From the IMG/VR virus record IMGVR_UViG_3300010375_000012, positions 1 to 34,752 of that record: 34,752 nucleotides of DNA; one strand, given 5' to 3'. The number at the start of each line of letters is the position of its first letter. Within the stretch, counting starts at the first letter, position 1. The notes below the pieces were generated by a model. The model was not told the origin of the DNA. It saw only the letters and a list, made by a program, of their open reading frames with translations, and searched no databases. Below are positions 1 through 34,752 of the stretch, in pieces. The DNA comes from a virus. The position numbers were made by a program, and so were the translations under genes.

Positions 1-123
1 AATATTAGATGTAGAAGGAAAACCTATTGTTTCCTCTATTAAATATCCTACTTTAAAAGAAGCAAATATTTTAAGTAGTCATTTAGATGATATAGCTGAG
101 AGATATGCTCAATCAGGAAATAC
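1..123. repeat. Left copy of terminal 123-bp direct repeat (circular overlap)
   Basis: Bases 1-123 are identical to 34630-34752. Both copies lie inside one continuous reading frame that is intact only if the ends are joined. This fits the overlap left when an assembler closes a circular or circularly permuted genome. It does not look like a biological terminal repeat, which would rarely sit in the middle of a gene. Confidence 0.93.
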
Positions 124-781
124 AGCGGATAGAAATCTTTCTCCCGTATTTAGAAGATTATCACAAGCTTTAAAAAAAGATGTAAAAAATGGAGTCAATA
201 ATTCTGGAAATAAAAAATTAATTGATAGCTTTAACAAAGCCGAAGCAAATTACGCTAAAAATTATTCTCCATATTTAGAAAAAGAAATATATAAAGTTGC
301 GAGTAATAAAAATTTTGATCCTGATTTGATTGTTCAATCATTTATTAAAACAGGTAAGACAACGGATAGAGCAAATTTATTAGAAAAATTTGTTAGTAAA
401 TTACCTGAATCAAAAAGAAAATTATTAGGATATGCATTTTTAAAACGTGCTTATAATAATAAAGGTGAATTAGATCCATTAGCATTCAAACAATTAATTT
501 CAAGTAAAAGTTTAGGGCCAAGACAATTTGACTTATTATTTCCAGGTAAGTTAGGAAAAGAATTAAAAAACTATAGTGAATTAATTGAAAAAAACCCTGA
601 AGCATTTCAAGTAATGAGAAACCCAAAAACTGGAGCAAGATTAGGAGACTTAGCAGCTATAGCCGGTCTTGTAACAAATCCATTTCTTGCAGGTGGAGCA
701 ATGTTAGGAGCAAGAGGAATAAATAAACTACTGACATCTCCAACTATTAGGGAAAAATTAATCGCTAAAATGATTAAATAA
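2..781 (+). CDS. Ejection/internal virion protein, C-terminal part (gene continues from 33716)
   Basis: The frame is open from base 2 to the stop at 779-781 and is in register with the ORF that starts at 33716 and runs off the right end. Joined across the 123-bp overlap, the protein is about 564 aa. This part is rich in Lys, Asn and Leu. It ends with a Gly/Ala-rich hydrophobic segment (around LAAIAGLVTNPFLAGGAMLG) and a basic tail ending in AKMIK. It follows two other ejection-type genes, where P22-like phages carry the proteins expelled with the DNA (gp7, gp20, gp16). No enzymatic motif is seen. The role rests on position and composition. Confidence 0.6.
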   Translation: MLDVEGKPIVSSIKYPTLKEANILSSHLDDIAERYAQSGNTADRNLSPVFRRLSQALKKDVKNGVNNSGNKKLIDSFNKAEANYAKNYSPYLEKEIYKVASNKNFDPDLIVQSFIKTGKTTDRANLLEKFVSKLPESKRKLLGYAFLKRAYNNKGELDPLAFKQLISSKSLGPRQFDLLFPGKLGKELKNYSELIEKNPEAFQVMRNPKTGARLGDLAAIAGLVTNPFLAGGAMLGARGINKLLTSPTIREKLIAKMIK

Positions 782-792
782 AAGGACCTTAC

Positions 793-2460
793 ATGGCAAT
801 TACATTTTCTATTCAACCTAACCCGCATTGGGTCATCATTGATAATTTCTCAAAATTGCCTGCTGGGGCCTCTATTTATACTTATCGCAGTTTAGATCCC
901 ACCACTTTTAAACCTGCTTTTCAAGATGCAGCGGGCGCTATTCCTTATGGTCAACCGATTGTTGGTTTTGGCAATGGCACAATGCCGCCTATCTTTTGGG
1001 AGTTTGATTCTAATAATCCTACAGATACTTATTACATTAGGGTCTATGATTCTGATGATCCGCAAACCCAGCAATTCCTTTGGGATTTTAACGGGTTATC
1101 AGGCGCTGGTGGCGGTGGTGGTGGAAGCATTATCACTATTAACACCAATCAAAATTTTGTAATCAATGGTGTGTTTTATCGAAATATTGGCGATACAGTT
1201 GGTACGCCTTCATTGCCTACATCATTAACTTTAGCGCCATCTAATAATGCTGGATATGTCAATGACCCAGTAGATATCTTATTTGGGCCAACTGGGCCTG
1301 ATATTATATTTGCTAAAAATAATACATCGGCCACAGATACTATAGATTTTGTAAATTTTACACCACCTGGAACAAATGATTTAGCCCCTGATATTACGCC
1401 AAATCAATTCTTACGATATATTTGTGGTGGAGCAGGAGCAGTTGAGACTTTTAAATACGTTCAATTTCCAATTTCATTGGGTGTGCAAAGTCTATCCCAA
1501 CAGCCAGTCAGTGTTAGACTATGGGCAAGATGCATAGGTGGCAATTCAAATATTACGGTTTCCTTAAGGCAATTTTATGGATCAGGTGGTGCACCATCTG
1601 CTGATCAAGTCGTAGTGATTAATAATATTAATTTAACAGCAAATTGGAATTCTTATGTCGTTAATGGCGTCATTGTTCCCGATGCAACCACTAAAACAAT
1701 TGGTGCATGCAAAAATGATGCATTATTTTTGCAGATTAATTTACCATTAAATAACACAACGACAATTGATCTTGTCAAACCTTCTCTTTATTTAGGCCAA
1801 ATGGCTCCAATTGTTGACTATGCAACGTTTGACATGATCAATGCGATTTCCGATACAGCTAGAACGGGTGATATTAGAACATCGCTTAATAACTTCACAC
1901 CTTATGGTTGGGTGATTATGAATGATGGGACAATTGGTAATGCAGGATCAGTATCTGCTTTCACATCGAGAGCGAATGTTGATACCTTTCCATTATTTGA
2001 TTTGATATGGAATACCTTCCAGGGAAATCAGGGATTAGCACCCATGTTAGCACCTGGTTCAGTTGGGCCGATTATTACATATGGTGCAAGTTCCGTGGCT
2101 GATTTTACAGCAAATAATCAGATTCTTTTAACCAGAACTGCTGGTCGATTACTTGCAGCCGTTGGTACGCCAACAGGTAATTCTGTTCCTGTAACAGGTG
2201 GGAGCAATACGGGTACGAACTGGGCAATTGGTCAGACGACTGGTAATGAACGTCATACTCAAGCACCAAATGAAGTCGGTGCACATGTCCATCCTGCAGC
2301 ATCAGGTAATTTTTATACCAATGCGGCAACCTCACTCATTGCAGCAGGGGCTAATTTTAATATATCAGCACAAGCAGTCACTGGCACAAATGCACCAAAT
2401 AGTGTGCCCTTTAATGTTCAACAACCTGTTGTCTATTTAAATGTCTTCGTTAAGCTTTAA
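793..2460 (+). CDS. Tail protein with C-terminal tail-collar domain
   Basis: 555 aa, started by ATG behind AAAAGGA. The N-terminal 110 residues form a compact domain rich in aromatic residues and Asp, ending in a Gly-rich linker (SGAGGGGGGS near residue 105). The middle is beta-rich. The C-terminal ~190 residues resemble the phage tail-collar/microcystin-dependent domain: a PYGWVIMNDGTIGNAGS-like start, a GNERHTQAPNEVGAHVHP segment with the usual clustered His, and a NVQQPVVYLNVFVKL end. Such domains are found on fibre and collar proteins of many tailed phages. It is the first of six tail genes after the ejection genes, so it probably belongs to the adsorption apparatus. Confidence 0.7.
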   Translation: MAITFSIQPNPHWVIIDNFSKLPAGASIYTYRSLDPTTFKPAFQDAAGAIPYGQPIVGFGNGTMPPIFWEFDSNNPTDTYYIRVYDSDDPQTQQFLWDFNGLSGAGGGGGGSIITINTNQNFVINGVFYRNIGDTVGTPSLPTSLTLAPSNNAGYVNDPVDILFGPTGPDIIFAKNNTSATDTIDFVNFTPPGTNDLAPDITPNQFLRYICGGAGAVETFKYVQFPISLGVQSLSQQPVSVRLWARCIGGNSNITVSLRQFYGSGGAPSADQVVVINNINLTANWNSYVVNGVIVPDATTKTIGACKNDALFLQINLPLNNTTTIDLVKPSLYLGQMAPIVDYATFDMINAISDTARTGDIRTSLNNFTPYGWVIMNDGTIGNAGSVSAFTSRANVDTFPLFDLIWNTFQGNQGLAPMLAPGSVGPIITYGASSVADFTANNQILLTRTAGRLLAAVGTPTGNSVPVTGGSNTGTNWAIGQTTGNERHTQAPNEVGAHVHPAASGNFYTNAATSLIAAGANFNISAQAVTGTNAPNSVPFNVQQPVVYLNVFVKL

Positions 2461-2472
2461 TAGACTTTGAGT

Positions 2473-2510
2473 TATAATATTTACGTTTCGAAACACTTAA
2501 GTGATCACTT
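2473..2510 (+). promoter_or_regulatory. Possible promoter -10 (TATAAT) and 12-bp palindrome before the second tail gene
   Basis: The 68-bp gap between two tail genes contains a perfect TATAAT at 2473-2478 and a perfect palindrome AAGTGATCACTT at 2499-2510, just upstream of the AAAAGGA ribosome site of the next gene. No convincing -35 is visible, so promoter activity is uncertain. The palindrome could be an operator or an RNA hairpin. Confidence 0.3.
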
Positions 2511-2528
2511 TTAAAAGGAATTATCCTC

Positions 2529-3455
2529 ATGAGCTTTCAACAATATAATGTTTACGATGGGCTGACCGCCTGTCGTGTCGTTGCAACGGCTAATCAGACT
2601 GGAACTTATTTTAATGGCCAAACTAATTCAGGCGTTGGTGCAACATTTACTTATGCAACGGGTGTATTAACCATTGATAGCGTCGTTGTCGTACTAGGTG
2701 ATAGCGTTGCCTTAGTTGGTCAGACTAATGGATGGGAAAACGGCATATATATCTGCACCCAGACGGGCGCCGTTGGCGTTTCTGCCGTCCTTCAAAGACG
2801 TGCAGATTTCCAATGTATTGAGCAATTAAAGATTGGCCAGTGGACGACAATTGGCGCAGGAACGGTATCTGCTGGATCTATGTTTGTTTTGGTTGAACCG
2901 TTGCCGGGTATTTTTGGTGTTGATGCGATTCATTTCACTGCAGCAATTCCAGCGGGATCTGGCACTGCATCAACGAAAGCTGCAACCAATGTTGCACTTC
3001 CTGATCTTGCATCAACTGCAGGCGCTGGTTTTACAATAAATCACATTGTTACAGCAGCAGATGCTGCTGGTTCTATTCAAGACAGTGGCATTCTCGCATC
3101 TAATATTGTAAGAAAAGATTCAACTAATACCATGGCAGCAGGTTCTAGTATTGTGCTTGCTAAAGTGAATGGTACTGAAGCTGCGAACGCCGTCACTGCA
3201 AGTGGTGTCGCTGGTGTGATTACAACATCTGCTTTGACTACCGCAGGTGGAGCAAATTATGCAATTACTTGGACAAATACATTTATTACAGCAACATCTG
3301 TGATTGGATTAACTATTCAAGGTGGAACCAATACGACTCAAAATGTAAATTTCAAAGTAATTCCAGGTGCAGGAAGTGCCACGTTAACCATATACAATCT
3401 CACGGCTGCGACAGCTTTGAATGGTACTATTTTGATTGGTTATTCAGTACTTTAA
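2529..3455 (+). CDS. Tail fibre protein with N-terminal beta domain
   Basis: 308 aa, preceded by AAAAGGA. Residues ~15-140 form a beta domain (GVGATFTYATGVLTIDS...NGIYICTQTG...LQRRADF...GTVSAGSMFVLVE...GVDAIHF). The same pattern occurs in the protein at 6005-7228 (GIGATLTDNSGTF...HNGVYVLTTNGD...LTRATDYDTA...TDPVLFSQF). The rest is Ala/Thr/Gly/Val-rich beta repeats typical of fibre shafts, ending in a hydrophobic strand (ILIGYSVL). It sits among other fibre genes. The receptor specificity cannot be read from the sequence. Confidence 0.65.
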   Translation: MSFQQYNVYDGLTACRVVATANQTGTYFNGQTNSGVGATFTYATGVLTIDSVVVVLGDSVALVGQTNGWENGIYICTQTGAVGVSAVLQRRADFQCIEQLKIGQWTTIGAGTVSAGSMFVLVEPLPGIFGVDAIHFTAAIPAGSGTASTKAATNVALPDLASTAGAGFTINHIVTAADAAGSIQDSGILASNIVRKDSTNTMAAGSSIVLAKVNGTEAANAVTASGVAGVITTSALTTAGGANYAITWTNTFITATSVIGLTIQGGTNTTQNVNFKVIPGAGSATLTIYNLTAATALNGTILIGYSVL

Positions 3456-3470
3456 AGTTATTTTATATTA

Positions 3471-3499
3471 AGGGAGAACATGATGTTCTCCCTGTTTTG
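3471..3499 (+). terminator. Intrinsic terminator-like hairpin
   Basis: AGGGAGAACA (3471-3480) and TGTTCTCCCT (3484-3493) form a perfect 10-bp stem around a TGA loop, followed by GTTTTGA. The short T-rich tail makes this a plausible, possibly leaky terminator after the 308-aa fibre gene. It could also be an mRNA stability hairpin inside the tail operon. Confidence 0.55.
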
Positions 3500-3515
3500 A
3501 TAAGGATATCAAAGC

Positions 3516-3836
3516 ATGTCTTTACCTTTTGTCCAAATACAACCTCTTGATCCAAATTTGTACACTGCTCAAGTACGTGTACTGGGTGGCCCTGTTAGAT
3601 ATGGAACTGTTACCTATGATACGGGTTACACCAACTCACAAACACCGCCTGGTGTTTTGGAATTTGCTACATGGCTTTATGTTGGTACGACTGGCAGTTT
3701 GTCTTTTTTAACGTGGTACGGTGAAACAATAACATTGCCAAATATTGCAGCAGGTCTTTGGCATCCCTTAAAAAGTGTTAAGGTCTTTACCGCAAATACC
3801 ACTATTGCAGCGGCACAATTATTCTGGGGTAGTTAA
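3516..3836 (+). CDS. Small tail-associated beta protein
   Basis: 106 aa, with ATAAGGA upstream of the ATG. The protein is beta-rich, aromatic and nearly free of charge (LYTAQVRVLGG, GVLEFATWLYVGTTG, WYGETITLPNIAAGLWHPL, AAQLFWGS). It has no signal peptide or membrane segment. It lies between two fibre genes and its stop overlaps the next start (TAATG at 3834-3838), so translation of the two is probably coupled. It may be a fibre tip, adaptor or decoration protein. I do not recognise a named family. Confidence 0.6.
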   Translation: MSLPFVQIQPLDPNLYTAQVRVLGGPVRYGTVTYDTGYTNSQTPPGVLEFATWLYVGTTGSLSFLTWYGETITLPNIAAGLWHPLKSVKVFTANTTIAAAQLFWGS

Positions 3837-3982
3837 TGGGCTGGTATTTTGGAAGTATACCTATCATTATTTATCCTTTTTCTGGAGAAGTTCCACCTCC
3901 TCCGACTGGGTTTTTATTGATTACAGATTTAAGTAACTTTTTATTAAGCGATAACACCCCACTTGAGACGGCAGGAGCGTGA
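3836..3982 (+). CDS. 48-aa small protein in the tail operon
   Basis: The ATG overlaps the previous stop in a TAATG junction. The stop (3980-3982) lies immediately before the next fibre gene, which has its ribosome site inside this ORF. The sequence begins MGWYFGSIPIIIYPF, then a proline run (VPPPPTG), then the short repeat-like pair FLLITDLSNFLLSDN. Tight coupling on both sides argues that it is translated. Similar very short ORFs accompany fibre genes in phages, but I cannot assign a function. Confidence 0.55.
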   Translation: MGWYFGSIPIIIYPFSGEVPPPPTGFLLITDLSNFLLSDNTPLETAGA

Positions 3983-3983
3983 T

Positions 3984-5987
3984 ATGTCAAAGACCTTAGC
4001 CCAAATATTTGCAATCAATCCAACAACCATCATCAATAACACCGATTTATTTTATCTTGTGCAATCGCCTTATACGCCAGGAACAGATGCAGCTATTAGC
4101 GGTGCATCCATGAAAGCAATCTTTGGTACAGGGGGAACTGTTAATCCTGGATTGATTAATCAACTTGCTTATTATGCAGCCGCTGGTAATACCTTAAGTG
4201 GTTTAGCTACGGCTAATAATGGCTTACTTGTAACGAGTGCGATTGGTACACCATCAATATTGGCAGGACCTGGAACAACTGGAAATGTGCTACAAAGTAA
4301 TGCGGCAGCACCGCCTTCCTTTTCAACGGCTACTTATCCATCAGTTGCAACATCAACTGGTAGTTTTCTTTATGCTAATGGGACGAACTGGGTTGCAAGT
4401 ACATCGTTGTGGCCTAATACTGTTGCCCCTGTCGGTAAAATTATTCGATCAGATGGTACAACAAATACTTATACGACAACGATATATCCTGATCTCGTAA
4501 CTCAAAATTCAATTCTCTATGGAAGTGCTTCCAATACTATTGGTTTACTTGCAACAGTTACAAGATCTGTTCTAACTGTTCCGTCAACTGGACTTCCTAC
4601 TTATGTAACCTTAACTGATGGTCAATTAATTATAGGATCAACAGCGGGATCACCTGCTGCGGCCTCGTTGACGGCAGGTGCTGGAATTTCAATTACACCT
4701 GGAAGCAATTCCATAAGTATTGCAGCATCATCTGGTGCTGGATCACCTTTAACGACAAAAGGTGATATCTATACATTTTCAACTGTAAATGATCGTCTTC
4801 CTGTAGCAACTGGTGATGGTAAAGTTTTGCAAGTATCATCAGGAGCAGCAACTGGGCTTGCATATTCAACTCCAACTTATCCAAGTGCAAGTGGAACATC
4901 AGGGAAATTTTTAATTTCTGATGGTACGAATAATATTTACAGTACTAGTACAATTCCAACTTCAGCAGGAGCAACTGCTAATAAAGTATTGTTATCAAAT
5001 GGAACGAATTATGTTTTATCAACACCAACATTTCCTAATGCTAGTGCTACATTAGGAAAAATAATTATATCTGATGGAACAAATTGGATAGCATCAACGC
5101 CGACTTATCCCGCTGTTGCTGGAACAGCAGGGAACGTGTTAACAAGTGATGGTACTAATTGGTTATCTTCACCAGCAGCAGGCGTAACATTACTCACGAC
5201 AAAAGGTGATTTATTCGGATTTTCTACTGTCAATGCTCGAGTTCCGGCTGTCGCTGGAAATGGGAAAGTATTACAAATTGATTCAACGGCTTCTGTTGGT
5301 CTTTCTTATTCAACACCGACATATCCAAGCGCAAGTGGTACAACAGGGAAAATATTGATATCAGATGGGACTAATAACGTTTATTCAACGCCAACTTATC
5401 CAAATTCAGCGTCAGGCACTGGAACAATATTACGTGCAGATGGTACGAATTGGGTTGCAACGACTGCGACTTATCCTGCGACTACGACCATTAATCAAAT
5501 ACTTTATTCAAGTGCTGCTAATGTTATTTCAGGTCTTGCAACGGCTAATAATGGTGTATTAGTCACAAATGGTACGGGTGTTCCAAGTATTGCAGCAGCC
5601 ATTGCAGCAAGTAATTTATTACCATTAGGAACGAACACTGTCACAGCTATTGGTAGTACTACTTATGCGATGACAACCGCGACAGGTGGTACTGCAACTG
5701 TTACTGGGCTTGCCTTTCAACCTTCATTAGTCATATTTTTAGCATCTCCAGCATCTGGGGGATCAGTAGGATTTGATAATGGAACTGCTCATGTATATTA
5801 TTCTTTTAATCCAACAGTACCAGCAGCGACTATTTCTACAAGTTTCTCTATTCGTTTAATTGTATCTACTGGGAATGATCAGCAAGGACTAATTAGTTCT
5901 TTTACTTCAGATGGATTTGTCATTACTTTTACTAAAACAGGAAGCCCGACAGGTACAGGAACCATTGCGTATTTAGCTTTTAAATAA
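3984..5987 (+). CDS. Long repetitive tail fibre protein
   Basis: 667 aa. The start at 3984 is chosen because GCAGGAG lies 6 bp upstream; an in-frame ATG at 3963 lacks a good site. The N-terminus (MSKTLAQIFAINPTTIINNT, then LFYLVQSPY) looks like an attachment domain. Most of the protein is built of ~24-residue units with the pattern ASGTxGKxLISDGTNxxxSTPTYP. A larger ~65-residue block starting LTTKGD...FSTVN.R.P occurs twice, near residues 255-320 and 403-470. The last ~100 residues form a non-repetitive beta domain that may be the trimerising or receptor-binding tip. It is almost free of charged residues in the repeats, as in trimeric beta-helical fibres. Confidence 0.7.
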   Translation: MSKTLAQIFAINPTTIINNTDLFYLVQSPYTPGTDAAISGASMKAIFGTGGTVNPGLINQLAYYAAAGNTLSGLATANNGLLVTSAIGTPSILAGPGTTGNVLQSNAAAPPSFSTATYPSVATSTGSFLYANGTNWVASTSLWPNTVAPVGKIIRSDGTTNTYTTTIYPDLVTQNSILYGSASNTIGLLATVTRSVLTVPSTGLPTYVTLTDGQLIIGSTAGSPAAASLTAGAGISITPGSNSISIAASSGAGSPLTTKGDIYTFSTVNDRLPVATGDGKVLQVSSGAATGLAYSTPTYPSASGTSGKFLISDGTNNIYSTSTIPTSAGATANKVLLSNGTNYVLSTPTFPNASATLGKIIISDGTNWIASTPTYPAVAGTAGNVLTSDGTNWLSSPAAGVTLLTTKGDLFGFSTVNARVPAVAGNGKVLQIDSTASVGLSYSTPTYPSASGTTGKILISDGTNNVYSTPTYPNSASGTGTILRADGTNWVATTATYPATTTINQILYSSAANVISGLATANNGVLVTNGTGVPSIAAAIAASNLLPLGTNTVTAIGSTTYAMTTATGGTATVTGLAFQPSLVIFLASPASGGSVGFDNGTAHVYYSFNPTVPAATISTSFSIRLIVSTGNDQQGLISSFTSDGFVITFTKTGSPTGTGTIAYLAFK

Positions 5988-6004
5988 TTGACAAGGATGT
6001 AAAC

Positions 6005-7228
6005 ATGACAGGTGTCAAAATTTCAGCATTACCAGCAGTAGCAGGTGCTCAACTCACTGATTTTTTACCTGTGGTACAAAATGGTGTGACATCCAAAGAA
6101 TCACTTTCCCAAGTGGCAGCATTGTTTAATTCTGGATCTGTCCTGACAGGATTTTTGCCTTTAACAGGTGGCACCATGTTAGGGCCATTAATCTTAAATG
6201 CAAATCCTACACTGCCATTAGGTGCTGCAACTAAACAATATGTCGATCAGTTTGCATCAGGGATTACCGTCATTTTATCTTGTTATGCAGGAACCACGGG
6301 TAATTTAAATGTGGTACAAGCAGGCGCTGGGATTGGTGCAACGCTTACTGATAATTCAGGCACATTTGCAGCATTTTCAACAGATGGTGTATCTCCTCCT
6401 TTAAATAGCCGTATTTTAGTTAAAGATCAAACATTGCCTCAGCATAATGGCGTCTATGTTTTAACGACCAATGGCGATACTATTTCAGTTCCCTATGTAT
6501 TAACACGTGCCACGGATTATGATACAGCGCTTGAAATTAAACCGGGTACATTAGTTGCTGTTAATAATGGAACGACACTTGCAACGACCTCATGGCTTGA
6601 GACGGCAACGGTTGTGACAGTCGATACCGATCCTGTATTATTCTCACAATTTACCTTTGGGCCATCTTCATTTTTACTCGCAGCAAATAACTTATCTGAT
6701 TTAACTAATGTTGCAGCAGCGCTTGTTAATTTAGGTTTAGGTGTGCCAACTGGCACAGGGAATGTAGTCAGGCAAACATCTCCTACATTAATTACACCAA
6801 ATCTTGGTACCCCTAGTGCTGGCATTTTAACGAATTGCACGGGACTTCCATTAACTGGTCTTGCAACACCCGTTTCAAGCGGTACTTATGTTCCCGTGCT
6901 TACGAATGTTAGCAATATTACGGTGAGCACTAGTGCGCAATTTCAATATTTAAGAATAGGTAATGTTGTTACAGTTTCAGGTGTCATAGCAATAACTGCC
7001 ACGACGCCTGGCACAGGCATAAATATTGGTATATCATTGCCAGTTGCTTCAAATATTGGCGCATTTACTAATTGTGCGGGGAGCTTTGGGCCGCCTAATG
7101 TAGCTACTTTTCGAGCTGGAGAAATAACAGGTGATTCAGCGAACAATAGAGCACAAGCTTTTTCATCATTAGCAGGTGATAGTGTAAATAGGAATTGGTC
7201 AATTATTTTTACTTATCTAATTATTTAA
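6005..7228 (+). CDS. Tail fibre protein
   Basis: 407 aa, preceded by ACAAGGA. The N-terminus (MTGVKISALPAVAGAQLTDF, then LPVVQNG) is of a type common at the base of phage fibres. It is followed by LPLTGGTMLGPLIL...AATKQYVD, a motif seen in many tail fibres, and then the beta domain shared with the protein at 2529-3455. Near residue 260 is the fibre pattern SPTLITPNLGTPSAGILTNC. The C-terminal ~110 residues form a beta sandwich-like domain ending in a hydrophobic strand (WSIIFTYLII). It is the last large gene of the tail block. Confidence 0.68.
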   Translation: MTGVKISALPAVAGAQLTDFLPVVQNGVTSKESLSQVAALFNSGSVLTGFLPLTGGTMLGPLILNANPTLPLGAATKQYVDQFASGITVILSCYAGTTGNLNVVQAGAGIGATLTDNSGTFAAFSTDGVSPPLNSRILVKDQTLPQHNGVYVLTTNGDTISVPYVLTRATDYDTALEIKPGTLVAVNNGTTLATTSWLETATVVTVDTDPVLFSQFTFGPSSFLLAANNLSDLTNVAAALVNLGLGVPTGTGNVVRQTSPTLITPNLGTPSAGILTNCTGLPLTGLATPVSSGTYVPVLTNVSNITVSTSAQFQYLRIGNVVTVSGVIAITATTPGTGINIGISLPVASNIGAFTNCAGSFGPPNVATFRAGEITGDSANNRAQAFSSLAGDSVNRNWSIIFTYLII

Positions 7229-7237
7229 GGGATGAAA

Positions 7238-7513
7238 ATGGACTTACAAGCAGAGATCAATAAATCAATTAATGAAATCAAATCTTATAAAGATCAAATA
7301 GAAAATTTATCAATAGAAAGATTAGCACTTGATCGACAATATGGCAAAAAGGTACATGAATGTTATCAGTTGGAAGCAAATTGTATTAAATATGAAATTG
7401 AAATCGGTAAGTTAAAAGCAGAAGTTAATTCTTTAAAGACTGCGAATGAAACACTGCAAAATCAATTAAATGCCATCAAAGAAGGTCAGGAAAGAATGGC
7501 GTTGGGTGACTAA
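7238..7513 (+). CDS. 91-aa coiled-coil protein
   Basis: The start at 7238 is preferred because AAGGG sits 6 bp upstream; the ATG at 7232 abuts it. Nearly the whole protein is charged heptad-like sequence (INKSINEIKSYKDQIENL, IGKLKAEVNSLKTANETLQ), predicting a long coiled coil. It has no signal peptide or membrane helix. It ends the tail gene block and its stop overlaps the stop of a small opposite-strand gene. It could be a fibre chaperone or a coiled-coil structural part. A spanin-like role is unlikely without a membrane anchor. Confidence 0.55.
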   Translation: MDLQAEINKSINEIKSYKDQIENLSIERLALDRQYGKKVHECYQLEANCIKYEIEIGKLKAEVNSLKTANETLQNQLNAIKEGQERMALGD

Positions 7514-7677
7514 CGAAAATATATTTTTTTCGGTTTCATCTTTTTTGATTGTTGACCAAATTGTTTGGCAATGTCTTTTACCATATCAATGCCTTTTTTT
7601 TCCATGTGGCTGACATGCTTTATTACTTTTCCACTTTTGGGGACGAGTGTTCGTGATTTATTGATGATGAGTGTCAT
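7510..7677 (-). CDS. 55-aa basic protein, opposite strand
   Basis: This short leftward ORF has a good ribosome site (AAAGGA, 5-6 bp before the ATG at 7677). It stops at 7510-7512, overlapping the convergent coiled-coil gene by a few bases. The sequence is basic (MTLIINKSRTLVPKSGKVIK, then a C-terminal cluster SKKMKPKKIYFR). It fills an otherwise empty 236-bp gap and is divergent from the His/Lys-rich gene at 7750. Function unknown; possibly nucleic-acid binding by charge alone. Confidence 0.5.
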   Translation of the reverse strand: MTLIINKSRTLVPKSGKVIKHVSHMEKKGIDMVKDIAKQFGQQSKKMKPKKIYFR

Positions 7678-7749
7678 GGTAGTCCTTTAATTTATAAGTA
7701 GATTATTTTATCATAGTGTAAATCTTTCATCATCAATAAGGATATTGCA

Positions 7750-7932
7750 ATGAAACATAAATCCCACCATCATAAACGCGCACTACACCATCTTGAGCAA
7801 GCCAAAAAACACCATGAGAAAGCCCATGGCCATATGGAAAAAGCATCCCATGAGAAAAAAGAAAAAAAGCTTATTGGAAAATTAAGCAAGATGCATGAGA
7901 AGAAAAAAGAAAAAAAACACCATAGTTATTAG
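7750..7932 (+). CDS. His/Lys-rich 60-aa protein
   Basis: Preceded by AATAAGGATATTGCA, a good ribosome site. About two thirds of its residues are His, Lys or Glu (MKHKSHHHKRALHHLEQAKK at the start, then HHEKAHGHMEKASHEKKEKK). It should be a charged helix that could bind metal or nucleic acid. Such low-complexity proteins give no reliable homology signal. It is followed by a terminator-like hairpin. Confidence 0.55.
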   Translation: MKHKSHHHKRALHHLEQAKKHHEKAHGHMEKASHEKKEKKLIGKLSKMHEKKKEKKHHSY

Positions 7933-7942
7933 GAATTTTAGG

Positions 7943-7970
7943 GCATCATTAGCTTAAGATTATGCTTTTT
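7943..7970 (+). terminator. Probable weak intrinsic terminator
   Basis: GCATCAT (7943-7949) and ATTATGC (7959-7965) pair with one mismatch and are followed by TTTTT (7966-7970). This is the expected place for termination after the His/Lys-rich gene. Confidence 0.4.
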
Positions 7971-7986
7971 ATAAATATGGTGGAAG

Positions 7987-8187
7987 ATGACCGAGCTTAT
8001 CTTAGAATTAGATCCAGCGGCAAATAAACTGGTTAATTATTTGATGATGCATTATGGAGTAAATAGCAAAGCGGATATTATCAAAAAGGGAATTGCATTA
8101 TTAAGTTTAGCCGCTCATGTTGATAGTACGGAGGGTGAGCTTTTGGCAAGAAAAGGGGATAAAGAAACGAAAATTATTGTAACCTAA
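7987..8187 (+). CDS. Small ribbon-helix-helix-like protein
   Basis: 66 aa. The layout is a short strand (TELILELD) followed by two helices (AANKLVNYLMMHYGV, SKADIIKKGIALLSLAAHV), as in ribbon-helix-helix DNA-binding proteins. The C-terminus is polar (GELLARKGDKETKIIVT). Its stop overlaps the start of a small membrane protein (TAATG), so the two form a pair. A regulator or antitoxin-like role is possible. The fold call is by pattern only. Confidence 0.4.
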   Translation: MTELILELDPAANKLVNYLMMHYGVNSKADIIKKGIALLSLAAHVDSTEGELLARKGDKETKIIVT

Positions 8188-8477
8188 TGCAGCCGCTATT
8201 TATGGGTAATAAGATCTTGGAAGATCTCTATCAAGTTAAGGACTTTAATTCACGCAAACTTGAATCATTTGAACTGATTGGCAAAATCACGGAAAGAGAT
8301 AAATTTAGAGCAGCAAAACAAATCCTCCTTGGTCTTGCTGTTTTATATGTAGTCACTATTATTGTTTACATTATAAGACCTCAAGCGGGAGCAAAACTTT
8401 TGGACATTACCACCATTACATTCCCACCACTTGCTACTCTCATATTGACGGCATATTTTAGAGAGAAATCTCATTGA
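8187..8477 (+). CDS. Two-helix small membrane protein
   Basis: 96 aa, translationally coupled to the RHH-like gene. A polar N-terminus of ~40 residues precedes two predicted membrane helices, near residues 44-63 (ILLGLAVLYVVTIIVYII) and 71-90 (ITTITFPPLATLILTAYF), with a short charged tail. It could be a holin, a superinfection-exclusion protein or a membrane partner of the upstream regulator. The sequence does not decide between these. Confidence 0.5.
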   Translation: MQPLFMGNKILEDLYQVKDFNSRKLESFELIGKITERDKFRAAKQILLGLAVLYVVTIIVYIIRPQAGAKLLDITTITFPPLATLILTAYFREKSH

Positions 8478-8600
8478 TAAATAATAACTATACATAAGAT
8501 GGCTTATCTATAGGATGAAATAAGTATTATTTATAGATTAATTAAGTGTATTATTCAGTTAAATATGTAGCATGCATCAATACGAAATAAAACATTCAGG

Positions 8601-8993
8601 TCAGCTCATCACTTCCCAATCATTAGCAATCAAATCTCTATAAGTAGGCATAAAGTTTGCTTCAATGGTCGAACAATATGCAAATTGATCACCATCTAAA
8701 AATATGAACTTATCCTTCCATAATTTATTGCTGACTTCTTTCTTATTCTTTAATTCTTCCAATGCTTCTAAAAAAGACAATTCTTTATTATCATCTCCTA
8801 CCACAAACCAGCCATTGCTAATCAAAATACTTGCATCGGCAAAGAAGTTATTAAATTCAGTCTTGTAGGTTCTAATGGTTGCATCGTGTTCTTTGGTCGC
8901 TTCCACATAGCGCATGTGGTGCATCTTTTCCCATGATTTACGCCTGATCTTTTTGCCTTTCAACATTTCCTTATAAGCTTTTTCAAAGTTCAT
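8601..8993 (-). CDS. Tandem DUF2829/Tad2-like protein (candidate anti-Thoeris)
   Basis: 130 aa with two copies of the short DUF2829 pattern. Copy 1 runs from FEKAYKEMLKGKKIRRKSW (residues 3-21) to ASILISNGWFVV (54-65). Copy 2 runs from FLEALEELKNKKEVSNKLW (74-92) to PTYRDLIANDWEVM (116-129). Phage single-domain DUF2829 proteins include Tad2, which binds the cyclic nucleotide signal of Thoeris immunity. By homology this may be a sponge for a host defence signal. The second copy lacks the Arg pair before the Trp (KKEVSNKLW against KKIRRKSW), so the two halves may have diverged. The start overlaps the upstream stop (TAATG). The family call is good; the anti-defence role is inference. Confidence 0.6.
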   Translation of the reverse strand: MNFEKAYKEMLKGKKIRRKSWEKMHHMRYVEATKEHDATIRTYKTEFNNFFADASILISNGWFVVGDDNKELSFLEALEELKNKKEVSNKLWKDKFIFLDGDQFAYCSTIEANFMPTYRDLIANDWEVMS

Positions 8994-9286
8994 TAGTTCA
9001 TCCTCATACTTTTAGGTACAATTAAATAATCAAATTTTAATCTCAAATTATTGGAAGTATTTTTAGCATCTCTACTTATATTATCAATGAATTTTTCTCT
9101 CTCGTTCTTATTATTAATGGAAGATGCAATCAGGGATAAAAACCAACAAATACCGCCATTCAAATAAAATTGTCTTAATTCATGGGTATCTACTTTAAGT
9201 GCTATGAAATTGATGATTTCTTCAATTTTAGCATTCACAAATTCATAAATTTCATGACTAATATCTTCGTTGATATTGCTTTCCAT
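8993..9286 (-). CDS. 97-aa protein of unknown function
   Basis: Good ribosome site (AAGGGAAAGCA before ATG). The N-terminal half is acidic and helical (INEDISHEIYEFVNAKIEEI). A short hydrophobic stretch (GGICWFLSLIASSI) is probably a core helix. The C-terminus is basic (LIVPKSMRMN). It lies just after the terminator at 9303-9329 and is coupled to the Tad2-like gene by a TAATG overlap, so it may be co-expressed as a counter-defence partner. No family recognised. Confidence 0.55.
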   Translation of the reverse strand: MESNINEDISHEIYEFVNAKIEEIINFIALKVDTHELRQFYLNGGICWFLSLIASSINNKNEREKFIDNISRDAKNTSNNLRLKFDYLIVPKSMRMN

Positions 9287-9302
9287 TGCTTTCCCTTATA
9301 AA

Positions 9303-9329
9303 TAAAAAAAGCCGGCGGATAAACCGGCT
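9303..9329 (-). terminator. Strong intrinsic terminator of the leftward operon
   Basis: Read leftward, AGCCGG (9329-9324) and CCGGCT (9315-9310) form a GC-rich stem with an 8-base loop, followed by a run of seven T. It lies 63 bases past the stop of the SSB-like gene. The two genes further left would need read-through or their own promoter. Confidence 0.85.
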
Positions 9330-9391
9330 GATATGATGAAGAATGACGAAAATGACTGTATATAACATCATTAGTATAACTTTATTCGACG

Positions 9392-9844
9392 CTAAAATGG
9401 AACGTCCGCATCCATATTGTTAACTTTTGAAGAAGGAAGTGGTGAGAAGCTTTCCACCTTTGAAACATTGTAATCCTTTACAATGTTCTTAGCTGGATAA
9501 AATCCGCCCGATGGATTTTCCCTTTTTTCTTGAGTTTCTATGTCTACACTTCCTTTCTTACCTAAGCAATCGAATGCTCGTAACTCTCCAGTAGAATATT
9601 TATCCATGAGCTTAGTCACTTGACAGAAATGGATTAATTTATAGGCCATCTTCTCAAGCAAATAATCAAAGACTATGGTGCTTTTACCGCTTTCATAATC
9701 CCATACGTTTAACATTAATTTGATCATTTCATTTCCAGATTTTGAAATTTCATCATTTGCCTCTACTACTTCAAATGAATACGTTCCCTTCTCCAATAAA
9801 TTTGATTGTTTCAAAAGTTCTTCTGATGTTGGGGTAAAATTCAT
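9392..9844 (-). CDS. DUF669-like single-stranded DNA-binding protein
   Basis: 150 aa. The pattern matches the phage DUF669 family: LEKGTYSFEVVEANDEISKSG near residues 18-37, MIKLMLNVWD, then a helical and a strand-rich part (GSVDIETQEKRENPSGGFYP). The C-terminus is a flexible linker ending in the acidic-hydrophobic tip NNMDADVPF. That tip resembles the DDDIPF-type tail by which SSB proteins recruit partners. The start overlaps the stop of the Sak4-like gene by ATGA. In many phages these two genes are adjacent and work in replication/recombination. Likely binds ssDNA during replication and annealing. Confidence 0.78.
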   Translation of the reverse strand: MNFTPTSEELLKQSNLLEKGTYSFEVVEANDEISKSGNEMIKLMLNVWDYESGKSTIVFDYLLEKMAYKLIHFCQVTKLMDKYSTGELRAFDCLGKKGSVDIETQEKRENPSGGFYPAKNIVKDYNVSKVESFSPLPSSKVNNMDADVPF

Positions 9845-10698
9845 GCTGTTTCTCCTTTCATTTTAGCCTTGCTTTCCATATGGTTAATCAGTTTTAATAT
9901 GATCTCTTCATTGATTTCGTCCAGAGTAGCGGCATTTGCCTTGTCCAGCCATTTCTGGACGATTTCATCTGGTTCTTTATAAAGCTCAATCAACATTTTA
10001 AGTCTACCAATCTGCTCCTTTGATGCTAGTTTTTCTGCTACTGCATCTCTTTCTAATACATCTTTTCCATAACGTTTTGCTATTTCTTGATAAGAAAATG
10101 GGAATGCTTCACCATCTGGGAATGTTTCAATACGGGATTTTTTTATTATTCCAATTCTATCAGCGCCACGTTTTTGTATTTCAAAAACTAAATCAAATAA
10201 ATAATCCAACTTTTTATAGCAATCAAAAGTCTGGCCAAGCACTGATAAATTATGTCCATATTCATTTTTGGCGTGTGAGGTAATAATCACATTCATATCC
10301 AAGCGCAATAATAAATTAAGCAAATGCTTCATCTGTTTATTAGCTTCACCATAATGCCTACCAAATTCTGTTCCATTTTTAAGCGCAGATTTATCTAGTA
10401 AGTCATTGTAGAGCATAGTCAAAGGATCAATGATTAAAGTTTTATATTCATGTTTTTCGGTTAATAATGCTTTGACTTCAGTGACAAGTTCATCAAAGTC
10501 TGATGTCTGAAAAACTACACCACCAGATTTTTGTAATTGTTTAATGTATTGATCATTAGTCGCACCTTTTTCTGTGTCGATTAAATATGGCCTTGGGAAG
10601 TTTATGGCTGCTGTTGTTTTCCCAGCACCAGCTCCTCCATAGAATAATGCCTTTAATCTTTTTTGTATTGACTCTGGTTTTACTGCTCTTAGTTTCAT
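9841..10698 (-). CDS. Sak4-like RecA-family ATPase (AAA_24 type)
   Basis: 285 aa. Walker A is GGAGAGKTT (residues 21-29). LIDTEKGATNDQYI follows. Walker B is YKTLIIDPLTML, with Asp91. The segment NVIITSHAKNEYG is the sensor-like strand. The layout fits the phage NTPases known as Sak4 or AAA_24, short RecA/Rad51-like proteins that promote single-strand annealing and recombination with a cognate SSB. The adjacent DUF669 gene supports this. The start at 10698 has GAGG 8 bases upstream. The C-terminal ~70 residues are helical and charged. Confidence 0.8.
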   Translation of the reverse strand: MKLRAVKPESIQKRLKALFYGGAGAGKTTAAINFPRPYLIDTEKGATNDQYIKQLQKSGGVVFQTSDFDELVTEVKALLTEKHEYKTLIIDPLTMLYNDLLDKSALKNGTEFGRHYGEANKQMKHLLNLLLRLDMNVIITSHAKNEYGHNLSVLGQTFDCYKKLDYLFDLVFEIQKRGADRIGIIKKSRIETFPDGEAFPFSYQEIAKRYGKDVLERDAVAEKLASKEQIGRLKMLIELYKEPDEIVQKWLDKANAATLDEINEEIILKLINHMESKAKMKGETA

Positions 10699-10758
10699 AA
10701 TATTTACCTCAAGTTAATTTAAGTTATGCACATTTAAGTGCTGCGAAATAAATCCTTG

Positions 10759-10780
10759 AGAGGCATATTGATATGCCTCT
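10759..10780 (-). terminator. Perfect hairpin between early genes
   Basis: AGAGGCATAT (10759-10768) and ATATGCCTCT (10771-10780) form a perfect inverted repeat with a two-base centre. In the leftward direction it follows the 89-aa gene and is followed by a T-rich but not pure T stretch. It could attenuate or process the early transcript before the Sak4-like gene. Confidence 0.45.
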
Positions 10781-10791
10781 GTAGCATTTAT

Positions 10792-11061
10792 CTAAGTATG
10801 ACAATCAATATGACAAAACCATGTATCACAACATCCACCCTTTACCCAATTTGGATCTAACTCATCTCTTAATGTCTTATCACCGCAGCCTTCGCATATT
10901 ATTATTTTGTCTTCCCATATCATTTTCTCAACATAATCAATGAATTGATCTTTTGATGTAATATATTCACGATAATTATCAAATAAATATTTTTCTGCTG
11001 CAATCAAATCAAGAAAAAATACTGAATTATTACCATGTATTCCATAAACTGTTTTATTCAT
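10792..11061 (-). CDS. 89-aa protein with Cys/His-rich C-terminus
   Basis: Ribosome site GGAG 7 bases before ATG. The N-terminal 55 residues are aromatic and helical. The C-terminus holds CEGCG, then GGCCDTWFCHIDCH, enough Cys and His for one or two zinc sites. It may be a small zinc-binding adaptor or host-takeover protein. It lies between two unknown genes of the leftward operon. No named family recognised. Confidence 0.55.
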   Translation of the reverse strand: MNKTVYGIHGNNSVFFLDLIAAEKYLFDNYREYITSKDQFIDYVEKMIWEDKIIICEGCGDKTLRDELDPNWVKGGCCDTWFCHIDCHT

Positions 11062-11064
11062 GGT

Positions 11065-11466
11065 TTAACTCCTATACTCAAATTCACCATTGTCCTTGTG
11101 ACGACAAAGTATCATTCCCATCTCCTGCATATCTTCGTGATAGACATCATCTAACTGGCAATCAATAAAATGCTGCATTTCATCTTCATATTCTTTGATG
11201 GCTTCTGATTCACGGGTTTTATTGGCAATGAAATACTCATAGTCATCAACGTGAATGAGATGGCTTAGGAATTGTTTTTTTTCAGGATATGGAAGGTCAC
11301 TCACTGATAAATAACAACTGTCGGTTGAATAAGTTGCATATTCTCGAATGAGATTTGCGACAAATGATCTGAATAATCTATCCTTCAATTCTTTATCTCC
11401 TTCCTTGGAGCAAAAAACTCTGTCTTGACTTTTAATTGTACGTTGTGCAATAGTTTTACTTATCAT
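11065..11466 (-). CDS. 133-aa protein of unknown function
   Basis: The start at 11466 is chosen because AGGAG lies 7 bases upstream; the frame extends 20 codons further up without a comparable site. The protein is mixed alpha/beta and acidic at the C-terminus (SEAIKEYEDEMQHF, LDDVYHEDMQEMG), with a Cys near each end. There is no signal peptide or membrane segment. It sits in the early operon, so a host-takeover or replication accessory role is plausible but unproven. Confidence 0.55.
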   Translation of the reverse strand: MISKTIAQRTIKSQDRVFCSKEGDKELKDRLFRSFVANLIREYATYSTDSCYLSVSDLPYPEKKQFLSHLIHVDDYEYFIANKTRESEAIKEYEDEMQHFIDCQLDDVYHEDMQEMGMILCRHKDNGEFEYRS

Positions 11467-11530
11467 GTTATATCTCCTGTTGGGTAGATATGATCGTTGG
11501 GGGGAGTTGCGAGCTTCCCCTAACAACTGT

Positions 11531-11764
11531 TTAGGTTAAAATGTGCATTGCCCTTAAAATTCCTGTAGGAAGTGATCCTCCGAAGAAAACGACTATCATC
11601 CCTATTGTCCACATAAAATGTTTGTCTACTTTATTTTCTAGTCTAATTAATGTTTCTCTGATATTTTTATCATTCTCATTTAGATTCTCAATGATTGTTT
11701 CAAGCCTAGTTATTCTTGATTCAACTAGAATATTATATTTTCGATCTATTGCTTGATTGAACAT
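11531..11764 (-). CDS. Coiled-coil plus C-terminal membrane helix protein (XhlA-like), copy 2
   Basis: 77 aa. The N-terminal ~50 residues form a coiled coil (NILVESRITRLETIIENLNE, then IRETLIRLENKVDK), followed by one membrane helix (MWTIGMIVVFFGGSLPTGIL). This layout is that of XhlA/haemolysin-type phage proteins, which cooperate with a holin in some phages. It shares the motif KY(N/D)xLxESR(I/L)(T/S)(R/K)(L/V)E with the gene just upstream, so the two are paralogues. The ribosome site is weak. A lysis role is only a guess, since the gene sits in the early region. Confidence 0.55.
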   Translation of the reverse strand: MFNQAIDRKYNILVESRITRLETIIENLNENDKNIRETLIRLENKVDKHFMWTIGMIVVFFGGSLPTGILRAMHILT

Positions 11765-11785
11765 TTTATTTACTCTTCGTTTTAT

Positions 11786-11977
11786 TTAATACCATCCAAA
11801 TCCTTTAGCCATCATTCCTCCTAATACCAGAATCAAACCAAATAACCATCTAAATTCTGATTTGATACCATCCATGCTTTTATTAATATGTTCCATAGTT
11901 GCCTCAACTTTGCTTAATCGTGACTCAAATAATAGATCATATTTTGTTATGGCTAGTTGTTCTTCTTTAGTCGTCAT
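11786..11977 (-). CDS. Coiled-coil plus C-terminal membrane helix protein (XhlA-like), copy 1
   Basis: 63 aa, with a strong site (GAGGAG, 7 bases before ATG). It contains KYDLLFESRLSKVEATMEHI, a short coiled coil, then a single hydrophobic helix (FRWLFGLILVLGGMMAKGF). It is a paralogue of the next gene. The order coiled coil then membrane helix places the C-terminus in or across the membrane. The pair may form a hetero-oligomer. Confidence 0.55.
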   Translation of the reverse strand: MTTKEEQLAITKYDLLFESRLSKVEATMEHINKSMDGIKSEFRWLFGLILVLGGMMAKGFGWY

Positions 11978-12004
11978 TTCTTATCTCCTCAGTTAATGAA
12001 CTCA

Positions 12005-12181
12005 TTATATCGCGATATCTCTTTTTGTCAATATCTTTTTTTGTTCTCTAAAGAATAAATCTACGCCATGCCTTACGATATCAGACATGCTTATTTTGTT
12101 GACATGAGCAATATCTCGCATCTCATTGTACATTTTATTATCGAATCTGATGGGTAAAACCGTATAATCTTTTTTGCTCAT
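12005..12181 (-). CDS. Ribbon-helix-helix repressor of the leftward operon
   Basis: 58 aa from the ATG at 12181, which has AAAAGGGG 7 bases upstream; ATGs further up are poorly placed. The core is a strand (YTVLPIRFD) followed by helices KMYNEMRDIAHVNKI and SMSDIVRHGVDLFF, the Arc/CopG ribbon-helix-helix layout. A 7-bp dyad at 12231-12253 overlaps its own -10 element, as expected for an autorepressor. It heads the leftward early operon and is divergent from the gene at 12267. Confidence 0.7.
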   Translation of the reverse strand: MSKKDYTVLPIRFDNKMYNEMRDIAHVNKISMSDIVRHGVDLFFREQKKILTKRDIAI

Positions 12182-12229
12182 CTCCATTCCCCTTTTAATT
12201 TTTACTTTCATATGGCAATATTACAATAT

Positions 12230-12253
12230 ATTATAACAATTAACAAGTTATAA
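12230..12253. promoter_or_regulatory. Divergent promoter and operator dyad
   Basis: TTATAAC (12231-12237) and GTTATAA (12247-12253) form a dyad with a 9-base centre. Read leftward, TATAAT at 12235-12230 is preceded by TGT, giving an extended -10 for the RHH operon. Read rightward, TATAAA at 12249-12254 lies upstream of the 12267 gene. The RHH protein encoded next door is the natural candidate to bind here. Confidence 0.5.
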
Positions 12254-12266
12254 AGGATTTATTACT

Positions 12267-12473
12267 ATGGACGATTTGATTACAGAATCAGAGGTTGAGA
12301 AGTTATTAGTAGAGAATGGTATAGATAAAAAAGTTTTTTATGATGCTTTGAAAAATGGAGAGATTTATGTGAAGGCCTATCATCCAGATCTTAAAAAATT
12401 AATGCCTTTTAGGGTACTTGAAATTTTTAATGATGGGTCAATTGAAGGATATTTTGTTCATGACAAGCATTAA
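12267..12473 (+). CDS. 68-aa protein of unknown function
   Basis: ATG with AAAGGA about 10 bases upstream. The sequence is acidic at the start (MDDLITESEVEKLLVENGID), then KKVFYDALKNGEIYVKAYHP, then a strand-rich end (FRVLEIFNDGSIEGYFV). It may be a small regulator, since it is the first rightward gene after the divergent promoter. No family recognised. Confidence 0.5.
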   Translation: MDDLITESEVEKLLVENGIDKKVFYDALKNGEIYVKAYHPDLKKLMPFRVLEIFNDGSIEGYFVHDKH

Positions 12474-12483
12474 CAACAGAAAT

Positions 12484-12492
12484 TGTGGATAA
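12484..12492 (-). other. Perfect DnaA box
   Basis: TGTGGATAA on the plus strand is the complement of the consensus DnaA box TTATCCACA. It lies at the left edge of the replication module (12731-15139). A second perfect copy is at 21766-21774. Two perfect 9-mers in an AT-rich genome are not very improbable, so this is suggestive only. Confidence 0.4.
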
Positions 12493-12610
12493 GTGGAGAA
12501 TAAGATGAAATTTGAATGGGAATTGATTCATGGACAATTGAATAGCTAGAAGATAAAGACGATTATGTGTTAATTTAATGAAGCTCCAACGTTTTATTAC
12601 TGTTTTTCGT

Positions 12611-12641
12611 TATATAGGAGGCACGAAGCCTCCCATATATA
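12611..12641. promoter_or_regulatory. Hairpin in the 257-bp gap before the replication genes
   Basis: GGAGGC (12617-12622) and GCCTCC (12628-12633) close on ACGAA and extend outward through TATATA on both sides with a CA bulge. There is no T run on either strand, so it is not a standard terminator. It may be an RNA hairpin in the leader of the replication operon, or a bidirectional stop. The rest of the 12474-12730 gap holds a DnaA box and a second dyad, but no credible gene. Confidence 0.4.
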
Positions 12642-12670
12642 CGTAAAATCCATTTAACTGTTTTAGTCAA

Positions 12671-12716
12671 GAACAAGTTTAAAGTATTTGTAGATATTTG
12701 CAAATACTTATTGTTC
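12671..12716. promoter_or_regulatory. Extended dyad (operator or leader hairpin) before the replication operon
   Basis: AAGTATTTG (12682-12690) and CAAATACTT (12701-12709) are perfect 9-bp arms around a 10-base loop. Outside them, GAACAA (12671-12676) matches TTGTTC (12711-12716). The dyad ends just before the AAGG ribosome site of the gene at 12731. It could be a repressor operator or a hairpin controlling translation initiation. Confidence 0.5.
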
Positions 12717-12730
12717 TTTAAGGTTTTTTT

Positions 12731-13153
12731 ATGATCAACGCTTATTTTGATGGGATTTGTGATCCTAATCCAAATCTTACCGGCTCACTCACCTGCATTG
12801 GATTAATTGTTAAATTAGATATTGGTAAAGACGTAGAATTACTTCATCATTTTATTACCCCAACAAAAATCAATGGCATTGCCACTAATATTTCTGCTTA
12901 TTATTTGAGCATCTTAAAGATATTTGATTTTATAATTAAAAGCAAAATGGAAAATGAAGAAATCATTATTCAAGGATGTGCTGCTTTAATCATTAAACAA
13001 ATGAAAGGTGAAAATAGCATAGGTGATGGTCATTACCGTCCTTTTGCTTGCGAGCTTTTTGATCTTATTTCTACCCTTAAAAATGTAGACTTCAAATGGA
13101 TACCCAAAGATGAATTAAAAAGTATTATTAATGATCCGCGGTCATTTTCATGA
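12731..13153 (+). CDS. Degenerate RNase H-like protein, probably catalytically dead
   Basis: 140 aa with the RNase HI strand-helix pattern. It keeps the first Asp (AYFDG, D7). Three other catalytic positions appear lost. TNISAYYLSI has Tyr57 where the family has Glu (TNNxAEY). IIIQGCAALIIKQMKGE has Cys83 where Asp is expected (GDSQL). The C-terminal WIPKDELKSII lacks the N..AD motif (Leu129, Ile133). It should bind RNA/DNA hybrid or act as a structural partner, not cut. Its stop overlaps the primase start by ATGA, so it may help the primosome. The fold call is pattern-based. Confidence 0.55.
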   Translation: MINAYFDGICDPNPNLTGSLTCIGLIVKLDIGKDVELLHHFITPTKINGIATNISAYYLSILKIFDFIIKSKMENEEIIIQGCAALIIKQMKGENSIGDGHYRPFACELFDLISTLKNVDFKWIPKDELKSIINDPRSFS

Positions 13154-14055
13154 ATTACATCGATCATATTTATCATGCAATGGCAGCATCTGGCATTGAA
13201 TTTTGCGGAGAAATATTACCTATTGTCAACAAATGGCAGCGTTTTTATAGTTATCAAAAATATCATAAAAATAAAGATGTTTTTGTTAAAATTTTAATCC
13301 CCGGAAAGTTAGCTATATATGGTGATTGGAACTTATCTCAAGAAAATTTTATTTGGCGAGGAAATGAAGCAAAACTTTCAAAAGAAGAAATTTTACATCT
13401 TCAAAAGATAAAAAAACAAAAAGAAGATGAAGAACAAAAAGCAATTAATGAATGCCTAGCTTTATGGAATAAAGCATCGATTGCTGATTATGATCATCCT
13501 TACATAGTAAGAAAAAAAATATATCCTTATTACATCAAGCAATTTAATTCCACTTTATTAGTTCCCATCCGAGATTTAAATGGCGATTTATGTTCATTAC
13601 AAGCTATTTATAAGAACGGTAATAAAAAAATTTATTCTGGTACTTCTTATCAAAATAAATTTTTATTTTTAGGCGATGAACTAACAGAGACGATACGAAT
13701 TGTTGAAGGTTATGCAACGGGAATGAGTGTTCACATGGCAACAGATGATTTAACTGTCGTTTCTTTTTCATCCAATAATTTAAAGAATGTTGCGTTAATT
13801 ATAAAGAAAAGATTTCCCAAAAAGCATATCAATATTTGTTGTGATAATGACATGTTCAAAAGTGTGAATAAAGGAATTATTGAAGGATTAAAAGCAGCAA
13901 ATGCCATTAATGCATCAATTAATTGTCCTTATTTTGAAATAGAAAAAATGAAATACGGAACTGATTATAACGATCTGCACGTTTTATGCGGAATGGAAGC
14001 ATTACAAGGTCAACTTTATAGCTCATCTTTTAGGAATAATTATCATGCAAAATGA
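13150..14055 (+). CDS. Toprim-domain primase
   Basis: 301 aa. The Toprim core is seen as RIVEGYATGMSV (Glu186), then INICCDNDMF (Asp232, Asp234), then YGTDYNDLHVLCG (residues 269-281). These are the metal-binding acids and the TDxND motif of P4/DnaG-like phage primases. The N-terminal ~80 residues (WQRFYSYQKYHKN) resemble the small substrate-recognition part of such primases, but I see no Cys zinc finger. A charged coiled-coil linker (residues 78-100) joins the halves. It overlaps the helicase gene by 11 bases. Likely makes primers at the candidate origin downstream. Confidence 0.75.
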   Translation: MNYIDHIYHAMAASGIEFCGEILPIVNKWQRFYSYQKYHKNKDVFVKILIPGKLAIYGDWNLSQENFIWRGNEAKLSKEEILHLQKIKKQKEDEEQKAINECLALWNKASIADYDHPYIVRKKIYPYYIKQFNSTLLVPIRDLNGDLCSLQAIYKNGNKKIYSGTSYQNKFLFLGDELTETIRIVEGYATGMSVHMATDDLTVVSFSSNNLKNVALIIKKRFPKKHINICCDNDMFKSVNKGIIEGLKAANAINASINCPYFEIEKMKYGTDYNDLHVLCGMEALQGQLYSSSFRNNYHAK

Positions 14056-15139
14056 AAATGTAGACTCAAAAGTTTATGAAGAGATAAAAGAAAAAATAGT
14101 CATTGAAAAATTATGTGATGTAAAGATGAAAAAAATTGATTGGCTTTGGGAAAATATCATTGCTTATGGAAAGATAACTTTATTTGCCGGTGAACCTGGC
14201 ATGGGTAAATCACAAATATTGCTTTATATCGCCAGCATAATAAGCAATGGTGAAATATTTCATCTTGAAAAAACAAAATGCGAACGAGGAAAAGTTTTGC
14301 TTATTACCAATGAAGACAATGTTGAAGATACTATCAAGCCAAGATTGTCCGTATTAAAAGCTAATATGAATAATATTCATAGTTTAAAAGGAATAAGAAA
14401 AACAGATAAAAAAGGAAATGAATATTATGATGTGATCTCACTTGTTGAACATTTATATTTATTAGAAGATCAAATCATAGAAGAAAAATATAAATTAATT
14501 GTCGTTGATCCAATAACTATGTACTTAGGATCAACTGATCAAAATCAGAATAAAGAAATCCGCACGGCATTAGGCATGTTACAAGCCGTTGCCGAACGTC
14601 ATAAAACTGCAATGCTTATTAATAGTCATTTCACTAAGCAAGGTAATGTCAAAAAAGCAGCCATTGAAAGGATTATGGGTTCAGTTGGCTTTGCCGGTGC
14701 TGCCCGTATTATTTTTGGGATGATAAGAGATCCCGAAGATGAAAATAAGCGTTTATTCATGCCAATTAAAAATAATCTAGGGCCAGATGACTTTGGCTAT
14801 CAATATGTTTTATCACCACAAGTTTTGATTAACGGTATTGGTGAGATAAAAACCTGCAAGATAGATTGGTTAGAAGGAAAAGTTGATAAAAAAATAGACG
14901 ATATTATTAATACTGTGAAAGTTGAAAAGGATTCACCAAGACTTGCAGAAACTATAGATTTTTTATTGGAAGAATTAAAGTACGAAGGACAATTTTTGAC
15001 CGATCTGCGAAAAAAAGCTGAAGCCAAGGGAATTGGGATGAATAGATTGTATGAAGCAAAGAAATTACTCAATTTATACGAAGATGATCATAGTAGACGC
15101 AAAAGATGGTACATTTCACCCTCTACGCCTGAAAAGTGA
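14045..15139 (+). CDS. RepA-like hexameric helicase (AAA_25 type)
   Basis: 364 aa. Walker A is GEPGMGKSQ (residues 49-57). VLLITNEDN follows. Walker B is LIVVDPITMYLG (Asp155), and AMLINSHFTKQG carries the His sensor near 197. The C-terminal ~90 residues form a winged-helix-like part (AETIDFLLEELKYEGQFL, MNRLYEAKKLLNL). The order matches RepA/AAA_25 replicative helicases of plasmids and phages. It overlaps the primase gene. Its stop is immediately followed by the iteron cluster, which it may load onto. Confidence 0.78.
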   Translation: MQNENVDSKVYEEIKEKIVIEKLCDVKMKKIDWLWENIIAYGKITLFAGEPGMGKSQILLYIASIISNGEIFHLEKTKCERGKVLLITNEDNVEDTIKPRLSVLKANMNNIHSLKGIRKTDKKGNEYYDVISLVEHLYLLEDQIIEEKYKLIVVDPITMYLGSTDQNQNKEIRTALGMLQAVAERHKTAMLINSHFTKQGNVKKAAIERIMGSVGFAGAARIIFGMIRDPEDENKRLFMPIKNNLGPDDFGYQYVLSPQVLINGIGEIKTCKIDWLEGKVDKKIDDIINTVKVEKDSPRLAETIDFLLEELKYEGQFLTDLRKKAEAKGIGMNRLYEAKKLLNLYEDDHSRRKRWYISPSTPEK

Positions 15140-15410
15140 CGGACAGACGGACAGATAAAAAATACCTTTGTAAACCAATGAATAATATAACGAATTATCT
15201 GTCCGTCAGTCACGGACAGATAGGCGGACAGACGGACAGACAGATCAAAAAATGATCAAGTTCAAAAAGTGAACAATTGTGTATTTTTTAACCTATCTGT
15301 CCGTCTGTCCGTGAGTGAACGGACAGCTAATAAATAATATAAATATATAATATATATATATATATTTTCTTGTCCGTCCGCGATACCTCTTTTCACGGAC
15401 GGACAGATAG
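15139..15410. other. Candidate replication origin: iteron cluster with AT-rich block
   Basis: The octamer CGGACAGA or its complement occurs at 15140, 15148, 15198 (c), 15213, 15225, 15233, 15296 (c), 15304 (c), with close variants at 15320, 15371 (c) and within 15396-15407. Two copies make a perfect 11-bp hairpin at 15196-15222. Between clusters, 15327-15370 is nearly pure A/T, a natural unwinding element. The region follows helicase and primase and holds no gene (the gap is 15140-15479). Iterons, hairpin and AT-rich block together fit an origin. Confidence 0.6.
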
Positions 15411-15479
15411 ACTTGTACAAAATTTGAAATTGGATTATTCTGCATTTTATGGCTAATCATTATTCAAAAGGACTTGAAT

Positions 15480-15896
15480 ATGATCAAAATAAAACCATTA
15501 CCAGAGCGTAAGGAACAGCAACTACTCGTGGAATGGGCAAGATATAAACGTATTCCACTGGTACATATACCCAATGAAGGCAAAAGAATGCCACGAGAGG
15601 GCCTAAATTTGCTTAAGGCTGGACTTTCTCCTGGGTTCCCTGACCTACTAGTACCCATGGCTCATGGTGGATATTTTGGGCTATTTTTGGAGGTTAAACG
15701 TAATCGAAAATATTCCGCCTCTGAAATGAAGACGCATACCTGGAAAAATCAATTAGCCTGGATAAATTATCTTAATAACAATGGATATTGTGCAAAAATT
15801 ATCTATGGCGCGGGCGAAGGCGTCAAAGTGATTGAAAATTACCTATCACTAATGCCAACATTGTCAAATACTGTCCAATTGTTGGGAGACATATGA
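15480..15896 (+). CDS. VRR-NUC endonuclease
   Basis: 138 aa from the ATG at 15480, with AAAAGGA 7 bases upstream. The PD-(D/E)XK core reads: Glu12 in the first helix (PERKEQQLLVEW), NEGKRMPREG, GFPDLLVP (Pro54-Asp55), LFLEVKRN (Glu71, Lys73), then TWKNQLAWINYL with Gln91. This is the VRR-NUC layout found in phage and eukaryotic structure-specific nucleases. A role in resolving branched DNA before packaging, or in replication, is likely. Its stop overlaps the next start by ATGA. Confidence 0.82.
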   Translation: MIKIKPLPERKEQQLLVEWARYKRIPLVHIPNEGKRMPREGLNLLKAGLSPGFPDLLVPMAHGGYFGLFLEVKRNRKYSASEMKTHTWKNQLAWINYLNNNGYCAKIIYGAGEGVKVIENYLSLMPTLSNTVQLLGDI

Positions 15897-16129
15897 ACAA
15901 GGATTTACTATGCGATATCATGCCAATCATGGAAAAAGCAGCCCCAATCATCTCTACGCTTCTTCATAACAGCAAACTGTCAATTATTTTCGGATTATTA
16001 GCATTATTGGTTAATTGTAATCCAGTTGATGAGCAAGGAATGATTAAAAAGCTTAAGGAAGATCCTGATTTATATGCTAAACTAGCTAATCTAGAACTCA
16101 CACATTCATTATGGTTGAATCAATTATGA
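15893..16129 (+). CDS. Small single-helix membrane protein, holin-like candidate
   Basis: 78 aa, overlapping both neighbours by ATGA. A hydrophobic helix near residues 28-42 (KLSIIFGLLALLVNC) is preceded by a mildly hydrophobic segment (MPIMEKAAPIISTLL). It is followed by an acidic helical tail (IKKLKEDPDLYAKLANLE). The layout recalls small phage holins. Its place between nuclease and TerS is also common for lysis or packaging accessories. I do not recognise the family. Confidence 0.45.
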   Translation: MNKDLLCDIMPIMEKAAPIISTLLHNSKLSIIFGLLALLVNCNPVDEQGMIKKLKEDPDLYAKLANLELTHSLWLNQL

Positions 16130-16521
16130 CGCACCCAGGAGGAAGACCGCCTTGGATTCCAGGTAAAGAAGCCATTGAGAAAGTGGAAGAATATGCAAGT
16201 TTAGGATTAACTAAAGAACAAATTGCTAATTGTTTAGGCATTTCTTATCAAACTTTCAATGAAAAGACCAAAGAGTATCAAGAGTTTTCTGACGCTGTAA
16301 AAAGAGGACAAGACAAAGGAATCGCAAAAGTGGCTGAAAAACTTATCATAAATGTAAATTTAGGAAATGTTCCAGCTCAGATATTTTACTTAAAAGCACG
16401 CGCAAAATGGTCAGATAATGATTCTGCGGATGTTAAGATGTTAAAAGAAATGATCATGCAATTATTGGAGGTCAAAGGAAATGGCCAGAAGATCGAAGAA
16501 CTTCATTCAGAAAGCGATTAA
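16126..16521 (+). CDS. terS: Terminase small subunit
   Basis: 131 aa from the ATG at 16126, chosen because it makes the ATGA overlap seen through this operon. The N-terminus (GGRPPWIPGKEAIEKVEEYA) leads into a helix-turn-helix, LTKEQIANCLGISYQTFNEK (residues ~29-48). This is followed by EYQEFSDAVKRGQDKGIAKV and GNVPAQIFYLKARAKWSD. This order is that of small terminase subunits, which bind the pac site and hand DNA to TerL. TerL lies 570 bp downstream with three small genes between. Confidence 0.68.
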   Translation: MTHPGGRPPWIPGKEAIEKVEEYASLGLTKEQIANCLGISYQTFNEKTKEYQEFSDAVKRGQDKGIAKVAEKLIINVNLGNVPAQIFYLKARAKWSDNDSADVKMLKEMIMQLLEVKGNGQKIEELHSESD

Positions 16522-16693
16522 ACATCCTGGCGCATTGCACAGGGAATTAGGCGTCCCCCAGGGAGAAAAAATCCCAGCCAAGAAGATGCAAAAAGCATTA
16601 CATTCAGATAATCCTAGGATGCGAAAACAGGCTAATTTGGCTAGAACTTTGAGTGGCTTAAGAAAGACTGGCCCTAAGAAAAAGGGAGAGTAA
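16481..16693 (+). CDS. Small basic phage protein
   Basis: 70 aa, overlapping the end of TerS by 41 bases, with TTGGAGG and AAAGGA upstream. The pattern FIQKAIKHPGALHRELG...KMQKALHSDN...RKQANLARTLSGLRK recurs in very small phage proteins near packaging and capsid genes. It is rich in Lys and Arg and probably binds DNA or a virion part. No characterised function known to me. Confidence 0.55.
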   Translation: MARRSKNFIQKAIKHPGALHRELGVPQGEKIPAKKMQKALHSDNPRMRKQANLARTLSGLRKTGPKKKGE

Positions 16694-16696
16694 ATC

Positions 16697-16888
16697 ATGA
16701 GTCACGAATCTGAAATGAATCAAGATGTTTGTAATTTAGACATGGAAAAGGGATTACATCAAAATAAATTGTATTTAAATTACCCGCAAAAGTTCGTTCG
16801 TGCGCCATTATCACAACATCCTAGTAAATCCCCTGAACATGGAAAGCATTGTGACCCGAAAAGAATCATGCATGAATGTGGCATGTAA
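16697..16888 (+). CDS. 63-aa Cys/His-containing protein
   Basis: Strong site (AAGGGAGAG before ATG). The N-terminus is acidic and the C-terminus carries SPEHGKHCDPKRIMHECGM, with two Cys and three His that could bind zinc. Unknown function. It sits between a small basic gene and a zinc-ribbon gene upstream of TerL. Confidence 0.45.
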   Translation: MSHESEMNQDVCNLDMEKGLHQNKLYLNYPQKFVRAPLSQHPSKSPEHGKHCDPKRIMHECGM

Positions 16889-16931
16889 GTTCCGATAACA
16901 CCCATTCTCGGAAGCAAATAAGTGAGGACAA

Positions 16932-17105
16932 ATGGATTGTCCAAATTGCAAATACCCGGATAATAAAGTCATTAAATCATTACCTTCTGGCTCTGATAAA
17001 ATCATGCGGCGTCGCGAGTGCATTCGTTGCAGGCATCGCGTAACAACAGAAGAACACATAAAGGAACCTAAGAAAAAGGCACCATCTCATGTACTCATCC
17101 GATAG
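16932..17105 (+). CDS. Stand-alone NrdR-like zinc ribbon
   Basis: 57 aa. The sequence MDCPNCKYPDNKVIKS, then MRRRECIRCRHRVTTEE, matches the N-terminal zinc ribbon of the NrdR repressor: CxxC, a DxKVI strand, RRREC, CxxC and a final TTxE. NrdR's ATP-cone domain is absent; instead there is a short basic tail (KEPKKKAPSHVLIR). It overlaps the TerL start by 17 bases. A free zinc ribbon may bind promoter DNA, like the small zinc-finger activators of late genes in P2-like phages, but that is inference. Confidence 0.65.
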   Translation: MDCPNCKYPDNKVIKSLPSGSDKIMRRRECIRCRHRVTTEEHIKEPKKKAPSHVLIR

Positions 17106-18687
17106 ATTAAGCGTAAAACAAGTGATGGATTTGGGTGAGAAGTATTTAGCGAGTAAGAAGAAAGCAAAAGAAGTTCACATTACTTTCACGGATGAAAGGA
17201 CGATTATACATGCAAGCGATAAGGATAAAGTATTTATACCCTCTGCTACTGCTAAGCGTTTTATTGAATCTAGTGGTTTCGTTGATTTGGTTATGGGGCC
17301 ATATGGCTCCGGCAAATCTACAATGTGTGTTCAACGGATCGTCAGATCAGTATCAAGGATGCCCAAATGGTATAAAGGGAAACGACGAGCAAGATGGGCA
17401 ATAGTTAGAAATACTTCAGGTGAATTACAATCAACAACGCTTCAAACATGGCTTAATTGGTTTGAAAACTTAGGTGAAGTTTATCATCGTCAAAAGCCTA
17501 TAATGACTTATGAACATACATTTAATGACGGTCATGGTGAAATTGAACTTGAGCTTATCTTTATTGCATTGGATAGGCCAGATGATGTACGTAAAATTAA
17601 ATCACTTGAATTAACGGGTGTTTACCTTAATGAATTATCTGAACTTCCGCAGAATGTACTTTCGCATTTCAAGGGACGTGTTAACGGTCGTTATCCTTCC
17701 CGTAGCTTCTGTGATGTGCCTCATTGGTCTGGCATTATTGCTGATACAAATCCTCCTGATGAAGATCACTGGATATACCGAGATTTTGAGGTCAAGCCTA
17801 GCAAGGATTACACTGTATTTCATCAGCCTAGCGGATTGCTAGAAGATGAATATGGCGTACTAATTAAGGACAAAGATGGCTTATATATTCAAAATCCTCT
17901 TGCTGATAATGCTGAAAACATGGCATCTGACTATTACCCCAAACTATCTGGAAATGAAACTGAAGGTTTCATCAAAGTATATTGTTGCGGCAAATATGGA
18001 TTAGTTGAATCAGGAAAACGCGTCTATCCAGAATATGGTGATGATTTACATTCAGTGCCAAGTATTGAAGCCATACAAGGTGATCCCATTTATCTTGGCT
18101 GGGACTTTGGTCTTACACCAGCTTGCGTTGTCGTGCAAATATCGCCGCGTGGACAGGTGAGAGTGCTCAAGGAATATATCGCTGAAGATATGGGTATTAG
18201 AACCTTCGCCAAAAACATCGTGATTCCACGTCTTGCCATTGATTTTGTGTACAATAAAGTTGGAGGATCTGAAGGTGATCCTGCAGGAGCTAAAGGTGAT
18301 GAAATTATGGAAGAGCTTAGCTGTATTGGTGAACTTAATTCTTTGGGGATTACCACTAATCCTGCTTCTACTAATGATCCTTCTGTTCGTATCTCTTCTG
18401 TACGGTATTTTCTTAGCAATTTAATTGATCATAAGCCATCGTTATTAGTATCACGTGAAGGTTGTCCGACATTACGTAAGGGATTTGTAAGTGGCTATCA
18501 TTACAAGCGCGTACAGATCAACGATGATGAGCGTTACCAGGATAAACCCAATAAAAATAAATATTCGCATGTACATGATGCATTGCAGTATTGCTTAATG
18601 AGATTTGCAGCAGATAGAGTAATTGAGCGTAAAGTTGAGGATAAGTCTAAGATTGATATGTACAATCCGGTGCTTAGGATTTTTTGA
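17089..18687 (+). CDS. terL: Terminase large subunit
   Basis: 532 aa. The ATPase domain shows Walker A MGPYGSGKST (from residue 69), Walker B-like LTGVYLNE with Glu182, and the coupling motif DTNPP (219-223). The nuclease domain shows LGWDFG (Asp339), GDPAGAKGDE (around 396-405) and the C-terminal HVHDALQY. This is the headful-type motor nuclease that drives DNA into the procapsid through the portal. A ~50-residue N-terminal extension precedes the ATPase. An AAAAAGG site lies within the upstream zinc-ribbon gene. Confidence 0.92.
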   Translation: MYSSDRLSVKQVMDLGEKYLASKKKAKEVHITFTDERTIIHASDKDKVFIPSATAKRFIESSGFVDLVMGPYGSGKSTMCVQRIVRSVSRMPKWYKGKRRARWAIVRNTSGELQSTTLQTWLNWFENLGEVYHRQKPIMTYEHTFNDGHGEIELELIFIALDRPDDVRKIKSLELTGVYLNELSELPQNVLSHFKGRVNGRYPSRSFCDVPHWSGIIADTNPPDEDHWIYRDFEVKPSKDYTVFHQPSGLLEDEYGVLIKDKDGLYIQNPLADNAENMASDYYPKLSGNETEGFIKVYCCGKYGLVESGKRVYPEYGDDLHSVPSIEAIQGDPIYLGWDFGLTPACVVVQISPRGQVRVLKEYIAEDMGIRTFAKNIVIPRLAIDFVYNKVGGSEGDPAGAKGDEIMEELSCIGELNSLGITTNPASTNDPSVRISSVRYFLSNLIDHKPSLLVSREGCPTLRKGFVSGYHYKRVQINDDERYQDKPNKNKYSHVHDALQYCLMRFAADRVIERKVEDKSKIDMYNPVLRIF

Positions 18688-18708
18688 GCATATTTAAAAG
18701 GAATCGAC

Positions 18709-18900
18709 ATGGAAAAGTTGAAACCGCTTTGGCTTTATAAGCAAGATGATATTACAACATGGAAATATCTATATTGTGTTATTGCTGGTAATCGAGATAA
18801 TAAAACAAGATTTGTTAAAGAATGGATATTTAATCCAGATTTTGCTTTTAAAGATATCGATAAAAAATATAATTTAAAATTGTGTTGTAATGTTACGTAA
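18709..18900 (+). CDS. 63-aa protein of unknown function
   Basis: Good site (AAAAGGAATCGAC before ATG). Aromatic-rich and compact (KPLWLYKQDDITTWKYLYCV, then RFVKEWIFNPDFAFKDI). It ends in KLCCNVT. It is the last gene before the first pentamer block. It may belong with the RAMP-like gene or with TerL. No family recognised. Confidence 0.45.
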   Translation: MEKLKPLWLYKQDDITTWKYLYCVIAGNRDNKTRFVKEWIFNPDFAFKDIDKKYNLKLCCNVT

Positions 18901-18947
18901 ACTGGCGAAATATGAGACAAGAAAAGGGTTTTTATTTTTATCTTATC

Positions 18948-19049
18948 TGTATGGTAACGTCATGTGATGTCATGTTTTGTTATGAAAACTAAGGTAAGGA
19001 TTTTTAATCTGTGATGTACCGTAATGTAGTGTAGCGTTCTGTAATGTAA
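18948..19049. repeat. TGTNN pentamer array blocks A1 and A2
   Basis: Block A1 (18948-18987) is eight 5-bp units: TGTAT GGTAA CGTCA TGTGA, then TGTCA TGTTT TGTTA TGAAA. It is followed by ACTAAGGTAAGGATT. Block A2 (19010-19049) is again eight units: TGTGA TGTAC CGTAA TGTAG, then TGTAG CGTTC TGTAA TGTAA. It is followed, after a short gap, by TCTAAGGATATT and the ATG of the RAMP-like gene. G and T at unit positions 2-3 are almost fixed; the last two bases vary freely. The gap 18901-19068 holds no credible gene. Confidence 0.85.
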
Positions 19050-19068
19050 ACCAATCTAAGGATATTGA

Positions 19069-19617
19069 ATGAAATTACATGTGGAGATAACAGGGATTAC
19101 TCCCTTATTGATGAACCGTTTTAATATTGATGAGCAACAATCGAAAGTCAAAGAAAAGAATTTAACTCCGCGTGAATATGCTAAAAAAGTCTGTTATGAA
19201 GATGAAGATGGAAATCTTTATTATCCGACTACAAATATTTATGCTTGTATTATTGAAGCTGGGAAATTTCATAAAGACGGCAAGGTAAAAGTCACAACGG
19301 CTAGGTCAAGTTTAATACCAGCGGGATTGATGATCGATGGAGAGACAATCTATTTCAAAGAGCCGAAGACTTGGGAGGTTGATAGTCGCGCTGTGGTTGT
19401 GCCTTCTACTGGGGGTAGGATTGTATGTCACAGGCCTCGTCTTGACACTTGGGTACTCGAATTTGTTTTGACATTAGATACGAAAATGTTTAGTCCGAAG
19501 TTTATCAGGACATTGATTGATGATGCGGGTTCGAAGGTCGGATTGGGCGATTTTCGACCAGCTCGCAAGGGAATCTTCGGCAGATTCGTGGTCACCAATT
19601 GGCGTGAAGGAAATTGA
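19069..19617 (+). CDS. RAMP-like (Cas7/Cas5-like fold) phage protein, candidate nucleic-acid binder
   Basis: 182 aa, ATG 6 bases after CTAAGGA. The N-terminus MKLHVEITGITPLLMNRF resembles the first strand and loop of RAMP proteins. YPTTNIYACIIEAGKF (residues 52-67) recalls the RAMP IPGSSLKGALR segment. The end, GSKVGLGDFRPARKGIFGRF (154-173), looks like the glycine-rich RAMP loop (GLGxxRxxGFGR). RAMP folds in Cas5, Cas6 and Cas7 bind RNA, and Cas7 does so with a fixed step along the guide. No cas gene or CRISPR array is near; TGTNN pentamer blocks flank the gene instead. It may coat or recognise those repeats. The fold is inferred from motifs only; a plain phage ssDNA-binding or recombination protein is an alternative. 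Confidence 0.45.
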   Translation: MKLHVEITGITPLLMNRFNIDEQQSKVKEKNLTPREYAKKVCYEDEDGNLYYPTTNIYACIIEAGKFHKDGKVKVTTARSSLIPAGLMIDGETIYFKEPKTWEVDSRAVVVPSTGGRIVCHRPRLDTWVLEFVLTLDTKMFSPKFIRTLIDDAGSKVGLGDFRPARKGIFGRFVVTNWREGN

Positions 19618-19623
19618 TTATAC

Positions 19624-19811
19624 TGTGATGTCTAGTGATGTGAAGTAATGTAAAGTTTTGAGATGCAATGTACGGGTTTTTTAGATGTCCTGTAGTGTCT
19701 TGAGGCGCTGTGTACTGTCTTGTAAGCAAAAGTAAGGTACGGATTATAGAAGTTAGAATGGAATTTGATTGTGTCATGTAGTGTGCAGTGCCGTCCTGTG
19801 TTGTACTGTAA
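19624..19811. repeat. TGTNN pentamer array blocks B1, B2 and B3
   Basis: B1 (19624-19673) has ten units: TGTGA TGTCT AGTGA TGTGA AGTAA ... TGTAC. B2 (19686-19725) has eight: TGTCC TGTAG TGTCT TGAGG, then CGCTG TGTAC TGTCT TGTAA. It is followed by AGTAAGGTACGGATTAT. B3 (19772-19811) has eight: TGTCA TGTAG TGTGC AGTGC, then CGTCC TGTGT TGTAC TGTAA. It is followed by TCTAAGGCAAGGATT and the next ATG. Same polarity as A1 and A2. The gap 19618-19826 holds no credible gene. Confidence 0.85.
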
Positions 19812-19826
19812 TCTAAGGCAAGGATT

Positions 19827-20078
19827 ATGAGAAAAGAAATAGATGATTTATTCAATGCATTTGCTAATTTAATTAGATCATATAATTTTTCTAATGGATA
19901 TTTTGAGTTTAAAACGATTATTCTACAATCTGGTAAAAATAAAGACATCTCTAATTTCCAAACTTATTTAATAAAAATAAAAAAAGATGAAGCATGGCCA
20001 GAAGATTATGAGAAAGAATTAGAAATTAGAAAAAAATGTAGTAAATGTCTTTTAACGGAAAAAAGGAATAAACCATGA
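19827..20078 (+). CDS. 83-aa protein downstream of the pentamer arrays
   Basis: ATG after block B3's tail (AAGGCAAGGATT), which serves as its ribosome site. N-terminal helix (MRKEIDDLFNAFANLIRSYN), a strand pair (YFEFKTIILQSG, FQTYLIKIKKDE) and a basic C-terminus with CSKC. Its stop overlaps the start of the next ORF by ATGA. It shares its leader type with the RAMP-like gene, so the two are likely co-regulated. Function unknown. Confidence 0.5.
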   Translation: MRKEIDDLFNAFANLIRSYNFSNGYFEFKTIILQSGKNKDISNFQTYLIKIKKDEAWPEDYEKELEIRKKCSKCLLTEKRNKP

Positions 20079-20233
20079 ACCCTAAGGAAAATAGAAATAA
20101 AGTTATTGCTAATGACAATGATATAATTAGGCAAGTCCCAGGAATTTTACAAGACCATACGGGCATAGAGAAGCCGCAGTGGTTAAGGGATCAAGAATTA
20201 TTTTATCGAGCGACGGATTATCGTGGTTCGTAG
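20075..20233 (+). CDS. 52-aa protein, translationally coupled
   Basis: The ATG overlaps the previous stop (ATGA) and AAAAAGGA lies 7 bases before. The sequence [20 protein letters not shown], then [20 protein letters not shown], is polar with a tryptophan-containing centre. Unknown function. The short length and coupling make it a plausible partner or small virion protein. Confidence 0.5.
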
Positions 20234-20261
20234 ACTTATTAACCTTATAAGGAAATTATTT

Positions 20262-21107
20262 ATGTCAAACGGAGATTGTATTTGTTGTGCAGGGCCTCAA
20301 GGCCCGCAAGGTATTCCAGGTGTTCAAGGCCCACAAGGTGTTCAAGGCCAACAAGGTCAGAAAGGCGATAAAGGCGATCAGGGATTACAAGGGTTGCAAG
20401 GCCCAATGGGTGATAAAGGACTAAAAGGTGACAAAGGTGATCCAGGTCAGGATGGTCTCAGCATTAGAGGGCCAGCAGGTCCGCAAGGATTGCCAGGATT
20501 GGACGGTCATGATGGGGTGCCAGGGTTACAAGGGCCAATGGGTCCGATGGGTCCACAAGGCTTACAGGGGCCGCAGGGACCGAAAGGTGATTGTGTGGCT
20601 TGTCCTTGTGAATGTCCTGGAGGTGGTGAACCTGAATTTGCTGAAGTTTATTCATCTATCGCACAAGATCTTATTGCATCACCCGGTGCAAATTTGGCAG
20701 GTGGTGTTGTTAAGCTTGAAAATACTATTTTTGCAACTGCCAATATTGATGTCAGTAGTGCGTCGGTAAATGGGAAAATAGTCATTAAAAAAGCGGGATG
20801 GTATGATATTTATACAGGGATGTGTGCTGCATTAAATCCCATTTCATCTCCATTGCCGGTCTGGACATTATCATTGTTTAAAAATGGCATAATTGTCCCA
20901 GGATCAACTTTTGCAAACATGACATTGTCCCCTGAGCAGAAATCAAATGAAGTCGTAGCGGATGTATTTGTGCATTGTGTTGCTGGTGATGTTATTGAGC
21001 TTGCCAATACTTCTACTGCGTTGATTAATCTAACTGCTCCATCACTTGGCACAAATGCTCAAACCAATAGTGCATATGTTAAGGTTATTTTACTGAAGGC
21101 TGACTAA
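20262..21107 (+). CDS. Collagen-like virion protein with C1q-like head
   Basis: 281 aa from the ATG at 20262, which has ATAAGGA 8 bases upstream. After [10 protein letters not shown] come 18 Gly-X-Y triplets, a five-residue break (GLSIR), then 13 more triplets. A second Cys cluster follows (CVACPCEC, residues 111-118). The remaining ~155 residues form a beta-rich globular part ([40 protein letters not shown]) of C1q/TNF-like type. Trimeric collagen stalks with such heads occur on phage fibres and bacterial surfaces. The Cys clusters at both ends could crosslink the trimer. Likely an adhesion or decoration fibre. Confidence 0.7.
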
Positions 21108-21117
21108 GGAAAGTATC

Positions 21118-21288
21118 ATGCCACCCCTCAAACGTGGAAAATCGAAAGAAATGATAAGTTCCAATATTTCTGAGATGATAAAATCAGGCCACTCCAAGGA
21201 CCAGGCGGTGGCCGCTTCTTTGAATGAAGCCAGAAAATCCGGTGCTAAGATTTCCTACAAAAAGAAGCGTCGTCTTAAAGGAAAATGA
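21118..21288 (+). CDS. 56-aa basic conserved small phage protein
   Basis: Preceded by CTAAGGAAAGTATC. The pattern KRGKSKEMISSNISEMIKSG, then SKDQAVAASLNEARKSG, is that of a small protein widespread in phages (KSK..I..NI..L...G....QAVAxAL..A), ending in a Lys/Arg cluster. It has no established function that I know of; nucleic-acid binding is plausible from its charge. Confidence 0.6.
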   Translation: MPPLKRGKSKEMISSNISEMIKSGHSKDQAVAASLNEARKSGAKISYKKKRRLKGK

Positions 21289-21302
21289 CTTAGGCGGTGG
21301 GA

Positions 21303-21503
21303 ATGAGAAGCATTGGGATGAAATTAATCTATTTTCTAAAAAAAATGGATAAAAAAATATCAATGTTCCTTATGGAACATTATTCCATCATCGCCTATAT
21401 GTTAGTCACTATTTGTAATATTGTCATTTATCTGGTATTTGGATTTAAATACTGGTGTGGGATAATGGCAATTATTGTACTTAACACGCTATTTAATACA
21501 TAA
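21303..21503 (+). CDS. Small membrane protein, possible holin
   Basis: 66 aa from the ATG at 21303; the start is uncertain because a GTG at 21297 and an ATG at 21318 are also possible. Two hydrophobic helices are predicted: SIIAYMLVTICNIVIYLVFG and a second starting at CGIMAIIVLNTLF. A basic N-terminus (KLIYFLKKMDKK) suggests that end stays inside. Two helices and small size fit a holin, but no endolysin neighbour supports it. Confidence 0.45.
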   Translation: MRSIGMKLIYFLKKMDKKISMFLMEHYSIIAYMLVTICNIVIYLVFGFKYWCGIMAIIVLNTLFNT

Positions 21504-21513
21504 GGAAATGTAT

Positions 21514-21762
21514 ATGTCTATCCTCTCATTACGGACTAATTCTGCAGGTCAAAACTATCAAGCTCCTAGGTTATGTAAATTACAATCCTCGGACACATTA
21601 GCAACAATCACAGCGGCAGGATATCTAAATGCATATATTAAGATGCAGTCTATTGCGTTATATACAACAGACATTGTTCAAGTTTCCGCATCTAATGGAA
21701 ATCAGTTCTTTAAACCCGTCTTTGCAGCGAACGGTACTATTACCTTAACAGCTCTGCCGTAA
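21514..21762 (+). CDS. 82-aa small beta protein, probable virion part
   Basis: The start at 21514 has ATAAGGA 7 bases upstream. The sequence (MSILSLRTNSAGQNYQAPRL, then ITAAGYLNAYIKMQ, then DIVQVSASNGNQFFKPVF, then GTITLTALP) is a short beta protein of the kind found beside phage fibre genes. It may be a decoration or fibre-cap protein. No charged clusters or membrane helix. Confidence 0.55.
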   Translation: MSILSLRTNSAGQNYQAPRLCKLQSSDTLATITAAGYLNAYIKMQSIALYTTDIVQVSASNGNQFFKPVFAANGTITLTALP

Positions 21763-21811
21763 TAGTTATCCACAATATTTGTGGGTAAGTAGGGTAATAG
21801 TTATGGATAAC
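21760..21811. promoter_or_regulatory. DnaA box, palindromes and direct repeat upstream of the portal
   Basis: A perfect DnaA box TTATCCACA is at 21766-21774. CCACAA-TAT-TTGTGG (21770-21784) is a palindrome overlapping it, and GTTATGGATAAC (21800-21811) is a second dyad. TAATAGTTAT occurs at 21760-21769 and again at 21795-21804. The following ~170 bp are very AT-rich (with a TATATATATATT run at 21969-21980). It may be a second origin-like or regulatory site. Confidence 0.45.
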
Positions 21812-21987
21812 ATATGGATGAAATCTATAATAAATATTTTGTCTTTATTTTACACAGGTTATGAATAATATATTCACTGGTTATTAATTTACTAAATATT
21901 TGAAAAATAGTATAATTTAGTATTTATACATAGATTTCCCGTTAATAATAGATACATAAAATATAAAATATATATATATTATTAGTG

Positions 21988-22103
21988 ATGGGAAGTTGGT
22001 AAAGATGGACAATCAATACTTATGCCCTCCATGCTGGGTTTTGGTTCCTGAAACTAAGATATCGTTTTGAATGAGCGATTTAGTGAGATAACCAACTTCC
22101 TGT
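21988..22103 (+). ncRNA. Candidate structured RNA before the portal gene
   Basis: GGAAGTTGGT (21991-22000) and ACCAACTTCC (22091-22100) are perfect 10-bp arms 90 bases apart. As RNA the stem extends three more pairs, two of them G-U. Inside are smaller hairpins: CCC/GGG (22025-27/22036-38), TTGGTT/AACTAA (22041-46/22052-57, one G-U) and ATCG/CGAT (22061-64/22076-79). The layout is a closed multibranch structure with no ORF. It could be a leader element or a small RNA. Folding was done by eye. Confidence 0.4.
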
Positions 22104-22131
22104 AACTATCATTAACTCAAGGAAGAGTTGA

Positions 22132-24318
22132 ATGGAACGTGAATTAAGCGATGAAAAAACGCTTGATCCAGAGCAAATTAATGAGATGGAAGAAAAACGT
22201 CTTGCGATGCTAAATGAAGCTGGTATCAATGAGCAGGAAGTTTTGACGCAATCTAATAAGCATTTTAATACCTGGAATTCTTACTTTAATGAAAATATCG
22301 TCCGTGGTAAGGATGATATGAACTTTGTCTTGCGTGATCAATGGACAGCAGTTGAGCGATCTGAATTTTCCCGTTTATTTAAACCGGCGATGACATTTAA
22401 TAAGCTTTATGATGCCACGAAAAAAATTGCTGGAGAACAACGAAAGAACAAGCCAGATATAATCGTTCGCTCTTTGACAGGTAAGGCCACACAAGAGCAA
22501 ATAGACTTACGCGCTGACTTAGTGCGGACAATATCTTATCAATCTCAGAATGATCTCGTCTATCAAACCGCATTTAAATCCGCTCTCATGATGGGTTTTG
22601 GTGCATTTCAAATATTATTAGATTATGAATCACCGAAATCTTTCAATCAAATTATTCGTTATGAAGCAATCCCAGATCCTACACGTACCGCCTTTGATCC
22701 AACGGCATTAAAGCCGCATAAGGGCGATGGGAATTACTGTGGTAGGTTTTATGTCTTCACACGGGATGAATTTTTTGCAACTTATCCTTATGTGACAAAT
22801 CCAGTTTCCTATATTGATCCTTACATGCTATTAGACTTCCAATGGCAAACGAGAGATACGATTACTGTTGCTGATTATTTTGTCAAAGAATGGTTTCCAG
22901 TCATTATTCATAAGTTATCAGATGGTAGAGTAGTCAATGAAATGGAATGGGAAGAGATACAAAAGAATTTTAAAGTTCAAAAGAAAATTACAGAAGGGAC
23001 AATTGTTGAAGCAATTGTGCAAAATGAGATGCCAAGAATTGTAAATACTAGGCAAACTCAAGATTATCGGATAATGCATTACCGGATGATCAGAAATCAA
23101 ATAATTGACTTTTCTGAATGGCCTTCTAAACAATTACCGATTATATTTGTCGACGGCGATTCCTATTACATTGAAGGCAGACAATATTGCAGGTCATTTA
23201 TTCATGAAGCTCGTGATGCTCAAAAATGCGTTAATTATTTTGGATCTGAAATTGCAGCAGAAGTTAAAAATAGAAGACGCGAGCAGTGGCTTGGTACTCC
23301 GGACAACATTATCGGATATGAGCAAGATTGGAGAAATCCAGAATTGCAAATGGGCATATTGCGTGCAAAACCTGATCCAAAGACTGGTCAAATGCCAACC
23401 AAACAAGCTCCTTGGGATTTATCGCCAGCAATTATGCAAAACTTTCAACGGGCAACCCAAGATATTCGTGAGATCCTGGGTTTTAGCGAGACTGAAGCGC
23501 TTCAAGGACGTGACATCTCTGGTAAGGCAAGACGTGAGCGTAAATTAGAAGGCTCCATGAGCGCTTATGTTTATTTCGATAATATGAATCAAGCGGTTGA
23601 GCAAGGCGGTCGGGTCGTCAATGATTTACTGCCATACATTATCGGTAGTGATGAAAGATCCATGGTTTTATCAAAAAAAGACGGAAAAACGCAGAATATT
23701 GTCGTAAATCAGGCTCAAAAAGATGGTTCTATGAAAAATACATTGGGATTGGGTGATTTTGATGTAGAGATTGATTCGGGACCTTCCTTCGCGGTGCAAC
23801 GTGATATTGCTCTTGAATATTTTCAAGAGACTACAGCTATGAACCCCCAAGTATTTAATCTAATAGCAGATTTATGGGCAGAGAATTTGGATATACAGCA
23901 AAGAGAAACAGTTAAAAATCGTCTTAAAAATCTCGTTCCTCCTGAAATATTGGCGAAAGAGGAAGGCCAACCACCACCACCTCCACAACCTAATCCGCAA
24001 ATGATGTTGATGCAAGCAGAATTACAAGGGAAACAAGCACAGATCCAAGCAAAGGCTCAGGAATTAGCAATTAAGCAGCAAGAACATGAATTGGATAAAG
24101 CGAAGTTATTATTGGAAGCGCAAAAGATTCAAGCACAAAGTGAACTTAATGTTTTCGATCACAAACTGAATTTAGCTAAATCAGTTGCAGTTCATGATCT
24201 TGGTCACAAAAAAGCGGATCAAGATTTCCATCACAAGATTGCATCAATATTATCTGATATTTACAAGCATAATTCTGCTCAGCAGAAAAAACCTAATCAA
24301 TCATCATCAGAAACATGA
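22132..24318 (+). CDS. Portal protein, P22 gp1 type
   Basis: 728 aa, close to P22 gp1 (725 aa), with CAAGGAAG upstream. The N-terminal region (LTQSNKHFNTWNSYFNENIV, then FTRLFKPAMTFNKL-like AEFSRLFKPAMTFNKL and AGEQRKNKPDI) is typical of P22-like portals. The middle has the conserved EVKNRRREQWLGTP and GFSETEALQGRDISGKARRE stretches. The last ~110 residues are a Gln/Pro-rich coiled-coil barrel (PPPPQPNPQMMLMQAELQGK), as in long-barrel portals. It forms the dodecameric DNA channel that docks TerL. Confidence 0.9.
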   Translation: MERELSDEKTLDPEQINEMEEKRLAMLNEAGINEQEVLTQSNKHFNTWNSYFNENIVRGKDDMNFVLRDQWTAVERSEFSRLFKPAMTFNKLYDATKKIAGEQRKNKPDIIVRSLTGKATQEQIDLRADLVRTISYQSQNDLVYQTAFKSALMMGFGAFQILLDYESPKSFNQIIRYEAIPDPTRTAFDPTALKPHKGDGNYCGRFYVFTRDEFFATYPYVTNPVSYIDPYMLLDFQWQTRDTITVADYFVKEWFPVIIHKLSDGRVVNEMEWEEIQKNFKVQKKITEGTIVEAIVQNEMPRIVNTRQTQDYRIMHYRMIRNQIIDFSEWPSKQLPIIFVDGDSYYIEGRQYCRSFIHEARDAQKCVNYFGSEIAAEVKNRRREQWLGTPDNIIGYEQDWRNPELQMGILRAKPDPKTGQMPTKQAPWDLSPAIMQNFQRATQDIREILGFSETEALQGRDISGKARRERKLEGSMSAYVYFDNMNQAVEQGGRVVNDLLPYIIGSDERSMVLSKKDGKTQNIVVNQAQKDGSMKNTLGLGDFDVEIDSGPSFAVQRDIALEYFQETTAMNPQVFNLIADLWAENLDIQQRETVKNRLKNLVPPEILAKEEGQPPPPPQPNPQMMLMQAELQGKQAQIQAKAQELAIKQQEHELDKAKLLLEAQKIQAQSELNVFDHKLNLAKSVAVHDLGHKKADQDFHHKIASILSDIYKHNSAQQKKPNQSSSET

Positions 24319-24506
24319 GTGTGTGAGTCATATAACATCCTTTTTAATCTTTCTTTGGCATATCGAAAATGATCAAGTTTATCTTCTGGAGATTTAATAG
24401 CTCTTATCCTAAATTTATAAAACTCATACCATTGATCAATTTTCCAATGAAGCCAATCATAATCTGCTTTGCAAAATGTAGGTTTTCTAGGATATCTATG
24501 CTTCAT
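24297..24506 (-). CDS. 69-aa basic protein at the end of the leftward cassette
   Basis: The ORF from ATG 24506 reads MKHRYPRKPTFCKADYDWLH, then KIDQWYEFYKFRIRAIKSPE, and ends in HTHVSDDD, overlapping the portal's 3' end by 22 bases. The composition (aromatic, Arg/Lys-rich) is protein-like, but no good ribosome site is visible. It may be coupled to the 18-aa peptide stop just upstream. Confidence 0.35.
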   Translation of the reverse strand: MKHRYPRKPTFCKADYDWLHWKIDQWYEFYKFRIRAIKSPEDKLDHFRYAKERLKRMLYDSHTHVSDDD

Positions 24507-24514
24507 ATTAATAA

Positions 24515-24571
24515 TCAATCAGAAAAATATATTAATGCTATAAACATTATAAAAACTAAAAAGCCATGCAT
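24515..24571 (-). CDS. 18-aa hydrophobic membrane peptide
   Basis: ATG at 24571 with GAGG 5 bases upstream. The peptide is MHGFLVFIMFIALIYFSD, almost entirely one membrane helix. Its leader (TATAAAACGAGGTTAAC before the ATG) is identical to that of the 20-aa peptide at 24655. Very small membrane peptides act as toxins, lysis factors or regulators of membrane proteins in bacteria. Confidence 0.45.
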   Translation of the reverse strand: MHGFLVFIMFIALIYFSD

Positions 24572-24672
24572 GTTAACCTCGTTTTATAATCATTATTTAA
24601 GTAACGCAAAATAAATTAATCCTAGACTAAACATAAAAATAAAATAATGGATCATGTTAACCTCGTTTTATA
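24569..24672. repeat. Pair of 20-bp direct repeats, the leaders of two tiny ORFs
   Basis: CATGTTAACCTCGTTTTATA is present at 24569-24588 and again, without mismatch, at 24653-24672. Read leftward each copy gives a ribosome site (GAGG) and an ATG for a tiny hydrophobic ORF. The 84-bp unit looks like a tandem duplication whose coding part has diverged. Confidence 0.8.
24593..24655 (-). CDS. 20-aa hydrophobic membrane peptide
   Basis: ATG at 24655 behind GAGGTTAAC, stop TAA at 24593. The peptide begins MIHYFIFMFSLGL and ends IYFALLK, again a single membrane helix. It shares the pattern M-x(0-1)-H...F...MF...LIYF with the 18-aa neighbour. Tiny membrane peptides in tandem are reminiscent of type I toxin families, though no antisense RNA can be shown here. 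Confidence 0.45.
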   Translation of the reverse strand: MIHYFIFMFSLGLIYFALLK

Positions 24673-24673
24673 T

Positions 24674-24913
24674 CTATTTTCTTAGCCATTTCGAATTTTT
24701 TCCCATCCATTGTTTACCATCTCTAGGAGATGACCATTCATTTCCATATTCTTTTTCATGTGGTAAATTTTCATAATCTTTCATTAATAATTTTATTTTT
24801 ACTTGTTTTCTTTTTGCTCTATTTTCTTTAGATCTAAATGATCTTTGTATACCTGCTTTGCTACCAATGCAAGTTATACTAATTTTTGGTGTCTTACGTT
24901 TACTTTTGCTCAT
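24674..24913 (-). CDS. 79-aa basic small phage protein
   Basis: Overlaps the RHH gene by 14 bases. The pattern KISITCIGSKAGIQRSFRSK, then ENRAKRKQVKIKLL, then YENLPHEKEYGNEWSSPRDG, resembles a small basic protein seen scattered in phages and plasmids. It probably binds nucleic acid. No characterised function known to me. Confidence 0.5.
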   Translation of the reverse strand: MSKSKRKTPKISITCIGSKAGIQRSFRSKENRAKRKQVKIKLLMKDYENLPHEKEYGNEWSSPRDGKQWMGKNSKWLRK

Positions 24914-25247
24914 TTATAGTATCAATTTTATCTTTAAAATATTGAAGTGCTTCTTCTAAGATTTCTTTATTACCATCTTTTACAGCATTTATAAATGATT
25001 CAATGATCATTTCGTTTGATTGTAAATTGTTGTTCCTATTTTTATAGGCTTTACGGGCTTTTAATAAATCTGATTTTCTTTTTATAAAAAGATCATCAAG
25101 TGCTTTGCTTAAAACATCTTTAATCGATATTCTATCGTAATAAGATATAGCTTTGACTTTTTCTAGTTGGTCTTCATTCACAATGAAAGTTGCTCGTGTC
25201 TCTCCTGGCTTAGTTCCTAATTTTGAAGTTTTATTTTTTTTGTTCAT
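24900..25247 (-). CDS. RHH-type DNA-binding regulator
   Basis: 115 aa from the ATG at 25247, preceded by AGGG. ETRATFIVNEDQLEKVKAIS, then YYDRISIKDVLSKALDDLFI, is the strand-helix-helix of an RHH protein. A basic helix (RKSDLLKARKAYKNRNNN) and an acidic helical tail (ILEEALQYFKDKIDTI) follow. It is the third gene of the leftward cassette and a good candidate to bind the palindromes at 25867-25945 upstream of the cassette. Confidence 0.6.
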   Translation of the reverse strand: MNKKNKTSKLGTKPGETRATFIVNEDQLEKVKAISYYDRISIKDVLSKALDDLFIKRKSDLLKARKAYKNRNNNLQSNEMIIESFINAVKDGNKEILEEALQYFKDKIDTINEQK

Positions 25248-25425
25248 TTTTACCCTCATTTCTTTGCGGCAAGATTTCTATTTTAATTTTTATATGTTTA
25301 TCAAAATATTCAACATGAGATTTTCCGTCATTGCAATAATCGCAAAATTCATATTCACAAAATCTTTGTGTAAAATCATCATTAGAAGTATCTATAAATC
25401 CGCCGCAAGGAAATTCGTATATCAT
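25231..25425 (-). CDS. 64-aa Cys-rich protein
   Basis: Starts on a TAATG overlap with the exported protein's stop. It contains FCEYEFCDYCNDGKSHVEYF, a compact Cys/His set that could hold one zinc, and a basic C-terminus. Coupling suggests it works with the exported protein or RHH regulator. Unknown family. Confidence 0.45.
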   Translation of the reverse strand: MIYEFPCGGFIDTSNDDFTQRFCEYEFCDYCNDGKSHVEYFDKHIKIKIEILPQRNEGKNEQKK

Positions 25426-25841
25426 TATCTTGTCACCATGACCGTTGCGTAGGCATCATACGAACTCTGAGCGTCTCCAGAAACAGTTGAATAAGCTCTA
25501 ATATTATAATTTCCAATGTAGTTAAAATGGCAGCTTTTTTTAGGAATCCAATGGTCTTGCCATGTTCCATGGGGATTCACAGTTACTTTAAAGCATCTTT
25601 CTTCATCCTTCCCGCAATTATCTACCGATATCCCATAACATGCCCTGATATGTAGTGGATTATCAGTTAAATTCATGACTTCATTGGTATTGTATGACTC
25701 AACATAAGTCATGGTATTGGTAAAACCAGTGAAGTTTGAAACTATCGCTCGCGATGTTGCTGTCACTGTATTTGCCATCCCTTCATTGGCAAAAGCAATA
25801 AAAGTAATAGCCCCTAAAAATAACAATTTTTTATTAATCAT
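25425..25841 (-). CDS. Exported protein with signal peptide
   Basis: 138 aa from the ATG at 25841, with GGAG 6 bases upstream. The N-terminus, MINKKLLFLGAITFIAFANE, is a signal peptide with a likely cut after GMANTV or nearby. The mature part is beta-rich and holds four Cys in CYGISVDNCGKDEERC and SCHF, so disulfides are likely in the periplasm. It ends in AYATVMVTR. A secreted protein is unusual in a P22-like morphogenetic region and suggests a cargo gene that changes the host surface. Function not recognised. Confidence 0.6.
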   Translation of the reverse strand: MINKKLLFLGAITFIAFANEGMANTVTATSRAIVSNFTGFTNTMTYVESYNTNEVMNLTDNPLHIRACYGISVDNCGKDEERCFKVTVNPHGTWQDHWIPKKSCHFNYIGNYNIRAYSTVSGDAQSSYDAYATVMVTR

Positions 25842-25866
25842 CCTTATCTCCATTTTTTATTAAAAG

Positions 25867-25945
25867 ATCGCAATTGCGATATTATTTTTCGCAATTGCGA
25901 AGACCAATATTCCTAACTAGGAATCGTTAAATCCTAATTAGGAAT
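25867..25945. promoter_or_regulatory. Four phased 12-bp palindromes between divergent operons
   Basis: TCGCAATTGCGA at 25868-25879 and 25889-25900 (each within a 14-bp palindrome) is followed by TCCTAACTAGGA at 25911-25922 and TCCTAATTAGGA at 25932-25943. Starts are 21, 22 and 21 bp apart, two helical turns each. They lie 27-102 bp upstream of the leftward cassette's first ATG. This looks like an operator array for one or two dimeric regulators. The 25842-26099 gap otherwise holds no gene. Confidence 0.75.
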
Positions 25946-26099
25946 GAATAATACCAGCAAATATATTGCCTAGGTATACATATGACCTATTTAACCTTAC
26001 GACTCCCGCTTAAAATATAGCCATACGTACTCAGGATGAGTAACGGGCGAACGGGACGCCTTAAATCTCGGGGCAGAATGAATTGCCGTTGGAGTTGTT

Positions 26100-26906
26100 A
26101 TGGATAGCGCTCAGGATCAGTCGGGTAACGACAAGGAATTAGTACAAGATGTTGGTGATAGCTTAGGTGTGTCGCATGAGTCAGTTGAAGATTTACCAGA
26201 TTCACACGGCTCAATTGGACATGAAAACACTGGCGATCCGCTTTATGTTCAGAAACGTCTGAAACAGCAAAAGCGGGCTCACGATAGGGAAATGCGTGAG
26301 ATGCATGCAAGGATTGCAGAGTTGCAGTCACAGTTTTCACCATCTAACCCCCAATCTTTTGATGCTAACCCAAACGTTCAACCAGGGGGTTTTTCACCTG
26401 GCGGCGTTGATGAGACGATTTCAAAGGCAGTGAGCTTCGCGCTTGCCCAAAGGGATGCGGAAGAGCGTAAGGCTAAAGCAGCAGAAGCTGCCGCACATAT
26501 TCAGAGACAGTACGAGAGCTTACATAATCACTTGGATTCTGTCGCTGATAAGTATGACGATTTTGATGATGTCGTACGCGGTAACAATGCGCCATTCACA
26601 CCTTCCATGCGAGATGCAGCTACCATGCTACCAAAGAAAGGGGCAGGCTCCGCTGGTGAAGTCCTCTACAAACTCGGCAAAAATCCTCAAGAACTCGAAC
26701 GAATATCCAAACTTCATCCACAAGAACAAGCAGCGGAATTGATTGCACTGTCGCATGCTTTGATTTCAGGTGGTGAGCAAAGAGGATCTCCCAATCGTCC
26801 ACTTGGTCAAATCAAGTCCAATCCAGTTGTTAATTCCGCAGGCGTCACTGAAAAGACGTCTCCAGGCGATATCAGACGGCTCATGAAAGCAGGCAAGTTT
26901 AAATAA
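26100..26906 (+). CDS. Scaffolding protein
   Basis: 268 aa, with TTGGAG 6 bases before ATG. Acidic N-terminus (MDSAQDQSGNDKELVQDVGD), a charged coiled coil (VQKRLKQQKRAHDREMREMH), a central helical part, and a short basic C-terminus (SPGDIRRLMKAGKFK). This is the layout of P22 gp8-like scaffolds, whose basic C-terminal hook binds coat protein. It lies directly before the coat gene. The scaffold would leave the procapsid before or during packaging. Confidence 0.75.
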   Translation: MDSAQDQSGNDKELVQDVGDSLGVSHESVEDLPDSHGSIGHENTGDPLYVQKRLKQQKRAHDREMREMHARIAELQSQFSPSNPQSFDANPNVQPGGFSPGGVDETISKAVSFALAQRDAEERKAKAAEAAAHIQRQYESLHNHLDSVADKYDDFDDVVRGNNAPFTPSMRDAATMLPKKGAGSAGEVLYKLGKNPQELERISKLHPQEQAAELIALSHALISGGEQRGSPNRPLGQIKSNPVVNSAGVTEKTSPGDIRRLMKAGKFK

Positions 26907-26954
26907 CTGTCTCTTTTTTAAACGGAATTTTTACGACCAGGATGGAGCGATAAA

Positions 26955-28175
26955 ATGCCAAATCAATTTATTACCACGCAGTTAGTCTCAAATACTGCAT
27001 TAGCCATGTTTGCCAATAATTCACCCTTTGTCATGACTGGCTCAAGAATATATCAGGACGATTTTCAAAACTCAGGTTACAAAATCGGCGATACCTTACA
27101 AGTTAGACGCCAGAATAATTTCATTGTGGGGGACGGTTCAACTGCGGTTCCGCAAGACATTATTGAAACAGTTGAAAATATAGTCGTTGCGCACCAATAC
27201 CACGCATTAATTGCTTACACTGTTCAGGATTTGACTTTACGCATTGAAGATTTCTCGCGTATGTTCATTCAGCCTGCTATTCAAAACATTATCACCCAGA
27301 TGGAACGTGATATATGTGCTGATGCTGAACAGGAATTGTATTTCTTTCAAGGAAGCGCTGGCAGCCCAATCAACTCCTTTTCCTCAGTCGATCTTGCGGG
27401 TGCTAAGCTTCTTGAAATGGGTGTGAACATTGCATCAGATGCATATCTCGCCATGACGGTTCGAGACGGCTCATCCCTCAAGTCCGCACTGCTGAACAAT
27501 TTCACACCTGTCTTTAATGAAGAGATCGTAAGGCAATCAGCCATTGGCCATTTGTCTTATTTTGATATCTTCCAAAGTCAAAATATCGTGAATCACATAG
27601 CTGGTGCTGGCCCTACAACACTTCCAGGCGATACTTTGACGGTTAATGGTAATGTTGCATCTGGTAATACTATCGTTTTGGCTGGTGCAAATGGTGGTGG
27701 TGGCCCGATAGCAAACTACTTTTTACCTGGTGATTTAATCTCAATTGCAGGTGTACATAGTGTTAATCCGCTATCCAGGAAATCAACTGGCCAAAACATG
27801 CAGTTTGTGATTACCGCACCTGCTTCATCTCTAGCTGGTGGTGCAATTACGATTCAAGTTTCTCCAACCATTATCAGTTCTACCTCATCCCCATTACAAA
27901 ATGTTGATGTACCAGTGCCAACAGGTGCGGCTGTAACTGTGATTCCAAGCTATAACGTGAATGTTGCTTATCCTTCTCGTGCATTAGATATCGTATGCCC
28001 TCCGCTTTATAAACTTCAGGTTCCTTATGCATCGGTTGCAGTTGATCCTGAAACCGGTTTATCCCTTGCCGTCACTCAGACAGGTGATATTTTGGGTTAT
28101 CAAAACTTGATGCGTATCGATATTTTATGCGGGTTTAAATGGCATCCACAGTATGCCGTCAAGTTATTATCTTAA
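26955..28175 (+). CDS. Major capsid protein, P22 gp5 type
   Basis: 406 aa (P22 gp5 is 430), with GGAG upstream. The start MPNQFITTQLVSNTALAMFA, then GDTLQVRRQNNFIVGDG and VAHQYHALIAYTVQDLTL, match the P22 coat family of the HK97 fold. The centre is a Gly/Ser-rich insertion (GNTIVLAGANGGGGP, then GDLISIAGVHSVNP) where P22 has its I-domain. The C-terminus (MRIDILCGFKWHPQYAVKLL) is typical of the family. Highly expressed head component. Confidence 0.88.
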   Translation: MPNQFITTQLVSNTALAMFANNSPFVMTGSRIYQDDFQNSGYKIGDTLQVRRQNNFIVGDGSTAVPQDIIETVENIVVAHQYHALIAYTVQDLTLRIEDFSRMFIQPAIQNIITQMERDICADAEQELYFFQGSAGSPINSFSSVDLAGAKLLEMGVNIASDAYLAMTVRDGSSLKSALLNNFTPVFNEEIVRQSAIGHLSYFDIFQSQNIVNHIAGAGPTTLPGDTLTVNGNVASGNTIVLAGANGGGGPIANYFLPGDLISIAGVHSVNPLSRKSTGQNMQFVITAPASSLAGGAITIQVSPTIISSTSSPLQNVDVPVPTGAAVTVIPSYNVNVAYPSRALDIVCPPLYKLQVPYASVAVDPETGLSLAVTQTGDILGYQNLMRIDILCGFKWHPQYAVKLLS

Positions 28176-28185
28176 GGAGAAGAAT

Positions 28186-28473
28186 ATGTTTAAAGATCGA
28201 TATGATGGTAATCCAGGAAAGGAAGCAGCGATTGCTAATAAGCGGCAATCACGATTAGAAGCAGAACATTCAGCAAAGGATGCCTTTGTCAAAAGTGAGC
28301 AAAGCAAAGTCCGTCAATATGCGGGCAGAAAACCCGTTTTGGTTGGGGAGCTTATGGAATTTAATGCCAATATGCAAAATACTGGTGAATGGGCACAAGA
28401 ATTTGGTAAACGTCTAACGTCTGGTATTGACCATATTGCATTCCCAGTAGATGGGCAAGGTGATGATTCCTAA
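28186..28473 (+). CDS. 95-aa small head-region protein
   Basis: The start at 28186 has TTAAGGAGAAG just upstream. It is a short, charged, mostly helical protein (MFKDRYDGNPGKEAAIANKR, then KSEQSKVRQYAGRKPVLVGE) ending in an acidic tail (VDGQGDDS). It lies between coat and gp4-like gene, where small head-completion or decoration proteins are found. Function unknown. Confidence 0.55.
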   Translation: MFKDRYDGNPGKEAAIANKRQSRLEAEHSAKDAFVKSEQSKVRQYAGRKPVLVGELMEFNANMQNTGEWAQEFGKRLTSGIDHIAFPVDGQGDDS

Positions 28474-28496
28474 ATTTTTCGTCATAGGGAGGCAGG

Positions 28497-29540
28497 ATGC
28501 CTCAAATAGCCAGGACGACAAATGATGTTATCATCAATGCGCTTTACCTCACGGGAGAGCTTGGCGTAGGTGAGACCCCAGACCCATTTATGATCAGAAC
28601 GGGTCTGGATATCCTAAATGAGCTTTTAGATTTTTACTCATCAGATAGCATCTATATTCCATTTTTGACGACCATTGATTTTAACTTTGTCGTTGGTAAA
28701 GATACGTATTCCATCTCTGATATGGTTCCTGCTGATATTAGGCAAGACCGTATCATTGATTTATCTTTTGCCAATTACTTTGTTCCGGCAAATGGTAATC
28801 CAGCCGGTGCTTTACCCATCTCATTTAGCTTTACGGCTGATAGTGTGACAAATTTATTAACATTATCATCAACGATATCATTTCCAACCAATACACCAGT
28901 TACCATCTCAACGCCGCAAGGTGGCATTATTCCGCAACCTTTTATTGCAGGGGTGACTTATTGGGTCATCAATGTATCGCCAACGACGATGTATCTTGCG
29001 GCATCATCACAAGATGCATTATCCGGTAATTTTATAAATATCTTGACCAATGGTACATCACCTAATGTGGTGACTTCATTTAATTTTCCGACGCAGCCAG
29101 TTAATTCTGCATTGGTTTATCCCTTGCGTATTATCAATAAAGCATCTTATTGGAATGTGGTTCGGCAAAATAATTTACTTGCTCGTCCTGGATTTATCTT
29201 TTTAGACAAGCAAGCTAATGAAAGTTTTATTACGGTCTACCCTATTCCTGATCAACCTTATGCTGCAAAGATTCAAGTGAAAGTTATGATTAATGATTTG
29301 GGTAATCAAGATTCATTGGGGGAACTTCCTCCCATGTATTACCGATTATTAAAATATGGGATTGCACGAGAATTTATTGCGTATTTCCCATCTGCTAATT
29401 GGCCGCAAATGAATGAAGATGCTTATCAAGATACTTATGCAACCGTTAAAAACGTGAATGAAACAGATCTCACCTTAAGACCATCTGTCACATTGACAGC
29501 ACCAGAGCCATTCTACTGGCCAAACATATTGAGTTACTGA
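28497..29540 (+). CDS. Tail accessory factor, P22 gp4 type, with inserted beta domain
   Basis: 347 aa, about twice P22 gp4 (166 aa). The N-terminal ~90 residues (MPQIARTTNDVIINALYLTG, then GETPDPFMIRTGLDILNELL, then DTYSISDMVPADIR) and the end (MYYRLLKYGIAREFIAYF) match the family. Between them, near residues 105-200, is an insertion (ADSVTNLLTLSSTISFPTNT, then GVTYWVINVSPTTMYLA) that also occurs in the next protein. gp4-like proteins form a ring below the portal. Confidence 0.75.
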   Translation: MPQIARTTNDVIINALYLTGELGVGETPDPFMIRTGLDILNELLDFYSSDSIYIPFLTTIDFNFVVGKDTYSISDMVPADIRQDRIIDLSFANYFVPANGNPAGALPISFSFTADSVTNLLTLSSTISFPTNTPVTISTPQGGIIPQPFIAGVTYWVINVSPTTMYLAASSQDALSGNFINILTNGTSPNVVTSFNFPTQPVNSALVYPLRIINKASYWNVVRQNNLLARPGFIFLDKQANESFITVYPIPDQPYAAKIQVKVMINDLGNQDSLGELPPMYYRLLKYGIAREFIAYFPSANWPQMNEDAYQDTYATVKNVNETDLTLRPSVTLTAPEPFYWPNILSY

Positions 29541-29541
29541 T

Positions 29542-31440
29542 ATGCAAATCCAGGACTATGAATTAGTTGGTAGTTATAATAACCAAAGATTTCCTAATAT
29601 TGATGCTGAACGTACCATCAATATGTTTCAGTACATCGATAAAAAGGGCAAGAAAACAAATTCTCTCATCTCAACCTCAGGTATTGTCAATACGGATTTA
29701 TCATTTCCAGGAACTTCACATACGGATGGTTTTCGTGCTGAATTTGTATTGAACAATTTTGAATATATGGTTATTGGTGCAAATATTTATCGTCGTGATT
29801 CAAATAATGTCATCCTACATTTAAACCCCTTAAATCCACTGCCAACTAATACCGGTTATGTTGGCATTGATGCCAATAATGCAACAACTGGGCCGCAAAT
29901 CCTATTTGTAGATACACAAATTGGCTGCATTTGGGATACAGGTTCTGAAATTTTCACTTTTGATATTAGGACAAATGTTGATCCTGGCTTTCCCATAGCC
30001 CCCCTTGATGTCTGTTTTATTGATGGGTTTTTACTGGTTGCAAATGGCGGAAATGCAACGATTGGCACCAATACTTTTCAATTATCCGCTTTAAATAATG
30101 CCTATAGTTGGAGCGGTGTATCGATTGCTATCACGGGTTCCGCTGCAACAGATACCTTAACTTTAGCAACGGCCAATAGTTTTCCAACAGGCATGCCAAT
30201 CCAATTTACTAATACAGGTGGCGGTACGTTACCAGCACCATTAGTTGTTGGCCAAACTTACTTTTCTATTTTTGTTGATAGCACACACATTCAAGTGGCA
30301 ACAACTTTTGCTAATGCTGTCGCGAATATTGCCATTAATCTTACGACAAATGGCACACCACCCATTCAAATCACCAATTTTGGCCAACTACAACTTGGTG
30401 CCATTAACTCTCATCCTGGCTCAATTGTTGCATGTAGAACATTACACCGCAGAGTCTTTCTATTTTCAAAGAATTACACAGAGGTGTGGGAGAATGCTGG
30501 GATTGGCACAAACCTACCCTTACGTCGAAATAATGCGCTTCTAATGGAATATGGAACGCCTGCTGTCGGCAGCATTGTGACAGGCTTTGATAAGATGGTT
30601 TTTTTATCCAATGACAAGGATGGTTTAGGTTCTGTCATGGAAGTGATAGGGACAGAATCAATCCCTATCAGTAATCGCGCACTTGATTTTCAGTTGGCAC
30701 AATATGCAGCGCTTAATCAAGTTGCTGATGCAAGAGGCATATTCATCAAAGAAAATGGCATTATTTTTTATCGCTTAAATTTTACGCAAGCAAACCACAC
30801 TTTTGTTTATAATGTGACCTTAAGTGATCCAAGGGTTGAAGAAGGAAAACTCTGGCATGAGGAACAAGTTTTAAATGGCGATAGACATCCCGCACAAACC
30901 CATGGATTTTTCAACGGTAACAATTTCTACGGAAGCTATAACAGCCCAATACTTTATCAAGTATCTTCTTTATTTGTTACCAATGACGGTGAAACAATCC
31001 CCCGCATAAGAATCGGACGTCCGTATGTGCCATCGACTTATAATCGCACAAGATGTGATCGGTTTATGGTGGATATCATTCAAGGACTTGCAGAAATTGA
31101 AAATTTTTCCGAAGAAATAGACCTATTAACTGAAACTGGAGACATTATAACGACCGAAACAGATATTAATATTCTCTTGGAATCAAGCGGTTTACCGCCT
31201 ATTTTTAATCCTAATGAACATGTTATTTATTTATCCATCTCAAAAGATGGTGGGGTTACTTATAATTACCGACAATCTGCAACAATTGGTGCTGTTGGAA
31301 GAAGAACCCATCGTACGGTATGGAGAAAGTTAGGCGTTATCCCAAGAGGTCAAGCATTTGTTCCCATGGTTGAATTTTACGGCCATATCTCATTTATTAT
31401 TTTAGGGGCTGCGTGGGCCTTTGAGGTCATGCCAGAATGA
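29542..31440 (+). CDS. Packaged-DNA stabilisation protein, P22 gp10 type, with inserted domain
   Basis: 632 aa against 472 in P22 gp10. It starts MQIQDYELVGSYNNQRFPNI, then DAERTINMFQYIDKKGKK, the family's opening. Typical later motifs are HRRVFLFSKNYTEVWENAGI and SNDKDGLGSVMEVIGTESI. An insertion near residues 195-290 (TDTLTLATANSFPTGMPIQF, then GQTYFSIFVDSTHIQVAT) matches the one in the upstream gp4-like protein. gp10-like proteins form the neck nozzle that plugs the filled head. Follows its neighbour with no gap and overlaps the next gene by ATGA. Confidence 0.78.
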   Translation: MQIQDYELVGSYNNQRFPNIDAERTINMFQYIDKKGKKTNSLISTSGIVNTDLSFPGTSHTDGFRAEFVLNNFEYMVIGANIYRRDSNNVILHLNPLNPLPTNTGYVGIDANNATTGPQILFVDTQIGCIWDTGSEIFTFDIRTNVDPGFPIAPLDVCFIDGFLLVANGGNATIGTNTFQLSALNNAYSWSGVSIAITGSAATDTLTLATANSFPTGMPIQFTNTGGGTLPAPLVVGQTYFSIFVDSTHIQVATTFANAVANIAINLTTNGTPPIQITNFGQLQLGAINSHPGSIVACRTLHRRVFLFSKNYTEVWENAGIGTNLPLRRNNALLMEYGTPAVGSIVTGFDKMVFLSNDKDGLGSVMEVIGTESIPISNRALDFQLAQYAALNQVADARGIFIKENGIIFYRLNFTQANHTFVYNVTLSDPRVEEGKLWHEEQVLNGDRHPAQTHGFFNGNNFYGSYNSPILYQVSSLFVTNDGETIPRIRIGRPYVPSTYNRTRCDRFMVDIIQGLAEIENFSEEIDLLTETGDIITTETDINILLESSGLPPIFNPNEHVIYLSISKDGGVTYNYRQSATIGAVGRRTHRTVWRKLGVIPRGQAFVPMVEFYGHISFIILGAAWAFEVMPE

Positions 31441-31694
31441 GCAATCAAGTTGATCAACTACCTTATTATGATCCGCTCGTAAAAAACGATAAAATGAGTG
31501 ATATATGGATTGCTGCAATGTCAGCATTTATTGAGACATTAAATGGTTATTTATCGCAATTTGGTATGTTTCTACCACAGCTTACGACTGATCAGAGAAA
31601 CTCAATTCAATCGCCTGTCAATGGTCAGATCATATATAATACAACCTTAAATACCGCCCAATATTTCCAAAATGGAGTTTGGACGTCATTTTAA
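31437..31694 (+). CDS. 85-aa neck/tail protein in the needle position
   Basis: Overlaps the gp10-like stop by ATGA. Helical start (YYDPLVKNDKMSDIWIAAMS), then a fibre-type end: TTDQRNSIQSPVNGQIIYNT followed by TLNTAQYFQNGVWTSF. In P22 this position belongs to the tail needle gp26 (233 aa). This protein is much shorter and has no long coiled coil, so it may be an adaptor or a needle substitute. Confidence 0.5.
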   Translation: MSNQVDQLPYYDPLVKNDKMSDIWIAAMSAFIETLNGYLSQFGMFLPQLTTDQRNSIQSPVNGQIIYNTTLNTAQYFQNGVWTSF

Positions 31695-31713
31695 TAGCAC
31701 AAGGAATGTGGCT

Positions 31714-32331
31714 ATGGCTTTTGATGCAAATACATTTGGTAGTGGCCTAGGAGGCTTTCTAGGCGGCTTATTTGGTGATTCTGGCAAACCTTATGAACAA
31801 GCCATGGATCAATTGATGCAATTTGGCAACAAAGCGCAACAATTTCAGAATCCTTTTTATCAAGCAGGAACTGGTGCAATTCCACAATACCAACAATGGT
31901 TATCTGGTATGCAAAATCCTTCAGGTTTTATTAATAATTTGATGGGTAAATACCAAGAATCACCATGGGCAAGATTCCAGCAACAACAAGCGATACGTGC
32001 CGGACAAAATGTAGGATCTGCATCGGGTTTGACTGGATCAACGCCAATGGCGCAATTTATGCAGCAAAATGCCCGTGATATTAGTTCGCAAGATATGGGT
32101 AATTGGTTATCTCAAGTTTTAGGCATCAATAACCAATATGGCGCAGGACTTGGCGGATTAATATCTGGTGGTCAAACATCTGCCAATGCATTGACTAATC
32201 TATTAAGCCAATTAGGAACACAAATGGCGCAAGGCGCTTATGGAAAAGAAGCAGGCGGACAGCAAGATTTATGGAATACGCTTGGTGGAATTGGCCAGAT
32301 GGCTGGGCCTCTTTTAAGTTTATTTTTATAA
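31714..32331 (+). CDS. Ejection protein, gp7-like
   Basis: 205 aa from the ATG at 31714, with CAAGGA upstream. Gln/Gly/Asn-rich, with a Gly-rich start (FGSGLGGFLGGLFGDSGKPY), PSGFINNLMGKYQESPWARF, and a Gly/Leu-rich end (LGGIGQMAGPLLSLFL). The composition and its place after the neck genes match the first of the three ejection proteins (P22 gp7). Such proteins leave the head with the DNA and help it cross the envelope. Confidence 0.6.
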   Translation: MAFDANTFGSGLGGFLGGLFGDSGKPYEQAMDQLMQFGNKAQQFQNPFYQAGTGAIPQYQQWLSGMQNPSGFINNLMGKYQESPWARFQQQQAIRAGQNVGSASGLTGSTPMAQFMQQNARDISSQDMGNWLSQVLGINNQYGAGLGGLISGGQTSANALTNLLSQLGTQMAQGAYGKEAGGQQDLWNTLGGIGQMAGPLLSLFL

Positions 32332-32340
32332 GGAAATCAT

Positions 32341-33714
32341 ATGGCTTTTTTACCACTTCCTAAAGTTGTCGCAGATGTTGGGCCAGGTGGCGGATTAGTG
32401 ACTGCTATGCAAGGAATGAATGCGCTTTCAAGAAGTAATCTTGAGAATGCTTATCAAGCATTACAAAATCAATATTATGCACCTAATATTGAATCACAAA
32501 TTGCAGAAAGAAATGCTTTAACACAAGGTTATAATATTGCGAATAAATATGCGCCTGATAGATTGAGATTAGCTAATTTATTATCTCAGCAACAATATGA
32601 ATATAATCCAAGTATTTGGCAATCAGAAATAGGATTAAGAAATGCTCAAAAACAACAAGCTATAGAAAATGCTAATAAATTACATTTATTTAATACTAAT
32701 CCAGGATTTTATGGTGGTGAAGATGCAAAAACGATTGCAGCTTTACGTTTATTAGGTTATTTGCCTGATAATCAAGTACAACAACCACCTGCATCTAATA
32801 TCACTAATATTCCTCAAATTCCTACAAATCCTATTGCACAAAATCCTGCAACAAATGTTTCTGCACCAATGAATCCCATGGCACAGCAAACAATGCAAGT
32901 TCCATCTACAAATGCGATGCAACAAATACCTTTTAATCCTTCAGCACCTTTTCATACTGGAGATCCATTATCAGATGCTATTTTAAATAGACGTTACGCA
33001 CAGCCTGCATATCAACAAAAAATGGGACAAGCTTTTGACTGGGTACATTCAACACCTGAAGCTAAAACTTATGAAATTGCTTTAGGTGCTGGTATGGGAC
33101 TTACTCCAGATAAATTAGTACATGAAAGATCACAAGGAAAATCAATTTCTCAAATTGCTCAAGAAAATGGATATAATCCTAATAATTTGCCTGCCCCTGA
33201 CTTTTTACCGACTAGGCAAAATATTGCTACATTAAAAAGAAGACAAGCTGCATTAGCTGAAGTTGATTCGTTAGGAAAATTTGTCAGAGAAGGATTAGCA
33301 CCTTTCGCAAGAACTTTTCAAGGTTATTCTATTCCACAAGTCGCTCAAGCGCTTACGGGATATGATGAAAAACAACAAATTAAATTCCTTGCTGCAAGAA
33401 TGTTAACGCCTGAACTTGCTAATATTAGGCAAAATCTTGCACAAGGAAATGCAGGTGTTACGGCTGCACAAGAAATAATGAATAGAAGTTTAATGGATCA
33501 CAAAGTATTTCAAGGTTTAGTTAGTCCAAAAGTTTATTTAAAATCTCAAGAATTAGCTGATCAAGTATTAAAAGATGCTTTTAAAAATGCTGAAAAAGTT
33601 TATCAAGTCCCGAGAAAAAAAGAAGAAAAAGAAAAGAAATTAAAATTAAAACCAGTGCATGAAATGACTACCGAAGAAATTAATGAAGAATTAGCAAAGA
33701 TAAGGAAAAAATAA
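32341..33714 (+). CDS. Second ejection/internal virion protein
   Basis: 457 aa, with ATAAGGA upstream. Gln/Asn/Ala-rich (LSRSNLENAYQALQNQYYAP, then NKYAPDRLRLANLLSQQQYE), a Pro/Asn/Gln-rich middle (residues ~145-215), a helical second half and a Lys-rich end (PRKKEEKEKKLKLKPVHEMT). No lytic transglycosylase motif (no catalytic Glu in an ES-type motif that I can recognise). Corresponds by order to P22 gp20. Confidence 0.55.
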   Translation: MAFLPLPKVVADVGPGGGLVTAMQGMNALSRSNLENAYQALQNQYYAPNIESQIAERNALTQGYNIANKYAPDRLRLANLLSQQQYEYNPSIWQSEIGLRNAQKQQAIENANKLHLFNTNPGFYGGEDAKTIAALRLLGYLPDNQVQQPPASNITNIPQIPTNPIAQNPATNVSAPMNPMAQQTMQVPSTNAMQQIPFNPSAPFHTGDPLSDAILNRRYAQPAYQQKMGQAFDWVHSTPEAKTYEIALGAGMGLTPDKLVHERSQGKSISQIAQENGYNPNNLPAPDFLPTRQNIATLKRRQAALAEVDSLGKFVREGLAPFARTFQGYSIPQVAQALTGYDEKQQIKFLAARMLTPELANIRQNLAQGNAGVTAAQEIMNRSLMDHKVFQGLVSPKVYLKSQELADQVLKDAFKNAEKVYQVPRKKEEKEKKLKLKPVHEMTTEEINEELAKIRKK

Positions 33715-33715
33715 T

Positions 33716-34752
33716 ATGGCTAATTCAAGAGAACAAGAATTACAACAAGAACTAGATAGAAGATCTGAACTTGAAAATGAACTTAGTCGAAGAAATCAAA
33801 GTAATGTTTTTCCTTTGATAAAAAATAATGATCAAGATAAAACTTTATCCCAACTAATACCTGGAATAAATGACCCAAGACAATTAGGAATGGGAGCAAT
33901 TCAAACGGGAGGGGTTTTAGGATCAATGCTTGCTCCTGAAGTTCCAGCAATCATGTCAGGTGCTACAATGCTTCCTAAAGCTGTAAATGCCTTAGCTAAA
34001 ATTGCACCTCAAGGAATTTTTGGCGCAATGTCATCCCCTGAGCATCCTATTGTAGGTGGAGCAGTTGGTGCTTTGGCGCCAGGTGCATTTAAATTAGGTG
34101 GAAAAGCATTAAGTGCATTGCATCCTGCAAATTTATTTCGAGGCAATCAATCCAAGCAGGAATTAATCAATGCATTAAATGTAACACAAGGTACAGAAAC
34201 ACCATTAGGTGATGTATTGCAATCACCATTTTTAAAACATACTTATGAAAATGTGATAGCTAAAGTACCATTTTCTGGTGCAAATGAAGCAATGCAAAGA
34301 ACAGGTAGACAAATCATAGATAAAGGCCAAGGTATTATGGCTAATTTGTTGGGTAAGCATTCTCCGGCTGATGTTGAAGGACAATTACACGATACTTTAG
34401 TTGCAGCAAATAAATTTCATCGAAATTTAAAAACTCAACTTTATAATGAACCAGATAAAATATCTCAAAATATAGGACTAAAATTAGAATTACCTCAATT
34501 TTCTAATTTGGCAAAAAATTATTCAGGCGCCATTCAAGAAACCAATATATTAAAAACTGAACCGGAAGTTAAATCTTTATTAAATAGATTACAAAGATAT
34601 GAAGAGCCGACAAAAGAAATAACTGGAAAAATATTAGATGTAGAAGGAAAACCTATTGTTTCCTCTATTAAATATCCTACTTTAAAAGAAGCAAATATTT
34701 TAAGTAGTCATTTAGATGATATAGCTGAGAGATATGCTCAATCAGGAAATAC
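33716..34752 (+). CDS. Third ejection/internal virion protein, N-terminal part (continues at base 2)
   Basis: ATG at 33716, one base after the previous stop, with AAGGA in the preceding codons. The frame is open to the window's end and resumes in register at base 2, ending at 781 (about 564 aa in all). Charged Glu/Arg/Gln start (MANSREQELQQELDRRSELE), then a long Gly/Ala/Pro hydrophobic region (residues ~60-140, e.g. GGVLGSMLAPEVPAIMSG, GGAVGALAPGAFKLGGKA) that could cross or line a membrane channel. By order it corresponds to P22 gp16. Confidence 0.6.
   Translation, partial: MANSREQELQQELDRRSELENELSRRNQSNVFPLIKNNDQDKTLSQLIPGINDPRQLGMGAIQTGGVLGSMLAPEVPAIMSGATMLPKAVNALAKIAPQGIFGAMSSPEHPIVGGAVGALAPGAFKLGGKALSALHPANLFRGNQSKQELINALNVTQGTETPLGDVLQSPFLKHTYENVIAKVPFSGANEAMQRTGRQIIDKGQGIMANLLGKHSPADVEGQLHDTLVAANKFHRNLKTQLYNEPDKISQNIGLKLELPQFSNLAKNYSGAIQETNILKTEPEVKSLLNRLQRYEEPTKEITGKILDVEGKPIVSSIKYPTLKEANILSSHLDDIAERYAQSGN
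34630..34752. repeat. Right copy of the 123-bp terminal direct repeat
   Basis: Identical to bases 1-123. Removing one copy gives a circular map of about 34,629 bp and restores one uninterrupted ejection-protein gene. Confidence 0.93.

Follow-up and report, generated by a model that had tools for sequence, protein, structure and literature searches.

What is the role of five blocks of 5-bp periodic sequence that surround a single gene in a viral DNA of 34,752 nucleotides (IMG/VR record IMGVR_UViG_3300010375_000012, positions 1 to 34,752; this complete stretch is called the window)? An earlier note, made from its letters, considered a nucleation site for a filament, a centromere, or a transcribed RNA read in 5-nt steps. 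The locus is very probably a Viral Interference Programmable Repeat (VIPR) system of a tailed phage with five candidate vrRNAs. The last of the three proposals would then describe, by homology to the Vipr protein of SUSP1, essentially the VIPR mechanism. VIPR was reported as a weapon of phages that is related to the CRISPR ancestor (PMC13142463; bioRxiv 2026.04.26.720920), with SUSP1 as its founding and studied phage. It is described there as composed of a small ancestral RAMP protein, Vipr, and of vrRNAs made of tandem pentanucleotides. The vrRNAs have 9–16 YNNGG units and a constant 3' tail, and their NN dinucleotides pair with DNA while one target base is skipped per unit (PMC13142463).

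Organization of the locus

The window codes for a terminase large subunit, portal, major head protein, head closure protein Hc3, primase and helicase; the terminase, portal, head, primase and helicase genes identify a tailed phage. The features of the locus are all found on the plus strand, downstream of the terminase large subunit gene (17089–18687; phrog_2, E 9e-27; Pfam Terminase_3). A probable vrRNA remnant of four units (TGTGT, TGTAA, TGTTA, CGTAA; 18881–18900), assigned to direct-repeat family D1, overlaps the 3' end of a 63-aa ORF (18709–18900). Candidate vrRNA 1 has its tract at 18948–18987 (NN = AT AA CA GA CA TT TA (AA)) and its tail (actaaggtaaggatttttaatc) at 18988–19009. It is followed by candidate vrRNA 2, with tract at 19010–19049 (NN = GA AC AA AG AG TC AA (AA)) and tail at 19050–19068. 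The gene vipr (19069–19617) codes for a 182-aa protein with a predicted RAMP fold and the G-loop GLGDFRPARKGIFGRF. Downstream are candidate vrRNA 3, with tract at 19624–19673 (NN = GA CT GA GA AA AA TT GA (AA AC)) and a tail end (gggttttttaga, 19674–19685) like the L215/L218-type tails; candidate vrRNA 4, with tract at 19686–19725 (NN = CC AG CT GG TG AC CT (AA)) and tail gcaaaagtaaggtacggattatag at 19726–19749; and candidate vrRNA 5, with tract at 19772–19811 (NN = CA AG GC GC CC GT AC (AA)) and tail tctaaggcaaggatt at 19812–19826. Tails 1, 2, 4 and 5 were delimited by the consensus of 55 distinct tails. The next ORF (19827–20078) codes for an 83-aa product of unknown family, for which no evidence of being the VIPR accessory protein, vap, was found.

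Two further features of the window lie outside this locus. A collagen-like Gly-X-Y tail fibre protein is encoded downstream (20263–21107), while GGACAGAC/GTCTGTCC repeats of both orientations cluster in an intergenic region (15138–15420), where they surround an AT-rich run and look like an iteron-type replication origin.

The 5-bp periodicity

The five blocks, whose coordinates in the earlier note proved correct, are intergenic and outside predicted genes. The G-T dinucleotide occupies unit positions 2–3 in 7/8, 8/8, 8/10, 6/8 and 8/8 in-register units of blocks 1 to 5, respectively, T leads about 70% of the units, and positions 4–5 are nearly free (entropy 1.7–1.9 bits). The blocks have a single polarity, that of the vipr strand. 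Their description requires some corrections: block 1 consists of seven strict GT units plus TGAAA, and block 4, with TG in 7/8 units, includes the two broken units TGAGG and CGCTG. Tracts do have 8–10 units, but the claim that four of the five have exactly eight depends in part on where the count is stopped, because the 5-bp register continues into the fixed tail (xxTAA GGYAA GGRTT); tracts are longer if the in-register tail units are included.

The blocks are not a simple tandem repeat, as the earlier note had recognized: the units are not copies of one another and Tandem Repeats Finder detects almost nothing. When a block is defined by at least 6/8 GT units in a 5-base register, no other is present in the window, both strands scanned. 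Among 2000 dinucleotide-preserving shuffles of positions 18901–19850, one block appeared in 9 and two in none, as compared to the five observed; 60 shuffles of the whole window yielded zero blocks. Autocorrelation at lag 5 has z = 6.3 upstream and 6.4 downstream of the gene, with harmonics at lags 10, 15 and 20; other periods are absent. A nucleotide search of phages with the block region gave no match, and neither did Rfam with this region and six related array loci. Scans for promoters and terminators gave no more matches than expected by chance.

The protein encoded between the blocks

The 182-aa product of vipr matches phrog_4652, a family of unknown function, and has no match to Pfam or PADLOC models nor a convincing one to NCBIfam. 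It is a Vipr-family RAMP protein, by sequence homology and predicted fold. Tblastn against annotated phages detects phiSUSP1 (KT454805.2, positions 28480–29052; 25.6% identity over 99% of the query), and a profile of the window clade built with SUSP1 left out has the "SUSP1 Vipr protein" of PDB 36pp as its sole significant match (E 8.8e-9). In the AlphaFold model (pLDDT 83), all 50 Foldseek matches listed are chains of class 1 CRISPR effectors (Csm/Cmr/type VII or Cas7-11; best E 1.5e-6). The residues of the glycine-rich loop are invariant in the Vipr alignment. The protein thus has, by sequence and predicted fold, the small size, RRM core, G-loop and homology to known Viprs that define the family. 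In the tree, the window protein groups with its ten close relatives in a supported clade that excludes the SUSP1 group; branches in other parts of the tree are long.

Anatomy of the repeat units and tails

The window and its ten relatives provide 81 parsed tracts with 72 distinct guides. Over their 702 units the entropies of positions 1 to 5 are 1.47, 0.28, 0.55, 1.89 and 1.88 bits; position 1 is T in 64%, A in 20% and G in 8%, position 2 is G in 96%, and position 3 is Y (T or C) in 96%. The fixed triplet of this lineage is UGU (xGY), not the strict GGY. Tracts end in a common tail, xxTAAGGYAAGGRUUUUUAAU, which maintains the 5-nt register and includes GGY units with fixed AA. Allowing for some variation, xxTAAGGYAAGGR(T)n is the form common to the 55 distinct tails.

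The tail of the last upstream vrRNA brings AAGG to a few bases before the vipr start codon in the window and in most of nine relatives. Since the tail of vrRNA 2 forms in this way a likely ribosome-binding site for vipr (AAGGA in the window), the arrangement suggests that processing or binding of vrRNA 2 may regulate vipr. The tail of vrRNA 5 likewise provides AAGG ahead of the start of the 83-aa ORF and is its likely ribosome-binding site.

Association of the blocks with vipr

The relation between blocks and vipr was examined by sampling from both sides. Viral contigs were picked solely for containing (TGTNN)6. Most of their single-tract matches are microsatellite-like, while contigs with several non-identical tracts have a relative of the 182-aa protein nearby. 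Simple TGTNN microsatellites, which are frequent among viral contigs, were excluded from consideration. Phrog_4652 is present in 9 of the 40 block-bearing records, including all six richest in non-identical blocks (L075, L098, L102, L103, L104 and L187). Sampling by protein gave ten viral contigs with a Vipr of 76–88% identity, each of which has 4 to about 18 tracts beside vipr, on the strand of the gene and with different NN content. The case that the earlier note had held to speak against its reading, genes kept and pattern lost, is therefore not found for vipr among these ten. In the relatives, as in the window, vipr is located between the terminase and portal genes. Period-5 tracts also adjoin the gene in six of six distant Vipr homologues from phages or plasmids, where the triplet is GGY, GGC or GCA; phiHSIC, a relative of the SUSP1 group, has GCA/NN tracts. 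The SUSP1 locus itself, in the sequence fetched, carries four GGY/NN arrays on the two sides of vipr, with one ahead of the gene and three behind it, as published. A profile that combined all Vipr lineages was too heterogeneous to be used in scanning the collection.

None of 73 terminase relatives carries a tract, and Vipr was not found in the 15 large ones checked. The pattern thus tracks vipr rather than the phage backbone, with L107 (described below), which has one block but no vipr, as the exception. Guides common to different relatives are limited to the near-identical pair L211/L213, besides one duplication inside L218. Guides are replaced rapidly against the background of a conserved Vipr, and across related loci the register is kept with differing NN, which agrees with the view of the earlier note that the frame is constrained and the content free.

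Proposed function and search for targets

By analogy with SUSP1 (PMC13142463), the tracts would be transcribed and then cut into vrRNAs. Vipr subunits would form a row on the RNA, each covering five bases and gripping the fixed triplet, which is UGU in this lineage. The other two bases of a unit would pair with double-stranded DNA, one target base being skipped at each step, and the complex would repress genes that belong to competing phages, satellites or prophages. A guide could offer 7–8 readable dinucleotides, that is 14–16 specified bases.

The 72 distinct guides were compared to 2 Mb of viral DNA, both related and unrelated, with skips of 0 to 4 and with shuffled guides as control. At skips 0, 1, 2 and 4 the guides match as often as their shuffled versions do, with no excess, and skip 3 recovers only the arrays themselves. 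Exact scans of viral contigs with vrRNAs 2, 3, 4, 5 and one L217 guide gave 51, 117, 17, 1 and 1 matches, respectively, in unrelated phages; these matches are scattered, chance-like and not significant, and they appear grouped largely because the contigs are redundant. None of the matched phages has similarity to six structural or replication proteins of the window or to Vipr. A host search of bacterial and archaeal genomes with Vipr or the terminase gave no match. The collection searched probably lacks the likely targets, which would be phages or satellites that share a host with this phage.

Alternative explanations

A site bound as double-stranded DNA, be it a centromere/partition array or a point of filament nucleation, would fit blocks of one polarity with one protein adjacent. 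Periodic sites can also seed filaments. We consider both proposals very improbable, since the protein is a RAMP rather than a DNA-binding protein of the ParB/ParR kind, the genes examined include no partition gene, and the tails, the free NN and the range of 4 to about 18 blocks fit guides better. The locus is assigned to VIPR and not to a centromere because of the homology and fold of Vipr, the tracts beside vipr in ten relatives and their absence from the 73 terminase relatives. The chance that the blocks are a functionless expansion of simple sequence by polymerase slippage is close to nil: many viral contigs do carry true (TGTNN) microsatellites in records devoid of phrog_4652, but units in the window are not mutual copies, Tandem Repeats Finder is nearly blank, and ten related loci have blocks of differing content with a conserved tail, their register being kept independently of content.

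Another possibility, still unlikely, is that the locus codes for a ribonucleoprotein of the VIPR family that reads its targets differently from SUSP1, using another skip or RNA instead of DNA, or whose vrRNAs are merely regulatory leaders of vipr. It would be in line with the fixed triplet unlike that of SUSP1, with the lack of match excess under the 1-nt-skip rule in the 2 Mb search and, for leaders, with the vrRNA tail that doubles as the likely ribosome-binding site of vipr. However, the protein family and the RNA plan are those of SUSP1, where the skip rule was measured, and an absence of matches is expected if the target phages are outside the collection. A leader role is impossible for guides located downstream of vipr, and the hypervariability of NN points to targeting. 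A VIPR system that would read DNA in the way of SUSP1 is the preferred explanation.

Unusual relatives

Several related loci depart from this organization. L107 (IMGVR_UViG_3300026075_000006) has at 4490–4590 an orphan vrRNA, made of one UGU/NN tract and a tail, between the terminase gene and the 83-aa ORF; no Vipr was found in its 34-kb record. The ORF (4241–4489 in L107) is 100% identical to that of the window while the neighbouring terminase is 68% identical, which suggests that the ORF and the vrRNA tail may have been exchanged together recently. L218 (IMGVR_UViG_3300028806_000002) carries at 2757–2788 a solitary 32-nt type I-C-like CRISPR repeat, GTCGCGCTCTTCACGAGCGCGTGGATTGAAAC, with a 7-bp stem. 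It occupies the position of a vrRNA tail between two vrRNA tracts and is the single copy in 407 loci; a Paenibacillus plasmid has an array of a repeat 84% identical to it with a spacing of 65–68 bp. The L218 repeat is, judged from sequence, a candidate RNA anti-CRISPR (Racr) or CRISPR/vrRNA hybrid.

In L098 (976–1850), copies of a tRNA-like element lie between tracts that read AAC/NN on the strand of vipr. This element has an acceptor-like stem, D-arm-like and T-arm sequence (GCAGGTTCGATTCCTGC) and no anticodon arm, and is called neither by ARAGORN nor by Rfam. In L075 (9399–10290), UGU/NN tracts that adjoin a vipr of 30% identity alternate with a conserved ~47-nt repeat that contains the two hairpins CGACAGACTTGATCTGTCG and AACCCATCAGAAAATGGGTT. 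The tracts of L187, L102, L098, L103, L104 and L092 have CAC, AAC or ACA/NN when read on the strand of vipr (GTG, GTT or TGT when read on the opposite one), so that either their triplet differs or their vrRNAs are transcribed against vipr.

Comparison with known systems

VIPR was already described in a preprint of April 2026, to which the window adds a member, perhaps a code variant. The system so far rests on that single 2026 preprint, with detailed tests on GGY-type systems. The window and its ten relatives represent a lineage whose fixed triplet differs, and they bear on how RAMP proteins recognize RNA and on the generality of the non-contiguous code. The L107 orphan guide and the L218 hybrid offer concrete material on how guides may move and come into contact with CRISPR. 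Note that the conserved VIPR triplet is given as GGY "or a related consensus" (PMC13142463, fig. S17), and UGU/NN may already be among the consensuses listed there. Unexpected to a specialist are the UGU triplet, the in-register tail as likely ribosome-binding site, the failure to find a vap, the orphan guide and the hybrid. Whether UGU/NN is a distinct VIPR code is more doubtful. We propose this only tentatively, for a system that would hold x-G-U instead of GGY, lie inside the packaging module with no accessory gene, use its vrRNA tail as vipr ribosome-binding site (and so regulate itself through guide processing), and have guides that travel alone to Vipr-less phages or join a host-type CRISPR repeat.

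The locus shares with SUSP1 VIPR a homologous RAMP, guide tracts on both sides of its gene, period 5 with a fixed triplet followed by free NN, a constant 3' tail, carriage by a phage and the absence of a CRISPR array at the locus. It differs in having UGU (xGY) in place of GGY, a short tail in 5-nt register, shorter tracts (8–10 versus 9–16 units, unless tail units are counted) and vipr between terminase and portal genes. No vap is recognizable: around the locus no ORF besides terminase, portal and vipr is common to most relatives. The accessory gene beside vipr is typical but not universal according to PMC13142463.

Membership in class 1 CRISPR-Cas was considered and rejected, as the locus has no array of identical repeats and the protein family has no PADLOC match. 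The protein resembles the class 1 Cas7/Csm3 RAMPs in fold (TM 0.5–0.6 in Foldseek), glycine-rich loop and expected role of lining the RNA. The resemblance is accompanied by 10–14% identity, a single small protein, a period of 5 and not 6 nt, no repeat-spacer array at the locus and no cas genes among the genes examined. TIGR-Tas and CRISPR arrays are likewise guide arrays borne by phages or elements; the window differs from them in its protein family and in the lack of identical direct repeats between unique spacers at the locus. The earlier note was right to set the blocks apart from CRISPR, TIGR, iteron and REP layouts.
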